From NCBI RefSeq assembly GCF_023277745.1, contig NZ_CP086322.1:4898001-4962000 (forward strand): a DNA stretch of 64,000 nucleotides. The letters run 5' to 3'. The DNA comes from Streptomyces halobius (lineage in GTDB: Bacteria > Actinomycetota > Actinomycetes > Streptomycetales > Streptomycetaceae). Made by a program: the position numbers and the translations under genes. The notes under the pieces were generated by a model, which was given only the letters and a program-made list of their open reading frames with translations, was not told the origin of the DNA and did no database searches. How positions within the stretch are numbered: position 1 is the first letter of the stretch; each line of letters opens with the position of its first letter. Below are positions 1 through 64,000 of the stretch, piece after piece.

Positions 1-971
1 TCACCAGGCCCGAACTGCTCCTGCTCGGCCTTGTTGACGTCGTTGATCCCGGGGACCGGCGAGCTGAAGTCGTTGTGGGCGAGGAAGGAGAGCAGTCCGG
101 GTATCTCGATGGCGACCTTGTTGTGGCCCTTGTCGACATCGCCGTACGCGAAGACCGAGAACGGCGCCGGCTGTTCCGTCTCCCACAGCGCCTCGGCGGC
201 GGCCATCTTCATCGGCTGCTGCTTGAACATCACCTTGCCGAGCGCGTCACCGCTGACCGCGGTCAGGATGCCGGCGATGACCAGGGTGACCAGCCCGAGC
301 CGGAGCGAGGTCCGCATGACCGTGACGTGCTTCTTGCGTATCAGGTGGTACGCGGATATGCCGACCATGAACGCGGCGCCGGTCAGGAAGGCGGCGGTCA
401 GCGTGTGGAAGACGACGACCAGGGTGGTGTCCTGGGTGAGTACCTGCCAGAAGTCCGTGAGTTCGGCGCGGCCGTTGGCGGCGTTGTACCGGTAGCCGAC
501 CGGGTGCTGCATCCAGGAGTTGGCCGCGAGGATGAAGTAGGCGGACAGGATCGTGCCGATCGAGACCATCCACATGCAGAAGCAGTGGAGCTTCTTGGGC
601 AGCTTGTCCCAACCGAAGATCCACAGGCCGATGAAGGTGGACTCGAAGAAGAACGCGATGAGCGCCTCGAAGGCGAGCGGGGCACCGAAGACGTCACCGA
701 CGAATCGCGAGTAGTCGGACCAGTTCATGCCGAACTGGAACTCCTGGACGATGCCGGTGACGACACCCATCGCGATGTTGATCAGAAACAGCTTGCCCCA
801 GAACTTGGTGGCCTTGAGGTACTTCTGCTTGCCCGTGCGCACCCATGCGGTCTCAAGTCCGGCCACCAGGGCGGCGAGGGAGATCGTCAGGGGGACGAAC
901 AGGTAGTGGTAGACGGTCGTGATGCCGAATTGCCATCGCGCCAGAGTCTCTGGCGCCAACGCCAGTTCCAC
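1..971 (-). CDS. cydA: Cytochrome bd oxidase subunit I (partial, C-terminus off window)
   Basis: Quinol-oxidising, haem-binding subunit of the cytochrome bd terminal oxidase in the cytoplasmic membrane. The visible 323 residues start at a GTG (VELALAPETLARWQFG) and carry the expected N-terminal helices: an early His in TTVYHYLF, the EFQFGMNWSDYSRFVGD segment, and a second His in SWMQHPVGY. About a third of the protein lies left of position 1. The other cyd genes would lie further left. The upstream region holds a perfect Rex-type operator, so expression is probably raised when NADH is high or oxygen is limiting. Family assignment is secure; the regulation is inferred from the operator. Confidence 0.95.
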   Translation of the reverse strand, partial: MELALAPETLARWQFGITTVYHYLFVPLTISLAALVAGLETAWVRTGKQKYLKATKFWGKLFLINIAMGVVTGIVQEFQFGMNWSDYSRFVGDVFGAPLAFEALIAFFFESTFIGLWIFGWDKLPKKLHCFCMWMVSIGTILSAYFILAANSWMQHPVGYRYNAANGRAELTDFWQVLTQDTTLVVVFHTLTAAFLTGAAFMVGISAYHLIRKKHVTVMRTSLRLGLVTLVIAGILTAVSGDALGKVMFKQQPMKMAAAEALWETEQPAPFSVFAYGDVDKGHNKVAIEIPGLLSFLAHNDFSSPVPGINDVNKAEQEQFGPG

Positions 972-1062
972 GTCGTGCTCTCCTTACGTCGCCGTTGGAC
1001 TACGGCAGGTGTCCCGTTCGCACCCCACAGAGCGGTATGCGCGGCACAAACGGAACGGCGCT

Positions 1063-1078
1063 TGTGAACGCGTTCACA
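1063..1078. promoter_or_regulatory. Rex operator (ROP) upstream of cydA
   Basis: TGTGAACGCGTTCACA is a perfect 16-bp palindrome matching the Streptomyces Rex operator pattern TGTGAAC-N2/3-TTCACA. It lies about 90 bp upstream of the cydA start. Rex is an NADH/NAD+ sensing repressor known to control the cyd operon in Streptomyces. Confidence 0.85.
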
Positions 1079-1203
1079 TTCACAAGCAATTATCTCCCAT
1101 GCCTCTTCGATCATTTCTGCGGGGGTACGTGATCGCGGTCACGCCGGTTCCGTGGCGCGCGCCCCCTTCCCCACGGCTTCAACATATTGTTGAATTCGGC
1201 GCC

Positions 1204-1572
1204 ATGAAGATACGGCTCTCATGGCCCGCAGGGCAGCTGACCGCCACCCTCGACGACACCCCGACCGCCGCGGCGCTCACCGCCGCGCTCCCGCTCGGCA
1301 GCACCGCCCACACCTGGGGCGAGGAGATCTACTTCGACACCGGGCTGACGCCCGCGCTGGAGGCCGACGCCCGTCAGGTCGTCGACCCCGGCACGGTCGC
1401 CTTCTGGACCGAGGGCAACGCGCTCGCGCTCCCCTACGGCCCCACCCCGATCTCCCGGGAGGACGAGTCGCGGCTCGTCTCCCCCTGCAATGTGCTGGGC
1501 CGCGTCGACGGCGACCCGCGCCTGCTCGCCACCGTCCGCAGCGGCGACCCGATCCGCGTCGAAAAAGCCTGA
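1204..1572 (+). CDS. Cyclophilin-like fold protein (TM1367 type)
   Basis: A 122-residue protein starting MKIRLSWPAGQLTATLDD. The pattern of a short beta start, the HTWGEEIYFDTG segment, the GTVAFWTEGNALALPYGPTPIS core and a closing VLGRVDGD resembles the small cyclophilin-like family (PF04126) of unknown biochemical role. It lacks recognisable prolyl isomerase residues. It stands alone, transcribed away from cydA and converging on the aminotransferase gene. The Rex operator sits between it and cydA, so it could share that control, but this is only a possibility. Confidence 0.75.
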   Translation: MKIRLSWPAGQLTATLDDTPTAAALTAALPLGSTAHTWGEEIYFDTGLTPALEADARQVVDPGTVAFWTEGNALALPYGPTPISREDESRLVSPCNVLGRVDGDPRLLATVRSGDPIRVEKA

Positions 1573-1614
1573 GGCCGCAGGTCAACGACCCGCGGCCGCA
1601 GGAAGAACGCCGCC

Positions 1615-2691
1615 TCAGAGCGCCTTACGGAACGCCTCCGCGGCCTCCAGGAACAGATCCATCGCCGCACGCTCCCCGATCGTCACCCGCACCCCCTCGC
1701 CGGGGAACGGCCGCACCACCACCCCGGCCCGTTCGCACGCCGCCGCGAAGTCCGACGTACGGTCCCCCAGCCGCAGCCACACAAAGTTGGCCTGCGACTC
1801 GGGGACCGTCCACCCCTGGCCGACCAGCGCCTCATACACCCGGGCCCGCTCGGCGACCAGCGCGTCGACCCGCTCCAGCAGCGCCGCCTCGCTGCGCAGC
1901 GACGCCACCGCCGCCTCCTGCGCCAGCTGACTCACCCCGAACGGCACCGCCGTCTTGCGCAGCGCCGCGGCCACCGGCTCGCGCGCCACCGCGAAGCCGA
2001 CCCGCAGCCCCGCCAGGCCGTACGCCTTGGAGAAGGTCCGCAGCACGCACACATTGGGGCGGTCGCGGTAGATCTCGATCCCGTCGGGGACGTCGGCATC
2101 ACGGATGAACTCGCGATACGCCTCATCGAGCACGACGAGCACATCCCTCGGCACCCGGTCCAGGAAAGCCTCCAGCTCGGCACGGCGTACGACGGTGCCG
2201 GTGGGGTTGTTGGGGTTGCAGACAAAGATCAGCCGCGTCCGGTCGGTGACCGCGGCGAGCATCGCGTCCAGGTCGTGCACCTCGCCGGAGGTCAGCGGCA
2301 CCCTGACGGAGGCGGCCCCGGAGATCTGGGTGATGATCGGGTACGCCTCGAACGACCGCCAGGCGTAGATCACTTCATCTCCGGGCCCGGCCGTCGACTG
2401 GATCAGCTGCTGGGCCACCCCCACCGATCCGGTGCCCGTCGCCAGGTGCGCCAGCGGCACCGAGAAGTGCTCGGACAGCTCCGCCATCAGGCCCGTACAG
2501 GCCATGTCGGGGTAGCGGTTGAAGGATCCGGCAGCGGTCACCACGCTGTCCAGGACGCCCGGCAGCGGCGGGTAGGGGTTCTCGTTGGAGGACAGCTTGT
2601 ACGTGGCGGGGCCGTCGGCCGCGGGCCGGCCCGGCTTATAGGTGGGGATACCATCCAGCGCAGCACGCAGCTTCGGGGTCTTCTCGCTCAC
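1615..2691 (-). CDS. HisC-type PLP aminotransferase (histidinol-phosphate / aromatic)
   Basis: Class I/II PLP-dependent aminotransferase of the HisC family, 358 residues. Visible marks are the [11 protein letters not shown] substrate-binding start, [10 protein letters not shown], the VLDEAYREF aspartate-tyrosine motif, and the Schiff-base lysine in [16 protein letters not shown]. The GTG start at 2691 is preceded by GGAGG at good spacing; the in-frame codons further upstream have no such site. No histidine biosynthesis genes are nearby, so a second HisC copy acting as an aromatic (phenylalanine) aminotransferase is more likely than the dedicated HisC. Function is inferred from family and context. 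Confidence 0.85.
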
Positions 2692-3111
2692 CGCAGGTCC
2701 TCCTCGACCGTCCCGCTCGACTCGAATACTGCACACCTTATGAGGATTGCCCCGTCCGGCGTCAGCCCCTGCCCGGCAACCGGTCCCCGACGCACCGGGC
2801 CACGGCGCACACGGACCCCGACCGCTCCCCGAACCCCGCGCGGACTACCGGGGGAGCGCCCTTCGTCATGGCACGCGCCGGTGGCGGGCGCCGTGGCGCG
2901 CATCCCTCGTGAAGGTGACTTGAGACCTCTTCGAGACCTGGCCGCATCGCCAGGCGAAGGCAATCGGCCTCCCACCGAACGATCAGATCGAACCATAACT
3001 TCCTTCAATTCCACGGGAACTGATGGCAGATCACCATGCAGAAACGTGCCTTTTGACAGGTCCCGAAGGGCCCCCGCGAATGGCCCCGCCGAGCCCTACT
3101 ATCGGCTCGCC
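2692..3111. other. Intergenic region between divergent aminotransferase and LacI genes
   Basis: About 420 bp with no convincing gene. It must hold the divergent promoters. A short inverted repeat (CGAGCC / GGCTCG, about 3090-3109) surrounds a TACTAT sequence just before the LacI start and could be an autoregulatory site. Nothing else is recognised. Confidence 0.4.
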
Positions 3112-4212
3112 ATGACAGCAGCAGGGAAGCACCAGGTGAGCCGGTCGACGGGTCGCCGGCTGGGGCGGGCGGGCATCCGGGACGTGGCCGCCGCAGCCGG
3201 TGTATCGATCACGACTGTCTCCGACGCGCTCAACGGCAAGGGCCGGCTTCCGGACGCCACCCGTAGCCATGTCCGCGAGGTGGCCGACCGGCTGGGCTAC
3301 CGCCCGTCCGCAGCCGCCCGCACGCTCCGTACCGGCAAGTCAGGACTCATCGGTCTGACCGTGACCACGTACGGGGATGAACCTTTCACCTTCACCGAAT
3401 TCGCGTACTTCGCCGAGATGGCCAGAGCCGCCACCTCCGCGGCACTGGCCCGCGGGTATGCGCTGGTCATCCTGCCCGCGACCTCCCGCCACGACGTGTG
3501 GTCCAACGTCGCGCTGGACGGCACCGTCGTCATCGACCCCGCCGACGGCGATCCCGTGGTGACCGAACTGGTCCGGCACGGCATCCCCGTCGTCTCCGAC
3601 GGCCGGCCGGGCGGCACCCTCCCGGTCACCGGCTGGGTCGACAACGACCACGAAGCGGCCGTCCTCGGTCTGCTCGACCACCTCGCCGACGCCGGCGCCC
3701 GCCGTATCGGGCTGCTCACCGGCACCACCACCGACACCTACACCCGGCTGTCGACCACCGCCTATCTGCGGTGGTGCGACCGGGTCGGCCAGGATCCGGT
3801 GTACGAGTCCTACCCGGCACACGACCCGTGCGCGGGCGCCATCGCCGCCGACCGGCTGCTGGCCCGGCCCGACCGGCCGGACGCCGTCTACGGACTCTTC
3901 GACCCCAACGGCACCGATCTGCTCGCCGCCGCCCGGCGCTACGGCCTGCGCGTTCCCGAGGATCTGCTGCTGGTCTGCTGCAGCGAGTCGACCGGCTACG
4001 CCACCACCGAGCCGCCCATCACCACCCTGTCCCTCAAACCGCGCCGCATCGGCACCGCCGTCGTGCAGATCCTCATCGACGCCATCGAGGGACTCGACAA
4101 CGGCCGGCCCATCGAACAGGTGATACCGACCGATCTGATCGTCCGGACCTCGTCCCAGCGACGTTCCCCACGGACGACGATCAGCCCGCCGCGGAGACCC
4201 GCGGGCGACTGA
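3112..4212 (+). CDS. LacI-family transcriptional regulator
   Basis: A 366-residue DNA-binding regulator. After a basic 20-residue lead, the LacI helix-turn-helix is clear (GIRDVAAAAGVSITTVSDALNGKGRLPDATRSHV, about residues 21-55) with the hinge helix RPSAAARTLRTGKS. The rest is a periplasmic-binding-protein-like sensor domain ending in ITTLSLKPRRIGTAVVQIL. The ligand cannot be told from sequence. It is divergent from the aminotransferase gene and followed by a strong hairpin, so it is a single-gene unit. Confidence 0.92.
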   Translation: MTAAGKHQVSRSTGRRLGRAGIRDVAAAAGVSITTVSDALNGKGRLPDATRSHVREVADRLGYRPSAAARTLRTGKSGLIGLTVTTYGDEPFTFTEFAYFAEMARAATSAALARGYALVILPATSRHDVWSNVALDGTVVIDPADGDPVVTELVRHGIPVVSDGRPGGTLPVTGWVDNDHEAAVLGLLDHLADAGARRIGLLTGTTTDTYTRLSTTAYLRWCDRVGQDPVYESYPAHDPCAGAIAADRLLARPDRPDAVYGLFDPNGTDLLAAARRYGLRVPEDLLLVCCSESTGYATTEPPITTLSLKPRRIGTAVVQILIDAIEGLDNGRPIEQVIPTDLIVRTSSQRRSPRTTISPPRRPAGD

Positions 4213-4214
4213 AC

Positions 4215-4264
4215 GTGCCCCACGGGCACGGGACCGGCCGCACCAACTGCGGCCTGGCGGTCCC
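4215..4264 (+). terminator. Terminator after the LacI gene
   Basis: Two consecutive hairpins: GTGCCC/GGGCAC, then GGGACC plus GGCCGCA paired with TGCGGCC plus GGTCCC. They begin three bases after the stop codon. Confidence 0.7.
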
Positions 4265-4455
4265 CTGACGCCGGGAAAATACAGGGTGATCCCGGGAGAA
4301 ATCAGCCGCGAACGCCGGGCTCCGTGTGATTGACCACCCCCGGGTGCGTCACAACCCGCGAGCGGCATTCCTATGATGGGCGCACGACACCGCGGACCGC
4401 CGTCGACCAGGCAAAGGTCCGAGAGGTGCACGGCGGCGCGACGGTGGAGGGGTCG

Positions 4456-5613
4456 ATGACTCAGGGGGCCAGTCAGGGATCCATGGTGTGGACCATGGCG
4501 GGACCAACTCCGGCGTCTCCTCCTCCGTCCGGACCGCACGCGGGCACGCCCGCCGGTCCGCCCCCGATGCCGCCCGCCGGCCCACCGGTCCACCTGCCCG
4601 CGGGCCCCCCGGCCGCGCCGCCCGCCGCGCCCCCTGTGGTGCCGCCGCCCGCCCCGCCGGTCGAACTGCCCGAGGAGTACACGCCGACCGCACGCGACCT
4701 CCCGGTCATCGGCGCGGGCCATACGGACACCCTCATCGACCGTCCGGCCGCCGACTTCGCGCCGGCGCCCGAGACCGACTCCGACGCGCCCGAAGGCATG
4801 GGCCCGTTGTACGTCGTCGGCGATGTGCACGGCTATTACGACGAGCTGCGCGAAGCACTCGCGGCCGAAGGGCTGATCGACGCCGACGGCAACTGGGCGG
4901 CCGGCAACACCCGGCTGTGGTTCCTCGGCGACTTCACCGACCGCGGCCCCGACGGCATCGGCGTCATCGATCTCGTCATGCAGCTCTCCGCACAGGCCGC
5001 GGCGGCCGGCGGCTACTGCAAGGCCCTGATGGGCAACCACGAACTGCTGCTGCTGGGCGCCAAGCGGTTCGGCGACACCCCCGTCCAGTCCGGCGCCGGC
5101 ACCGCCTCGTTCCAGGCGGCGTGGCTGCTCAACGGCGGCCAGAAGTCCGATATGGACCGCCTGGAGGACCACCACCTGCAGTGGATGGCCCGCCTTGACG
5201 CCGTGATGGAGGAGGACGGGCATCTGCTCCTGCACTCCGACACCACCGCCTACCTCGACTACGGCAACTCCATCGAGGCCGTCAACGACACCGTCCACGA
5301 CGTCCTCACCCGCAGCGACGCCGATGAAGTCTGGGATCTTTTCCGCAAGTTCACCAAACGCTTCGCCTTCCGTGACGAGTCCGGCTCGCAGGCCGTGCGC
5401 GGACTCCTGGCCGCTTACGGCGGAGAGCGCATCGTGCACGGCCACAGCCCGATCCCGTATCTGCTGGGCGAGGTCGGCACGGAGGACGGCGAGGGCGACG
5501 GTATCGCCGTCGACGGTCCGCATGTCTACGCCGACGGTCTCGCCATCGCGATGGACGGCGGGATCACCATGGCCGGAAAGCTGCTGGTCGTTCAACTTCC
5601 GCTGAGTGGCTGA
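4456..5613 (+). CDS. Calcineurin-like metallophosphoesterase
   Basis: A 385-residue protein with a proline/alanine-rich N-terminus of about 110 residues, probably disordered. The phosphoesterase domain has all metal-binding motifs: VVGDVHGYYDEL, FLGDFTDRGPDG, LMGNHELLLLG and RIVHGHSPIPY. The layout is that of bacterial Ser/Thr-type protein phosphatases or diadenosine tetraphosphatases. The ATG at 4456 follows GGTGGAGGGG at good spacing, better than earlier in-frame starts. No operon partner is evident. The substrate is unknown. Confidence 0.88.
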   Translation: MTQGASQGSMVWTMAGPTPASPPPSGPHAGTPAGPPPMPPAGPPVHLPAGPPAAPPAAPPVVPPPAPPVELPEEYTPTARDLPVIGAGHTDTLIDRPAADFAPAPETDSDAPEGMGPLYVVGDVHGYYDELREALAAEGLIDADGNWAAGNTRLWFLGDFTDRGPDGIGVIDLVMQLSAQAAAAGGYCKALMGNHELLLLGAKRFGDTPVQSGAGTASFQAAWLLNGGQKSDMDRLEDHHLQWMARLDAVMEEDGHLLLHSDTTAYLDYGNSIEAVNDTVHDVLTRSDADEVWDLFRKFTKRFAFRDESGSQAVRGLLAAYGGERIVHGHSPIPYLLGEVGTEDGEGDGIAVDGPHVYADGLAIAMDGGITMAGKLLVVQLPLSG

Positions 5614-5836
5614 GCATTCCGAGGGCAGGGGTACGCCAGACCGGCGGGCGGGCGGGCGGTGGGCCGTCGGCCGGGACGGTTTCCGGTCACGGCAGGACTC
5701 AAATTCCGTAAACTCCCTGTCACCCCCGACCGGAGGCGCTCTACCATCAGGCTATCCGTAGCAGGCTCTCCTCCGTTTCCGCCCACCGCCCGGCCACTGC
5801 CGGCCGTACGGCCCTACGGAGCATCGGGGGATGCAC

Positions 5837-6727
5837 ATGAACAGCGCTCCGCACCTGCTGAACGAGGACCGTGAGGAATTCACGCGGATCCTTGATGAGG
5901 CACTGCGAACCGCCGCACACCGTCCGGACGGACTCGGTTCCGGCGCGGGGAAGCACCTGAGCACCGAGCAACTGCGCACCATGGCCCTCAGCGCCACCAC
6001 CGCGATCGCCGCGTGCGCGACGGCCGAATACGAACGCTATGTGCGGCTCCGTACCGAACTGCGTGCGCCGGCGTCCGCGTCGTACGGCGCCGGCGCGGGC
6101 GGCGCGGAGCAGGACCCGGCATCCGGCGATAGCCCGGGACCGGCCACGGCCGTGGGGGAGGTGACGGAGGCGACCGGTGCCGGACTGGCCGCCATGATCA
6201 CCGTCCTGGCCCCGGTCCTGGCCGGCATCGCCGCCGTCCTCTTCCTCCTCATCGGCTACGTCCTGCGCGCCATCAGCCCCGAACAGACCGTCGCCCGGCC
6301 GCTGATCAGCGTCGGCTGGCTGTTCGCCGTCCTGATGGCCGCGGGTGCCCTCGTGGCCATGGCCGGCCTGGTCATCACCGCGCTGCGCAACGGCTCGTCC
6401 GCCCGGTCCGCCAGAGCGGACGAACTGGCCGAGGCCCTCGACCGCGCCCACGACGCCTGGCGGAACGCCCTGCTGGAGCGCGGTCTGCTCCCGTTCCTCC
6501 GCGAGGCCCTCGCCGACGACGCGTCCCCGGCGGACGACGATCCGGTCCGCTATGTCCCTCGACGAGGCGCCCCCGCTCCAGCCCCCGAAAACCGCATCCC
6601 CACCCTCGGCTACACCCGCCCCGAGTTCACCAGCCCCGACACCGGCCCCTCGGCCGCCCGGCCGCGCTACTCCAGCCCGGACTTCACCAGCCCGGATTAC
6701 GGTGGGCCGGATCACGGGGCGGAGTAG
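5837..6727 (+). CDS. Actinobacterial membrane protein of unknown function
   Basis: A 296-residue protein starting MNSAPHLLNEDREEF. The soluble N-terminal half is followed by two strongly hydrophobic helices (AGLAAMITVLAPVLAGIAAVLFLLIG and LISVGWLFAVLMAAGALVAMAGLVI), a short charged segment and a proline-rich tail with repeated (S/P)EFTSPD-like blocks (RPEFTSPDTG, RYSSPDFTSPDYGGPD). A second ATG six bases upstream, at 5831, is also possible; GGGGG precedes both. No function can be assigned. Confidence 0.75.
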   Translation: MNSAPHLLNEDREEFTRILDEALRTAAHRPDGLGSGAGKHLSTEQLRTMALSATTAIAACATAEYERYVRLRTELRAPASASYGAGAGGAEQDPASGDSPGPATAVGEVTEATGAGLAAMITVLAPVLAGIAAVLFLLIGYVLRAISPEQTVARPLISVGWLFAVLMAAGALVAMAGLVITALRNGSSARSARADELAEALDRAHDAWRNALLERGLLPFLREALADDASPADDDPVRYVPRRGAPAPAPENRIPTLGYTRPEFTSPDTGPSAARPRYSSPDFTSPDYGGPDHGAE

Positions 6728-6771
6728 CGGGGTTGAGCGCTTCCGCGGGGGTGCCGGGGTGGCGGACCGGA

Positions 6772-6960
6772 CTACAGGCCGGCCAGGTCGTCGGCCAGGT
6801 CGTCAAGGCCGAAGGACCCTTGGGCGAGTGCCTTCATATGCCAGGTCTTGAGGTCGAACGCGGCACCGTACCGGCGCCGGGCCGCCGCGCGGCCCTGTAG
6901 CCAGGCGCGTTCGCCGAGTTTGTAGCCGATGGCCTGGCCGGGCCAGCCGAGGTAGCGGCA
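6772..6960 (-). pseudogene. 3' remnant of a DUF885 family gene
   Basis: The reverse strand reads RYLGWPGQAIGYKLGERAWL, then a stretch including FDLKTWHMKALAQGSFGLDDL and a TAG stop. This is the conserved C-terminus of DUF885 proteins, which normally run to several hundred residues. Upstream of about 6960 the similarity stops and no start or body is present before thiC ends at 7066. It is a gene end left by a deletion or rearrangement, lying in the 340-bp gap between the membrane protein and thiC. Confidence 0.7.
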
Positions 6961-7065
6961 CCCTGGCGGGCACGGAGCCGGGGCGTGCGCGGTGCAGCGC
7001 TCACCCGCGGCGGGCGCGGCTGCCCCGGAACGACCCGTCCCGGGACAGCGCCGTGCGGGCCCGGA

Positions 7066-8995
<1,930 letters not shown>

Positions 8996-9079
8996 CGCGA
9001 TTGCAAAGGTGCCACCACGGTAGCGGCCGTCCTGGCGCGGTGAACAGGGGGCCCCACGACTTCTTGCGATGATCGGGCG

Positions 9080-10435
9080 GTGAGCAGTTCCGAGCCCCAG
9101 AAGCATCCGCATCCGCACTCTCACGCGCACGGCCATGGGCCCGCCGCGCCGGTATCCCGGCATCTGCGCAAGGTCATCGCGGCGGTGCTGATTCCCTTCG
9201 CCGCCGCGGTGGTGGTCGGTCTGGCCGTGCTGTGGCCAGGCGGCGCGCCCACGCACAAGCCGTCGGGCGTCGGCTTCGACCAGCCCACCGAACGCGCCAC
9301 CGTGACCAAGGTGGAGCAGGTCAACTGCGCCGATGTGCATGCCGGACAACCGCCACAACAGCAGACGCCGCCTCAGGGACAGCCGCCGGCCGGGGGATCG
9401 GCACAGGGCGAGGACTGCCAACGGGCGACGGTCAAAGTCACCACCGGCAAGGACGCCGGACGGACCTTCCAGACCGTGGTGACCCCCGACGCCACGCGGC
9501 ACTACACGAGCGGGCAGGACGTGGTGGTCGCGTACTCCCCCAAGGCCCCGAAAGAGCTCCAGTACTCGGTCATCGATGTGGACCGGACCGTCCCGATGTG
9601 GGTGCTGGCCGCGCTCTTCGCCTTCGCGGTGGTGATCGTGGGGCGGCTGCGCGGGGTGCTCGCGCTGGTGTCGCTGGCGGCGAGCTTCGTGGTACTGACG
9701 CTGTTCATCCTCCCGGCGATCCTGCAGGGCGCCAATCCGCTGGTCGTGGCGGTGGTCGGAGGCAGCGCGATCATGCTGATCGCGCTCTATCTGTGCCACG
9801 GTCTGACGGCCCGGACCTCGGTGGCGGTGCTCGGCACACTCGCATCGCTGCTGCTGATCGGCCTGCTCGGCTCGGTGTTCATCGGCTGGGCGCTGCTGAC
9901 CGGCAATATCGACGACACGACGGCGCTGGTGCACGGCCTGTATCCGGACATCGAGATCCGCGGCCTGCTGCTGGCGAGCATCATCATCGGTTCGCTCGGC
10001 GTGCTCGACGATGTGACGGTGACTCAGGCCGCCGCCGTGTGGGAGCTGAAGGAGGCGGATCCGTCGGCGAGTTGGCGCAAGTTGTACGGCGCGGCGATGC
10101 GCATCGGACGGGACCACATCGCTTCGGTGGTGAACACCCTCGTACTGGCCTACGCGGGCGCGGCGTTGCCCTTGCTGTTGCTCTTCACGATTGCACAGAG
10201 CAGCGTCGGCACGGTCGCCTCCAGCGAGGTGGTCGCGACGGAGATCGTGCGCACGCTGGTGGGCAGCATCGGGCTGGTCGCCTCGGTGCCGCTGACGACG
10301 CTGCTCGCGGCGCTGGTCGTCTCGGCGGACCATAAGGGGCAGGGCGCGGCCGCCGGGCCGGGGTCGCCCGAGGGCGCCCGGCCGGCCGGCGGGTCAGGGC
10401 GGCGCGGGTCTCGCGGCAAACGCCGTAAGCGGTGA
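9080..10435 (+). CDS. YibE/F family membrane protein
   Basis: A 451-residue integral membrane protein. A His-rich N-terminus (HPHPHSHAHGHG) precedes one membrane helix, then a roughly 130-residue extracytoplasmic region with two cysteines in a Gln/Pro-rich loop, then about six to seven membrane helices with the YibE/F core (GNIDDTTALVHGLYPDIEIRGLLLASIIIGSLGVLDDVTVTQ). The tail is basic (RRGSRGKRRKR). The family role is not established; the His-rich start might bind metal. The GTG start has no strong RBS. The gene converges on ssgA. Confidence 0.85.
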   Translation: MSSSEPQKHPHPHSHAHGHGPAAPVSRHLRKVIAAVLIPFAAAVVVGLAVLWPGGAPTHKPSGVGFDQPTERATVTKVEQVNCADVHAGQPPQQQTPPQGQPPAGGSAQGEDCQRATVKVTTGKDAGRTFQTVVTPDATRHYTSGQDVVVAYSPKAPKELQYSVIDVDRTVPMWVLAALFAFAVVIVGRLRGVLALVSLAASFVVLTLFILPAILQGANPLVVAVVGGSAIMLIALYLCHGLTARTSVAVLGTLASLLLIGLLGSVFIGWALLTGNIDDTTALVHGLYPDIEIRGLLLASIIIGSLGVLDDVTVTQAAAVWELKEADPSASWRKLYGAAMRIGRDHIASVVNTLVLAYAGAALPLLLLFTIAQSSVGTVASSEVVATEIVRTLVGSIGLVASVPLTTLLAALVVSADHKGQGAAAGPGSPEGARPAGGSGRRGSRGKRRKR

Positions 10436-10455
10436 GTAACCAAAAGGGGTCATGG

Positions 10456-10878
10456 TCAGCCGGCCGGCGCCTCCGTCAGGATCCGGTCCAGCACGGCCTC
10501 CAGGGTGTCGCAGACCTCTTCCTCGCCGAGCGGAACGAGGCGGTCCGTACGGTCCAGGAAGGCGACCAGGGGCGGCGCGCTGACCCGGAACAGGGCCCGC
10601 TCGGCGCCCACTTGGAGACTGATGAAGACATCACTGAGATGCTCGGGGAAGGACGGCGCGATGCGCACATCGCCCTCACCCGAGGGCCGGCTCAGCCCGT
10701 CGAGGAGCAATTCACGGCTGAATGCCCAGGTCACGGGCGTATCGCCGGGGAGATTGAAGGTAAGGCGGACGGCGTACGGATCGGCGCTGTCGAAGTCCAG
10801 CTGCACCGGGATCCGGAACGCGAGCTCCTCCGAGACGAGGAAGCTCATGATCACTTCTGCCTGAACTGTGTCGGTCAT
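10456..10878 (-). CDS. ssgA: SsgA, sporulation-specific cell division protein
   Basis: A 140-residue SsgA-like protein: QAEVIMSFLVSEELAFRIPVQL, DPYAVRLTFNLPGD, WAFSRELLLDGL, APPLVAFLDRTDRLVPLGEE. This family is confined to sporulating actinomycetes and controls septum placement and peptidoglycan remodelling; SsgA itself stimulates sporulation-specific division. The identification as SsgA rather than another SALP rests on the close sequence fit and on the IclR-type gene (ssgR) immediately upstream on the same strand, 86 bp away, its known activator in Streptomyces. The ATG at 10878 has only a weak RBS. Confidence 0.92.
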   Translation of the reverse strand: MTDTVQAEVIMSFLVSEELAFRIPVQLDFDSADPYAVRLTFNLPGDTPVTWAFSRELLLDGLSRPSGEGDVRIAPSFPEHLSDVFISLQVGAERALFRVSAPPLVAFLDRTDRLVPLGEEEVCDTLEAVLDRILTEAPAG

Positions 10879-10964
10879 CAACCACTACCCCGCGCTTGAT
10901 CGGAGATGGCCGGGAATCGTCCCCCGCAGCCTTATCGCGCCATCGTCTGTCATGTGCAAACAGA

Positions 10965-11753
10965 TCACAAGGAGTGAGTTTTCAGATACTGATAGAGAAG
11001 GCGAGTGTCGTTAACGCCGCCTCCGCCATTGTGCGTAGTCGATCCGTAACGGCGTGCAATCGGTACAGCTCCTCGGAGGGGAAGCGATACCGCCAGCGTC
11101 GCCGCCGCCGAGCTTACGTGGACAGGAAACGCGGAACACACCGTGCCCAAGGCATATTCCTGTTGCTCATACGCGACGTGACCGCGACGCACCGTATCCA
11201 GGCGGCGCAGCAGATCGCCCTCCGACCGCACGGAGAACGGGGTGATGGACTGCACGGGATAGCGCGCCAGATGCTCCTTGCGCGACGCCTCGTCCAGCTG
11301 CGCCAGCAGACACTGCCCGATCGCGTGAGCATGTGCGGAGCTACGGAAGTCCACCCACTCCTCAACCGGTGGCCGGTCCGGATCGTCCGTCACCGCGAGC
11401 ACATCAACCTCACCCTCACGGTAGACGGCGAAGTAGACGGCAGCCCCCAACTCCCGTCCCGCCAGGGCCAGCACCGCGTCGAGGTGAGCGCGCTGCCGTC
11501 TTCGCGCGCCGGCCCGGCCGAGGAGCTCGGCGGCCTCTCCGAAGACGAAGACGCCGTTCTCCCGGCGCAGATAGCCCTCGTGCGTCAAGGTCCGCAGCAG
11601 GTGGTAGGTCGTGGCGAGCGGCAGTCCGGTCTCTCTTGCGAGTTGTTTGGCGGGTGCGCCGTCGGTGTGCGCCGCCACCGCCTCCAGCAGACGGAGTGCG
11701 CGCTGCACCGATCCGATCAGGGTGGGATGAGAAACGGATTCGCCGTTCGCCAC
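10965..11753 (-). CDS. ssgR: SsgR, IclR-family activator of ssgA
   Basis: A 262-residue IclR-type regulator: N-terminal winged helix (SVQRALRLLEAVAAHTDGAPAKQLARETGLPLATTYHLLRTL) and a C-terminal IclR effector domain. The GTG at 11753 is chosen because GGGGAAGG stands eight bases upstream; longer in-frame starts add about 35 arginine/proline-rich residues without an RBS. In Streptomyces the ssgR product is required for ssgA transcription, and the same gene order is kept here. Confidence 0.9.
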   Translation of the reverse strand: MANGESVSHPTLIGSVQRALRLLEAVAAHTDGAPAKQLARETGLPLATTYHLLRTLTHEGYLRRENGVFVFGEAAELLGRAGARRRQRAHLDAVLALAGRELGAAVYFAVYREGEVDVLAVTDDPDRPPVEEWVDFRSSAHAHAIGQCLLAQLDEASRKEHLARYPVQSITPFSVRSEGDLLRRLDTVRRGHVAYEQQEYALGTVCSAFPVHVSSAAATLAVSLPLRGAVPIARRYGSTTHNGGGGVNDTRLLYQYLKTHSL

Positions 11754-12195
11754 TGCCAACGCCTTCCCCCAGCTCCGACGCCATGGGACACAAGGCCCCG
11801 GTCGCGGGATCCGTTCCCGCGCCGCGCACATCTCCCAGGGCCCCTCGACGACGTCCACCCTGACGCCGCCGGACGTGATGCTGCCCGGAACGTCAGCATC
11901 CGGAAGACGCCTGCGGTGCGCACTCTAGACCCGCCGACAGGGGCGGCAGGCCGAATGATCTGAGTTAACTCACTCGGCACACACCCTGACCGGACATGAC
12001 CGTACGGAGTGCCTCGTACGCACTAGGTGAACGCCCCACACCCCCCGCAGGGAACGCCGAACGCCCACTGTAGAGAACACCCGATCGCCGCCCCTCCGAA
12101 CCCCCACTCCCACCAGCGTGAACACCGAACGCCCCGCTCCAGGCGTGCGAAGCGGGGCGTCGTCGGATACCGGTCGGACCTGCGTGCTGTGCGGC
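11754..12195. other. Intergenic region upstream of ssgR
   Basis: About 440 bp with no credible gene. It contains a perfect 12-bp palindrome TGAGTTAACTCA (11961-11972), a possible regulator site for ssgR, and a hairpin (12130-12159) that ends the neighbouring small gene. Confidence 0.45.
12130..12159 (-). terminator. Terminator of the DUF5326-type gene
   Basis: CGCCCCGCT and AGCGGGGCG arms enclose a 12-base loop, 37 bp past the stop codon on the minus strand. Confidence 0.7.
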
Positions 12196-12420
12196 CTACC
12201 ACTCGCCCTTCGACGAGCCCGACGAGGATCCGGTGAACCTGCGCACGAGATAGATGACCCCGGCGATCAGCGCTGCCGCGATGAGGACCTTGAACAGCAA
12301 GCCGACCAGGAAGCCGACCGCGCTGGCGATCAGTCCGCCGAAGACCACGATCAGGATGACGGGCACCACGACCCAGGTGACCCACCACGGAAGTCCTGCG
12401 AGTATCCCCTTACCAGCCAC
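12196..12420 (-). CDS. Small Streptomyces membrane protein (DUF5326-like)
   Basis: A 74-residue protein with GILAGLPWWVTWVVVPVILIVVFGGL followed by a second hydrophobic segment VGFLVGLLFKVLIAAALIAGVIYLV and a short Ser/Gly tail. Two membrane helices fill most of it. The GTG at 12420 gives the usual family length; an ATG at 12465 would add 15 polar residues. Function unknown. Confidence 0.75.
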   Translation of the reverse strand: MAGKGILAGLPWWVTWVVVPVILIVVFGGLIASAVGFLVGLLFKVLIAAALIAGVIYLVRRFTGSSSGSSKGEW

Positions 12421-12602
12421 TGCTCCGCCCTGCTTTCTCTCGTCTCGCTGTCGCGTCGATGGCATTGTCCACGTCTGCGCGTCTGCCGCGTCACGTCTCC
12501 GGTTCCCCTTTCACCGTCGATGCTAGGGCGCCGGAGGCCGCTGTGGGGGCCTGGCAGCCCTGGTCCGACCCTGATCCTTACCCCTAAGGGTCTCAGGGTT
12601 CG

Positions 12603-12624
12603 GCCTCCGCCTTCGGGCGGAGGC
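12603..12624 (-). terminator. Terminator after the cupin gene
   Basis: GCCTCCGCC-TTC-GGGCGGAGGC hairpin, 17 bp beyond the cupin stop. Confidence 0.7.
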
Positions 12625-12640
12625 AACCGGCTCGGGCACC

Positions 12641-12958
12641 TCACCCCTCAGGGGGAGAGAAGACCACCATCACCCGCAGGTCCTCGCTGATGTGGTGGAA
12701 CTTGTGGGGCACTCCGGCGGGCACATAGACCACGCTCCCGCGCGCCACCGGCTGCGTCTCCGTCCCCACCGTCATCGACGCCCGGCCGCTGACCACGAAG
12801 TACACCTCGTCCTGGCCGTGCGGCCGCTGCGGATCGATACTGCCGGCGTCCAGCGCGTACAGGCCGACCGACATATTGCGCTCCCGGAGGAACTGCAGAT
12901 ACGCGCCGTCGTTCGCGGCCCGTTCCGCTTCCAGTTCGTCCAGCCTGAAGGCTTTCAC
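12641..12958 (-). CDS. Cupin domain protein
   Basis: A 105-residue single-domain cupin. The first cupin motif is visible in PQRPHGQDEVYFVVSGRASMTVG and the second in VYVPAGVPHKFHHISEDLRVMVVF, with His and Glu residues placed to bind a metal. Such small cupins can be isomerases, dioxygenases or sensors; the sequence does not decide. It is transcribed away from the holin-like gene, with about 50 bp between the two starts. Confidence 0.85.
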   Translation of the reverse strand: MKAFRLDELEAERAANDGAYLQFLRERNMSVGLYALDAGSIDPQRPHGQDEVYFVVSGRASMTVGTETQPVARGSVVYVPAGVPHKFHHISEDLRVMVVFSPPEG

Positions 12959-13006
12959 GCCGTCCGCACCTCTCGCTCATTCAGCGTCTTCTGCGACGAT
13001 CTCACC

Positions 13007-13384
13007 ATGAAGCATTTTGTGGTCAAGACGATCGCCAATGCCGCGGCGCTTGCCGTGGCCATCTGGCTGCTGAAGGACATCACTCTCACCGGCGACAGCA
13101 CCGGCCGCCAGATTCTGACCCTGGTGCTGGTCGCGCTGATCTTCGGGCTGGTCAACTCTGTCGTCAAGCCCGTGGTGAAGCTGCTGTCGTTTCCCCTGTT
13201 CGTGCTGACGCTCGGACTGATCACGCTGGTCGTCAACGCGCTGATGCTGCTGCTGACGTCCTTCCTCGCCGGCAAGCTCAACCTGGCCTTCCATGTCGAG
13301 GGCTTCTGGACGGCGGTGCTCGGCGGCGTGATCATCTCGGTCGTCTCCTGGGCGATGAACATGCTCCTGCCCGACAAGGACTGA
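13007..13384 (+). CDS. Phage holin family / YvlD-type membrane protein
   Basis: A 125-residue membrane protein with four hydrophobic segments and the family's polar signature LIFGLVNSVVKPVVKLLSFPLFVLTLGLITLVVNALML. Members (Mycobacterial phage holin family 4 / YvlD) are chromosomal envelope proteins in spite of the name. It lies 75 bp upstream of the phosphatase fusion, on the same strand and possibly cotranscribed. Confidence 0.85.
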   Translation: MKHFVVKTIANAAALAVAIWLLKDITLTGDSTGRQILTLVLVALIFGLVNSVVKPVVKLLSFPLFVLTLGLITLVVNALMLLLTSFLAGKLNLAFHVEGFWTAVLGGVIISVVSWAMNMLLPDKD

Positions 13385-13459
13385 TCCCGAGAACCGACCC
13401 CAGGACCGATCCGGGGACCGGCCTGAGGACGACCCGGGAACCAACCGAGGACCGACCAC

Positions 13460-15181
13460 GTGAAAGCGCCTTTCCGCGTCTGCTTCGTCTGCACCGGCAA
13501 TATCTGCCGGTCGCCGATGGCCGCCTCCGTCTTCCGCGCCCGTATCGCGGAAGCGGGGCTCGGCGGCCTGGTCGAGGTCGACAGTGCGGGCATCGGCGGC
13601 TGGTTCGAGGGCGACGGAGCCGACCCCCGCACGGTCGCCGTGCTGCGCGCGGGCGGCTATGAGCACACGCACACCGCCCGGCAGTTCCGCCCCTCCTGGT
13701 TCCCCCGTCTCGACCTGGTGATCGCGCTCGATTCCGGCCATCTGCGCGAACTGCGCCGGCTGGCGCCGACCGCGCGGGACGCCGCCAAGGTCCGTCTGCT
13801 GCGGTCGTACGCGGCGGACGCGGCGGACGGCGGCGCTTCCGGCCACGGCAGCGGCCGCGATACCGGCCCGGACCCGGAGAGCGGGCCCGGGGACCTTGAC
13901 GTCCCGGACCCGTACTACGGCGGGTCCGCCGGCTTCGAGGAATGCCTGGAGATCGTCGAGGCGGCGAGCGACGGCCTCCTGGAAGCGGTACGCGCCGCGA
14001 TCACGACGGACCCGCCCGGACACGACCACCCCGAGGAGAATGGAGAGCGCATGACGGGCGACGGAACCCGCGTGGTACGAGCCGGGCTCCCAAAGCCCGA
14101 ACCCTTCAAGCCCACCCTCCCCGGGCCCGAATTCGCGGCCCACTTCCACCTTCCCGGCGACGCCGTCGGCCCGTATACGTACGGTCGCGACGGCAACCCC
14201 ACCTGGGCCCGTCTGGAACAGGCCATCGGCGAGCTCGAATCGCCGGACGAACGCGCATACACCGTCGCCTTCGCCTCCGGTATGGCGGCGATCACCGCCG
14301 TCCTCTTCTCCCAACTGCGCGCCGGGGACGCGGTGGTGCTCCCCAACGACGGCTATCAGCTGCTGCCGACCGTCCGCACCTGCCTGGAGAGCTACGGCAT
14401 AACGGTCCGTACCGCACCGACCACACATGACGCCCAGCTCGATGTGCTGGACGGCGCCCGGCTGTTGTGGATCGAGACCCCCTCCAACCCTGGCCTGGAC
14501 GTCTGCGACATCCGGCGGCTGGCCGACGCCGCACACCGCCACGGCGCTCTGGTAGCCGTCGACAACACCCTCGCCACTCCACTCGGCCAGCGGCCGCTGG
14601 ACCTCGGCGCCGACTTCTCCGTGGCCAGCGGCACCAAAGCGCTCACCGGCCACGGAGACATTTTGCTGGGGTACGTCACCACCCGCGACGCCACCCTGGC
14701 CGATGCCGTACGGCTGTGGCGCAAGACGGCCGGCGCGATCCCCGGCCCCATGGAGAGCTGGCTGGCGCACCGCTCGCTCGCCACCCTGGACCTCCGCGTC
14801 CGCCAACAGGCGGCCGGTGCGCTGGCGCTGGCCGAGGCGCTGCGCGACCGCCCGGAGGTCACCGGTCTGCGCCACCCCGGCCTGCCGTCCGACCCGTCCC
14901 ACACACTCGCCGTACGGCAGATGCGCCCCGGCCGCTTCGGCTGTGTGGTGTCCTTCACGCTGCCCGACAAGGCGTACGCGGAACGCTTCCTGGCCGCACT
15001 GTCCTTGGTGGACGACGCCACCAGCTTCGGCGGTGTACGGTCCACCGCCGAGCGGCGGGCCCGCTGGGGCGGCGACGCCGTTCCGGACGGCTTCATCCGC
15101 TTCTCGGTGGGTGTCGAGGAGCCGGAGGACCTGGTCGCGGATGTGCTGCGCGCGCTGAATACAGCAGCAAGAGGCGCCTGA
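13460..15181 (+). CDS. Low-molecular-weight protein-tyrosine phosphatase fused in frame to a cystathionine gamma-lyase-type PLP enzyme
   Basis: One uninterrupted frame of 573 residues. Residues 1 to about 190 are a LMW-PTP: P-loop CTGNICRS with Cys11 and Arg17, and the general-acid loop VPDPYYGG. Residues 198-573 are a Cys/Met-metabolism PLP enzyme (cystathionine gamma-lyase/synthase family): YGRDGNPTWARLE, AFASGMAAI, IETPSNPGLDVCD, the Schiff-base lysine Lys393 in SGTKALTGHGD, and a FIRFSVGVEEPEDL ending. No stop codon separates them, but the second part begins with its own ATG (14051) after a good RBS, so a free lyase is probably also made. Other Streptomyces are expected to carry two genes here. 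Whether a true fusion protein is made is unknown. Confidence 0.85.
   Translation: MKAPFRVCFVCTGNICRSPMAASVFRARIAEAGLGGLVEVDSAGIGGWFEGDGADPRTVAVLRAGGYEHTHTARQFRPSWFPRLDLVIALDSGHLRELRRLAPTARDAAKVRLLRSYAADAADGGASGHGSGRDTGPDPESGPGDLDVPDPYYGGSAGFEECLEIVEAASDGLLEAVRAAITTDPPGHDHPEENGERMTGDGTRVVRAGLPKPEPFKPTLPGPEFAAHFHLPGDAVGPYTYGRDGNPTWARLEQAIGELESPDERAYTVAFASGMAAITAVLFSQLRAGDAVVLPNDGYQLLPTVRTCLESYGITVRTAPTTHDAQLDVLDGARLLWIETPSNPGLDVCDIRRLADAAHRHGALVAVDNTLATPLGQRPLDLGADFSVASGTKALTGHGDILLGYVTTRDATLADAVRLWRKTAGAIPGPMESWLAHRSLATLDLRVRQQAAGALALAEALRDRPEVTGLRHPGLPSDPSHTLAVRQMRPGRFGCVVSFTLPDKAYAERFLAALSLVDDATSFGGVRSTAERRARWGGDAVPDGFIRFSVGVEEPEDLVADVLRALNTAARGA
14041..14053 (+). promoter_or_regulatory. Internal RBS and ATG for the lyase half
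   Basis: TGGAGAGCGCATG gives a GGAG six bases ahead of ATG 14051, in the same frame as the upstream phosphatase. Translation from here yields a 376-residue lyase starting MTGDGTRVVRAGLP. Confidence 0.7.
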
Positions 15182-15207
15182 GCCACGCGAGCCGGTCACC
15201 GAATACC

Positions 15208-15244
15208 GGCCGGCAGGGTATCCCCCCTCGTCACCCTGCCGGCC
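15208..15244 (+). terminator. Terminator after the phosphatase/lyase gene
   Basis: Perfect 12-bp arms GGCCGGCAGGGT and ACCCTGCCGGCC, just upstream of two parS copies. Confidence 0.75.
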
Positions 15245-15255
15245 ACGGTCCACGT

Positions 15256-15269
15256 GTTTCACGTGAAAC
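15256..15269. other. parS site 2 (perfect)
   Basis: GTTTCACGTGAAAC, dyad extending to 16 bp, intergenic before the LysR gene. Confidence 0.93.
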
Positions 15270-15278
15270 AACCGAAGC

Positions 15279-15292
15279 GTTTCACGTGAAAA
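15279..15292. other. parS site 3 (one mismatch)
   Basis: GTTTCACGTGAAAA, 23 bp from site 2. The last base differs from the consensus. Confidence 0.75.
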
Positions 15293-15355
15293 CGAACCGT
15301 TGAAACAAGGCTAGTTGACTCAGCGTCAGTGTCCAATCACGCTAGCGACACAGTC

Positions 15356-15373
15356 CTATCGACAAATTTATAG
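15356..15373. promoter_or_regulatory. Candidate LysR binding site
   Basis: CTAT-N10-ATAG dyad in an AT-rich patch 42 bp upstream of the LysR start, of the T-N11-A type such regulators bind. Probably autoregulatory; not proven. Confidence 0.45.
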
Positions 15374-15414
15374 TTGGCCCGCGACCAGGCTTCCGAGGGC
15401 GCAGGAGGTACGCA

Positions 15415-16311
15415 ATGGATCTGGCTCTGCTGCGTACCTTCGTCACGGTGCACCGGGCCGGCTCCTTCACTCGCGCCGCGGCGCTGCTCGGCCTCTCCCA
15501 ACCCGCGGTGACCAGCCAGATCCGCGTCCTGGAACGCCAGTTGGGCCGCCCGCTCTTCCTGCGCAACGCACGCGGCGTCACCCCCACCACCATCGGCGAC
15601 GAACTGGCCCACAAAGTGGCGCCCCACCTCGACGCGCTCACCGAGATCACCGAAGCCGACCTGGACCAGGAGTCCACCACCCGCACCCTCCATCTCGCCG
15701 GCCCACCGGAGTTCACCGCCGAGCGCGCACTTCCCGCACTGACCCCGCTCATCGCCCAGGGCCTGTCCATACGCACCGCCTTCGGCCCGGCGGAGGAACT
15801 GCTGACCGGTCTGGCCGCCGGCCACCACGATCTGACCGTCACCACCGCCCGGCCGCGCGGCGGCCTGCTCACCGCAACCCCGCTCTGCGACGAGGAACAT
15901 GTGCTGATCGCCGCCCCGCGCTGGGCGGCCCGGCTGGGCGGGCCAGCGATCGTGCAGGCCCGGGGGGTGCGCGCGCTGGACCCCGTACCGCTCGTCGAGG
16001 TCCACGAAAGCCTGCCGCTGATCGCCCGCTACTGGTCCGCGGTGTTCGACGCCAAACCCGCGGCCTCCGCCGCCGTCATCGCCGCCGACCTCCGGGCGGT
16101 GCTGGCCTGCGTCGTGGCGGGCGCGGGGCTCGCCGTACTGCCCCGCTACCTGTGCGCCGCCGCGCTGGACAGCGGCGAGGTCGTGGCCCTGCTCGACCCG
16201 CCGGTGCCCCCGCTGCGCACCTACTTCCTGGCCGCACGGACCGGGACACTCGGCTTACCGCATATCGCGCGGGCGCATGAGTGGCTGCTGCGGACGGCCG
16301 TGGACTGGTGA
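15415..16311 (+). CDS. LysR-family transcriptional regulator (with a TTA codon)
   Basis: A 298-residue LTTR: MDLALLRTFVTVHRAGSFTR..AALLGLSQPAVTSQIRVLERQLG winged helix, then a substrate-binding domain. RBS AGGAGG lies seven bases ahead of the ATG. Codon 281 is TTA (16255-16257), rare in Streptomyces and read only by the bldA tRNA, so full-length protein should appear late in development. The effector and target are unknown; the gene stands alone. Confidence 0.92.
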   Translation: MDLALLRTFVTVHRAGSFTRAAALLGLSQPAVTSQIRVLERQLGRPLFLRNARGVTPTTIGDELAHKVAPHLDALTEITEADLDQESTTRTLHLAGPPEFTAERALPALTPLIAQGLSIRTAFGPAEELLTGLAAGHHDLTVTTARPRGGLLTATPLCDEEHVLIAAPRWAARLGGPAIVQARGVRALDPVPLVEVHESLPLIARYWSAVFDAKPAASAAVIAADLRAVLACVVAGAGLAVLPRYLCAAALDSGEVVALLDPPVPPLRTYFLAARTGTLGLPHIARAHEWLLRTAVDW

Positions 16312-16459
16312 GCGCGCAGCCACCTTGCCGGGAGCACTGTGGTCCGCCGGGGTTTCCGGGGGGAGATCTGTGGCACGTGGGAGCCGCGACCGAGCAGGGG
16401 AGTGCGGAGCGTCGTGTGGCGTGGGTTTCACCACGCCGTGACTGCGGCATCTGTCCCAC

Positions 16460-16939
16460 ATGACCGTACGGCCAGTCGTGAAACGCACCGCCCGCGCGAT
16501 TCTGCTCGACGGTGAGGATCTTCTCCTGATCAAGCGCACCAAGCCGGGCCGGGCTCCGTACTGGATCACTCCGGGCGGCGGCGTGGAGCCCGAGGACGCC
16601 ACCGTCGTCGACGCCCTCCACCGTGAACTGGACGAAGAGCTGGGCGCCAAGATCAAGGACGTGGTGCCGGTCTTCGTCGACACCGTCGAGCACTTCAGCG
16701 ACGGCGGCGTGGACGGGGTGAAGGTGCAGCACTTCTTCGTCTGCCGGTTGGAATCGATGGACCCCGCACGCCGGCACGGCCCCGAGGTCGAGGAGCCCCG
16801 CGGGGAGTACGAGATCGTGCGGGTGCCGTTCACCCGCGTCGGCATCGCGTCCGTCGAGGTCGTACCGCTCTCCCTGCGGCACTACCTGGACGGCAATATC
16901 GAGGGCGTACGGGCCATGCACGCCCCCGACCTGGGCTGA
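16460..16939 (+). CDS. Nudix hydrolase
   Basis: A 159-residue Nudix protein. The Nudix box region reads GGGVEPEDATVVDALHREL followed by DEELGA, with the metal-binding REL-x-EE core; the spacing between the first Gly-Glu pair and REL is two residues longer than the strict consensus. The upstream KRTARAILLDGEDLLLIKRTKPGRAPYW strand matches family members that hydrolyse nucleoside diphosphate derivatives. No substrate can be named. Confidence 0.88.
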   Translation: MTVRPVVKRTARAILLDGEDLLLIKRTKPGRAPYWITPGGGVEPEDATVVDALHRELDEELGAKIKDVVPVFVDTVEHFSDGGVDGVKVQHFFVCRLESMDPARRHGPEVEEPRGEYEIVRVPFTRVGIASVEVVPLSLRHYLDGNIEGVRAMHAPDLG

Positions 16940-17001
16940 GCGCGTCGGGCGGGCGCGACCGGGCAACGGGCCGGCTCGGCCTGGCCCCGGCACGTGTCTC
17001 C

Positions 17002-17035
17002 GTCTCAGGCGCATGTCTCCGCCCCTGCCTGAGAC
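17002..17035. terminator. Bidirectional terminator between Nudix and PNPOx-type genes
   Basis: GTCTCAGGC / GCCTGAGAC arms between two converging genes. Confidence 0.6.
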
Positions 17036-17045
17036 GACTGTCTCC

Positions 17046-17972
17046 TCAGGCGAACCATCCGCGGAACTCGGGATCATCCTCCACAGGCCGCCGCGGCTGG
17101 GCACGCGCGAGCACCCGCTCGACCTTGTCGAGGAACTCCTCGCTCAGCTCCCTCCCGGGGCCTTCCGTCGGGACGCCCCGCCGTACGGAGCCCTTCCCCG
17201 CGGAATCGACTCCGCCCGCGTCCGGCACGCCCATGTCCGCGTCCACGTTCACATTCACGTCCATGTGCACGTTCTCGTTCTTGCGCTCCGCGCGCCGGAA
17301 GGGCGGGCGCCGGTCCGCCTCGGCCGCCGCTCCGAAGAAATCACCGCCCTTGCGCTTGACGTCGTCCGTGCCCCAGGCCCGCGCCCCGCGCTGTGCCGCG
17401 GGGACCTTCTGCAGATGCGGGATGTGCTTGGCACAGTGGATATACGCCTCTTCGACGTGGAGCATGACCCACAGCTGGGCGCGCCGCCCGGGTACCGGGT
17501 CGACCGGCAGGCCGGGGTGGGCGGCCCGCATCTCCTCGTCCAGCACCACGCGTGCCCGCCCGTTGATATGCAGCCCGATGCGGTCCCGGGTGAAATCGAT
17601 CATCAGCAGGCCCAGACGCGGGTTCTCCGAGATATTGCCGACGGACGCCATGACACCGTTGCCGCGGTATTCCGGGTACGCCAGCGTCCGCTCGTCCAGC
17701 ACCTGGACGAATCCGGACGGTCCGGCGCGGAAGCTGGAATCGCATTCGCCGTGCCGGTCGGCCGTGGCCAGGAAGAACATCTCCTGGCGGGCCACGAACT
17801 CCCGCATGCGGTCGTTGAGATGGTTCAGGACCTGGTCCGCGTAGAAACGGTCGGCGCGCGCGGTCGTGCCGAGCCTCTGCTGCACCACGTGCTCACCATC
17901 GCTCCCGGGGCGCTCGGCTCGCCGAATCCCCTGGCCGTTTCGTGTCCGACCGTATTCACCCTGTGCTGCCAA
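17046..17972 (-). CDS. Pyridoxamine 5'-phosphate oxidase-like FMN-binding protein
   Basis: A protein of about 308 residues with the PNPOx-like split barrel: FVARQEMFFLATADRHGECDSSFRAG, TLAYPEYRGNGVMASVGNISENPRLGLLMIDF, LHINGRARVV. Such proteins bind flavin or F420. The C-terminal 100 residues are low complexity, including HMDVNVNVDADMG, and are not part of the fold. The longest frame starts at a TTG (17972) four bases past the stop of the globin-reductase gene, so the two are translationally coupled; a start at the GTG some 28 codons inside is also possible. Coupling with a globin-reductase suggests a shared redox role. Confidence 0.82.
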   Translation of the reverse strand: MAAQGEYGRTRNGQGIRRAERPGSDGEHVVQQRLGTTARADRFYADQVLNHLNDRMREFVARQEMFFLATADRHGECDSSFRAGPSGFVQVLDERTLAYPEYRGNGVMASVGNISENPRLGLLMIDFTRDRIGLHINGRARVVLDEEMRAAHPGLPVDPVPGRRAQLWVMLHVEEAYIHCAKHIPHLQKVPAAQRGARAWGTDDVKRKGGDFFGAAAEADRRPPFRRAERKNENVHMDVNVNVDADMGVPDAGGVDSAGKGSVRRGVPTEGPGRELSEEFLDKVERVLARAQPRRPVEDDPEFRGWFA

Positions 17973-17976
17973 GACC

Positions 17977-19902
17977 TCAATCCCCTGCCGAGACCAGCTC
18001 TTCTACGGAGTCGTGCCGTATGCGGTCGGACGGTATGCCGACACCCACCAATGCGTCCACGCCGCTGCGGATCAGTCCGGGCGGACCGGACAGGTATGCG
18101 TCGTACTCCCGCCACGGTCCGTATCGCCGTACCGCGTCCGGGAGTTGACCGCTTACGCAGTTCGTCCGGCCGGGGGCCGGTCCCGTGGCGACGACCGGGC
18201 GGACCGACAGCCAGGGGTGGTCGTGCTCCAGGCGCAGCATGGTGTCCAGATCGTAGAGATCGTGGTCGCTGCGCGCGCCGTAGAAGATCTCGACGGGTCG
18301 CCGGGCGCCGCGGTCCGCGACATCTTCGACCAAGGCCTTGATGGGCGCGATGCCGGTGCCGCCGCCCACGCACAGCAGGCCGTTGCTGGTGGTGTGGTCG
18401 ACGGTCATCGAGCCGCTGGGGGCGCCGAGGCGGATGACGTCACCGGGGCGGGCCCGGTGGACCATCGCGTTGGAGACCCAGCCGGCCGGAACCGCCTTGA
18501 TGTGGAACGAGAGCAGGCCGTCGGAGCGCGGCGCCGAGGCGAAGGAGTAGTGCCGCCAGACCAGCGGCCACCAGGGGGTTTCCAGGCTGGTGTACTGGCC
18601 GGCGAGGAAAGGGTAGGGCTGGTCGGGCCGCACCGTCACCACGGCGATGTCAGGCGTCCGCAGTTCGTGCGAGACGACCTCGGCCTGCCACCAGGCGGGG
18701 GCGACCGCTTCGTCCTCGGCCGCCGCGTCGATCATGATCTGCGAGATCGCGGTGTACGCGCGCACCCACGCGGCCTCGGTCTCCGCGTCCCAGCTGGACG
18801 TCGCATAGCGGGAGAGCGCGCCGAGCAGGCATTCACCGACCGCCGGGTAATGGTCGGGCTGCGTGCCGTATTTACGGTGTCCGCGGCCGAGATGCGAGAG
18901 GTACTCGGTGAGCACATCGGCGTCGTCGACGTGCTTGGCGGCGGTGAGCAGCGCCTTGAACAGCCGGTCACGCTGGGTGTCCATCGAAGCGGGGAACAGC
19001 GCCCGCAGATCGGGGTGCTGGACGAAGAGCAGCGCGTAGAAGTACGAGGTGACCTTGTCGGCGATGGGCTCGATTTCGGCCATGGTGCGACGGATGAGAA
19101 TCGCGTCGGGTGAGGCGGGAGTTGCGGCGGAGGCAGAGGCTTCGACGGCTTCCAGCGTGAGCTCTGCGGCCGAAGAACGCGGTGCGACGGCGGGCCGTTC
19201 CAGGGGCGTGAAGACGGAAGGGGCAGGGGGCGCTGAAGAGGTGGGAAACGCCGATGGGGCTGGGGCGGCGGGTGCGGTACCAGTGGCCGCGGTTCCGGTA
19301 GGGCCTCCTGTTGCGCGCGCCGGCTGATGTACGGGTTCGGGCTCGCACACGGGTTCCGTTTCGCGTACGGGTTCAGGGGCTGGTGCGGGCTCCGGCGCAC
19401 GGCCGGGGGCGCGGTCCCAGGGGAGCTCGGCTTCGCGGGACGGTGCGGCGGGTCCGGAGGGGGCGGCCTGCTCGGCGTACGAGGGGCCGCTGGGCGACGG
19501 CCGGGCAAACGCGGGGGCACCGGCCTGACGGCCCGTCTCACCCCGTGACTGCGGGTCCTGCCGAGGGGCCTGCCGCGGCTGCTCCCGCCGTGGCTCCAGG
19601 ACACGCTCGCGCTCGGCGGCGGTGCCTACCGGACGGATCGGATTGACCGGCCGACTGGGTATCCGTTCCCGGTCGTTCCGGTCATAGCGTTGATTCCCGG
19701 CTTTTTGAGGATTCCCATCCCTTTGCTGGTTCCCGTCATTCCGTTCGCCCTGGCCACCCTGGTCTTGCGGGCCGTCCTGGCCGTTCTGTCGCTCCTGCTG
19801 TTCCGCGGAGGACTTCTTCGACGGAGGAGTGAACCAGCCCCAAGCGCCACTGTTGCCGTCAGAAGAGCCGTTATCGGCCGACGTGGTGGTGGGAGCGTCC
19901 AT
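17977..19902 (-). CDS. Flavohaemoglobin-like globin and NAD(P)H reductase with long disordered N-terminus
   Basis: A 641-residue protein. Residues 1 to about 255 are a Gln/Arg- then Pro-rich, low-complexity lead. A globin domain follows (LIRRTMAEIEPIADKVTSYFYALLF to AISQIMIDAAA), with the probable haem-ligand His in LGRGHRKYG and the HYPAVGECLL helix. The reductase part has the FAD motif RHYSFASAP and the nucleotide-binding GGGTGIAPIKAL. The arrangement is that of nitric-oxide-detoxifying flavohaemoglobins, but activity is inferred. ATG 19902 has GAGG six bases upstream. It forms an operon with the PNPOx-type gene. Confidence 0.88.
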   Translation of the reverse strand: MDAPTTTSADNGSSDGNSGAWGWFTPPSKKSSAEQQERQNGQDGPQDQGGQGERNDGNQQRDGNPQKAGNQRYDRNDRERIPSRPVNPIRPVGTAAERERVLEPRREQPRQAPRQDPQSRGETGRQAGAPAFARPSPSGPSYAEQAAPSGPAAPSREAELPWDRAPGRAPEPAPAPEPVRETEPVCEPEPVHQPARATGGPTGTAATGTAPAAPAPSAFPTSSAPPAPSVFTPLERPAVAPRSSAAELTLEAVEASASAATPASPDAILIRRTMAEIEPIADKVTSYFYALLFVQHPDLRALFPASMDTQRDRLFKALLTAAKHVDDADVLTEYLSHLGRGHRKYGTQPDHYPAVGECLLGALSRYATSSWDAETEAAWVRAYTAISQIMIDAAAEDEAVAPAWWQAEVVSHELRTPDIAVVTVRPDQPYPFLAGQYTSLETPWWPLVWRHYSFASAPRSDGLLSFHIKAVPAGWVSNAMVHRARPGDVIRLGAPSGSMTVDHTTSNGLLCVGGGTGIAPIKALVEDVADRGARRPVEIFYGARSDHDLYDLDTMLRLEHDHPWLSVRPVVATGPAPGRTNCVSGQLPDAVRRYGPWREYDAYLSGPPGLIRSGVDALVGVGIPSDRIRHDSVEELVSAGD

Positions 19903-20348
19903 GGTCTGCCTCGCCTCGAACGTCTTCGGTCGTCTTCACAGTTCCGCAGATCGGAACTGCCCGGAATTCCCCTTGTCCGCCCCGGAATTCTTAATCGACT
20001 CAAGATACTCCGGCAACCCGCCCAAAGCGGACACAACTCACGCTTCTGCGGTAACGGGAGCAGATGCCGACTCAAGAGACTGCCACCCCCCGCGTATCGC
20101 AATGGACAAAGTGCCGGAAGTCCGGGTGTCGCGGGCCGCTTCGCCGCTAGGCTGACAGGTTTTGACGCCTCTCGCGGGCCCGCGGAAACCCTCACCCCGC
20201 CGAACCGGACTCGACCTTACCGGGAGTAGTTGAATCCACAAGCCCTGATCCCGGAACACTCCGTGCGGTCCCTGTGATATCCGGGATCCTCCCCGCAGAG
20301 CGGATTTTCCGCACAGAGAGCGGGCGAATCCGCCGTGGAAAGCTTTAA
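19903..20348. other. Intergenic region upstream of the globin-reductase gene
   Basis: About 445 bp without a gene. It should carry the globin-reductase promoter. GGAATTC appears twice near 19960-19990. A hairpin GCGGATT / AATCCGC (20300-20333) lies 15 bp beyond the HAD gene stop and probably terminates it. Confidence 0.45.
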
Positions 20349-20984
20349 TTACTCGCCGGTACGCACCAGTTCGTAAGCCTCGCGCAGATCACGCCCCGCA
20401 TACGCATATGAGGCCAGATCACTGACATGGTGATCCGCATTCACGGCGATCGATGCCGGAACGGCCCCGAACAAATCGACGTCTGACATGGAGTCGCCGT
20501 ACGCGACGCAATCGTCGCGGGTCAGCCCGAACTCCGCACACAGTTCGTCGGCGATACGTACCTTCGCCGACGACGAAAGGATGCCGGCCGGCTCCACCGG
20601 CTCACGGATCGGCACCGAGGGCCAGCGCGAACCGCGCGCGGCATCGGCGCCCCACCCCAGCAACCGTTCGACGAAGAAGCCCGGCGACAGCGAAATCACC
20701 GCGCACCGTTCGCCCCGCGCACGAATGTCCCCCCAAACCTCCTGAATCCCGGCCAGCCACGGCGCACTCTCGAAGGCCGCCGCCACCTGCGCCTCCGTCA
20801 GCTCGGCGGCCCAGAGGTCGCATGCCAGCTGCGCGAACCGCGGAGGCGTCAGCTCCCCCGCCGCGAACGCGCGCTCCAGCTCGGCGATCTCCCGGTCCAG
20901 ACCGAGCTGTCGGGAGATCTCTATAGCGGCGGCGGACCCGTAGAGCAGGGTCCCGTCCATATCGAAGAGATGCAGCTTGCCCAT
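20349..20984 (-). CDS. HAD-superfamily hydrolase (SerB-like)
   Basis: A 211-residue phosphatase-type HAD protein. Motif I is LHLFDMDGTLL (first Asp the nucleophile), motif II is AVISLSPGFF, a lysine follows in SSSAKVRIADEL, and motif IV is VAYGDSMSDVDLF. The cap is a four-helix type like phosphoserine phosphatase. Substrate is not known. The ATG at 20984 gives a normal family start; an upstream extension is Arg/Pro-rich and unlikely. Confidence 0.88.
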   Translation of the reverse strand: MGKLHLFDMDGTLLYGSAAAIEISRQLGLDREIAELERAFAAGELTPPRFAQLACDLWAAELTEAQVAAAFESAPWLAGIQEVWGDIRARGERCAVISLSPGFFVERLLGWGADAARGSRWPSVPIREPVEPAGILSSSAKVRIADELCAEFGLTRDDCVAYGDSMSDVDLFGAVPASIAVNADHHVSDLASYAYAGRDLREAYELVRTGE

Positions 20985-21197
20985 GGGCCGGAGCCTAGGC
21001 GGTGCCGTCGAACTCCTGTCGTCCGCCTGCGGGACGGGGCGCACACGACCTCGGTGCGGGCGGGGCAGCGAGTGGCGTGGCGAGGACGGTGGGGCGGGTG
21101 TCGCCACCGGCGGCCGCGGCCGTACTCAACCCCATGTACGCGCGGATACTCCCGCCGTCAGATGTACCGCGCGGCCCTGCCCGGCACCGTGGATGCC

Positions 21198-21746
21198 ATG
21201 CCACAGCTCAGCCGCCCCACACGCCGGGCCATCCTCGTCATCCATGTCGCCGTGTCCGTCGGCTGGCTCGGGCTCACCCTCGGGCTGCTGACCCTCAGCA
21301 TCACCGGCTACACCGCCGGATCTCCGGAAATGGCAGCGGTCGCCTACCGCGCGATGAAGATCTTCGGCGACTGGCTGGTCCTCCCCGTCGCCCTGGTCGC
21401 GCTGTTCAGCGGGCTGGTGCTGTCCCTGGGCACTTCCTGGGGCCTGGCCAGGCACCGCTGGATCTACATCAAGTTCTGGCTGACCGTCGTCACCGTGTTG
21501 CTGTCGGTCTTCTCGCTCCGGCCGGGCATCAACCACCTCGCCGCCGAGGCCGCCGCGGGCAACCCGGCCCCCGACCTCAACCTCGTCGTCGCCCCCTCGG
21601 TCGCCACGGCCACCTACCTCTTCATCACCGCCATCTCCGTTCTCAAGCCCTGGGGACTGACCAAACGCGGCAGCCGGCTACGCGAGGCACAGTCGGCCCA
21701 GGCCCGCGCAATCCGGAGACGGAGCAGGGTCGGGAGCGTTGGCTGA
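21198..21746 (+). CDS. Four-helix integral membrane protein
   Basis: A 182-residue protein with four hydrophobic segments (ILVIHVAVSVGWLGLTLGLLTLSI, WLVLPVALVALFSGLVLSLG, WIYIKFWLTVVTVLLSVFSL, VATATYLFITAISVLKPWGL) and a basic tail. It resembles DUF2269-like actinobacterial membrane proteins. A His in the first helix and His/Arg near the third could bind haem, but this is speculative. The start at ATG 21198 is chosen for the position of the first helix. Confidence 0.75.
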   Translation: MPQLSRPTRRAILVIHVAVSVGWLGLTLGLLTLSITGYTAGSPEMAAVAYRAMKIFGDWLVLPVALVALFSGLVLSLGTSWGLARHRWIYIKFWLTVVTVLLSVFSLRPGINHLAAEAAAGNPAPDLNLVVAPSVATATYLFITAISVLKPWGLTKRGSRLREAQSAQARAIRRRSRVGSVG

Positions 21747-21885
21747 GGCGTGTCCGATGGGTCAGGCCGGCAGGACCGCGGCGGCTGTAGCCGCCCAGGA
21801 CGTCCGCGGCCCGACGGCGTCCGCGCGACTCGGCCATCCGTCGACGCCCCCGGGCACGCGGCGAGCGCCGGTCGCAGCCCCGTCG

Positions 21886-22002
21886 TCAGACGAGTTCCGC
21901 CTCCGCTATCGCCGCGGTGACGATGCGGTGGTCCTGCTCCGGGGCTCCGCCACCGAAGCCGATCGCGCCGGTCAGTCGGCCGTCCCGATGGAGCGGCGTG
22001 GT
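21886..22002 (-). pseudogene. 3' remnant of a GlcG/HbpS-type haem-binding protein gene
   Basis: On the reverse strand the frame reads PLHRDGRLTGAIGFGGGAPE, then QDHRIVTAAIAEAELV and a stop. This is the conserved C-terminal block of the GlcG/HbpS family (VDGRLVGAIGVGGGTPEQD-type). An in-frame TAG lies just upstream and there is no body. Together with its 380-bp gap (21747-22124) this marks a deletion scar. Confidence 0.72.
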
Positions 22003-22124
22003 CTAGGGGCGGTTCGCTGGTTCTGGGGTGGCTTGATGGCACGGTGACGCAGGTGACGCCGTGCACGTGATGCGGCTGATCGCTCCGTAGTGCGGGGCTC
22101 GGCCGCCCCGCACGGGGGCAGACC

Positions 22125-23345
22125 TCAGCTCTGCGTCGCCGGTATGGGTTCGTCGACCCTCGCGGTGGGGCCGCCTGCTGCCACCACCTGGCCACGCCCT
22201 CCGGAACGCCGCTCCAGAACGGAGGCCAGGACGGCCACACCGAGCGCCGCCACGGTCATCAGCGCACCGACCCAGTTGGGCGCGGTGAAGCCGAGCCCGG
22301 CCGAGATGACGATTCCGCCGAGCCAAGCGGCCAGTGCGTTGCCGAAGTTGAAGGCCGCGATATTGCCCGCCGAGGCGAGGGTGGGCGCCGAGGCGGCCTG
22401 GTCCATCACCCGCTTCTGGAGCGGCGGCACGGTCGCGAAGCCGAAGAAGCCGATGAGCACGATGGTGATGGTCGCCGCGGTCTTGTTGTGCGCGGTGAAG
22501 GTGAACGCGGCGAGGACGAACGCCAGTCCGGTCAGCGACACATAGAGCATCGGCATCATGGCGCGGTCGGTGAAACGGCCGGAGATCAGGTTTCCGCCGA
22601 CCATGCCGAGCCCGAACACGGCCGTCAGCCAGATGACGGACGACGGGGCGAAGCCGGTGACCTCGGTCGTCATCGAGGCGAGGTAGGTGACGGCCGCGAA
22701 CACGCCGCCGAAGCCGAGGATCGTCATCAGCATCGCGAGGCCGACCTGTGGGTTGCGGAAGACCGCGAGCTCGCTGCCTATGGGAGCGGCGGCCTTCGCC
22801 CGCTGCGCGGGGACGAGCTTGACGACGCCCAGCAGGGCGATCACGCCGAGCGCGACGATCGCATAGAAGGTCGTGCGCCATCCGAACTGCTGTCCGAGCA
22901 TGGTGCCGGTCGGTACGCCGACGACATTGGCGACGGTCAGACCACTGAACATCAGCGAGATGGCGGTGGCCCGCTTCTGCGGCGCGACGAGATCGGCGGC
23001 CACCAGGGCGCCGATGCCGAAGAACGCGCCGTGCGTGAATGCGGCGACGATCCGGCCGGCCAGCAGGACTTCGAAGTCGGGCGCCAGCCCCGTGAGCAGG
23101 TTGCCCACGATGAACAGGCCCATCAGCAGCGTCAGCATCTGCTTGCGGGTGAACCGCGTGCCGAGCGCGGTCATCAGCGGCGCTCCGACGACCACACCCA
23201 GGGCGTAGAGAGTCGTCGCGTAACCGGCGAGCGGGATGGAGACATCGAAGTCGGCCGCCATGTCGGGCAACAGGCCCATGACCGCGAACTCGGTCGTTCC
23301 GATCCCGAAGGCGCCAATGGCGAGCGCCAGGAGTGCCAGAGGCAT
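22125..23345 (-). CDS. MFS transporter (arabinose-efflux/AraJ type)
   Basis: A 406-residue, 12-helix drug:H+ antiporter-type carrier starting MPLALLALAIGAFGIGTTEF, with LLPDMAADFDVSIPLAG and AGRIVAAFTHGAFFGIGALVAADL typical of the DHA1 AraJ/YdhP group. ATG 23345 follows AAGGGA at good spacing. It is divergent from a MarR regulator across 131 bp, the classic arrangement for a repressed efflux pump. Substrate unknown. Confidence 0.92.
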   Translation of the reverse strand: MPLALLALAIGAFGIGTTEFAVMGLLPDMAADFDVSIPLAGYATTLYALGVVVGAPLMTALGTRFTRKQMLTLLMGLFIVGNLLTGLAPDFEVLLAGRIVAAFTHGAFFGIGALVAADLVAPQKRATAISLMFSGLTVANVVGVPTGTMLGQQFGWRTTFYAIVALGVIALLGVVKLVPAQRAKAAAPIGSELAVFRNPQVGLAMLMTILGFGGVFAAVTYLASMTTEVTGFAPSSVIWLTAVFGLGMVGGNLISGRFTDRAMMPMLYVSLTGLAFVLAAFTFTAHNKTAATITIVLIGFFGFATVPPLQKRVMDQAASAPTLASAGNIAAFNFGNALAAWLGGIVISAGLGFTAPNWVGALMTVAALGVAVLASVLERRSGGRGQVVAAGGPTARVDEPIPATQS

Positions 23346-23369
23346 GACGGATCCCTTCACATGATTACG

Positions 23370-23420
23370 TCCGTTGCAACACGCGTCCACAATAATTGCA
23401 GACGCTTTTAATTGCAAGCG
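23370..23420. promoter_or_regulatory. Candidate MarR operator in the MFS/MarR divergon
   Basis: AATTGCA is repeated at 23394-23400 and 23410-23416 (16-bp phasing), with a TTGCAA near 23374, all in an AT-rich patch between the divergent starts. Confidence 0.45.
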
Positions 23421-23476
23421 CTGGCTATTTCGAATGTGTCCTATCCTGGTTCGTACGACCCATGAGGAGGTCTTCG

Positions 23477-24040
23477 ATGACGCCGCAGAAGCACGAGACG
23501 CCGCAGGTGGCAGCCGCGACTGCCGCCCAGGCAAGGCTTGACATCAAGGCGGATCCCGGCTTCATGGCGGAGCCGGGCTGCCCGCCGTCGCGGTCGGCGC
23601 CCGCCCGGGGGCTCGCCCAGGGCTGGTGCGCGCTCTCCGCCCTGCACGGCCGGATCGAGTCACACATCGAGCGCGCGCTGCAGGCCGGGCACGGCCTCAG
23701 CGTCCGCGAATTCTCCGTCCTCAATGTGCTCAGCGAGCAGCACGACGGTCCCGGCGGCCATCTGCGGATGCACCAGGTCGCGGACTCGGTCGTCCTCAGC
23801 CAGAGCGCCACCACGCGCCTGGTCACCCGCCTTGAGGAGCGCGGCCTGCTCTCGCGCTACCTGTGCCCCGACGACCGGCGCGGCATCTACACCGATGTCA
23901 CGCCCGACGGGCTGACCCTTCTCGAAGAGGCGCGTCCCACCCATGACACCGCGTTGCGCGAGGCGCTCCAGGACGCCGCGAAACGCCCCGAGCTGGCGCC
24001 GCTGGTGACCGCCGTCGAGACGCTCGTGCCCTCGACGTAA
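23477..24040 (+). CDS. MarR-family transcriptional regulator
   Basis: A 187-residue winged-helix protein: GHGLSVREFSVLNVLSEQ, LRMHQVADSVVLSQSATTRLVTRLEERGLLSRYLCPDDRRGIYTDVT (recognition helix and wing). The first 50 residues are an extension not found in all members. RBS GGAGG is six bases from the ATG. It most likely represses the divergent MFS gene and itself. Confidence 0.9.
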   Translation: MTPQKHETPQVAAATAAQARLDIKADPGFMAEPGCPPSRSAPARGLAQGWCALSALHGRIESHIERALQAGHGLSVREFSVLNVLSEQHDGPGGHLRMHQVADSVVLSQSATTRLVTRLEERGLLSRYLCPDDRRGIYTDVTPDGLTLLEEARPTHDTALREALQDAAKRPELAPLVTAVETLVPST

Positions 24041-24069
24041 CGCGGCCATACGGGAGCAGGCGTTCGAAC

Positions 24070-24130
24070 CTGGGGGCGTAGGGCCTGCCGGCCCGTTGGA
24101 TCCACCGGTGTACGGGCCTACGCTCCCGCC
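24070..24130 (+). terminator. Long hairpin after the MarR gene
   Basis: GGGGGCGTAGG pairs with CCTACGCTCCC across about 40 bases (24075-24127, one bulge), between MarR and the GNAT start. Confidence 0.4.
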
Positions 24131-24154
24131 CGGCAGCCGCATAGGGTCGCGCCC

Positions 24155-24607
24155 ATGAGCGACATCGAAATACGCCGCGCCACCGGGGACGACCTGCCCG
24201 CCATCGTCGCGATGCTGGCCGACGACCTGCTGGGCGCCACCCGCGAATCGCCGGACGACCTGACCCCGTACCGCGCCGCGTACGAGGCCATCGCCGCCGA
24301 TCCGCAGCAGCATCTGATCGTCGCGGTCCGCGCGGGACGTACGGTCGGCACCCTGCAGCTCACGGTCATCCCCGGGCTCTCGCGGCGTGGCGCCACCCGC
24401 TCGATCATCGAGGGCGTCCGGGTCCACACCGACGAGCGGGGCAGCGGCCTGGGCACCCAGCTCATCGCATGGGCGGTCGCCGAATCCCGCGCACTCGGCT
24501 GCCAGTTGGTACAGCTGACCTCCGACGCGACCCGTATCGACGCGCACCGTTTCTATGAGCGCCTCGGTTTCGCGGCCTCCCACCTGGGCTTCAAGCTCCA
24601 GCTCTGA
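24155..24607 (+). CDS. GNAT family N-acetyltransferase
   Basis: A 150-residue single GNAT domain: IEIRRATGDDLPAIVAML start, GTLQLTVIPGLSRRG strand, the acetyl-CoA loop VHTDERGSGLGTQLIAWAV and the closing DAHRFYERLGF. The acceptor is unknown. It converges on the TetR gene with ten bases between stops. Confidence 0.9.
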   Translation: MSDIEIRRATGDDLPAIVAMLADDLLGATRESPDDLTPYRAAYEAIAADPQQHLIVAVRAGRTVGTLQLTVIPGLSRRGATRSIIEGVRVHTDERGSGLGTQLIAWAVAESRALGCQLVQLTSDATRIDAHRFYERLGFAASHLGFKLQL

Positions 24608-24617
24608 CGCCCCCGGC

Positions 24618-25379
24618 TCAGCGACCGGTCCCCGGCCCCCCGCTGCGCGCACGCCCCCGTGACCGTGCCCGGTACGCCTTCTGCCGGCAGGCCCCACCGC
24701 AGTACCGCGCGGGCCGGCCGGTAGCGGCAGGCACAACCGACCCGCCGCACATTTCACATCGCGTTTCGTTACGATCCGCCGCTCCGCCCGGAAGTTTCGT
24801 TACGGTCCGGTTCGGCCGAAGCCCCTCGCACATCAACGCCGTCATCCGACCCGGCGCCCCCGCCGCATCCGCCCGGCGCCGCTCCAGCGACATACAGCCG
24901 ACCAGCAACGCCTGGACATCGTCGAGGGCGACGTCCTTCCTTACCGCGCCCACCGCTTGAGCCCGTGCGAGCAGGACGCCCAGCGCCTCTCCGAAGTCCC
25001 TCTCGGGTCCCGGCTGCGCCTCGCCACCCGATACGCCGGCCGCCTCCAGCGCATCGCACAGTCCCTTGTCGCGAGCGGCCAGCCGGACCACCGACGCCAG
25101 GAAGCGGAAGAACACCCCACCCGGGTCCTCGGCATCGGCCAAGTCCGTTGCGGTATCGGTGAAGAGCCGGACCCGATCCACGACCGATGCCCTGAACAGG
25201 GCTTTCTTGGAAGGGAAATGGCGATACACGGTCCCGGCGCCGACTCCCGCGCGCCGCGCGATCTCACCGAGCGGAGCCCCCAACCCCTGTTCCTCAAAGG
25301 CAGATCGAGCCGCCTGAAGCACCAGTGCCCGGTTGCGCCGCGCATCCGCACGCGAGGGAACAGCCCGGCCGTCCGACAC
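24618..25379 (-). CDS. TetR-family regulator with C-terminal cysteine-rich finger
   Basis: A 253-residue protein. The TetR helix-turn-helix is LGEIARRAGVGAGTVYRHFPSKKALFRA. After the ligand-binding domain comes a distinct tail, RNETRCEMCGGSVVPAATGR..ARYCGGACRQKAYRAR, in which CxxC and CxxxC pairs look like a small zinc finger. The tail is followed by a basic RSRGRARSG end. GTG 25379 has GGGAGG about seven bases upstream. Target unknown. Confidence 0.87.
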   Translation of the reverse strand: MSDGRAVPSRADARRNRALVLQAARSAFEEQGLGAPLGEIARRAGVGAGTVYRHFPSKKALFRASVVDRVRLFTDTATDLADAEDPGGVFFRFLASVVRLAARDKGLCDALEAAGVSGGEAQPGPERDFGEALGVLLARAQAVGAVRKDVALDDVQALLVGCMSLERRRADAAGAPGRMTALMCEGLRPNRTVTKLPGGAADRNETRCEMCGGSVVPAATGRPARYCGGACRQKAYRARSRGRARSGGPGTGR

Positions 25380-25482
25380 CTGCAAGCCTCCCGAAACCCA
25401 CCGTCGCCACCGCGGAAATCGGCCCGAAAATAACCGGGCCGCTCATTCCGATTCTACGGGAAGCATGAAACATGAGTGCGGA

Positions 25483-25590
25483 TAGCCACGACCGGCCGAT
25501 CCGGCACAGCGAATAGCCACGACCGGCCGATCCGGCACAGCGAGTAGCCACGACTGGTCGATCCGGCCTACCGGATGACCACGACCGACC
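25483..25590. repeat. 31-bp tandem repeat, about three copies
   Basis: Units beginning TAGCCACGACCGGCCGATCC start at 25483, 25514 and 25545. The first two differ at one base; the third diverges after about 22 bases, and a decayed fourth (GACCACGACCGACCGAT) follows. Confidence 0.85.
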
Positions 25591-25858
25591 GATAGAGCTC
25601 ATCCGACCCATCCGGCCCATCCGGCCGCCGGTCGCAATGCCCTGACAGCGGAACGGTTCCGTCGAGCAGTCGCGAACCCTGGCGACGTGACCCCACGGTC
25701 ACCCGTATCGCCGCGCCCCTCCCCAACCGCATTCACTTCACAGCACCCAAGTGGTCTACAAAGTAAGGAACTTGGAGATCAACAGGAAGAGCGCATACCG
25801 TCCCGCTCAGCCTCGTTCCGCACCCACCGTCGACAACCCAGCGCCCACCATCCGGACC

Positions 25859-25872
25859 GTTTCACGTGAAAC
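25859..25872. other. parS site 4 (perfect)
   Basis: GTTTCACGTGAAAC, intergenic, 25 bp from site 5. Confidence 0.93.
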
Positions 25873-25883
25873 ATCACCTCGTC

Positions 25884-25897
25884 GTTTCACGTGAAAC
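25884..25897. other. parS site 5 (perfect)
   Basis: GTTTCACGTGAAAC, intergenic. Confidence 0.93.
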
Positions 25898-25959
25898 AAC
25901 GCCCGGCCTACGCGCCATGAGGCCGCCTAGCCCTCTCCAGGTCAGGACGCCAGCGCAAA

Positions 25960-25999
25960 GGGGTGGGGTCATGTTTTACGTGAAACATGACCCCACCCC
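25960..25999. terminator. 40-bp palindrome with degenerate parS (site 6) at its centre
   Basis: Arms of 17 bp (25960-25976 and 25983-25999, GGGGTGGGGTCATGTTT type) enclose a six-base centre. The core GTTTTACGTGAAAC (25973-25986) is parS with one change. It lies 24 bp past the aminotransferase stop and so probably ends that transcript. Confidence 0.75.
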
Positions 26000-26022
26000 G
26001 CGGCCTACGCAGGCAACGCCAC

Positions 26023-27162
26023 TCAGCGCATGGCGACTACCTCATCCCACGCCAAGCCCGCCGCCCCGGCCGCCGCGTCCTCGTCCACCTCCCTGCCCAG
26101 CGCCTTCAGGCCGTCGGCCAGCGCCGCCAGCGAGGCCAGTACCACAGCGCGGTCGGCGGCGCGACCGTAGTGGTTCACACGGATCATCTCCTTGGCCAGC
26201 GCACCCGCAGCGGCCTGCACCGGCACCGCACCATCGGCGGCGAGCGCGGCGGACACCACTTCGCGGGCATCCAGGTCCGTCGGAGCACGCAGCGTCGTCG
26301 CCGCCGGTGCCGCGTCCTCGTCCCTGACGACATACGGCACCGGTCCGCCCAGCGCCTGTACACCCGCACGGACCGCCGCGGCTGCCGCACGGTGCCGCCT
26401 GATGACGGCGTCCAGCCCCTCGGCCTCGATACGGTTCATGGCCTGCTCCAGGGCGAGCATCTCCAGCTGCGCCGGAGCGTGCGGCAGGGCGGTACGCCCG
26501 GCGTTGATCCAGCGCTCCTTCCAGTCCAGCAGCGAGAGGTACGAGCGCCGCGGAGCCCGCTCGTTGGCTGCGATCCGCTCCCAGGCACGAGAACTGACCG
26601 ACACCGCGGAAACACCGGCCGGTCCGGCGAGTGCCTTCTGCCCGCCGATCACACACAGATCCACGCCCCACTCATCGGTGAGCAGCGGCTCGGCCCCGAC
26701 CGAAGCGACCGCGTCCAGCATCAGCAGAGCACCGTGCTCACGTACCACGGCGCCGATCTCGGCGACCGGGTTGGTGTTGCCGGTCGCCGCCTCGGCGTGC
26801 ACCAGACTCACAAATGCGGTCTCGGGGTGCTTCCGCAGAGCGTCCGCCACCTGCTGCGGGCTCACCGCACCGGTGAACGGCGCGGAGACGGTGACGACCT
26901 CGGCGCCGCAGGAGCGCAGCCAGCCGCCGAACGTCTCGCCGTACGGGCCGGTGATGATGTTGAGCGCGGTGCTCCCGGGCCATACCGCCGAGCGGATAGC
27001 TGCCTCCAGTGGCAGCAGCGCCTCGCCCTGCATGGCCACCACATCGCAGCGGGTGCGCAGCAGCGCGGCGACCTTGTCCTCGATCCGCGCGAAGTGGGCC
27101 GCGTCGAGCGGCGGCAGGTCAAGCAGAACCGGGGCGTCGGAGTTCGCGGTCTCGACAGTCAC
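26023..27162 (-). CDS. Class V PLP aminotransferase (alanine-glyoxylate / serine-pyruvate type)
   Basis: A 379-residue fold-type I enzyme. ALNIITGPYGETFGGWLRSCGAEV, LVHAEAATGNTNPVAEIGAVV and LMLDAVASVGAEPL lead to the Schiff-base lysine in CVIGGQKALAGPAGVSAVSVS. The C-terminal RVNHYGRAADRAVVLASLAAL is typical of alanine-glyoxylate aminotransferase and PucG relatives. GTG 27162 has GGAAGG five bases ahead. It may act in glyoxylate or purine (ureidoglycine) metabolism; no pathway neighbours are present. Confidence 0.87.
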   Translation of the reverse strand: MTVETANSDAPVLLDLPPLDAAHFARIEDKVAALLRTRCDVVAMQGEALLPLEAAIRSAVWPGSTALNIITGPYGETFGGWLRSCGAEVVTVSAPFTGAVSPQQVADALRKHPETAFVSLVHAEAATGNTNPVAEIGAVVREHGALLMLDAVASVGAEPLLTDEWGVDLCVIGGQKALAGPAGVSAVSVSSRAWERIAANERAPRRSYLSLLDWKERWINAGRTALPHAPAQLEMLALEQAMNRIEAEGLDAVIRRHRAAAAAVRAGVQALGGPVPYVVRDEDAAPAATTLRAPTDLDAREVVSAALAADGAVPVQAAAGALAKEMIRVNHYGRAADRAVVLASLAALADGLKALGREVDEDAAAGAAGLAWDEVVAMR

Positions 27163-27337
27163 AGTGGCCTTCCAGCGGTAGCGAGCCGCCCACCGGGGGC
27201 GGCTCCTGACAACTCGCTCGACTGTACGTCCGCCCACGAGCGCGCACGCTGCGCGCTCCGCTCCCGCCACCCGACAGGCCCCGGGGATTGAGGAGCCCGT
27301 CCACCACCCTGCCCCGCCGCTCCCTGCCCTGCCCTGC

Positions 27338-28879
27338 TCAGACCCGCCAACCCTCCGCGTCCACCCCGCCCGGCACCGGCCCGGTGGGCTCGTACGGTCC
27401 GCGGGTGAAGACAAAAGTCCCCAGATCCAGATGGCTGACCGAGCCGTCCTCGGCGCGCACCACCCGCAGCGTCTCCCCTGCGTAGTAGCCATCGAGCCCG
27501 GTCCAGGAGCCGTCCGGCTCCGCCCGGAACCGCGAGGCACGCCCCGCACCCGACAGCGGCAGCAGCTCCAGCCCGCGCTCGGGCTTCAACCGCAGGACGA
27601 ACGAACTCGCGCCCCAGTACCAGGGCCCGGTCAGCGCCAGCAGTTCCGGGTCGAGCGGGCCGGGCAGCGGGCGCCATGGCTCCGGAATCCTCGGTTCGCG
27701 GTCGGCCACGGTCTCCAGAAGGTCGGCGGCCACGGCACTGACGGCGGGCCCCGAGGTGCAGTTGGCCAGCGCGATCCCGGCGACGTCCTCCTCGACGTCG
27801 ATCCACAGCGCCGCCAGGAACCCCGGCATCGAGCCGGTGTGCCCCGCCAGCCGCCGCCCGCTCCGCCGTACGAGCTGCAGCCCCAGGCCGTAGCCCGCCT
27901 CCCAGCCGTCGCCTTCCGGCGGCACCGCCGGCGTCCGCATCTCGACGACGCTCGACCCGGCCAGCACCCGCTCATCGCCCCGCGACAGGAACGCCGCCCA
28001 GCGGCACAGGTCGTCCAGGGTGGACCACAACTGGCCCGCCGGGCCCATCAGTCCGGTGTCATGTGCCGGTTCGGGCAGCAGCGCATCGGCCCATGGGTGT
28101 ACCGCCCAGCCGCCCGCGTGCGGCATCCGCGGCCGCAGCGTCGTACGGTCCATGCCCAGCGGCTCCAGCACCTCACGCCGCAGTACCTCGCCCCACGCCG
28201 TGCCACCCCGCAGCCGCTCGACGAGCGCGCCCAGCAGGGCATAGCCGGGGTTGGAGTAGTGATGCCGTCGTCCCGCAGGCAGGCGCACCGGCCGCTCACC
28301 GAAGAGGTCGTCCTGACCGGACCGCAGCTCGCCCGGCGTCCGCTCCCACCACGGCCCCCGTGCCTCCGCCGCCAACCCCGAACTGTGCGCGAGCAGTTGA
28401 GCGATGGTGGCCTCCGGAACCGGAGTGCCGTCCAGATACTTGCCGATCGGGTCCGCCAGCCGCAGCAATCCTTCGTCCCGCAGCCGCAGCACCATCACCG
28501 CCACAAACGTCTTGGTGAGCGAGCCGATGCGGTACTGCACATCGCCGTGCGGCACCTCACCCTCCACCGAGCTCCGGGCGCCCGTCCACACCGCTCGCCC
28601 ACCACGGACGACCGCCCCCATCATCGAGGGCGCCCGCCCTTCGGCCTGGCCGATCGCGAGTCGTCGCAGCAGGGCCCGCCGCGTCTCAGGCATCAGCTCC
28701 ACAAAGGCGTCGGGAGTATCGGCCGTCCCCGCCCACCCGTCGGCGGGCGGCCGCGCCGACTCCCCGGCATCGGGTGCTTCGGCCGCCCGGACGTCCGACC
28801 CCCTGGCACTCCGGGCATCGGATGACGCGGCTTCGCGCGGCTCGAGCTCGTGGGAATCCGCGGACGGTGCGATGGTCAT
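27338..28879 (-). CDS. Serine hydrolase (class C beta-lactamase / DD-peptidase-like)
   Basis: A 513-residue protein. The active-site SxxK is Ser120-Leu-Thr-Lys123 in YRIGSLTKTF, and the second motif is the tyrosine in HHYSNPGYALLGALVERL; HTGSMPGF probably supplies the third (H/K-T-G). A C-terminal lipocalin-like domain (GPWYWGASSFVLRL to FVFTRGPYEP) follows. The N-terminal 60 residues are low complexity and show no secretion signal, so it is probably an intracellular esterase or peptidase. AGGAG precedes ATG 28879. Confidence 0.88.
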   Translation of the reverse strand: MTIAPSADSHELEPREAASSDARSARGSDVRAAEAPDAGESARPPADGWAGTADTPDAFVELMPETRRALLRRLAIGQAEGRAPSMMGAVVRGGRAVWTGARSSVEGEVPHGDVQYRIGSLTKTFVAVMVLRLRDEGLLRLADPIGKYLDGTPVPEATIAQLLAHSSGLAAEARGPWWERTPGELRSGQDDLFGERPVRLPAGRRHHYSNPGYALLGALVERLRGGTAWGEVLRREVLEPLGMDRTTLRPRMPHAGGWAVHPWADALLPEPAHDTGLMGPAGQLWSTLDDLCRWAAFLSRGDERVLAGSSVVEMRTPAVPPEGDGWEAGYGLGLQLVRRSGRRLAGHTGSMPGFLAALWIDVEEDVAGIALANCTSGPAVSAVAADLLETVADREPRIPEPWRPLPGPLDPELLALTGPWYWGASSFVLRLKPERGLELLPLSGAGRASRFRAEPDGSWTGLDGYYAGETLRVVRAEDGSVSHLDLGTFVFTRGPYEPTGPVPGGVDAEGWRV

Positions 28880-29008
28880 GGCGCTCCTGAACGGCCGATC
28901 CAACTCATCGGTGGGCGTTCCCACCACGGATCACCCTCTCCCGACCACCGCGCCCGACGCCAGCGCCACCGCGCCAGGGGCGCCCGCCTCACGCCCGCCG
29001 GCGCGTCG

Positions 29009-29729
29009 TCACCGCAGCGCAAGCGCCCCGATCACCGCACCCAGTTCCGTCTGCTCGTCGGCCGGCGGCCGGCGCGCCGCATGCACCGAGTGCGGCGCGG
29101 TCACCAGCCGCATTCGGTCCCCGTCGGTAACCAGGTAGCCGAGGTAGGCCGGCAGCGTCAGACCGAGCGCCTTGAGATCGGCCCGGGCGCACCACCGTGC
29201 CGGCAGCTCCCGCATAGGCTCGTCGGCGCTCTCGTCGACGGCCCGCCGCGCGCCGGCGTCGCCCACTTCCCCGGAATCCGTGGCCGCCGCTGCCGTATCC
29301 CGCAAGCCCTCCGCGATCGCGAACCGGTTCCAGTCGTCGTACTGCCCCTGAGGCGCCTCGTGTACGCAACTCCACTGCCCACACGAAATACGCATGCGCC
29401 AGGGCAAATTGGCCGAGCTCGCGGTGGGCCTGCCCCATGTTGACGTACAGCGACGGGTAGAAGCTCCGCACCCGCTCGCCGCCCACCAGATCGGCCCGGT
29501 CCAAGCACTGCTGGTTCCAGCGGAGCGTGTCTTCGGGCGTGCTCTGGTGCCGCGCGGCATAGTGCGCGGCGATGCACGCCTCGTAGTCGTCAGCGGCGAT
29601 GCCCCAGGCCCGTTGGGAGAGGACGAGTGCCGCCTCGGGCCGTCCCTCCGCCTCGGCCTGCATGCCCTCAACGCACAGCCGTACAACGGGCAGTTCCGGA
29701 TCCATCTGCCCGCCCCTCCCGTCAGCCAT
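29009..29729 (-). pseudogene. TPR-like hypothetical protein, frameshifted
   Basis: The gene starts at ATG 29729 after a strong RBS (GGGAGGA) and reads MADGRGGQMDPELPVVRL through a TPR-type helix pair SLYVNMGQAHRELGQFALAH to AYFVWAVE. At about 29364-29372 the frame breaks: the meaningful continuation VHEAPQGQYDDWNRFAIAEG, ending GAVIGALALR, is in the next frame, so one extra base appears present. It overlaps the end of the MerR gene by eight bases and was cotranscribed with it. A sequencing error cannot be excluded. Confidence 0.7.
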
Positions 29730-30306
29730 CAGTCGTCCTCCCTGCCCTCTCCGCACGCGCAGCCCCGCCACGACCGCGACCTGCGTCACGGTCCGTGGCC
29801 ACCAACAGCACCTCGCCGTCAACGAGTTCGAGCAGTACACAGCCCAGCACCGGAAATTCCACCCGTGTCGCCCCGACCGCCACCGCGGGCCCCACCTGCC
29901 GTACCGCGCCAGCGAGTTCGGCACCGCCCACCCGGCCCACGCCTGGACCCCCGGTATCCCGCGTCCGACTCGACCTCGCACGAACCCCCTCGCCCATCGC
30001 CTGCGCCTCGTCCGGCGTCCGCCGCGTCCGCTCCAGATGCGCCCGCAGCACACCACGGGCCGCCTCCCGGCTCCCGTCCAGGACGATCGAGACATCCACC
30101 AACGGCAGCCCCGCCTCCCGCAACCGGCGAAGCCGCACAGCACGGGCCGCCTGCCCCGCCGCGTAGTACCGGTACCCCGTCACGGCATCCACCCGGGCCG
30201 GCGGCAGCACCCCGCAGTCGTCGTAGAACCGCAGCGCACTAGGCGTCAGACCCGCCCGCCGCGCAAACGCGCCGATGCTCACCAACTCTTCGGTCTCATC
30301 GTCCAT
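29722..30306 (-). CDS. MerR-family regulator with truncated sliding-clamp-like C-terminus
   Basis: A 194-residue protein. Residues 8-75 are a MerR winged helix (VSIGAFARRAGLTPSALRFYDDCGVLPPA, TGYRYYAAGQAARAVRLRRLREAG). After a linker, GAELAGAVRQVGPAVAVG through FPVLGCVLLELVDGEVLLVATDR resembles the first strand-helix unit of a DNA polymerase III beta clamp. Longer Streptomyces proteins join a MerR domain to a clamp domain; here the clamp ends after about 50 residues in a Gly/Arg tail (DAGRGRGGAARAERAG). The truncation looks secondary. The clamp identification is moderately sure. Confidence 0.7.
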   Translation of the reverse strand: MDDETEELVSIGAFARRAGLTPSALRFYDDCGVLPPARVDAVTGYRYYAAGQAARAVRLRRLREAGLPLVDVSIVLDGSREAARGVLRAHLERTRRTPDEAQAMGEGVRARSSRTRDTGGPGVGRVGGAELAGAVRQVGPAVAVGATRVEFPVLGCVLLELVDGEVLLVATDRDAGRGRGGAARAERAGRTTDG

Positions 30307-30600
30307 GAACGGGGTTGTCGGGCTTCAACCAACCTGACGGTCAACGCGACGCCCCTCGGAGCCGCCGGGCGGGGCGGCCCTGGTTCCCCCGCCCGGCGGT
30401 TCGATGTCAGGGCTGCGGACCCGCTATCTGCTTGGTGGTGACATTGGTGGTTGAAAAGGTCGGTGATGCTGATGGCCAGGGTGGGATGTCAGCGACGCGA
30501 TGAACTGGGCCTTGTCAGGCTGTCTCACGCCGTGGCGCCTGCCTGCAGTCTCAGATGCGTGGCATTTCCTCGGGTGAGCCGTTGCGCCGTCCTCAACTTC
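30307..30600. other. Gene-poor gap upstream of the MerR gene
   Basis: About 290 bp. TTGACC on the minus strand (30339-30344) may be the -35 box of the MerR promoter. The rest, of somewhat lower GC than its surroundings, holds nothing recognisable. Confidence 0.35.
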
Positions 30601-31179
30601 TCAGACCTCGTCCGGCGGGTCTGTTGCGTGGGGAAGCAAGGGGAACAGCCGGGTGATCAGGGCCACCGGTCGGGCGCCGTCAGGCCGGGCCAGGGGGCGC
30701 TGTTCGCGGTCTTGGTAGGGCACGAGCGCCCGTCGGAGGACGTCCGCGACCTGGCCCATCTCTTCGGGCGTCAGGTAGGCGACGGCGCTGAAGGCTTCGT
30801 CGTGCCGCCATTCGGTCGGCGCTTGGTCGCGTTGGGCGAGCCATCGCTGCCAGCTTTCGTCCTCCAGCCCTCGAGCCAAGTCGCCGAAATGTTCCTCCAC
30901 GGGTGCACCGACGGCGGGATTGTGCTGCCTCAGGCGCCAAGGGCGTGCGCGACCCCCGCGGTGAGGGGCCTCCTCGATATGGCCGTGGCGTGCGAGCTGC
31001 CGAAGGTGGAACGAGCAAAGCCCAGAGCTGTAGCCCAGTCTGGCGGCGGCTTCGGTCGCAGTGACGGTGCCGACTTCAGCCAGCAGGTCCAGTAGGGCCG
31101 TGCGGACCTCGTGCACGCGCAGTTCGTCACCGGTGTCCGGTTTCTGGTCGGGCTGGGAGTAGAGGTCATCTTCAGTCAC
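30601..31179 (-). CDS. ArsR-like winged-helix regulator
   Basis: A 192-residue protein. The helix-turn-helix (RVHEVRTALLDLLAEVGTVTATEAAARLGYSSGLCSFHLRQLARHGHIEEA) is of the ArsR/HTH_20 type. The C-terminal part (SWQRWLAQRDQAPTEWRHDEAFSAVAYLTPEEMGQVADVLRRAL) matches large Streptomyces ArsR proteins. The likely GTG start at 31179 lies inside one of two CTTTGCAAAG operators and has no RBS, so the transcript may be leaderless. It is divergent from a peptide deformylase gene, which it probably controls. Confidence 0.82.
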   Translation of the reverse strand: MTEDDLYSQPDQKPDTGDELRVHEVRTALLDLLAEVGTVTATEAAARLGYSSGLCSFHLRQLARHGHIEEAPHRGGRARPWRLRQHNPAVGAPVEEHFGDLARGLEDESWQRWLAQRDQAPTEWRHDEAFSAVAYLTPEEMGQVADVLRRALVPYQDREQRPLARPDGARPVALITRLFPLLPHATDPPDEV

Positions 31180-31205
31180 TTTGCAAAGTCTGCTACTTTG
31201 CAAAG
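31178..31205. promoter_or_regulatory. Twin palindromic operator of the ArsR / deformylase divergon
   Basis: CTTTGCAAAG occurs at 31179-31188 and 31196-31205, 17 bp apart. The first copy overlaps the ArsR GTG start codon. Confidence 0.7.
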
Positions 31206-31290
31206 ACCTTGGCAAGCGGTTCTTGCTCGGAGGCATCAGGCCGCGGTGACGACCGTGGCGTATGTGGCGTGCGCAGAAGGGGAGACAGCG

Positions 31291-31953
31291 ATGTCTGTTC
31301 GTCACGACCGGTCCCGTCCCGTAGACCGGCGAGTCCGTGTGCAGGGCCGCCCCGTCGACTCGTATCCAGTGCTGCCGCCGGAGGCGGAACGGGGTTCGGT
31401 TCGGCGGGTCGCGGTGGTGGGTGAGGAGATCCTGAGCCATCCGTGCCAGGTGGTGACCGAATTCGGCTCTCCCGAGTTGTCGGCGTTAATCGACGACATG
31501 TTCCTGACGATGCATGTGGCCGACGGTGCCGGACTCGCGGCCAACCAGGTAGGGGTCGGCCTGCGGCTGTTCGTGTATGACTGCCCGGACGACTATGGGA
31601 TCCGGCATGTCGGCCACATCATCAACCCGGTTCTTGGCCTGCCCGATCCGGGTAGCCGCCGACTCGTTGACGAATTCGAGGGCTGCCTGTCCGTGCCCGG
31701 TGCCGCCATGGCGGTTCCTCGCACCGACCGTGCCGTCGCTCGCGGGTTCGACAAGGACGGCAACCCTCTCGTCATCGAGGGGATGGGTTACTTCGCCCGG
31801 TGCCTGCAGCACGAGGCCGACCACCTCGTCGGCCACACGTATCTCGACCGGCTCTCCAAGCGGGACCGCAAGAACGCGTTGCGGCAGATGGAAGACCGGC
31901 GTGAGGACGTCTTCGTGCAACGCGCGGTCAAGGCCGCCCGTCTGGGCCGGTGA
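31291..31953 (+). CDS. def: Peptide deformylase, secondary copy with TTA codon
   Basis: A 220-residue iron/zinc enzyme that removes formyl groups from new protein N-termini. All three motifs are intact: GAGLAANQVG, EGCLSVPG (Cys132) and QHEADH (His174, His178). A 40-residue polar N-terminal extension precedes the domain. RBS GGGGAG is near-ideal. Codon 66 is TTA (31486-31488), which makes translation bldA-dependent; a housekeeping deformylase should not have this, so this is probably an additional copy. It is divergent from an ArsR-type regulator. Confidence 0.93.
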   Translation: MSVRHDRSRPVDRRVRVQGRPVDSYPVLPPEAERGSVRRVAVVGEEILSHPCQVVTEFGSPELSALIDDMFLTMHVADGAGLAANQVGVGLRLFVYDCPDDYGIRHVGHIINPVLGLPDPGSRRLVDEFEGCLSVPGAAMAVPRTDRAVARGFDKDGNPLVIEGMGYFARCLQHEADHLVGHTYLDRLSKRDRKNALRQMEDRREDVFVQRAVKAARLGR

Positions 31954-32046
31954 GACGCTTGGTGGCAGCGGCCACCTTCCTGCCGAAGGGGGTGGGCCGC
32001 GTCCCGCGGCCCCGTTCCCGAAAGGGTGAAAGCTCCGGCCCAAGCC

Positions 32047-34773
32047 TCACGTCTGCGCCATATCCACGAACCGCGAGTAGTGCCCCTGGAACGCCACGGT
32101 GATCGTCGCCGTCGGGCCGTTACGGTGCTTCGCCACGATCAGGTCGGCCTCGCCCGCGCGTGGGGACTCCTTCTCGTAGGCGTCCTCGCGGTGCAGCAGG
32201 ATGACCATGTCGGCGTCCTGTTCGATGGAACCGGACTCACGCAGGTCGGAGACCATCGGCTTCTTGTCCGTACGCTGCTCCGGACCGCGGTTCAGCTGGG
32301 AGAGCGCGATCACCGGGAGCTCCAGCTCCTTCGCCAGAAGCTTGAGATTTCGGGACATATCCGAAACCTCCTGCTGCCGGCTCTCGGCACGCTTCGAACC
32401 ACCGGACTGCATCAGCTGCAGATAGTCGATGACCACCAGCTTCAGCTCATTGCGCTGCTTGAGCCGGCGGCACTTCGCGCGGATCTCCATCATCGACAGG
32501 TTCGGCGAGTCGTCGATGTAGAGCGGTGCGGCCGAGACATCCGGCATGCGGCGCGCCAGCCGCGTCCAGTCCTCGTCCGTCATGCTGCCGGACCGCATGT
32601 GATGCAGCGCCACCCGGGCCTCCGCGGACAGCAGGCGCATCGCGATCTCATTGCGCCCCATCTCCAGCGAGAAGATCACGCTCGGCAGATTGCTCCTGAT
32701 CGAGCAGGCGCGCGCGAAGTCCAGGGCCAGAGTGGAGTTGTGTGTAGGTACCATCGACCGAGTGGCCAAGTACATGTGATCCGGATTGTCCACCTGGACA
32801 CAGCGGACCGGGACGCTCGCAATCTCCCGGACATCGGCGATGAAGCGATGTCGCAGCTTCGGGGTGCCAGGGCGCCTGCGCTCTTCGTGCACACGCCGCT
32901 TCCGCTCCGACGCGAATACGTCATCGGTCGGTGTGAAAGTGACGAGGTACGCGGTGGACGACTCCTCGGAGCGGCCCTTGACCGGCTTCGCCCTCATGCC
33001 GCACCGATAGCCGAGGCTGACGACCAGCTCACGAAAACCTTCGGCCAGCGCCCTGTTGGTGACAGCGAACTGCACTGACCCGGTGTTCGTGACGGTTCCG
33101 TCAGTGTCCAAAAGCCCGGCGAGCAGTTCCCTCCGCTGGGCGATGGAGCTCCGAAGGTACTCCTGAGGGATGTGCTTGTTCCCCAGGACGCCCATGTCCC
33201 GCAGCAGAACTTGCAGGCTGCCGTGGCTTCTGGCGCAAGTGGCACAACGGGGCTTCGAGAAGGGAGAAAAGCACACCTCCCCACAGTCGACACATGTGGC
33301 GTGAGGAACCGGAGCGGAAACGGATCTCGCTCCGCCCCCACACGGCTTTCCACAGCTTCGCACATGGGCGAGCTTGGGTACGAAGATCTTCCCGCAAACG
33401 ACGCAGGACCGCTCGAGCAGCTCCGGATCCTCGACAGAGAACCGGACGCCGTAGGTGATCGACGAACCTGCGCGGCGAACCTCGAAGCCCTCTTCCGCGA
33501 TGCGCTGTACGACCGCCGGGTCCGCCGAGGTGATCCTTGAAGCATCGCTGTGACCGTCCCCGAGCCATGCGCCCAGCGTGTACGGAGGAACGGGCAGATC
33601 CCGGTGAGGAAGGTCCAGCGCGGCCACGTTCCTCACAGTGTGGTTCTTGCGCCGGTCGTCTGTGGTGCAGTGCAGCGTCGCAGCGATTTCCTTGGTGGTC
33701 TTGACGGAGGCGAAGGTGCGCTGGGTGCGGTAGCCGTTGTGCCCAGCTGCCGCGGCCTGGGCAGTCCTGCGCGAAGCCCGGGTGTCGGTGAGCCATTGGT
33801 GATCCGCATCCGCGATGACGCGCGTGCCGTCGTCGAAAGCCACCTCGTAGCAGGGTCGCCCGGTCATGACGTCGGTGGCAGCGACCACACGTGTCGGCTG
33901 CCCCGTTGCGTCGAGGAGATAATCACCGGGCTTGACCTCGCCCATCGTGGTCCACCCGGTAGGGGTGGGCAGGGGAGTGTCGAGAGCGAGGGCCTTACCC
34001 ATGGCGGGACGGGCCGCGATAACGACCATCTGGCCCGGGTGCAGGCCGTTCGTCAGCGAATCCAGGTCCGTGAAGCCGGTGGGTACGCCGGTCATCTGGC
34101 CCTGGCGCGAGCCGATCGCCTCGATCTCGTCGAGGGCGCCCTCCATGATGTCGCCGAGCGGCAGATAGTCCTCGCTGGTCCGCTGCTCGGTGACGGCGTA
34201 GATCTCCGCCTGGGCGCTGTTGACGATCTCGTCGACGTCGCCGTCCGCGGCGTATCCCATCTGCGTGATCCGGGTACCGGCCTCGACGAGGCGGCGCAGC
34301 ACGGCCCGTTCGTGGACGATCTCGGCGTAGTACTCGGCGTTCGCGGCCGTCGGCACGGACTGGACGAGCGTGTGCAGATACGAGGCGCCGCCGACCCGCC
34401 CGATCTCCCCGCGTTTGGTCAGCTCCGCGGCGATGGTGATCGGGTCGGCCGGCTCGCCCTTGGCGTACAGATCGAGGATCGCCTGGTAGACCAGCTCATG
34501 GGCCGGTCTGTAGAAGTCTTCGCCCTTGAGGACCTCGACGACGTCCGCGATGGCGTCCTTGGACAGCAGCATGCCGCCGAGCACCGACTGCTCGGCGTCC
34601 AGATCCTGCGGGGGCACCCGCTCGAAGCTGCCGGCCCAGGAACCGCCGCCGTCGTCGCGGTCCGGCCGGTCGCCGCGGCCCTTGCCGTCGCCTCGGCGGG
34701 AGCGGGGGGCCGGCAGCCGGTCGCCCGGACCGGAGTCCGCCCAGGGGTCTTCCATGGGCTCGGGCACGCTCAC
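32047..34773 (-). CDS. dnaB: Replicative DNA helicase DnaB, intein-containing precursor
   Basis: Hexameric replication-fork helicase. The 908-residue precursor contains a 419-residue intein (residues 261-679); the spliced helicase is 489 residues. The N-terminal domain begins at VPPQDLDAEQSVLGGMLLSKDAIADV. The Walker A is split: ARPAMGK before the intein, STLALDFA after it. Downstream are the DnaB motifs VIFSLEMGRNEIAMRLL, LKLVVIDYLQLM (Walker B), LPVIALSQLNRGPEQR and DLRESGSIEQDADMVILLHRED. GTG 34773 has GGAGGAGG at good spacing; the frame is open further upstream but that stretch has no RBS. Without splicing the ATPase cannot form. Confidence 0.97.
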   Translation of the reverse strand: MSVPEPMEDPWADSGPGDRLPAPRSRRGDGKGRGDRPDRDDGGGSWAGSFERVPPQDLDAEQSVLGGMLLSKDAIADVVEVLKGEDFYRPAHELVYQAILDLYAKGEPADPITIAAELTKRGEIGRVGGASYLHTLVQSVPTAANAEYYAEIVHERAVLRRLVEAGTRITQMGYAADGDVDEIVNSAQAEIYAVTEQRTSEDYLPLGDIMEGALDEIEAIGSRQGQMTGVPTGFTDLDSLTNGLHPGQMVVIAARPAMGKALALDTPLPTPTGWTTMGEVKPGDYLLDATGQPTRVVAATDVMTGRPCYEVAFDDGTRVIADADHQWLTDTRASRRTAQAAAAGHNGYRTQRTFASVKTTKEIAATLHCTTDDRRKNHTVRNVAALDLPHRDLPVPPYTLGAWLGDGHSDASRITSADPAVVQRIAEEGFEVRRAGSSITYGVRFSVEDPELLERSCVVCGKIFVPKLAHVRSCGKPCGGGARSVSAPVPHATCVDCGEVCFSPFSKPRCATCARSHGSLQVLLRDMGVLGNKHIPQEYLRSSIAQRRELLAGLLDTDGTVTNTGSVQFAVTNRALAEGFRELVVSLGYRCGMRAKPVKGRSEESSTAYLVTFTPTDDVFASERKRRVHEERRRPGTPKLRHRFIADVREIASVPVRCVQVDNPDHMYLATRSMVPTHNSTLALDFARACSIRSNLPSVIFSLEMGRNEIAMRLLSAEARVALHHMRSGSMTDEDWTRLARRMPDVSAAPLYIDDSPNLSMMEIRAKCRRLKQRNELKLVVIDYLQLMQSGGSKRAESRQQEVSDMSRNLKLLAKELELPVIALSQLNRGPEQRTDKKPMVSDLRESGSIEQDADMVILLHREDAYEKESPRAGEADLIVAKHRNGPTATITVAFQGHYSRFVDMAQT
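32737..33993 (-). mobile_element. Class 3 DnaB intein with LAGLIDADG homing endonuclease
   Basis: Inserted exactly between Lys and Ser of the DnaB P-loop. It begins with Ala (ALALDTPLPTPTGW), not Cys or Ser, and ends VPTHN before Ser+1. It has the class 3 triad: Trp67 (block B, DHQWL), Cys398 (block F, VRCVQVDNPDHMYL) and Thr417 (block G). Endonuclease motifs are LGAWLGDGH (140-148) and LLAGLLDTDG (290-299). Between them lies a Cys-rich insert (about 195-255): CVVCG...CGKPC, then CVDCG...CATC. Both endonuclease motifs keep an acidic residue, so homing activity is possible. Confidence 0.9.
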
Positions 34774-35231
34774 CCCGGCACCTCCTCCCGTCCGCGACGC
34801 GGACCTTGCTGTGCTCTTCTTTCTTACGGCACAGCTCTGACAATCGAGACGCCCGACTCCGGTTACGGCGCGTCGAGTTCGGACGCTTTCTCGGGCCGGA
34901 TCGGGCGGCGGGCGCCGGACCACGGTAGGCCCGGCGGCACCGTCCGCCAATCTGGTTATCCACAGGCCATGTGGATGACCGGCCCATAGCTGTGGAGAAG
35001 TCCCCGGATCCTGTGCACGGCGCGGGGGAAACTTCTGTGGACAAGCACACAATCAGCCCGTCCACACCCCTCTGACCTGCGGTTTCCTCATTCAGAGCCT
35101 GTGGGGGAGAAAAACTTCGGCAACCTGTTCAAGATCGCGACAAACAGCACGCAGGAGGTAACTCCACACAGCGGAGAGTAAGGACCACAAGCGTATTGCG
35201 TCTATTACCTGTGGAAGATTAGATTGACCGC
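34774..35231. other. 458-bp region upstream of dnaB with DnaA-box-like repeats
   Basis: No gene. DnaA-box-like nonamers are TTATCCACA (34956-34964, +) and, on the minus strand, TCATCCACA (34970-34978), TTCTCCACA (34991-34999), TTGTCCACA (35036-35044, perfect Streptomyces consensus) and TCTTCCACA (35210-35218). CCGTCCACA is at 35058-35066 (+). The promoters of dnaB and the MATE gene must also be here. Confidence 0.65.
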
Positions 35232-36569
35232 ATGACACTGGCTCCCGCGGCACCACGGCGCACCGCCCGCCGCCACGACCGCGAGATCCTCGCTCTCGCC
35301 CTGCCGGCGTTCGGCTCCCTTGTGGCCGAACCCCTCTTCGTCATGGTCGACAGCGCCGTCATCGGCCACCTCGGCACCCCTCAGCTCGCCGGCCTGGGCG
35401 TCGCGGCCGCGCTCCTGACCACCGCCGTGTCCGTCTTCGTCTTCCTCGCCTACGCCACCACCGCCGCGGTCGCCCGCAGAGTCGGCGCCGGCGATCTCCC
35501 CGCCGCCATCCGCCAGGGCATGGACGGCATCTGGCTCGCCCTCCTCCTCGGCGTCGCCGTCGTCGCGGCCGTGCTGCCCACCGCCCCGTGGCTCGTCGAA
35601 GCCTTCGGCGCCTCCGGCACCGCGGCCCCGCATGCGACGACCTACCTGCGCATCAGCGCCCTCGGCATCCCCGCGATGCTCGTCGTGCTCGCCGCCACCG
35701 GCGTCCTCCGCGGTCTCCAGGACACCCGGACCCCGCTCTACGTCGCCATCGGCGGATTCTCCGCCAACGCCGCGCTGAACGCCGGCCTGGTCTACGGTGC
35801 CGGCCTCGGCATCGCGGGCTCCGCCTGGGGCACCGTCATCGCCCAGTCCGCCATGGCCGCCGCCTACCTCGCCGTCGTGGTCCGCGGCGCGCGGCGGCAC
35901 GGTGCCTCGCTGCGCCCCGACGCGGCCGGGATCCGCGCCTGTGCACAGGCCGGCGCCCCGCTGCTGGTCCGCACCCTCTCGCTGCGCGCGGTGCTGATGA
36001 TCGCCACCGCCGTGGCCGCCCGGCTCGGCGACGCCGAGGTCGCCGCCCACCAGATCGTGCTCACCCTCTGGTCGCTGCTGGCCTTCGCCCTGGACTCCAT
36101 AGCCATCGCCGGGCAGGCCATCATAGGCCGCTATCTCGGGGCGGGGGACCGGGACGGCGCCAAGGCCGCCTGCCGCCGCATGGTGCAGTGGGGCATCGCT
36201 TCCGGTCTGGTCCTCGGCGTACTTGTCGCGCTCGCCCGACCGCTGTTCATCCCCTTGTTCACCACCGACCCCGACGTACAGGGCCCGCTGCTCACCACAC
36301 TTCTGGTGGTGGCGGTCAGCCAGCCGGTCTCCGGCATCGTCTTCATCCTCGACGGCGTCCTGATGGGCGCGGGGGACGGGCCGTATCTCGCCTGGGCGAT
36401 GGTCGTGACGCTCGCCCTGTTCGTACCCGTCGCACTGGCCGTCCCCGCCCTCGGCGGCGGACTGGTCGCCCTCTGGTGGGCCATGGCGCTGATGATGACG
36501 GTGCGCATGCTGACGCTGTGGCTGCGCACCCGATCGGGCCGGTGGATTGTGACCGGGGCCTCTCGTTGA
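35232..36569 (+). CDS. MATE family efflux transporter (DinF type)
   Basis: A 445-residue, 12-helix antiporter exporting drugs or metabolites. Family marks are EILALALPAFGSLVAEPLFVMVDSAVIGHLGTPQLAGLGVA, RGLQDTRTPLYVAIGGFSANAALNAGLVYG and DSIAIAGQAIIGRYLGAGD. The ATG has no strong RBS and lies close to a TAGATT-like -10, so the mRNA leader may be very short. It is next to dnaB, divergent, as in related Streptomyces. Confidence 0.92.
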   Translation: MTLAPAAPRRTARRHDREILALALPAFGSLVAEPLFVMVDSAVIGHLGTPQLAGLGVAAALLTTAVSVFVFLAYATTAAVARRVGAGDLPAAIRQGMDGIWLALLLGVAVVAAVLPTAPWLVEAFGASGTAAPHATTYLRISALGIPAMLVVLAATGVLRGLQDTRTPLYVAIGGFSANAALNAGLVYGAGLGIAGSAWGTVIAQSAMAAAYLAVVVRGARRHGASLRPDAAGIRACAQAGAPLLVRTLSLRAVLMIATAVAARLGDAEVAAHQIVLTLWSLLAFALDSIAIAGQAIIGRYLGAGDRDGAKAACRRMVQWGIASGLVLGVLVALARPLFIPLFTTDPDVQGPLLTTLLVVAVSQPVSGIVFILDGVLMGAGDGPYLAWAMVVTLALFVPVALAVPALGGGLVALWWAMALMMTVRMLTLWLRTRSGRWIVTGASR

Positions 36570-36609
36570 ACCGCCCCGTAACAGCGAATCGCCTGTCGAT
36601 AATGACCAT

Positions 36610-37470
36610 GTGCGCTGCCTGGCCAGGAAATCCGTGCTGCCCATGACGTTGGTCGTCATCGGGGCCGTTGTCATGGTGGGCTCCGTCTCGGGGGACGCCG
36701 GTACGGTCAGCGGCGGCCGCAGCAGCTTCGGCAAGTCCGGCGAGCCCGGCCAGGATCCCGAGGACCAGGACCCCGCCGCGACCGCCCCGGCCGGCGACGG
36801 CGACGCGTACACCCCACGCAGAACCGAGCAGAACGCCCGGGTCGGCGCGGTCTTCGCGAAGAACGACTCCGGCGACCACTTCTGCACCGCCAGCGTGGTG
36901 CAGAGCCCCGGCCGGAACATGCTCATCACCGCGGCCCACTGCGCCTACGACAGCGACGCCAAGGCCCCTGTGAACGATCTGGTCTTCGCTCCCGACTACC
37001 GCGACGGCGAGGAGCCCACCGGCCTGTGGAAGGTGAAGAAGGTGATCGTCGACAACCGCTGGGCCAAGTCGAGCGACGAGGATCTCGACGTCGCGTTCCT
37101 CATACTCGACAAGAAGGACGGCGAGCAGATACAGGACGTGCTGGGCGCCAACACCCTGGGCATAGACCGCGGCTTCGACAACGAAGTCAAGATCACCGGC
37201 TATCCCACCAGCCGCGACACCCCGATCTCCTGCCAGAACCGCACCACGAAGTTCAGCAACACCCAACTGCGCATCCGGTGCACCGACTTCGAGGGCGGTA
37301 CGAGCGGCAGCCCCTGGCTCGCCGACTACGACCCCAAGAGCCACACCGGCACGGTCATCGGTGTTCTCGGCGGCTATGAGGGCGGCGGCGACGAGGACGA
37401 CGTCTCCTACGCCGCGTACTTCGACGACGACGTCGCCGCGCTCTACAAGCACGCCCAGGACGAGGACTGA
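36610..37470 (+). CDS. Secreted trypsin-like/V8-type serine protease
   Basis: A 286-residue protein with an N-terminal membrane/signal helix (SVLPMTLVVIGAVVMVGSVSG), a Gly/Pro/Asp-rich linker, then a chymotrypsin-fold protease. The triad is visible: His in MLITAAHCAYD, Asp in SDEDLDVAFLIL, Ser in FEGGTSGSPWL. Two cysteine pairs (HFC/AHC and ISC/IRC) suit an exported protein. GTG start, 40 bp after the MATE gene, probably one transcript. Substrate unknown. Confidence 0.9.
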   Translation: MRCLARKSVLPMTLVVIGAVVMVGSVSGDAGTVSGGRSSFGKSGEPGQDPEDQDPAATAPAGDGDAYTPRRTEQNARVGAVFAKNDSGDHFCTASVVQSPGRNMLITAAHCAYDSDAKAPVNDLVFAPDYRDGEEPTGLWKVKKVIVDNRWAKSSDEDLDVAFLILDKKDGEQIQDVLGANTLGIDRGFDNEVKITGYPTSRDTPISCQNRTTKFSNTQLRIRCTDFEGGTSGSPWLADYDPKSHTGTVIGVLGGYEGGGDEDDVSYAAYFDDDVAALYKHAQDED

Positions 37471-37498
37471 GACCGGGCTTCCGGAGACCTGCACACGG

Positions 37499-37536
37499 CG
37501 AAGGGCCGCACCCCGTCAGCGGAGTGCGGCCCTTCG
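37499..37536. terminator. Bidirectional terminator between the protease gene and rplI
   Basis: Perfect 13-bp arms CGAAGGGCCGCAC / GTGCGGCCCTTCG between converging genes. Confidence 0.85.
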
Positions 37537-37550
37537 GCGTTGTGCTGCGA

Positions 37551-37997
37551 TTACGCGGCGACGACCTCGACACCGAGCTTCGCGGTGACCTCGGCGTGCA
37601 GACGCACGGAGACCTGGTGCGCGCCCAGGGTCTTGATCGGCGTACCGAGCTCCACACGGCGCTTGTCGACGTCCGGACCACCGGCGGCCTTGATCGCGGA
37701 GGCGACGTCGGCCGGGGTGACGGAGCCGAACAGGCGGCCGGCCTCGCCGGCGCGCACGGCCAGCGTCACCTTGACGCCCTCAAGCCGGCCCTTGACCTCG
37801 TTGGCCTGCTCGATCGTGGCGATCTCGCGGATCTTGCGACCGCGACGGATCTGCTCGACGTCCTTCTCGCCACCCTTGGTCCAGCGGATCGCGAAACCAC
37901 GCGGGACCAGGTAGTTACGGGCGTAACCGTCCTTGACGTCAACGACGTCGCCGGCGGTGCCGAGGCCGGAGACCTCGTGGGTGAGGATGATCTTCAT
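37551..37997 (-). CDS. rplI: Ribosomal protein bL9
   Basis: 148 residues: [36 protein letters not shown] is the N-terminal rRNA-binding domain, joined by a long helix to the C-terminal domain ([22 protein letters not shown]). Last gene of the rpsF-ssb-rpsR-rplI operon, 18 bp after rpsR, and followed by a strong terminator. Confidence 0.98.
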
Positions 37998-38015
37998 GTG
38001 TCGGTCACCCTTCCC

Positions 38016-38252
38016 TTATCGCGCGGTGGAGGTGTAGGGCAGCAGCGCCATCTCACGGCTGTTCTTCACGGCCGTGGCGACGTCACGCTGGTGCTGGGTG
38101 CAGTTGCCGGTAACCCGGCGGGCACGGATCTTGCCGCGGTCGGAGATGAACTTCCGCAGCAGGTTCGTGTCCTTGTAGTCGACGTAGGAGATCTTCTCCT
38201 TGCAGAACACGCAAACCTTCTTCTTAGGCTTGCGAGCAGGCGGCTTCGCCAT
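38016..38252 (-). CDS. rpsR: Ribosomal protein bS18 (cysteine-containing form)
   Basis: 78 residues: [38 protein letters not shown] and [32 protein letters not shown] and the later Cys/His (GNCTQHQ) indicate the zinc-binding variant; Streptomyces often carries a zinc-free paralogue elsewhere. Third gene of the operon. Confidence 0.97.
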
Positions 38253-38321
38253 TGTCTCTCTCCAGTGAGTTCAAGAAGTTTGGTGCTGACGCCCTCAAGG
38301 CCGCGGCCGTTCCGCCGCGTT

Positions 38322-38335
38322 GTTTCACGTGAAAC
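38322..38335. other. parS site 7 (perfect), centre of a 28-bp palindrome
   Basis: GTTTCACGTGAAAC between ssb and rpsR. Perfect dyad extends from 38315 to 38342 (CCGCGTT outer arms), so the transcript can form a strong hairpin within the operon. Confidence 0.93.
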
Positions 38336-38363
38336 AACGCGGAGACGAGCCGGTTTCACGGAC

Positions 38364-38939
38364 CTAGAAGGGCGGCTCGTCCGAGTAGCCACCGCCGGAG
38401 CTACCGCCCCAGCCACCGCCGCCACCCTGCTGGCCACCGCCGGCCGGCGCGTTGGTCGCCCACGGGTCGTCGGCGGGAGCACCGCCGCCGCCCTGCTGGC
38501 CGCCACCGGGGCCGCCGCCCCAGCCGCCGCCACCCTGCTGGCCACCGCCGAAGCCGCCGCCCTGGCCACCGCGACCGCTGGTCTTGGTGATCTTGGCCGT
38601 GGCGTTCCTGAGGCTCGCGCCGACTTCATCGACGTCGAGCTCGTAGACCGTGCGCTTCACGCCCTCGCGGTCCTCGTACGACCGCTGCTTGAGACGGCCC
38701 TGGACGACCACGCGGGTGCCCCGCGTGAGGGACTCGGCGACGTTCTCCGCCGCCTGACGCCACACCGAGCAGGTCAGGAACAGGCTCTCGCCGTCCTTCC
38801 ACTCATTGGTCTGGCGGTCGAAGGTGCGGGGAGTGGACGCGACGCGGAACTTCGCGACCGCCGCACCGGACGGGGTGAAGCGCAGCTCGGGGTCGTCGAC
38901 AAGATTGCCGACGACCGTGATGACGGTCTCGCCTGCCAT
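38364..38939 (-). CDS. ssb: Single-stranded DNA-binding protein
   Basis: 191 residues. OB fold at the N-terminus ([69 protein letters not shown]), then a very Gly/Gln-rich linker and the acidic protein-docking tip YSDEPPF. It lies between rpsF and rpsR, the usual actinobacterial order, and serves replication and repair. Confidence 0.98.
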
Positions 38940-39021
38940 TAGGGGAACCTCTCGGCGGGTGTGCTGCTGGCTGCTGGTGTTGCTGCTACTCGGACCCGGC
39001 TACCGCTGAACGCTGACGCGG

Positions 39022-39312
39022 TCAGTGGGTCTCGGGACGGAGGACCTTGGTCCGGAGGACCGACTCATTCAGGTTCATCTGACGGTCGAGCTCCTTGACG
39101 ACCGCAGGCTCGGCCTGCAGGTCGATGACCGAGTAGATGCCCTCGGGCTTCTTGTTGATCTCGTACGAGAGACGACGACGGCCCCAGGTGTCGACCTTCT
39201 CGACCTTTCCGTTGCCCTCACGGACGACGGAGAGGAAGTTCTCGATCAGCGGGGAGACAGCGCGCTCCTCAAGATCGGGGTCGAGGATGACCATCACCTC
39301 GTAGTGACGCAT
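39022..39312 (-). CDS. rpsF: Ribosomal protein bS6
   Basis: 96 residues: [57 protein letters not shown] 39312 is chosen, with AAAGGAGGT nine bases upstream; an in-frame start further out would absorb this RBS into the protein. First gene of the operon with ssb. Confidence 0.97.
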
Positions 39313-39542
39313 GTAGAACCCACCTCCTTTGGACTCAGCGGCCACGGTCGTTCCGTGGCAGGAGGGTCATGATGCGTCCGCGCCGAATCCGCCCGGCTCA
39401 TCCGGACAGACATGGGCGCAGACCGTACAGAGTACCCGCCTCGGGGCTTCCGGTTGAAATCCGGGCCCTGCACCCCTCAATCTGGAACGCAATGGGTGTG
39501 AGCGGCGTTACAGTGCGCCGCCCGGTCAGTCGGAGGTGCCGC

Positions 39543-39860
39543 ATGGCACAGGCAGCACGGACCCCGCGCAATCTGCTCTCGCTTCTCAACAGCGACGGCA
39601 AGGAACACCCCGTCGAGAACACCTTCGCCATCGTGACGGTGGTACTCGGGGCAATCGCCGTCTTCACCACTCTCTCTCCCAGCCTGCACCTGGTCAGTTC
39701 CTGGGTCGGCCTGGTCGGCATCGGCACCGGTCTCTGGGGCCAGTTCATCTCGTCGACGACGGGTGAACGCTTCCTGGTGATCATCGGGCTCGGGGCGTCG
39801 GGTCTCGGCTTCTACATCGGTCTGGCCCACGGCGGCCTGTGGGGCGGCGTCCTCGGCTGA
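39543..39860 (+). CDS. Small integral membrane protein
   Basis: 105 residues with three hydrophobic segments (FAIVTVVLGAIAVFTTL, VSSWVGLVGIGTGLWGQFI, FLVIIGLGASGLGFYIGLAHGGLWGG). The start MAQAARTPRNLLSLLNSDGKEHPVENT is typical of a conserved Streptomyces protein found beside rpsF. Function unknown. Confidence 0.8.
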   Translation: MAQAARTPRNLLSLLNSDGKEHPVENTFAIVTVVLGAIAVFTTLSPSLHLVSSWVGLVGIGTGLWGQFISSTTGERFLVIIGLGASGLGFYIGLAHGGLWGGVLG

Positions 39861-39987
39861 CACGAACGAGGCCCTATTCGAACCCAAGGTCGTACGACTC
39901 AGACGGGGCGCTCCCCGCTCACAGTAGGCTTCGGCGCGAGAGCCGGAGCCCCGACCATGGGGACACACCTGCCGAGGAGCGCCCCGC

Positions 39988-41106
39988 ATGAGCCTGACCC
40001 TGAGGACCATCAGCCGCAAGGAGCATCTGGCATACATCCAGAGCCTGCCCGCGGCCAGCCACATGCAGGTCCCCGCCTGGGCCGACGTCAAGGCCGAGTG
40101 GCGCTCGGAGAGCCTGGGCTGGTTCGACGCCGCCGGCGAGCTGGTCGGTGCCGGCCTGGTCCTCTACCGCCAGGTCCCCAAGGTCAAGCGGTACCTCGCG
40201 TACCTCCCCGAGGGACCGGTCATCAACTGGCACTCGCCCCATCTGGAGGACTGGCTGCAGCCGATGCTCACGCATCTCAAGCAGCAGGGCGCCTTCACCG
40301 TGAAGATGGGACCGCCGGTCGTCATCCGGCGCTGGGACGCCCCGGCGATCAAGGCCGGTATCCAGAACCCGGACGTCAAGCGGCTGCGGGACGTCGAGGC
40401 GACCCATATCGAACCGCGCGCCTTCGAGGTGGCCGACAAGCTCCGCCGCATGGGCTGGCAGCAGGGCGAGGACGGCGGCGCCGGCTTCGCCGACGTCCAG
40501 CCCCGCTATGTCTTCCAGGTACCGCTGGCCGATCGCTCCCTCGAGGACGTCCACAAGGGCTTCAACCAGCTGTGGCGCCGGAACATCAAGAAGGCCGAGA
40601 AGGCCGGCGTCGAGGTCGTCCAGGGCGGCTACGACGAGCTGGACGAGTGGCAGCGGCTCTACGAGGTCACCGCGGAGCGCGACCGCTTCCGGCCGCGCCC
40701 GATCGGCTACTTCCAGCGCATGTGGAAGGCCCTCAACGCCGAGGACCCCAACCGCATGCGGCTGTACTTCGCCCGTCACGAGGGGGAGAACATCGCGGCC
40801 GCCACGATGCTGATCGTCGGTGGCCACGTCTGGTACTCCTACGGTGCCTCCGCCAACCACAAGCGCGAGGTCCGGCCGTCCAACGCGATGCAGTGGCGGA
40901 TGCTGCGCGACGCCTATGCGCTCGGCGCCACGGTCTACGACCTCCGCGGCATCAGCGACTCCCTCGACGAGAACGACCACCTTTTCGGCCTGATCCAGTT
41001 CAAGGTCGGCACGGGTGGGCAGGCAGCGGAGTATCTCGGTGAGTGGGACTTCCCGCTCAACAAGCTTCTGCACAAGGCGTTCGACATGTATATGGCGCGT
41101 CGCTGA
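39988..41106 (+). CDS. femX: FemX-type peptidoglycan bridge aminoacyltransferase
   Basis: A 372-residue FemABX family enzyme with two GNAT-like halves, adding an amino acid (glycine in Streptomyces) from aminoacyl-tRNA to the LL-diaminopimelate of lipid II. Diagnostic segments are SHMQVPAWADVKAEW, YLAYLPEGPVINW, FNQLWRRNIKKAEKAGVEV, RLYFARHEGENIAAATMLI and YDLRGISDSLDENDHLFGLIQFKVGTGG. It is followed 65 bp later by the racemase-like gene; both act on cell-wall amino acids and may be cotranscribed. Confidence 0.9.
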   Translation: MSLTLRTISRKEHLAYIQSLPAASHMQVPAWADVKAEWRSESLGWFDAAGELVGAGLVLYRQVPKVKRYLAYLPEGPVINWHSPHLEDWLQPMLTHLKQQGAFTVKMGPPVVIRRWDAPAIKAGIQNPDVKRLRDVEATHIEPRAFEVADKLRRMGWQQGEDGGAGFADVQPRYVFQVPLADRSLEDVHKGFNQLWRRNIKKAEKAGVEVVQGGYDELDEWQRLYEVTAERDRFRPRPIGYFQRMWKALNAEDPNRMRLYFARHEGENIAAATMLIVGGHVWYSYGASANHKREVRPSNAMQWRMLRDAYALGATVYDLRGISDSLDENDHLFGLIQFKVGTGGQAAEYLGEWDFPLNKLLHKAFDMYMARR

Positions 41107-41171
41107 CCGCGCCGCCGCACCGTTCGTACCTCTGACACACCCCAGCCACGAGAAAGGTTCCGGGCCCGGCC

Positions 41172-42203
41172 ATGGCGCTCACCCTCTACGTCGACACCGC
41201 GCGCTGGCGGGCGCATCAGCAGAGCGTTCTCCAGCAGTTTCCCGGGCTGGTCCCGGTATGCAAGGGCAACGGCTACGGCTTCGGCCATGAGCGCCTCGCC
41301 GAAGAGGCCACCCTCCTCGGTGCCGACATCCTCGCGGTCGGTACGACCTACGAGGCGGCCCGCATCAAGGACTTCTTCAGCGGCGATCTGCTCGTTCTGA
41401 CCCCGTTCCGGCACGGCGAGGAGCCGGTGCCACTGCCCGACCGGGCGATCCGCTCGGTCTCGTCGGTCGAAGGCGTGGGAGGTCTGGTCGGCGCCCGGGT
41501 CGTCATCGAGGTCATGAGCAGCATGAGGCGGCACGGTGTCGCGCCGGAGGACCTGCCGAAGCTGGCCGCGGCCATCGAGGACATCCGGCTGGAAGGGTTC
41601 GCGATCCATCTGCCGCTGGACCGCACCGACGGGTCCGACGCGGTCGAAGAGGTCATCGGCTGGATGGACCGGCTCCGCGCCGCCCGCCTGCCGCTGCACA
41701 CCATGTTCGTCAGCCATCTCAAGGCCGACGAGCTCGCCCGTCTCCAGCAGCAGTTCCCGCAGACCCGCTTCCGCGCGCGTATCGGCACCCGGCTGTGGCT
41801 CGGTGACCACGAGGCCACCGAGTACCGCGGCTCGGTGCTCGACGTCACGCGCGTGGCGAAGGGGGACCGCTTCGGCTACCGCCAGCAAAAGGCCGCTTCC
41901 GACGGCTACCTGGTGGTGGTCGCCGGCGGCACCTCGCACGGCGTCGGCCTGGAATCTCCCAAGGCCCTGCACGGTGTGATGCCCCGTGCCAAGGGCGTGG
42001 CCCGCGCCGGCCTGGCAACCGTCAACCGCAATCTGGCGCCGTATGTGTGGGCCGGGAAGCAGCGCTGGTTCGCGGAGCCCCCGCACATGCAGGTGTCGAT
42101 CCTGTTCGTGCCGACGGATGCCCCCGCGCCGCAGGTGGGCGAGGAGCTGGTGGCCCATCTGCGGCACACCACCACGCAGTACGACCGCCTCGTGGACCGC
42201 TGA
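41172..42203 (+). CDS. Alanine racemase-like PLP protein
   Basis: A 343-residue protein with the alanine racemase N-terminal TIM-barrel pattern: LYVDTARWRAHQQSV and the PLP lysine Lys31 in VPVCKGNGYGFGH. It also has RARIGTRLWLGDH and a C-terminal beta domain. The catalytic tyrosine region of canonical Alr is not clearly recognisable, so racemase activity or substrate is uncertain. Its fixed place after femX suggests a role in wall precursor or D-amino-acid metabolism. Confidence 0.82.
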   Translation: MALTLYVDTARWRAHQQSVLQQFPGLVPVCKGNGYGFGHERLAEEATLLGADILAVGTTYEAARIKDFFSGDLLVLTPFRHGEEPVPLPDRAIRSVSSVEGVGGLVGARVVIEVMSSMRRHGVAPEDLPKLAAAIEDIRLEGFAIHLPLDRTDGSDAVEEVIGWMDRLRAARLPLHTMFVSHLKADELARLQQQFPQTRFRARIGTRLWLGDHEATEYRGSVLDVTRVAKGDRFGYRQQKAASDGYLVVVAGGTSHGVGLESPKALHGVMPRAKGVARAGLATVNRNLAPYVWAGKQRWFAEPPHMQVSILFVPTDAPAPQVGEELVAHLRHTTTQYDRLVDR

Positions 42204-42232
42204 GCCGCGCGAGCCGGCACTCTCAAGAGCAC

Positions 42233-42277
42233 CACGGGCCTGGTGCCGCAGACATGCGCTGCGGCACCAGGCCCGTG
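42233..42277. terminator. Bidirectional terminator between the racemase-like and GT87 genes
   Basis: Perfect 19-bp arms (42233-42251 and 42259-42277, outer CACGGGCCTGG) with a seven-base loop, between converging genes. Confidence 0.9.
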
Positions 42278-42301
42278 CCGTTCCGCCAGGCCGTTGGCGG
42301 C

Positions 42302-43783
42302 TCAGTCCCGTACGACGCCCCAGCGCACCCGTGGCTGTCCCTCGAAGTGCAGCGCGTGCCGCGGCTCATGGTAAGGCCGTCCGAACACGAAAACGTCCGG
42401 TCTCCGGTCCAGGACACCGCCCGACGGATCGTCGTCCCCGTCCCTGCGGACGACATCGCGCTCCGGCATCAGGATGTCCCGTACGACCACGGCGCACAGG
42501 TAGAGGGTGCCCAAGAGGTGGAGGGCGATGGCCAGTTGGTAGCCCTCCGTCGGCAGTCCCTGATGCTTGTCGCCGCTCCCCGTGTAGGCGAGGTACATCC
42601 AGATCCCCAGGAAGTACATGACCTCACATGCCTGCCAGATCAGGAAGTCCCGCCAGCGAGGCCGGGCCAGCGCGGCAAGCGGGGTCAGCCAGAGGACGTA
42701 CTGTGGCGAGTAGACCTTGTTGGTGAGGATGAAGAGCGCGACGACAAGGAAGGCGAGCTGAGCGAAGCGTGGCCGCCGCGGCGCGTAGAGCGTCAGCAGT
42801 GCGATGGCGCCACAACCCAGAAGCATCAGCAAGGTGGCGTAGGTGTTGGCGTTCTCCAGAGGGTTCCCGGCGCGCTGCGAGATCAGGAGCCAGATCGATC
42901 CGAAGTCGACGGGCCGCTCCTGGCTGAAGGTGTAGAACTTCGCCCAGCCCTCCCGGATGTGGAATCCGGCCGCATCGTGCGTGATCATCACCGGCAGGTT
43001 GACCACGAGCCACGACACCGTGGCACCCGCCACGGCTTTCCCGTACGCACGCCAGGCTCCCGCCCGCCAGCACAGCACCAGCAGGGGGCCCAGTAGGAGC
43101 ACCGGGTACAGCTTCGCCGCGGTCGCCAGCCCGATCAGGACACCGGCCGCCAGGGGTCGGCTCCGTGACCACATCAGCATCCCCGCGGCGGTCAGTGCGA
43201 TCGCCAGCAGATCCCAGTTGATGGTGGCGGTGAGCGCGAAGGCCGGCGCCAGGGCGACGAGGAGCCCGTCCCAGGGGCGGCGACGGTGCGTCCGGGCCAC
43301 GCACACAGCGATGACGGCGGCGCAGATCATCAGCATCCCGGCATTGACCAGCCAATAGATCTGTTCGCGCTGCTGGATGGACCCGCTGTGCGGGGTCATC
43401 CAGGACGCGACCTCCATGAAGGCACCGGTCAGCACCGGGTACTCCAGGTACTCCATATCGCCGGGCAGCCGGTCGAAATACGGGATCAGCCCATCGGCGA
43501 AGCCCCGTCCCGCATAGAGATGGGGGATGTCGGAGTAACAGGCATGGGTGTACTGGGCCGTGGCACCGAAGAACCACCCACCGTTGTAACAGGGCAGCTT
43601 CTGCACCATGCCGAGCGCGAACATGCCGATGGCGACCAGCGCGATGAGCCGCACCGGCGTCAGCCAGCTCGTCCCGAACAGCGCACGCCGCCCGATCGGG
43701 CCGCCGATCAGCTCGCTTCCGGCCGCCGCCACCTCGTCCCGCCTCGTCGGCCGTACGGACTCGTCCTGTCGCACCCTCGTCAT
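42302..43783 (-). CDS. GT87 family polyprenol-phosphate-mannose-type glycosyltransferase
   Basis: A 493-residue membrane enzyme with about ten helices. GT87 features are an Asp/Glu-rich first periplasmic loop (YAGRGFADGLIPYFDRLPGDMEYLEYPVLTG), LTATINWDLLAIALTAAGMLMWSRSRPLAAGVLIGLATAAKLYPVLLLGP and TNKVYSPQYVLWLTPL. Such enzymes transfer mannose or arabinose from polyprenyl-phosphate sugars to envelope glycans or proteins; acceptor unknown. It lies after the PBP gene on the same strand. Confidence 0.87.
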   Translation of the reverse strand: MTRVRQDESVRPTRRDEVAAAGSELIGGPIGRRALFGTSWLTPVRLIALVAIGMFALGMVQKLPCYNGGWFFGATAQYTHACYSDIPHLYAGRGFADGLIPYFDRLPGDMEYLEYPVLTGAFMEVASWMTPHSGSIQQREQIYWLVNAGMLMICAAVIAVCVARTHRRRPWDGLLVALAPAFALTATINWDLLAIALTAAGMLMWSRSRPLAAGVLIGLATAAKLYPVLLLGPLLVLCWRAGAWRAYGKAVAGATVSWLVVNLPVMITHDAAGFHIREGWAKFYTFSQERPVDFGSIWLLISQRAGNPLENANTYATLLMLLGCGAIALLTLYAPRRPRFAQLAFLVVALFILTNKVYSPQYVLWLTPLAALARPRWRDFLIWQACEVMYFLGIWMYLAYTGSGDKHQGLPTEGYQLAIALHLLGTLYLCAVVVRDILMPERDVVRRDGDDDPSGGVLDRRPDVFVFGRPYHEPRHALHFEGQPRVRWGVVRD

Positions 43784-43819
43784 GGCCCCATCCTGCCGTA
43801 CCGCCCCTTGTCCGAACGC

Positions 43820-43861
43820 GGCGAAGCCCCCGCCCGGTCAAGCCGGGTCGGGGGCTTCGCC
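43820..43861 (-). terminator. Hairpin between the PBP and GT87 genes
   Basis: GGCGAAGCCCCCG / CGGGGGCTTCGCC arms with an inner CCCGG/CCGGG, next to two parS sites. Confidence 0.8.
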
Positions 43862-43868
43862 GGTCCAT

Positions 43869-43882
43869 GTTTCACGTGAAAC
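43869..43882. other. parS site 8 (perfect)
   Basis: GTTTCACGTGAAAC, dyad to 16 bp, between the PBP stop and a terminator. Confidence 0.93.
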
Positions 43883-43891
43883 AGTCGCTCG

Positions 43892-43905
43892 GTTTCACGT
43901 GAAAC
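43892..43905. other. parS site 9 (perfect)
   Basis: GTTTCACGTGAAAC, 23 bp from site 8 and 13 bp from the PBP stop. Confidence 0.93.
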
Positions 43906-43917
43906 ATGCGGCGATCA

Positions 43918-46545
43918 TCAGGAGCCGGAGGGACCGCCGAACAAGCCTCCTCCGCCGTCGTCACCACCAGGCTCCGGGTCGGGGGTCGGACTGGTCTCCC
44001 CTCCGGTCGTACCGCCCTGCCCGGTGCCATTGCCCCCACCGTTCGACTGCCCGCCGGGGTCCTGGCAGTCGATGTCCATGGGGGAGCAGGTCTCGGTCGG
44101 AGGGGCGCTCGGAATATCGGTCGGCGGTGCGGACTCGCTCGGTGTCCCGGACGGCGTCTCGGACGGATCCGGCGTCGGCGTGGGGGTCGGCTTCGGGGTC
44201 GGCATGCCTTCCTGGTCGACGCGCTTACCGATGAAATTGGCGGTGGGGAACGGCTCCGCGCCGACGTTCGCCTGCAGCATGTACTCGGTCCAGACCTCGG
44301 TCGGCAGTGCACCACCGTGGATCGAGTCGAAGCCGCCCACCCCGTTCATGGACAGCTGACGCGGGTTCTTCGGGTCCTCACGGAACATCGTGACGGCCGT
44401 CGAGAGCTTCGGGGTGTAGCCGACGAACCAGGCCGACTTGTTCTCGTCGGTGGTACCGGTCTTGCCCGCCGCCGGGATACCCAGCCGCTTCGCCTTCTGC
44501 GCCGTGCCGTTCTGGATGACGTTCTCCAGGATCTCGGTCACCTTATTGGCGATGTCGCGGTCCATCGCCGTCTCCTGCTTGGGCTTCTCGAAGCCCTCCA
44601 CTTCTTCACCACGGAACGTCACTTTGGTCACCGAATAGGGCTCAAGCTTCACGCCCTGGTTGGCGAAGGTCGCATAGGCATCGGCCATGCGAATCGCACT
44701 CGGTGTGGAGGTGCCCAGCGCGAAGGACGGGTTGAGGTGCTTGTCGAAGCTCTCCTCCGAGATCCCCGCGGCGTGCGCCATGTCCCGCACCTTGCTCATA
44801 CCGACATCCATGCCGAGCTGAACGAACGGGGTGTTGACGGACTGCTCCATGGCCTTGGTCAGGGAGATATAGCCCCAGCGGTGATCACTCTCGTTCTCTT
44901 GGTAGAAGGGCGAGTTGTCCTTCTTCAGGACATAGTTGCCCTGCGCGTTCTTCACCTTGAGATGGTCGTTGCCGTTGTACCGGCTCTCCGGTGAGAGCGG
45001 ACCATTGCTCTTGGCCGTCCCGTGCTCCATCGCCGCCGCGAGGACAAACGGCTTCCACGTCGAACCGACCGGCACACCGAAGGTGTCGGCGTTGTTCATG
45101 AAGTGCCCCTTGTTGTAGCCCTCACCGCCGTAAAGGGCGACGATCTTGCCATCTCCCGGGACCACGGACGCCGCTCCGAACTGGACGTATCTGTCCTTCG
45201 CGCGCTCCTCCGGGTCGATGTACCGCTTGTCGACCTTCTTCACCGCATCGCTGAGCTTGTCGACCTTCGACTTGTCGAAGGTCGTCCGGATCGTGTAGCC
45301 GCCCTTGTCGAACTGCCTCTCACTGAGCGACGAGTGCTTCAGCACATACTTCTTCGCGGTGTCCATCAGGTAGCCGATCTGGCCGGTCTTGCTGGCCACC
45401 GGCTTCGGCGGGTCGGGCATGGGGAACTTCTGGTACTTGGCCCGTTCCTTCTCCGTCATGAACCCCACCTCGAGCTCCCGGTCGAGGATCCACTTCCACC
45501 GTGCCTTGGCGCGCGCGGTGTTCTCCGCCTTGCTCGAATGCGGCCCCGAACCGCCGGCCGGGTCGTACAGGTCCGCACCCTTGAGCACGGTCGCCAGCAT
45601 GGCGCTCTCGTCCGGCTTCAGATCGAAGGCGTCCTTCCCGTAGTACGCCTGGGCAGCTGCCTGGATCCCGTAGGCCCCGCGGCCGTAGTAGCTGGTGTTC
45701 AGATAGCCCTGCAGGATCTCGTTCTTGCTCATCTTCGAGTCGACCTTTATCGAGATGAACAGCTCTTTGATCTTGCGTTCGAGCGTCTGCTCCTGGGTCA
45801 GCATCGCGTTCTTGACGTACTGCTGAGTGATGGTCGATCCGCCCTGGGTTTCACCGCCCCTGGCCATGTTGAACAGCGCACGCGCGATACCCACGGGGTC
45901 CACACCCGAGTCCGACCTGAACGTCGCGTTCTCCGCGGCCATCGCCGCATTCTGCATCGAGGTCGGAATATCGGAGATGCTGACGTTCTGCCGGTTCGTC
46001 TTGCCGTCCCGGACCATGACTTTGCCATTGGACCAGAGGTAGACGTTGTTCTCCTGCCTGGCGGCCTCGCTCGGGTCGGGAACGGTCACCACGGCCAGCG
46101 CCACGCCGGCCGCTCCGACGATCAGGCCCATGAAGGTGATGGCCATACCGGTGACCTGTTTCCAGGACGGCACGAACCGGCGCCATCCGACACGGCCGAC
46201 GCGCGGGTAGTCGATGAACCGCTTCTTGGCAGGCTGCCCACCGCCGCGACCGCGTCCTCCGTCGGGGCCGTGACCGCCACCGCCGGTGCGGCGCCCGCCA
46301 CCACGTCGGCCACCACGGCCTCCGCCGGAGGCCATCGCCGCGTCCTCGGGCGCTCGCCGACGGGAGCCGCGTTGTGCGGCACGGCGCGCCTCGGCCCGCC
46401 CTCCGTACGGCCGCTCGGAGCCGGGAACAGGGCCGGCGGCGGAACCCCTCGCAGCACGGCGTCCTGTTTGCTGCTGCGCGGCGCGTCGTGCCGCTGCACG
46501 TCCGCCACCCTGCGGTTGTGGCGGTTTGCGACGGTGCTCGCTCAT
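43918..46545 (-). CDS. Class A penicillin-binding protein (glycosyltransferase / transpeptidase)
   Basis: An 875-residue bifunctional wall synthase. About 130 residues of Arg/Gly/Ala-rich cytoplasmic tail precede one membrane helix (VTGMAITFMGLIVGAAGVALAVV). The GT51 domain has AAENATFRSDSGVDPVGIARALFN (catalytic Glu) and GGSTITQQYVKNAML. The transpeptidase has SxxK in VGSTWKPFVLAAAM, SxN in MEQSVNTPFVQLG and KTG in AAGKTGTTDENKSAWFVGYTP. A long Pro/Thr/Ser then Gly-rich tail ends it, with one cysteine pair. It polymerises and cross-links peptidoglycan outside the membrane. Confidence 0.95.
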   Translation of the reverse strand: MSEHRRKPPQPQGGGRAAARRAAQQQTGRRAARGSAAGPVPGSERPYGGRAEARRAAQRGSRRRAPEDAAMASGGGRGGRRGGGRRTGGGGHGPDGGRGRGGGQPAKKRFIDYPRVGRVGWRRFVPSWKQVTGMAITFMGLIVGAAGVALAVVTVPDPSEAARQENNVYLWSNGKVMVRDGKTNRQNVSISDIPTSMQNAAMAAENATFRSDSGVDPVGIARALFNMARGGETQGGSTITQQYVKNAMLTQEQTLERKIKELFISIKVDSKMSKNEILQGYLNTSYYGRGAYGIQAAAQAYYGKDAFDLKPDESAMLATVLKGADLYDPAGGSGPHSSKAENTARAKARWKWILDRELEVGFMTEKERAKYQKFPMPDPPKPVASKTGQIGYLMDTAKKYVLKHSSLSERQFDKGGYTIRTTFDKSKVDKLSDAVKKVDKRYIDPEERAKDRYVQFGAASVVPGDGKIVALYGGEGYNKGHFMNNADTFGVPVGSTWKPFVLAAAMEHGTAKSNGPLSPESRYNGNDHLKVKNAQGNYVLKKDNSPFYQENESDHRWGYISLTKAMEQSVNTPFVQLGMDVGMSKVRDMAHAAGISEESFDKHLNPSFALGTSTPSAIRMADAYATFANQGVKLEPYSVTKVTFRGEEVEGFEKPKQETAMDRDIANKVTEILENVIQNGTAQKAKRLGIPAAGKTGTTDENKSAWFVGYTPKLSTAVTMFREDPKNPRQLSMNGVGGFDSIHGGALPTEVWTEYMLQANVGAEPFPTANFIGKRVDQEGMPTPKPTPTPTPDPSETPSGTPSESAPPTDIPSAPPTETCSPMDIDCQDPGGQSNGGGNGTGQGGTTGGETSPTPDPEPGGDDGGGGLFGGPSGS

Positions 46546-46905
46546 CGAACGGATACTCCTCGGGCAGGCGCGCTGTCACGTCGCCTGAAGGCGGCAGTTG
46601 TCTTCAGGTCCCCCGATGCACGACCCGCTCCTGACACGCGGGACGCACTACACCGAGGACGGGGACGCCACGTATCGGCCCACGGTTCCCGGCATTCTGC
46701 ATGCCGCACAGACTACGCACGGCCAAAACCTGCTCAGTGTTGAAATTCACTCCAAATCAGTCAGGTTACGTCGCACGAATCGGTGATGTGACGCCGTTCA
46801 CCGTCCCCCCGCTTGCCCCACCCAGGTCACCGTTCTATCGTCAGGATGTATCGAGTCGATACATCAGCACGGGATAAAGAACGCACGAGACCAAGGAGGC
46901 GGAGG
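46546..46905. other. Intergenic region between divergent PBP and PadR genes
   Basis: 360 bp without a credible gene. It carries the PBP and PadR promoters and the PadR-type palindrome at 46845-46865. Otherwise nothing recognised. Confidence 0.5.
46845..46865. promoter_or_regulatory. PadR-type operator
   Basis: Perfect 21-bp palindrome: GATGTATCGA, one central G, TCGATACATC. It lies 40 bp upstream of the PadR GTG and between the divergent PBP and PadR genes. Confidence 0.75.
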
Positions 46906-47586
46906 GTGAGCAGACGTTCCGGCATCCTTGAGTTCGCCGTCCTCGGCCTGCTCCGAGAGTCCCCCATGCACGGCTATGAGCTGCGAAAACGACTCAATAC
47001 GTCGCTCGGGGTCTTCCGTGCGTTCAGCTATGGCACCCTCTACCCCTGCCTCAAGTCGCTGGTCGCCAACGGCTGGCTCATCGAGGAGACGGGCGGTGCC
47101 CCGGAGGGCGCACCCGCCGCGGCATTGACAGGCCGCCGGGCGAAGATCGTCTACCGATTGACCGCATCGGGCAAAGAGCACTTCGAGGAGCTGCTCGCCC
47201 ACTCCGGACCGGATGCGTGGGAGGACGAGCACTTCGGCGTCCGCTTCGCCTTCTTCGGTCAGACGTCGCGGGACGTGCGGATGCGCGTGCTGGAAGGCCG
47301 CCGCAGCCGGCTGGAGGAGCGCCTTGAGAAGATGCGCACCTCTTTGGCCCGGACCCGCGAGCGGCTGGACGACTACACCCTCGAACTGCAGCGCCACGGC
47401 ATGGAATCCGTGGAGCGCGAAGTCCGTTGGTTGAACGAGCTCATCGAGAGTGAGCGCGCCGGGCGCGATCAACGCGCACCGGATCCCGCAGAGCAGGGCG
47501 AGAAGGACCAGTCAGGAGATACGGGCGGCCTGCCCCGGCACCGGGGTGGTTCCCGGCCGGATCCGTCTGATGACACCACCACATGA
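46906..47586 (+). CDS. PadR-family transcriptional regulator
   Basis: A 226-residue regulator: [48 protein letters not shown] (winged helix), and a C-terminal coiled coil ([33 protein letters not shown]) for dimerisation. GTG 46906 follows a strong GGAGGCGGAGG. It probably binds the 21-bp palindrome just upstream. The downstream gene is ino1, 46 bp away on the same strand; this pairing is conserved in Streptomyces, so PadR may also govern inositol synthesis. Confidence 0.92.
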
Positions 47587-47632
47587 GGGCCTGCTGCGCA
47601 GGGCCTCATCGAGAACACAGGGAGCAACCGGA

Positions 47633-48715
47633 ATGGGTTCGGTTCGCGTAGCCATCGTCGGCGTGGGCAACTGCGCCGCCTCGCTGGTACAGGGCGTCGA
47701 GTACTACAAGGACGCAGACCCGAACAGCCGCGTGCCCGGCCTCATGCACGTGCAGTTCGGCGACTACCACGTCCGTGACATCGAGTTCGTGGCCGCCTTC
47801 GATGTCGACGCCAAGAAGGTCGGCCTCGACCTCGCGGACGCCATCGGCGCCAGCGAGAACAACACCATCAAGATCTGCGACGTGCCGAACACCGGTGTGC
47901 AGGTCCAGCGCGGTCACACCCTCGACGGCCTGGGCAAGTACTACCGCCAGACCATCGAGGAGTCCGCCGAGGCGCCGGTCGACGTCGTCCAGGTCCTCAA
48001 GGACGAGCAGGTCGACGTTCTGGTCTGCTACCTCCCTGTCGGGTCCGAGGACGCCGCGAAGTACTACGCCCAGTGCGCCATCGACGCCAAGGTCGCGTTC
48101 GTCAACGCCCTCCCGGTCTTCATCGCCGGCACCAAGGAGTGGTCGGACAAGTTCACCGAGGCCGGGGTCCCGATCGTCGGTGACGACATCAAGTCCCAGG
48201 TCGGCGCCACGATCACGCACCGTGTGATGGCCAAGCTCTTCGAGGACCGGGGCGTCATCCTGGACCGCACGATGCAGCTGAACGTCGGCGGCAACATGGA
48301 CTTCAAGAACATGCTGGAGCGTGAGCGCCTGGAGTCCAAGAAGATCTCCAAGACGCAGGCCGTCACCTCCCAGATCAAGGACCGTGAGCTGGGCGAGGAC
48401 AACGTCCACATCGGCCCGTCGGACTTCGTGGCCTGGCTGGACGACCGCAAGTGGGCCTATGTCCGCCTCGAGGGCCGCGCCTTCGGTGATGTCCCGCTGA
48501 ACCTTGAGTACAAGCTTGAGGTCTGGGACTCCCCGAACTCCGCGGGCGTCATCATCGATGCCCTGCGGGCCGCGAAGATCGCCAAGGACCGGGGCGTCGG
48601 CGGTCCGATCCTCTCCGCGTCGTCGTACTTCATGAAGTCGCCGCCGGTGCAGTACTTCGACGACGAGGCACGTGAGAACGTCGAGAAGTTCATCAAGGGC
48701 GACGCCGAGCACTGA
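47633..48715 (+). CDS. ino1: Inositol-3-phosphate synthase
   Basis: 360 residues. It converts glucose 6-phosphate to 1L-myo-inositol 3-phosphate with NAD+, the first step to mycothiol and phosphatidylinositol in actinomycetes. Seen: [22 protein letters not shown] (NAD-binding), [92 protein letters not shown] and the Lys-rich active-site segment. Downstream of padR, ended by a strong terminator. Its product could serve mycothiol synthesis, the partner of the thioredoxin genes further right. Confidence 0.96.
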
Positions 48716-48732
48716 GACGCCCGCCGAACCTT

Positions 48733-48772
48733 CCCGCAGGCCCCCGGTCATTTCCCCCCGGGGGCCTGCGGG
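48733..48772 (+). terminator. Terminator of ino1
   Basis: Perfect 15-bp arms CCCGCAGGCCCCCGG / CCGGGGGCCTGCGGG beginning 18 bp after the stop. Confidence 0.9.
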
Positions 48773-48791
48773 CTGTGTGAGGCTATGCCTC

Positions 48792-50051
48792 ATGCCTGCT
48801 GTGCGCGATCTCCGCGTATTACTCCAGCTACGGGACTTCCGATCTCTCCTGGCCACACGGCTCCTCTCCCAAGCCGCCGACGGCGTCTACCAGGTCGCGC
48901 TCGCCACCTACGTCGTCTTCTCACCCGAGAAACAGACCTCGGCCGCGGCCATCGCCTCCGCCATGGCCGTCCTGCTGCTTCCGTACTCACTCGTCGGGCC
49001 CTTCACCGGAGTGCTGCTCGACCGCTGGCGACGCCGCCAGGTCATCCTGTACGGGAACCTGCTGCGGACCCTGCTGGCCGCCGTGACCGCGGCTCTGATG
49101 GTGGCCAGGGTCCCCGACTGGCTGTTCTACGCCTCGGCCCTCTCCGTGACCGCCGTGAACCGCTTCGTCCTGGCCGGGATGTCGGCCGCGCTCCCCCGGG
49201 TGGTCGGCGCTGGACAGCAGCTCGTCATGGCCAACTCCATTGCCCCCACTGCCGGAACGCTCGCCGCGACCGCCGGCGGCGGGCTCGCCTTCGCCGTCCG
49301 CCTCACCGGTCCGGACGTGGATCCGGTGGCCGTCCTTCTCGGGGCGGCCCTCTATCTCTGTTCCGCCCTCACCGCCCTGCGCATGGCACCCGGGCTCCTC
49401 GGGCCCGATCCCTCGCGGCTCCAACCACACCTGTGGGAAGCCCTGGTGAGTACCGTGCGGGGGCTCGCCCACGGCTTTCGCCATCTCGCGGAGCGGCGCA
49501 CCGCCGCCCGCGCGCTGACCGCGATGACGATAGTCCGCTTCTGCTATGGAGCCGTGACGGTCATGGTGCTGATGCTGTCCCGGTACGCCTGGACCGACAA
49601 CGTGTCCGAGGGCCTGGCCCTGCTCGGCATCACCGTCATGGTGTCGGGAGCGGGCTTCTTCGCGGCCGCTCTCCTCACGCCGTGGGCGGTCGAACGGCTC
49701 ACCGCCTTCGGGTGGATCGCCTGCTGCGCCGCCCTGGGCGCGGTGCTGGTGCCCGCACTCGGTCTGCTCTTCGCTCCTGTGCCGATGCTGGTGGCCGCGT
49801 TTGTGCTCGGCATCAGCACGCAAGGCACCAAGATTTCCACGGACACCGTGGTTCAGAGATCGGTCGACGACGCCTTCCGCGGCCGGATCTTCGCCATCTA
49901 CGACGTGCTGTTCAATGTCGCCTTCGTCAGTGCGGCAGCGGTCGCCGCCCTCATGCTGCCGCCGGATGGGAAGTCGGCCGTTCTGATAATCGTCGTGGCC
50001 GCCGTCTATGCGACGGTCGTTGTGGGGTTGGTCCGCTTTGGGCGGCGTTAG
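48792..50051 (+). CDS. MFS transporter with an early TTA codon
   Basis: A 419-residue, 12-helix carrier: FRSLLATRLLSQAADGVYQVALATYVVF, LLPYSLVGPFTGVLLDRWRRRQVILYGNLLRTLLAAV, DTVVQRSVDDAFRGRIFAIYDVLFNVAFV. It resembles MFS members of the macrolide-efflux/enterobactin-exporter type. Codon 10 is TTA (48819-48821), so translation should wait for the bldA tRNA. No regulator is adjacent. Substrate unknown. Confidence 0.88.
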   Translation: MPAVRDLRVLLQLRDFRSLLATRLLSQAADGVYQVALATYVVFSPEKQTSAAAIASAMAVLLLPYSLVGPFTGVLLDRWRRRQVILYGNLLRTLLAAVTAALMVARVPDWLFYASALSVTAVNRFVLAGMSAALPRVVGAGQQLVMANSIAPTAGTLAATAGGGLAFAVRLTGPDVDPVAVLLGAALYLCSALTALRMAPGLLGPDPSRLQPHLWEALVSTVRGLAHGFRHLAERRTAARALTAMTIVRFCYGAVTVMVLMLSRYAWTDNVSEGLALLGITVMVSGAGFFAAALLTPWAVERLTAFGWIACCAALGAVLVPALGLLFAPVPMLVAAFVLGISTQGTKISTDTVVQRSVDDAFRGRIFAIYDVLFNVAFVSAAAVAALMLPPDGKSAVLIIVVAAVYATVVVGLVRFGRR

Positions 50052-50160
50052 GCGTCACGCTCCCCGCTGATGGGACACCCCGCCCCTGGCGAGGCGACCG
50101 GACCCGATACCTTACGGGCGTCCTACACGAGCCTGTACACATCAAAATCGGGGGAGTTCC

Positions 50161-50732
50161 ATGACGACGCCGCCTCAAGGCCAGAGTCCGTACGGTCAGG
50201 CGCCCTACGGTCAGTAGCCGTTCGGCCAGAGCCCTCAACACCAAGCCCCCAACGCTCCGTACGGCCCACCCGTCCGTCCCAGGGCCCCGGCCCCTACGGA
50301 CAGCCGCAGGGCCAGGCGGGTGCCCCGTACGGTGCGCCGCCCGCGGGACCGTACGGGCAGCCCGACGGCTACCCGGGAGCGCCGGTCCCTCCGCCGACTC
50401 GGAAGTCGGGGGTGTCCTTCAAGACCATCAAGAACATCGGCATTGTCGTACTGGTCGCCGTGATGGCGCTAGTCGGTTTCATAGCGAGCCAGGACGATGC
50501 CGACACGGCGGCGGTGGGTGACTGCCTGAAGGCGGCATCGTCGTCCACGGACCGCATGGAGGTCGTGGACTGCTCCTCCCCTGACGCGGTGTCCAAGGTC
50601 GTCAAGAAGATCGACGGCTTCTACACCCAGACCACCGCCGAAACCGAGTGCCGCAAGGTACCCGACGCCACCGGGTTCTATGCCGAGACCGGCAAGGGCC
50701 CCGACTTCCTGCTCTGCACCAAGGAAGCCTGA
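50161..50732 (+). pseudogene. LppU/SCO3897 family protein, disrupted
   Basis: The natural start is ATG 50161 (MTTPPQGQSPYGQAPYGQ), but codon 19 is TAG (50215-50217), followed in frame by PFGQSPQHQAPNAPYGPPV. Near 50270-50285 the frame shifts to GPGPYGQPQGQAGAPYG. The intact remainder has a membrane helix (IKNIGIVVLVAVMALVGFIA) and a small extracytoplasmic domain with cysteines (GDCLKAA, VVDCSS, ETECRK, FLLCTKEA). A nonsense and a frameshift together argue for a pseudogene; a short product from GTG 50412 remains possible. Confidence 0.72.
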
Positions 50733-50752
50733 GCGAGCACGCACAACCGAAA

Positions 50753-50782
50753 GGGGCGGTGTTTCACGTGAAACACCGCCCC
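50753..50782. terminator. 30-bp palindrome centred on parS, after the LppU-type gene
   Basis: GGGGCGGT and ACCGCCCC arms flank a perfect parS core. As RNA it is a GC-rich hairpin 20 bp past the stop codon, so it can serve as terminator and parS at once. Confidence 0.75.
50761..50774. other. parS site 10 (perfect)
   Basis: GTTTCACGTGAAAC at the centre of the 30-bp palindrome. Confidence 0.93.
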
Positions 50783-50784
50783 TC

Positions 50785-50798
50785 GTTTCACGTGAAAC
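50785..50798. other. parS site 11 (perfect)
   Basis: GTTTCACGTGAAAC, 24 bp from site 10. Confidence 0.93.
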
Positions 50799-50819
50799 AT
50801 GACGGTTCACCGTCTGCCG

Positions 50820-50833
50820 CATTCACGTGAAAC
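50820..50833. other. parS site 12 (two mismatches)
   Basis: CATTCACGTGAAAC, directly beside the cca stop codon. Possibly a weak or decayed site. Confidence 0.5.
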
Positions 50834-50834
50834 A

Positions 50835-52310
50835 TCAGCTCTGCTGCGCCCACCACTCCTTGAGGGCGGCAACCGCCGCCTCCCGGTCCATCGGACCGTG
50901 CTCCAGTCGCAGCTCCAGCATCTGCTTGTAGGCCTTCCCGACCTGGGGCCCCGGGCCGATGCCAAGAATCCGCATGATGTCGTTGCCGTCCAGGTCCGGA
51001 CGGGTCGCATCCAGCTCTTCCTGCTCCTTCAGCCGCGCGATGCGCTCTTCAAGCCCGTCATAGGCCCGCGACAGGGCAGCGGCCTTGCGCTTGTTGCGGG
51101 TGGTGCAGTCCGAGCGTGTCAGCTTGTGCAGCCGCTCCAGCTGCGCGCCGGCATCCCGGACGTACCGGCGGACCGCCGAGTCCGTCCACTCCCCGGACCC
51201 GTAGCCGTGGAAGCGCAGATGCAGCTCCACCAGCAGCGCGACGTCCTTGATCATGTCGTTGGAGTACTTCAGCGCGGTCATCCGCTTCTTGGCCATCTTT
51301 GCTCCCACCACTTCGTGGTGGTGGAAGGAGACCCGGCCATCCATCTCGAAACGCCGCGTCTTGGGCTTTCCGATGTCATGCAGGAGGGCCGCCAGCCGCA
51401 GCACCAGATCGGGACCGTCCTCTTCGAGGTCGATCGCCTGCTCCAGGACGGTCAGCGAGTGTTCGTAGACGTCCTTGTGACGGTGATGCTCGTCACGTTC
51501 CAGCCGCAGCGCCGGCAGCTCCGGCAGTACTCGGTCGGCCAGCCCCGACTGGACGAGCAGCCGCAGTCCCTTGCGCGGGTTCGGCGCCAGGATCAGCTTG
51601 TTCAGCTCGTCCCGCACCCGCTCCGCGGAGACGATCTCAATGCGCTCCGACATCGACTTCATCGCGGCGATGACCTCGGGGGCGACCTCGAAGTCCAGCT
51701 GAGCGGCGAAGCGGGCCGCGCGCATCATCCGCAGCGGATCATCGGAGAACGACTCCTCCGGCCTCCCCGGGGTCCGCAGTACGCGGGAGGCCAGATCCTC
51801 CAGGCCGCCGTGCGGGTCGACGAACTCCTTCTGCGGCAGGAGCACCGCCATGGCGTTCACCGTGAAGTCCCGGCGCACCAGGTCCTCCTCGATGGTGTCA
51901 CCGTAGGACACCTCCGGCTTGCGCGAGGTGCGGTCGTACGCCTCGGAACGGTAGGTCGTGACTTCGATGTCGAACGAGCTCTTCTTGCAGCCCACCGTGC
52001 CGAAGGCGATGCCGACCTCCCATACCGCGTCCGCCCACGGCCGGACGATCTTCAGGACGTCCTCAGGACGGGCATCGGTGGTGAAGTCGAGGTCATTGCC
52101 GAGCCTGCCGAGCAACGCGTCCCTGACCGAGCCGCCGACCAGGGCGAGCGTGAACCCGGCCGCCTGGAATCGGCGGGCCAGGTCGTCCGCGACGGGGGAC
52201 ACCCGCAACAGCTCGCTCACGGCACGGCGCTGTACGTGATTCAGCGCGTTCGTGGACTGCGGAGTCCGTTCGGGCTGCGGGGCGGCGATGTCATTGTTGG
52301 CGTTCGGCAC
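50835..52310 (-). CDS. cca: CCA-adding tRNA nucleotidyltransferase
   Basis: A 491-residue class II nucleotidyltransferase that builds or repairs the CCA end of tRNA. Head: ALVGGSVRDALLGRLGNDLDFTTDARPEDV (GGS and the DxD metal site), DLVRRDFTVNAMAV, FSDDPLRMMRAARFAAQLDFEV. A C-terminal HD domain is present (LAALLHDIGKPKTR, VSFHHHEVVGAKMAKKRM), as in many actinobacterial enzymes. ATG 52310. Divergent from the DUF6049 gene; conserved place next to murJ. Confidence 0.95.
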   Translation of the reverse strand: MPNANNDIAAPQPERTPQSTNALNHVQRRAVSELLRVSPVADDLARRFQAAGFTLALVGGSVRDALLGRLGNDLDFTTDARPEDVLKIVRPWADAVWEVGIAFGTVGCKKSSFDIEVTTYRSEAYDRTSRKPEVSYGDTIEEDLVRRDFTVNAMAVLLPQKEFVDPHGGLEDLASRVLRTPGRPEESFSDDPLRMMRAARFAAQLDFEVAPEVIAAMKSMSERIEIVSAERVRDELNKLILAPNPRKGLRLLVQSGLADRVLPELPALRLERDEHHRHKDVYEHSLTVLEQAIDLEEDGPDLVLRLAALLHDIGKPKTRRFEMDGRVSFHHHEVVGAKMAKKRMTALKYSNDMIKDVALLVELHLRFHGYGSGEWTDSAVRRYVRDAGAQLERLHKLTRSDCTTRNKRKAAALSRAYDGLEERIARLKEQEELDATRPDLDGNDIMRILGIGPGPQVGKAYKQMLELRLEHGPMDREAAVAALKEWWAQQS

Positions 52311-52487
52311 AACAGAACAGAGTACGTGGCCATGCCGCGCGAAGCGTCACGTTAAGAGGGGACGGGGTCCGGCCATAGTCCGCGATCACGTGGAGCAGTC
52401 CCCGGCACCACGCCGCTGCGGGCCTCGTTACCATTCGTGGACGCACAATCCGACGACCACTGACGACGACGAGGGACGGGCGAGCGC

Positions 52488-54806
52488 GTGGCCGAGGCGG
52501 CAGGGTTCCAGAGCACTGAACGGCCGCGCGGCCGATGGCTGCGAAGGACCGTGGCGCTGGTCACCGGAGCGCCCCTGCTCGTAGGGCTCCTACAGCTCCC
52601 GCACGCCCCCTCCGCACAGGCGGCTCCGACCGGCTCCCGCACGGTCGACGTCACCATCGAGAAGATGTCTCCGTCCGCCCCGTCGAAGGGCGACAAGGTC
52701 ACCGTCTCCGGCACACTGACCAACGACGGCAGCGCCACCATCACCGGCGCGCATGTCGGAATGAACCGTGGCTCCGCGCTCGGCGGCCGCAGCGCCATTG
52801 AGGCGGTGTCCAAGCGCACCGGCTACCTGGCGAGCCTGGACGGCAAGGAGATCGAGGATCACACAGCCGAGATCGGCAAGCTGGAGCCCGGCGCCAGCCG
52901 CCCCTTCACCCTCAGCGTGCCGGTCAAGGACCTCGACCTCGGCAACGACGGTGTGTACCCGCTCGGGATCTCCCTGTCCGGACACACCCAGGCCGCGCCC
53001 TACGAGCAGGTACTCGGAATCGAACGCACCTTCCTGCCCTGGCAGGAGGCCGATGCCGACAAGGAGACCCAGCTCACATACCTGTGGCCGCTGATCTCCA
53101 CCACCCATCTCACCGCCGAGACCGACGCCGACGCCCAGCAGACGCCGGTTTTCCGCGATGACGATCTCGCAGCGGAGATCGCGCCCGGCGGCCGCCTGCA
53201 GCAGATGGTCGCGCTCGGCAAGGACCTTCCGGTGACCTTCGTCATCGACCCCGACCTGCTCGCCACCGTCGACGCGATGACCAAGGCGTACACGGTCAAG
53301 GGGTCGGACGGCCCCACGGGCAAGAACCAGGCGGTGGCCAAGCAGTGGCTGCACGAACTCGAAGAGGCGGTGAAGACGCACGAGGTCATCGCGCTGCCGT
53401 TCGCCGACCCCGACCTGGCATCGCTCGCGCACCACGGCCGGAGCGTCCCCAGCGCGCTCAGCCACCTCGGCCCGGCCACCGAGCTCTCCGCCCTGACCGT
53501 GGACACGGTCCTGGGCGTCAAGCCGCGCACGGACTTCGCCTGGCCCGCCGAGGGAGCCGTCGACAGCTCGATCGTCGACGTCGCCACCTCGGCGGGTGCG
53601 CACAACGTCATCGCCCGCAGCGACAGCCTCCGGGAGACCGGTGGACTCCCTTACACCCCGACGGCGGCCCGGCCCATCGGTGGCGGCAACACCGCCATCG
53701 TCGCGGACCGTGGGCTCTCCCGGGCGTTCGAGGGCGATATGTCGAAGCCGGGGAACGCCACCGAGGCGGTTCAGGAGTTCCTCGCGCAGACCCAGATGAT
53801 CAATCTCCAGGCCCCGGACCGGCAGCGCAGCATCGTCGTCGCACCGCAGCGGATGCCCTCGGCCAGTCAGGCCCGGGCGATGGCCGCGGCCCTGCGAGCG
53901 CTGGAATCAGGGCGCTGGACACAGCCGCTGAACCTCAGCGGCGCGGCGAAGGCCGAGCCCGACCGTGCAGCCACCCGGCAGGTGCCGAGCAGCGCCGCCT
54001 ACCCGGGCTCGCTGCGCAGGCAGGAACTTCCGACCGACAGCTTCCGGCAGATCAAGGACACCCAGGCCGCACTGAACGATTTCCAGGTGATCCTGGCCCA
54101 GCCGGAGCGGGTGGTGACCCCGTTCGGGAACGCCATGATGCGCGAGATGTCGACGCAGTGGCGGGGCGACGCCCTGGATGCCACCGCGTACCGCAACTCA
54201 GTGCGGAGCTACCTCAACGGCCTGACCAGGAAGGTGCATCTGATCAAGAAGTCGGACGCGACGCTCTCCGGACGCAGCGCGACGATTCCGATCACGGTGC
54301 AGAACAACCTCGTCCAAGGCGTCGAGGGCATGATGCTGGAGCTGACCTCCTCCCAGCCCAACCGTCTGGACGTGGGAGAGCCCCAGCGGATCAAGGTGGA
54401 CGGCGGGCACAGCCAGTCGTTCAAGTTCAACACCACGGCGAACGCCAACGGCCGCGCATCGGTGACGGCCCAGCTCTACACCGCGGACGGCAAGCCCTAC
54501 GGGGGCCCCATGACGTTCCAGGTGAACGTCACCGAGATCACCGCGACGGTGATGCTCGTCATCGCGGGCGGCGTGCTGCTGCTCGTCCTCGCCGGTGTCC
54601 GGATCTACCTCCAGCGCAAGCGGACTGCCGCGCAACGCGCCGAAGACGAGTCCGGGGGCGACGACGATCTTGCCGACGAGGACGGCACGAAGGACGACAC
54701 CGGCGGCACGGACGGCGACGAGCCCGAGCAGCCGAGTGACCCCACGCCGGACACCGGTTCGGAAAACTCCGGCCCGTCCGGCTCAGGTGAGAAAGTGGAC
54801 CGTTGA
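52488..54806 (+). CDS. DUF6049 family secreted, membrane-anchored protein
   Basis: A 772-residue protein. N-terminal signal/anchor about residues 19-45 (RTVALVTGAPLLVGLLQLPHAPSAQA), a large extracytoplasmic part with beta-sandwich-like ends (VDVTIEKMSPSAPSKGDKVTVSGTLTND and ATIPITVQNNLVQGVEGMML), then one membrane helix near residues 684-706 (TATVMLVIAGGVLLLVLAGVRIYL) and an acidic, Asp/Gly-rich cytoplasmic tail. It is always upstream of murJ in actinomycetes and only 46 bp from it here, which suggests work in peptidoglycan or lipid II export. The biochemical role is not known. Confidence 0.88.
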   Translation: MAEAAGFQSTERPRGRWLRRTVALVTGAPLLVGLLQLPHAPSAQAAPTGSRTVDVTIEKMSPSAPSKGDKVTVSGTLTNDGSATITGAHVGMNRGSALGGRSAIEAVSKRTGYLASLDGKEIEDHTAEIGKLEPGASRPFTLSVPVKDLDLGNDGVYPLGISLSGHTQAAPYEQVLGIERTFLPWQEADADKETQLTYLWPLISTTHLTAETDADAQQTPVFRDDDLAAEIAPGGRLQQMVALGKDLPVTFVIDPDLLATVDAMTKAYTVKGSDGPTGKNQAVAKQWLHELEEAVKTHEVIALPFADPDLASLAHHGRSVPSALSHLGPATELSALTVDTVLGVKPRTDFAWPAEGAVDSSIVDVATSAGAHNVIARSDSLRETGGLPYTPTAARPIGGGNTAIVADRGLSRAFEGDMSKPGNATEAVQEFLAQTQMINLQAPDRQRSIVVAPQRMPSASQARAMAAALRALESGRWTQPLNLSGAAKAEPDRAATRQVPSSAAYPGSLRRQELPTDSFRQIKDTQAALNDFQVILAQPERVVTPFGNAMMREMSTQWRGDALDATAYRNSVRSYLNGLTRKVHLIKKSDATLSGRSATIPITVQNNLVQGVEGMMLELTSSQPNRLDVGEPQRIKVDGGHSQSFKFNTTANANGRASVTAQLYTADGKPYGGPMTFQVNVTEITATVMLVIAGGVLLLVLAGVRIYLQRKRTAAQRAEDESGGDDDLADEDGTKDDTGGTDGDEPEQPSDPTPDTGSENSGPSGSGEKVDR

Positions 54807-54852
54807 TATTTGGCGGAGCCGGACGGCCGGCTACGGATGAGGTGGGGCAGCG

Positions 54853-57033
54853 ATGAATGCGCCGTACGACGGTGACCGCGGCCGGGGCGCCAACAGCGAC
54901 CCCACGGGGCCGGTCCCTCCGCCGCCCCCAGTGCCCACGGCCCAGGACCCATTCGTCCAGGACGCCTACCGGAGCGACCCGCACCACGCTCAGGATCCGG
55001 CGCCCGAGGAACCGGTCACCGAGGCGCTCTACGACCGCGCCGTGCCCCCGCCGCCACCAGGGCAGGCCCCGCATCCGCTCCATCAGCAGCCTCCTTCGGC
55101 GCACGCCCCCAATCCACAGTCGTGGGCCTCGCCTCCCCCGCCCGAGCCGCAGGCCCCTTCACGCGACTTTCCGTACGGTGCCACCGCCGCGACGACGCAG
55201 TTCGCGCGCGGCGACGAGCTGACGGCCCAGGCCGCCGACCAGCGTCCGGAGACCGATGCCTTCGCGCATCTCTTCCGGGATCAGCAGCCATACGAACCCC
55301 AGCGCCCCACCCCGCCGCCGCCGGGTCCCGAGGCCACACCGCAGCAGCCCGCACCGGCTCCGGAGCCCGCCCCCGTGGCGGCCGCCGGCAAACCCTCCGG
55401 CGGCCGTGCCTCCGGCCTTCTCAAGTCCAGCGCGCTGATGGCCGCGGGCACCATGGTGTCGCGCCTCACGGGCTTCATCCGCTCGGCTCTGATCGTCGCC
55501 GCGCTGGGCGGTGCGGTCCTCGGTGACTCCTGGCAGGTCGCCTACCAGCTGCCGACCATGATCTTCATCCTGACCATCGGCGGCGGTCTGAACTCCGTCT
55601 TCGTCCCGCAGCTCGTGCGGGCGATGAAGGAGGACGACGACGGCGGCGAGGCATACGCCAACCGGCTGCTCACGCTGGTCGTCGTGATCCTCGGCGCCCT
55701 GACCGTCCTTGCGGTGTTCGCGGCGCCGCTTCTGGTGAAGCTGGTCTCGTTCGACATCTCCCGTGATCCGGCGGCCAACGAGGTCGCCGTCGCCTTCACC
55801 CGGTACTGCGTGCCCACGATCTTCTTCATGGGCCTGCACGTCGTGATGGGGCAGATCCTCAATGCCCGTGGCCGCTTCGGCGCGATGATGTGGACCCCGG
55901 TCCTCAACAACATCGTCATGATCGCCACGTTCGGCCTGTTCATCTGGGTCTACGGCACGGCGAAGACCTCCGAGATCGGCGTCACCACCATCCCCGCCGA
56001 AGGCATCCGGCTGCTGGGGGTCGGCACGCTCCTGGGTCTCGTCGTACAGGCGCTGGCGATGATCCCCTACCTGCGCGACGCCGACTTCAAGCTCCGCCTG
56101 CGCTTCGACTGGCGCGGCCACGGCCTCGGCAAGGCCGCGAAGCTCGCCAAGTGGACGGTGCTGTTCGTTCTCGCCAACCAGGCGGGCGTCCTCGTCGTCA
56201 CACAGCTGTCCACCTGGGCCGGCAACGCCGCCAACAAGCAGGGCTACCCGGGTACCGGCTTCATCTCGTACGCCAGCGCGCAGCTGATCTGGAACATGCC
56301 GCAGGCGATCATCACCGTCTCCGTGATGGCGGCGCTGCTGCCGCGGCTGTCGCGGTCCGCCCACGACGGCGACACGGGAGCCGTCCGGGACGACATGTCA
56401 CAGGGCCTGCGCACCTCCGCCGTGGCCATCGTCCCGATCTCGTTCGGCTTCCTCTCACTCGGCATCCCGCTCTGCACGCTGGTCTACGGCTCGTCCGGCG
56501 CCGGCGTCCCGATGGGCTACATGCTGATGGGCTTCGGCGTCGGCCTGATCCCGTTCTCGGTGCAGTACGTCGTCCTGCGCGCCTTCTACGCGTACGAGGA
56601 CACCCGCACCCCCTTCTACAACACGGTGATCGTCGCCGCCGTCAACGCCGTCGCATCGGCCCTGTGCTTCCTGATCCTGCCCGCCCGCTGGGCCGTGGTC
56701 GGCATGGCGGCCTCCTACGGACTGGCCTACATCATCGGCGTAGGCGTGGCCTGGCGCCGACTGGGCAGGCGGATGGGGGAAGACCTGGACACCGCGCACG
56801 TCGTCCGCACGTACGCGCGACTGGCCGGCGCCAGCGTCCCGGCCACCCTCGTCTCCGGGGCCGTGGTGTACGGCATCATGCAGTGGCTCGGCACCGGGGT
56901 TGTCGGTTCGCTCGCCGCTCTCGTCGGCGGCGGTGCGGCACTACTGGCGGTGTTCTACGCCGCGGCGCAAAAGATGCGGATCGAAGAGCTCAACGCCCTG
57001 GTGGGCATGGTCCGCGCGAAGCTGGGGCGCTGA
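54853..57033 (+). CDS. murJ: Lipid II flippase MurJ (MviN)
   Basis: A 726-residue MOP-superfamily flippase moving lipid II across the membrane. The first 185 residues are Pro/Gln-rich and cytoplasmic. About 14 helices begin at SALMAAGTMVSRLTGFIRSALIVAALGG, with LPTMIFILTIGGGLNSVFVPQLVRAMKED, VVMGQILNARGRFGAMMWTPVLNNIVMI and LRAFYAYEDTRTPFYNTVIVAAVN. In mycobacteria the homologue is fused to a pseudokinase; here that partner is the next gene. Start ATG 54853 after GGTGGGGC. Confidence 0.95.
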   Translation: MNAPYDGDRGRGANSDPTGPVPPPPPVPTAQDPFVQDAYRSDPHHAQDPAPEEPVTEALYDRAVPPPPPGQAPHPLHQQPPSAHAPNPQSWASPPPPEPQAPSRDFPYGATAATTQFARGDELTAQAADQRPETDAFAHLFRDQQPYEPQRPTPPPPGPEATPQQPAPAPEPAPVAAAGKPSGGRASGLLKSSALMAAGTMVSRLTGFIRSALIVAALGGAVLGDSWQVAYQLPTMIFILTIGGGLNSVFVPQLVRAMKEDDDGGEAYANRLLTLVVVILGALTVLAVFAAPLLVKLVSFDISRDPAANEVAVAFTRYCVPTIFFMGLHVVMGQILNARGRFGAMMWTPVLNNIVMIATFGLFIWVYGTAKTSEIGVTTIPAEGIRLLGVGTLLGLVVQALAMIPYLRDADFKLRLRFDWRGHGLGKAAKLAKWTVLFVLANQAGVLVVTQLSTWAGNAANKQGYPGTGFISYASAQLIWNMPQAIITVSVMAALLPRLSRSAHDGDTGAVRDDMSQGLRTSAVAIVPISFGFLSLGIPLCTLVYGSSGAGVPMGYMLMGFGVGLIPFSVQYVVLRAFYAYEDTRTPFYNTVIVAAVNAVASALCFLILPARWAVVGMAASYGLAYIIGVGVAWRRLGRRMGEDLDTAHVVRTYARLAGASVPATLVSGAVVYGIMQWLGTGVVGSLAALVGGGAALLAVFYAAAQKMRIEELNALVGMVRAKLGR

Positions 57034-57140
57034 CCGAGCACAACCATCGACCGCCACCGTGTGTCGTGCATAGTGGCGGACTGTGGGCACAATTGTCTTG
57101 GCTCATTGAGCCTGCAACGGATGGGGAGGCAGGAACGACG

Positions 57141-58856
57141 GTGGCGGAACGGAGCACGGCTGCCGTCGACGTGGCCGACACGAGCGGTGAGGAACCGCTG
57201 ACCGCCAAGGCGGGTAAGGCCACGAACGACGGTGCGGAGGCCGAGAAGGTATCCGGCAGGGAAAAGGACACCGCACGCGCCGACGAGAAGCGTGCCGAGG
57301 CGACCGACTCCCAGCCACCCGAACTGCACAGTGGCCACAAACTCGCCAGACGCTACCGCCTTGAGGAGTGCGTCACCCGACTGGACGGCTTCAGCAGTTG
57401 GCGTGCGGTCGACGAGAAACTGCGTCGGGCCGTGGGCGTGCACATCCTGCCGGCCGACCATCCGCGGGCCCGCCCCGTGCTGTCCGCCGCCCGCTCCTCG
57501 GCGCTTCTCGGTGACCCCCGGTTCGTCCAGGTCCTCGACGCGGTCGAGGAGAACGACCTCGTCTACGTGGTCCACGAATGGCTGCCGGACGCCACAGAGC
57601 TCTCCACCGTGCTCGCGAACGGCCCGCTCGAACCGCACGACGCCTACCAGCTCGTCAGCCAGGTCTCCCAGGCCATGGCCGCCGCACACCGTGAGGGCCT
57701 GGCACATCTGCGGATCAATCCCGGCTCGGTGCTGCGTACCGAGTCCGGGCAGTACCGCATCCGCGGTCTGGCCGTCATGGCGGCGCTACGTGGCATCAGC
57801 TGCGATCATCCCCAGCGCACCGACACCGAGGCGATCGGCGCGCTGCTGTACGCCGCCCTGACCCAGCGCTGGCCCTACGAGAGCGACGCATACGGTCTCG
57901 CCGGGCTGCCGAAGGGCGTCGGGCTGATCGCCCCCGACCAGGTACGCGCCGGGGTCCACCGCCGACTGTCCGAGCTCGCGATGCGCGCGCTGGTCAACGA
58001 CGGCGCCACGGCCTCCCGTCAGGAACAGCCGTGCACCACCCCTGAAGAGCTGGCCAAGGCCGTCGCGGCGATGCCCCGCATCCGGCCACCGGAGACGGCC
58101 TTCACCACGCCGCCGCCGTATCAGCGCACCGGCTATCAGCAGGGCACCTACCGGCAGTCACAGGCCCACAATGGTCAGGCCGGCAGGCCGGCACAGTCCG
58201 TCCCGGCCCCGCCGCCCCCGCTGCAGAGCCGCACCGGCAGGGCGCTGAAGTGGTCCGTCTCCGCGCTGCTCATCGCGGCGCTGGGGCTGGGCAGCTGGCA
58301 GCTGGCGGACACCCTGCTTCAGGGCGAGGACCGTTCTGATTCTTCGCATTCCTCCCGGCCCAGCGGCGGAGAGGCGAACCGCGCCAGCCGTCCGCTGAAA
58401 ATCCATAACGCGACGGAGTATTACCCGGACGGGAAAGCCCAGCATCCGCAGGATGTCAGCCGCACCTATGACGGCGACAGTTCCACTTTTTGGCAGTCGA
58501 AGAGTTACATCGACGGGCCGGAACTCGCACCTTACAAGCAGGGTGTGGGAATCATCTACGATCTCGGCTCCCAGCAGAAGGTGAGCGGAGCATCGCTGGG
58601 GCTGTCCTACAGCGGCTCCTACACCACCGTGACGCTCTACTCGGTGGACTCCTCGTCGACCTCGACTCCCCTGAGCTCCATGAAGAAGCTCGGCACGGCC
58701 AAGACATCGGGCACAGGTCTGAAGGTCAAGCTGAAGGAACCGGCGGAAACGCAGTATGTCCTGGTCTGGATCACGGCGATGCCGTCCAACCCCGTGGACG
58801 ACCACAGCGGCGCCGGCCACAAGCAGGCCATCACAGATATCAGGTTCACAGGCTGA
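57141..58856 (+). CDS. Transmembrane pseudokinase, MurJ partner
   Basis: A 571-residue protein. The kinase-like domain (about 72-290) lacks catalytic residues: the ATP-binding lysine region reads AVGVHILP, the HRD loop reads HLRINPGSVL (Asp, Lys and Asn all changed), and no DFG is found. One membrane helix (about 372-390) leads to an extracytoplasmic beta domain (SRTYDGDSSTFWQSKSYID, LGLSYSGSYTTVTLYSVD) like the C-terminus of mycobacterial MviN. It probably recruits an FHA-type regulator to MurJ. GTG 57141 follows GGGGAGG; 108 bp after murJ. Confidence 0.87.
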   Translation: MAERSTAAVDVADTSGEEPLTAKAGKATNDGAEAEKVSGREKDTARADEKRAEATDSQPPELHSGHKLARRYRLEECVTRLDGFSSWRAVDEKLRRAVGVHILPADHPRARPVLSAARSSALLGDPRFVQVLDAVEENDLVYVVHEWLPDATELSTVLANGPLEPHDAYQLVSQVSQAMAAAHREGLAHLRINPGSVLRTESGQYRIRGLAVMAALRGISCDHPQRTDTEAIGALLYAALTQRWPYESDAYGLAGLPKGVGLIAPDQVRAGVHRRLSELAMRALVNDGATASRQEQPCTTPEELAKAVAAMPRIRPPETAFTTPPPYQRTGYQQGTYRQSQAHNGQAGRPAQSVPAPPPPLQSRTGRALKWSVSALLIAALGLGSWQLADTLLQGEDRSDSSHSSRPSGGEANRASRPLKIHNATEYYPDGKAQHPQDVSRTYDGDSSTFWQSKSYIDGPELAPYKQGVGIIYDLGSQQKVSGASLGLSYSGSYTTVTLYSVDSSSTSTPLSSMKKLGTAKTSGTGLKVKLKEPAETQYVLVWITAMPSNPVDDHSGAGHKQAITDIRFTG

Positions 58857-58891
58857 CCCGCGAAAATAACCTCAGCCGCTGTCCCAAATAG

Positions 58892-58929
58892 ATGAGGCTC
58901 CTGGTCGATGATTCGACCAGGAGCCTCAT
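58892..58929 (+). terminator. Terminator after the pseudokinase gene
   Basis: Perfect 17-bp arms (58892-58908, 58913-58929; core GAGGCTCCTGGTCGA) with a four-base loop. It separates the murJ unit from sigM. Confidence 0.9.
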
Positions 58930-59060
58930 ATCCATTCATCCCGCAGACGGCGCCCGAATACTTCGCGCGGACAATCGACCGTATATCCCGTTCACATTTA
59001 CTTTCGTGGCGGGACGGGCTTCAATGGTGTCCGTCGAAGAGGGGTCACCCCGGGGGGCTT

Positions 59061-59759
59061 GTGTCCACAGACAGCAACAAGGCATCCACGCCACCGAGCG
59101 ACAGCGACCTTCTTGCGCGCCATGTCGCCGGTGACCCCGATGCCTTCGGGGAGATCGTCCGGCGCCATCGCGACCGGCTCTGGGCGGTGGCCTTGCGCAC
59201 TCTCGGTGACCGAGAGGAAGCCGCCGACGCCGTGCAGGACGCGCTGGTCTCCGCCTACCGCGCTGCCCACACCTTCCGCGGACACTCCGCCGTGACGACC
59301 TGGCTGCACCGCATCACGGTGAACGCCTGTCTGGACCGGGCCCGTAAAGCCGCCGCACGGCGCACCTCGCCGGTCGCCGAGACCGAGCGGCTGGAACAGC
59401 TCCTCGAACCGCAGGAATCCGCCGACGCTCCGGCCGAGCGCCAGGATCTGCACCGTGAACTGCTCCATGCGCTGCGCACACTCCCCGAGGAACAGCGCGC
59501 CGCTCTGGTGCTTGTCGATATGCAGGGCTACCCGGTCGCCGAGGCCGCCGCGATCCTCGATGTCCCGACCGGCACGGTGAAAAGCCGCTGCGCACGAGGC
59601 CGTGCGCGGCTGCTCCCGCTGGTCACCCATCTGCGTACGGATGACGGGGGTAGCGGACCCGCGAGCGGGGGAAGGAACCGGGCGCAGGGGACATCCGTCC
59701 CACCGACGGCAGGGCCGAACGACACAGGTGCCGTGAAGGGCGGAGGTGGGCGAGCGTGA
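59061..59759 (+). CDS. sigM: ECF sigma factor SigM
   Basis: A 232-residue ECF sigma factor. Region 2: LLARHVAGDPDAFGEIVRRHRDRLWAVALRTLGDREEAADAVQDALVSAYRAAHTFRG; region 4: LRTLPEEQRAALVLVDMQGYPVAEAAAILDVPTGTVKSRCARGRARL. A Gly/Ser-rich tail of about 40 residues follows. It is named from its place between the murJ partner and trxB and from the anti-sigma gene overlapping its stop by four bases. Likely envelope or redox stress control. Confidence 0.9.
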   Translation: MSTDSNKASTPPSDSDLLARHVAGDPDAFGEIVRRHRDRLWAVALRTLGDREEAADAVQDALVSAYRAAHTFRGHSAVTTWLHRITVNACLDRARKAAARRTSPVAETERLEQLLEPQESADAPAERQDLHRELLHALRTLPEEQRAALVLVDMQGYPVAEAAAILDVPTGTVKSRCARGRARLLPLVTHLRTDDGGSGPASGGRNRAQGTSVPPTAGPNDTGAVKGGGGRA

Positions 59760-60679
59760 CGTCGACGACCGGCACAGGCGAGCACCCGGAGGTCTCCGAG
59801 ATCTCTGATCTGACGGACGGACTCCTCTCCCCGTCCCGCACGGCGGAGCTGCGAGACCATCTCGCCAACTGCGCGCTGTGCGAAGACGTCTATGCGTCCT
59901 TGGAGGAAATCCGGGGGCTGCTCGGCACGCTGCCCGGCCCCACGCGTATGCCGGCCGATGTCGCCGGACGCATCGATGCCGCCCTGGCCGCCGAGGCGCT
60001 GCTCGACGCCACGACTCCCAGCACGGGGACGCTGGTTTCACGTGAAACAGCCCCCGCCCCCGCGTCGGTTTCACGTGAAACCGACGCGGAATGGCCCACT
60101 GTCGGCGGCAAGCCCCGTCGACCGGGCGGCCATCCCCGCGGCGCCTCCGGCCCCGGCCGCCGGACACCGGGCGGTCGCTCGTCCCGTGCACGGCGCTGGC
60201 CCCGCACTCTGCTCGGCACTGCGGCGGCAGCCGCGGTGCTCAGCGTCGGGGGGCTTCTCATCCAGAACGCCGCCTTCCACGGCGGTCAGGCTGGCACCGC
60301 GGACCGGAACACCACGGTCACCGAAAAGAGTGCGGGCGGCCTGACCCGTGCAACCCTCGGCGCGCACGTCCATGAGCTGCTCGCGTCCAAGGGATCGCAG
60401 AAATCCCCGGAGATCGGCACACGCAGCTCCCCGCAGACCCCGATGCGCGGCGCGGCCGACACCGTCCCGTTCTGTGTACGCCAGGGCATCGGGCGTACGG
60501 AGACTCCGCTCGCGGCCAGCCACAGCACCTTCGAGGGCAAGGACGCCTACCTCGTCGTACTGCCGTACCCATCCGACCCTTCGCGGGTCTCCGCGTACGT
60601 CGTAGCCTCCTCTTGTGTCTCCGCCTCTCCGCCGGTCCCCGGACAGGTCCTGCTGTCCGACTCCTACCAGCGAGACTGA
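59756..60679 (+). CDS. Zinc-type anti-sigma factor for SigM (RsmA-like)
   Basis: A 307-residue membrane anti-sigma factor. The N-terminal ZAS domain has the ligands His35, Cys39 and Cys42 (LRDHLANCALCEDVY) and should bind SigM. One membrane helix (LLGTAAAAAVLSVGGLLI) and an extracytoplasmic domain with two cysteines follow. GTG 59756 overlaps the sigM stop (GTGA). Two perfect parS sites lie inside the coding sequence and are read as VSRET pentapeptides in the linker. Confidence 0.88.
   Translation: MTSTTGTGEHPEVSEISDLTDGLLSPSRTAELRDHLANCALCEDVYASLEEIRGLLGTLPGPTRMPADVAGRIDAALAAEALLDATTPSTGTLVSRETAPAPASVSRETDAEWPTVGGKPRRPGGHPRGASGPGRRTPGGRSSRARRWPRTLLGTAAAAAVLSVGGLLIQNAAFHGGQAGTADRNTTVTEKSAGGLTRATLGAHVHELLASKGSQKSPEIGTRSSPQTPMRGAADTVPFCVRQGIGRTETPLAASHSTFEGKDAYLVVLPYPSDPSRVSAYVVASSCVSASPPVPGQVLLSDSYQRD
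60035..60048. other. parS site 13 (perfect, inside the anti-sigma gene)
   Basis: GTTTCACGTGAAAC, translated as VSRET. Confidence 0.93.
60068..60081. other. parS site 14 (perfect, inside the anti-sigma gene)
   Basis: GTTTCACGTGAAAC, translated as VSRET; perfect dyad extends 60061-60088 (CGCGTCG outer arms), 33 bp from site 13. Confidence 0.93.
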
Positions 60680-60708
60680 GCGACGGAAATGTGCGCTGTG
60701 ACACTCCG

Positions 60709-60734
60709 GGAATGCTCGACCCGTAGGATCCGTT
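60709..60734 (+). promoter_or_regulatory. Sigma-R type promoter of trxBA
   Basis: GGAAT (60709-60713), exactly 18 bases, then GTT (60732-60734): the consensus of the thiol-stress sigma factor SigR, whose regulon includes trxBA in Streptomyces. It lies 64 bp upstream of the trxB start. Confidence 0.82.
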
Positions 60735-60798
60735 GGGTGGGGTGAGAGTTCCCAGAGAGAGCCCCAGCAAGCAGTCGGCAGAGACGAGGAAGACACCC

Positions 60799-61773
60799 GT
60801 GAGCGACGTCCGCAACGTGATCATCATCGGCTCCGGGCCCGCGGGTTATACCGCAGCGCTCTACACCGCCCGCGCGTCCCTGAAGCCGCTGGTCTTCGAA
60901 GGTGCCGTCACCGCCGGCGGTGCGCTGATGAACACCACCGACGTGGAGAACTTTCCCGGCTTCCGTGACGGCATCATGGGCCCGGATCTGATGGACAATA
61001 TGCGCGCCCAGGCCGAGCGCTTCGGTGCCGAGCTGGTGCCGGACGACGTCGCCTCGGTCGACCTCTCCGAAGAGATCAAGACCGTCACCGACAGCGCGGG
61101 CACGGTGCACCGTGCGAAGACCGTGATCGTCAGCACGGGCTCTCAGCACCGCAAGCTCGGCCTGCCCCGCGAGGACGAGCTGTCCGGCCGTGGCGTCTCC
61201 TGGTGCGCCACCTGTGACGGGTTCTTCTTCAAGGACCAGGACATCGCCGTCGTCGGCGGTGGCGACACCGCGATGGAGGAGGCCACCTTCCTCTCGCGCT
61301 TCGCCAAGTCGGTCACGGTGATCCACCGCCGCGGCGCTCTGCGGGCGAGCAAGGCGATGCAGGAGCGCGCGTTCGCCGACCCGAAGATCAACTTCATTTG
61401 GGACAGCGAGGTCGCCGAGATCCACGGCGAAAGCAAGCTCTCCGGTCTGACGCTGCGCAACATCAAGACCGGCGAGACCTCCGAGCTCCCGGTGACCGGC
61501 CTGTTCATCGCGATCGGCCACGACCCGCGGACCGAGCTGTTCAAGGGCCAGCTGAAGCTGGACGACGACGGTTACCTCCAGGTCGAGGCACCCAGCACTC
61601 GTACAAACCTGGCGGGCGTCTTCGCCGCCGGAGACGTCGTCGACCACACCTACCGCCAGGCGATCACCGCGGCCGGCACCGGCTGCTCCGCCGCCCTCGA
61701 CGCCGAGCGGTTCCTCGCGGCGCTGGCGGACGGCGAGGCCGTCGCCGAGCCGGAGAAGACCCCTTCCGCCTGA
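60799..61773 (+). CDS. trxB: Thioredoxin reductase
   Basis: A 324-residue NADPH-dependent flavoenzyme reducing thioredoxin. FAD motif [20 protein letters not shown], redox pair Cys136/Cys139 in [16 protein letters not shown] motif [19 protein letters not shown] and [26 protein letters not shown] 60799 follows GAGGAAG. It is followed 50 bp later by trxA. A sigma-R promoter lies upstream. Confidence 0.97.
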
Positions 61774-61823
61774 CCCTCGTACCCCCACAGCCTTCCCACC
61801 ACCCACCCAGTAAGGAGATTGCC

Positions 61824-62150
61824 ATGGCCGGCGCCACGGTGACCGTGACGGACGACAATTTCGAGGAGGTCGTCCTCAAGAACGACAAGCCCGTCCTCGT
61901 GGACTTCTGGGCGACCTGGTGCGGCCCGTGCCGTCAGATCGCCCCGGCGCTGGAGGCGATTGCCGCCGACCACGACGAGATCGTCATCGCCAAGCTGAAC
62001 ACCGACGAAAACCCGGCGACCACCGCCAAGTACGGCGTGATGTCGATCCCGACGATGAACGTCTACAAGGGCGGCGAGGTCGTGAAGACCATCGTCGGCG
62101 CCAAGCCGAAGGCCGCGATCGAGCGCGACCTGGCGGACTTCCTCGCCTGA
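61824..62150 (+). CDS. trxA: Thioredoxin
   Basis: A 108-residue thioredoxin with active site WCGPC (Cys33, Cys36) in VLVDFWATWCGPCRQIAPAL and the cis-proline loop MSIPTMNVYKGG. RBS AAGGAG. It forms a pair with trxB and keeps cytoplasmic disulphides reduced; expected to be induced by disulphide stress through the upstream sigma-R promoter. Confidence 0.97.
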   Translation: MAGATVTVTDDNFEEVVLKNDKPVLVDFWATWCGPCRQIAPALEAIAADHDEIVIAKLNTDENPATTAKYGVMSIPTMNVYKGGEVVKTIVGAKPKAAIERDLADFLA

Positions 62151-62164
62151 GTCACGCCGTCGTC

Positions 62165-62178
62165 GTTTCACGTGAAAC
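62165..62178. other. parS site 15 (perfect)
   Basis: GTTTCACGTGAAAC, 15 bp after the trxA stop; dyad to 16 bp. Confidence 0.93.
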
Positions 62179-62209
62179 GGGCCCGCCCCCATCAAGGGAG
62201 CGGGCCCGT
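62177..62209. terminator. Bidirectional terminator between trxA and the GNAT gene
   Basis: ACGGGCCCGC / GCGGGCCCGT arms between two converging genes, set between parS sites 15 and 16. Confidence 0.85.
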
Positions 62210-62214
62210 TCTCC

Positions 62215-62228
62215 GTTTCACGTGAAAC
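62215..62228. other. parS site 16 (perfect)
   Basis: GTTTCACGTGAAAC, the copy nearest to parB, 50 bp from site 15. Confidence 0.93.
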
Positions 62229-62252
62229 ATGGCTGCCGTGAAACGGACCGAC

Positions 62253-62870
62253 TTACAGCGGCCGCAGAGCCGGCTCCTTCTGTACGGCGCCCAGCAGCCG
62301 GTCAAGAGCCAGCTCCACATCTTCCTTCCACGAGATCGTGGCCCGCAGCTCCAGCCGCAGCCGCGGAAAGCGCGGGTGCGGGCGTACGGTCTTGAAGCCC
62401 ACTGCGAGGAGATGGTCGGCGGGCAGGACACATGCCGGTTCGGTCCAGTGGGCATCGCCGAATGCCTCGATGGCCTTGAAGCCGCGCTGGATAAGATCCT
62501 TGGCGACGGTCTGCACCATGACCCGCCCCAACCCCTGCCCCTGATAGCCGGGCGTCAGCCATGCCGTCAGCAGCTGCACCGCGTCCGGCGACACCGGGCT
62601 GGTGGGAAAGGCCGTGGACCGCGGCACATAGGCCGGCGGGGCATACATCACGAACCCGACCGGCACATCGTCGACATAGACAACGCGCCCGCAGGATCCC
62701 CACTCCAGCAGTACCGCCGAGATCCAGGCTTCCTTCTCCAGCTCGGGCCGGCCCGCCTTTACCGCGGCTTCACCGCTGACGGGGTCGAGTTCCCAGAAGA
62801 CGCAGGAACGGCAGCGCTTGGGGAGATCCGGAAGGTTGTCCAGCGTGAGCGGTACGAGTTGACGGCCCAT
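62253..62870 (-). CDS. GNAT acetyltransferase next to parB
   Basis: A 205-residue GNAT protein: MGRQLVPLTLDNLPDLPKRCRSCVFWELDP, then the acetyl-CoA loop TPGYQGQGLGRVMVQTVAKDLIQRGFKAIEAFG. The paired cysteines in CRSCVFWE near the N-terminus are kept in the family and might bind metal. It lies beside parB in Streptomyces; whether it modifies ParB or another protein is unknown. Confidence 0.88.
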   Translation of the reverse strand: MGRQLVPLTLDNLPDLPKRCRSCVFWELDPVSGEAAVKAGRPELEKEAWISAVLLEWGSCGRVVYVDDVPVGFVMYAPPAYVPRSTAFPTSPVSPDAVQLLTAWLTPGYQGQGLGRVMVQTVAKDLIQRGFKAIEAFGDAHWTEPACVLPADHLLAVGFKTVRPHPRFPRLRLELRATISWKEDVELALDRLLGAVQKEPALRPL

Positions 62871-63016
62871 GAAGCCAGGTCCTCACTTCCCTCGCCCGCC
62901 GCACCACGGAGCGCCGTCAGCGCCGCCCGTTCCTTGAGCAGACCACCGACAAACCCTCCGACGGCCGCGAGGCTGAACCCCGCCGCCATGAGTCCGGTGC
63001 GGCTCACTGATCGCAT
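62759..63016 (-). CDS. Possible small membrane-type protein overlapping the GNAT gene
   Basis: An 85-residue frame starting MRSVSRTGLMAAGFSLAAVGGFVGGLLKERAAL after a good RBS (GAGGAG, five bases). One hydrophobic segment. Its last 112 bases overlap the GNAT gene in another frame, which lowers confidence; it could couple GNAT translation instead of making a stable protein. Confidence 0.4.
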   Translation of the reverse strand: MRSVSRTGLMAAGFSLAAVGGFVGGLLKERAALTALRGAAGEGSEDLASWAVNSYRSRWTTFRISPSAAVPASSGNSTPSAVKPR

Positions 63017-63115
63017 GGCCTCTCCTCGATATGAGGTGTCTCTGCGTGATGCGCCATACCTGATCGCATCGTATCCACCCTTTACGGGCACGGGTAGCGC
63101 CAGCGAGCAAAGGGC

Positions 63116-63150
63116 GGACCGTGTTCCGGTAGGACTCCGGAACACGGCCC
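63116..63150 (-). terminator. Terminator of parB
   Basis: CCGTGTTCCGG / CCGGAACACGG 11-bp stem (GGACC/GGCCC outer bases) starting 22 bp past the parB stop. Confidence 0.8.
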
Positions 63151-63172
63151 GCCACCGAGCCGAAACATCAGC

Positions 63173-64000
63173 TCATTCCTCGTTCTGGTTCTCCTCGGCC
63201 AGCGACTTCCCCAGAACGCGTCCTTCACCGGGGGCGAGCGTGCCCAGGATGCGCTCCAGATCTTCTATCGAAGCGAACTCGACGACGATCTTTCCCTTCT
63301 TCTGACCGAGATCGACCTTCACCCGGGTCTCGAAGCGGTCGGACAGCCGGGTAGCGAGACCGGTGAGCGCGGGGGACACCCGGGTGCCCGCACGGGGACC
63401 CTTCGCCTTGCTCGTGCTCTTGGGAGTCGAGCCCATCAGCTTCACGATCTCCTCGACCGTGCGCACCGACAGCCCCTCCGCCACGATGCGGCGTGCCAGG
63501 TGGTCCTGCTCCTCCGAGTCCTCCACGGAGAGCAGAGCACGGGCGTGTCCCGCGGAGAGCACTCCCGCCGCGAGCCGGTTCTGCACGGACGGCGAGAGAT
63601 TCAACAGCCGCAGCGTATTGGAGACCTGCGGACGCGATCGCCCGATCCGGTCGGCCAGCTCGTCATGCGTGCAATTGAAGTCCTTCAGCAACTGGTCGTA
63701 GGCGGCTGCCTCTTCCAGCGGGTTGAGCTGAGCCCGGTGCAGATTCTCCAGCAGCGCGTCCAGCAGCAGCTTGTCGTCGTCGGTGGCCCGGACGATGGCG
63801 GGAATCTTCTCCAGCCCGGCCTCACGGCACGCCCGCCAGCGGCGCTCGCCCATGATGAGCTCATAGGTGTCCGGCGCCGTCTGACGTACCACCACCGGCT
63901 GGAGCAGGCCCACCTCCCGGATGGAGGTGACCAGCTCGGCCAGGGCGTCCTCGTCGAAGACCTCACGGGGCTGCCGCGGGTTGGGCTTGATCGCGGCCAG
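63173..64000 (-). CDS. parB: Chromosome partitioning protein ParB (partial, N-terminus off window)
   Basis: CTP-dependent DNA clamp that loads at parS and organises the origin region. The visible 275 residues begin [20 protein letters not shown] and include the CTP-binding box [17 protein letters not shown] and [23 protein letters not shown]. The helix-turn-helix that reads parS follows ([28 protein letters not shown]), then the C-terminal dimer domain. Its start, parA and oriC should lie beyond 64000. Sixteen candidate sites for this protein are in the window. Confidence 0.97.

Follow-up and report, generated by a model that had tools for sequence, protein, structure and literature searches.

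A full-length, probably working class 3 intein with a LAGLIDADG endonuclease at the P-loop site of DnaB in Streptomyces halobius

We found that the dnaB gene of Streptomyces halobius very probably carries, as the best explanation of the data, a full-length and probably working class 3 intein with a LAGLIDADG endonuclease at the P-loop site, splicing being deduced from the sequence. The gene lies in a window of 64,000 nucleotides (the whole stretch of DNA analysed, to which positions refer unless stated otherwise) of a host genome made up of a single contig of 9.24 Mb. The DnaB ORF occupies 32047-35052 (-) and encodes 1001 aa but starts upstream of the likely start codon, which is either the GTG at 34773 or the ATG at 34755; the precursor gene is taken as 32047..34773 (-), from the GTG, and a database model starts at the ATG. 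The precursor consists of a DnaB N domain, a split ATPase domain and the intein, and the gene is flanked by those for a peptide deformylase (31111-31950, (+)) and a transporter of the MATE family (35232-36566, (+)).

The segment 32737..33993 (-), which lies within the DnaB ORF, is translated as 419 aa with no stop codon. Its insertion point falls between GK and S of the DnaB Walker A motif, exactly as the preliminary description had placed it, which identifies the site as DnaB-b. The insert is preceded by ARPAMGK, the Walker A end of the N-extein (33994..34014, (-)), and followed by STLALDFAR, in which Ser+1 (32734..32736, (-)) is the Walker A serine and the putative C-extein nucleophile, a role taken from PMC6195587. 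The G+C content of the insert (64.8%) is close to those of the N-extein part (69.5%), the C-extein part (65.1%) and the window (68.6%), and the insert is therefore not clearly set apart from its surroundings by composition. A chance reading is discounted by three observations, namely phmmer matches to solved class 3 DnaB inteins (E values of 1.4e-41 to 1.1e-39), a match of the whole ORF to the DnaB model TIGR00665 that runs across the insert (model positions 2-434 of 435; 1.1e-161), and the existence of uninterrupted relatives. Comparison of dnaB among relatives, which had been proposed as a check, showed uninterrupted AMGKSTLALDFA codons in 371 of 392 genomes of the genus, a set that includes the host's own and was drawn evenly from a larger group.

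The intein begins with ALALDTPLPTP, so that residue 1 (33991..33993, (-)) is Ala, a non-nucleophile found there in all 147 aligned DnaB-b inteins. Its motifs are DHQWL at 64, RCVQVDNPD at 397 and PTHN at 416, and these supply the block B core Asp62-x-x-His65-x-Trp67 (33793..33810, (-)), a block F with Cys398 as the predicted initiating nucleophile together with Val399 and Tyr408 (32770..32805, (-)), and the block G end Thr417-His418-Asn419 (32737..32745, (-)). When aligned with 6bs8 and 6rix, W67, C398 and T417 take the places of the class 3 residues Trp B:12, Cys F:4 and Thr G:5; the fold is HINT-like, as in the solved class 3 inteins, which are also its nearest solved splicing domains. The Ala start and the Trp67, Cys398 and Thr417 positions claimed in the preliminary description are thus all exact on the translation, the alignment revealed no nucleophile at residue 1, and the assignment to class 3 with a complete WCT triad holds. 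Trp67 bears the same number in M. smegmatis DnaB-1, M. leprae DnaB and the Burkholderia IcmO intein, and the branched intermediate at block F has been demonstrated for the DnaB inteins of these two mycobacteria (PMC5222942).

In the proposed mechanism, Cys398 would attack the Lys-Ala1 bond and take the N-extein, Ser+1 would then take it over from Cys398, and Asn419 would cyclise as the exteins join and GKST is restored. Before splicing, DnaB with its ATP-binding loop split should be inactive; because the insert splits the P-loop, helicase activity is predicted to depend on splicing, and Kelley 2018 considered a loss of ATPase function a reasonable assumption (PMC6195587). Modelled in full (902 aa, 71 rows), the precursor reached a mean pLDDT of 68.6 and a pTM of 0.45 and was too poor around the P-loop for any helicase reading.

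Cys48 (33850..33852, (-)), as judged by translation and alignment, is the counterpart of the redox cysteine of M. smegmatis DnaBi1. Similarly, the ligands of the zinc that blocks M. smegmatis splicing, C118, V119 and Y128 (PMC7360933), correspond here to C398, V399 and Y408, of which V399 and Y408 are retained by 143 and 145, respectively, of the 147 inteins in the DnaB-b alignment. The residues of DnaBi1-type control, Cys48 with the catalytic Cys and the block F Cys, Val and Tyr, are therefore all present, and oxidation and zinc could pause splicing as they do in M. smegmatis DnaBi1. Although Cys48 was termed 'non-conserved' in M. smegmatis (PMC6195587), a later paper noted C-48 in M. leprae too (PMC8557812), and we found it in 17/17 carriers of the genus (window included), in 115/115 inteins extracted among the 120 matches listed (the window's own included; five were not extracted) and in 147/147 of the combined DnaB-b alignment. 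Among class 3 inteins of other hosts it occurs in 234/317, or after clustering outside DnaB-b in 99/149 at 60% and 26/55 at 50% identity, figures that lean upward because Cys48 is present in the three protein queries from which most of the 317 sequences came; five further N-domain matches that failed a filter for W67 and a block F Cys were left out of this set. On these counts Cys48 was rejected as a universal fourth class 3 residue. In four DnaB-a inserts, which start with Cys, the matching place is Val or Thr, as read by eye from a printed block. Cys48 is thus conserved in the DnaB-b lineage but is not singled out by its invariance alone.

Whether Cys48 has a redox role in this host is nearly balanced, and the view that it serves solely in the folding of the splicing domain falls just short of an even chance. 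In favour of this view, all seven substitutions tried at Cys48 of M. smegmatis DnaBi1 abolished splicing and the two cysteines are 11-12 A apart in the crystal (both PMC6195587), and Cys48 is one of 19 positions that are invariant among residues 1-72 of 137 DnaB-b inteins. Against this, mass spectrometry of the M. smegmatis protein revealed a disulfide between Cys48 and the catalytic Cys118 under oxidation (PMC6195587), and 83 of the 317 class 3 inteins of other hosts have another residue at this place (Leu 25, Val 21, Ala 10, Thr 10, others 17), so that the fold as such does not need a Cys there. A broader proposal may be entertained, although we consider it speculative and rather improbable: redox and zinc control of DnaB splicing would go back to an early stage of the class 3 P-loop intein and predate the mini-inteins, a Cys48-Cys398 disulfide would pause replication under oxidative stress while the intein still homes, and a zinc-binding endonuclease insert would tie mobility to the same metal. 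Were this true, such control would have been present while the intein was mobile with an active endonuclease, rather than being a later adaptation of mini-inteins.

The endonuclease is represented by two LAGLIDADG motifs, at residues 139-147 (33553..33579, (-)) and, as LAGLLDTDG, at residues 291-299 (33097..33123, (-)), with the catalytic acids Asp146 and Asp298 assigned by motif position; Pfam places LAGLIDADG_3 at residues 286-349, and the fold resembles that of PI-SceI. Both acids are kept. The intein thus appears to retain its DNA-cutting part, which presumably cuts intein-free dnaB alleles, into which the intein would then be copied. It is possible, if unlikely, that the intein is instead decaying, still splicing but with an endonuclease that no longer cuts or homes. 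For example, the inteins of the three hosts whose exteins are closest, S. albospinus, Streptomyces sp. CT34 and S. natalensis, measure 332, 331 and 327 aa, lack the Cys-rich insert described below and have lost one or both acids, and a single acid is lost in a close allele in which Asp298 has become His (G390). The window intein, however, has both acids and all eight conserved Cys, and the dN/dS values of its endonuclease parts against Kitasatospora sp. MAP5-34 are 0.24 and 0.15, with 0.07 in the Cys insert. Against eight other relatives the two endonuclease parts gave 0.28-0.46 and 0.18-0.31, that is, they are less constrained, all these values being rough, with synonymous sites partly saturated and some of the eight relatives decayed. 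The close inteins L039 and L040 (G213 and G390, respectively) differ in having Asp or His as the second catalytic acid and show a dN/dS of 0.67 in the second endonuclease half, a value that comes from few substitutions (pS 0.05) and would suit a decay at its very start.

Between the two motifs lies a Cys-rich insert (33235..33405, (-)) with nine Cys in residues 197-253. Eight of these are conserved as a set, C197, C200, C214 and C218 followed by C234, C237, C250 and C253, and C241 is variable, being Cys in 63 of 145 aligned DnaB-b inteins. The resulting pattern, CxxC-x13-CxxxC and CxxC-x12-CxxC, resembles a pair of zinc-ribbon-like modules, each with two pairs of Cys, suggesting that zinc may be bound; all eight Cys are retained in 111 of the 145 inteins. 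A search of Pfam with the insert alone gave no match. In the whole-precursor model the insert has pLDDT values of 81-88 with short strands and a linker at 60, and in a first model it was poor (40-60). Its probable fold is a pair of zinc-ribbon-like modules, which would assist the endonuclease in binding or folding.

The insert tends to be kept together with the acids: among the 145 inteins, which are related sequences from a list ranked by likeness to the window intein, both acids are kept with eight Cys in 105 and with a broken insert in 12, and an acid is lost with eight Cys in 6 and with a broken insert in 22, so that the insert is broken in 22/28 inteins with an acid lost. The number 145 results from removing L065 and L071, second copies of G190 and G045, from 147 rows that comprise 136 distinct sequences, other duplicates being kept. 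When independent pairs were counted on an extein tree of 56 rows, the result was 4.5 to 0.0 in one direction (median p 0.06) and 4.2 to 0.1 in the other (median p 0.125). The joint loss of insert and acids is thus a one-sided trend that is suggestive only, and we read the insert as a part of the endonuclease that may be kept as long as the endonuclease is kept.

The intein query matched 113 of the 392 genomes of the genus, and the DnaB-b carriers are the 17 strongest of these, each confirmed from its ORF; the others match more weakly. The 21 genomes without uninterrupted codons comprise these 17 carriers and G073, G112, G134 and G149. Inteins of the carriers range from 272 to 419 aa, and the Cys insert is whole in four and gone in twelve, while in G232 a remnant retains three of the eight Cys. 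In addition, four of the 17 carrier genes (L041, L046, L050 and L052) have a second, Cys-starting insert at the DnaB-a site, with junctions RESG/C...HN/S (slashes mark junctions), which resembles a class 1 intein. Although class 1 represents the canonical pathway (PMC5050341) and such Cys-starting inserts occur in the same genes, it is extremely improbable that the DnaB-b insert of the window is itself a class 1 or class 2 intein, started by residue 1 or by attack of the +1 residue, since its residue 1 is Ala and not Cys or Ser, its WCT triad is complete and its nearest solved splicing domains are of class 3. Outside the genus, the class 3 intein of the DnaB-b site was found, among the matches listed, in Kitasatospora, Nocardiopsis, Mycolicibacterium, Saccharopolyspora, Kutzneria and Nocardia. 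Two of these, P0051 and P0059 (labelled Mycolicibacterium), are 416 aa long with both acids and all eight Cys, and the statement that DnaB-b inteins lack endonucleases, made of mycobacteria in PMC5050341, therefore fails for the wider DnaB-b set. Of other-host class 3 inteins outside the DnaB-b list, 234 had a mapped residue 1, which follows GK in 120, DE in 31, NE in 19 and GE in 15, and their +1 residue is Ser in 126, Thr in 95, Cys in 12 and Gln in 1.

On the extein tree the window falls beside the three hosts of the shortened inteins, S. albospinus, Streptomyces sp. CT34 and S. natalensis (SH-aLRT 99); on the intein tree its partners are Kitasatospora sp. MAP5-34 and MAA4 and Streptomyces sp. 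NPDC018833 (SH-aLRT 94). In AU tests, vertical descent with the nearest hosts was not rejected by the intein data (p-AU 0.54), the intein grouping was rejected by the extein data (p 7e-5), and a grouping of the set's seven Kitasatospora inteins as one clade was not rejected (p 0.35); horizontal transfer from Kitasatospora is therefore not claimed. From the three sister hosts, the exteins have diverged at synonymous sites by 0.26-0.32, the splicing parts by 0.39-0.42 and the middle part by 0.44-0.49; the intervals of these estimates overlap between splicing parts and exteins but not between middle part and exteins. The excess of the middle part is no proof of transfer, because S. albospinus and CT34 show one between themselves as well (0.20 in the middle part and 0.10 in the exteins). 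The trees do not show recent horizontal movement, and the long form may either have been kept by this host and lost in its sister hosts or have been acquired again.

Further inteins were observed in the same genome, outside the window. Both Walker A motifs of a 1454-aa AAA+ protein (L055:3246-7607 (+), 848-853 kb of contig C1), ClpB-like by our reading, are interrupted by class 3-looking inteins, of 462 and 381 aa, with junctions GSGK/L...THN/T and GTGK/F...THN/T, the second of which could start one residue later, at Cys; neither has Cys at position 48, and both are also present in G127. A 1708-aa TraG/VirD4-like conjugation coupling protein (L055:9950-15073 (+), 855-860 kb of C1) contains a third class 3-looking intein of 360 aa with an Ala start, similar to inteins in L056 (G127) and L057 (G289).

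Class 3 inteins, the DnaB-b site, its chromosomal location, and redox and zinc control in short forms are already known. The preliminary description was right that the residues of this chromosomal dnaB intein are complete but overstated its novelty, class 3 inteins at this site of chromosomal dnaB having been characterised in Mycobacterium (PMC6195587 and PMC5222942) and full-length relatives being present in several other actinobacterial genera; it was silent on the endonuclease, the Cys-rich insert and Cys48. In the portion of the open-access full-text literature available we found no description of a Streptomyces DnaB-b intein, and none of the eight-Cys insert or the conservation of Cys48. 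The studies cited here examine conditional splicing of class 3 DnaB inteins only in the endonuclease-less M. smegmatis and M. leprae forms, and their authors propose usefulness to the host as a sensor as a possible reason for the persistence of such inteins. What is notable here is that an endonuclease and putative sensor residues coexist in one intein; as the allele is full-length, has the same residues and belongs to a genus that offers laboratory hosts, the idea of persistence as a sensor becomes testable, and with the endonuclease, the Cys insert and a conserved Cys48 it can likewise be tested whether redox and zinc control predates endonuclease loss. Two statements are also qualified, in that DnaB-b inteins, including those of Mycolicibacterium, need not lack endonucleases and that Cys48 is conserved in its lineage.

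The DnaB inteins of M. smegmatis (DnaBi1/DnaB-1; PDB 6bs8, 6own) and M. leprae measure 139 and 145 aa and have no endonuclease. The Streptomyces intein, in contrast, accommodates both a LAGLIDADG domain and a Cys-rich insert in its 419 aa, and it thus lacks the mini-intein trait that these two responsive inteins share in the papers cited. Likewise, MchDnaB1 of M. chimaera (PDB 6rix, 6riy), with 145 residues, is too short for an endonuclease. The class 3 terminase inteins of the mycobacteriophages Gaia and Nebkiss have the class 3 residues and a counterpart of Cys48 (read in Nebkiss) but differ in their extein, their site after NE and an identity of 32%. PI-SceI, the endonuclease of the yeast VMA1 intein, matches the window intein in fold at 14-22% identity but is a class 1 intein. 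The full-length DnaB inteins of Kitasatospora, Nocardiopsis, Mycolicibacterium, Saccharopolyspora and Nocardia share 59-84% identity with the window intein among the matches listed and have the same site and splicing residues, most with the endonuclease acids and eight Cys and some alleles without the insert or an acid.
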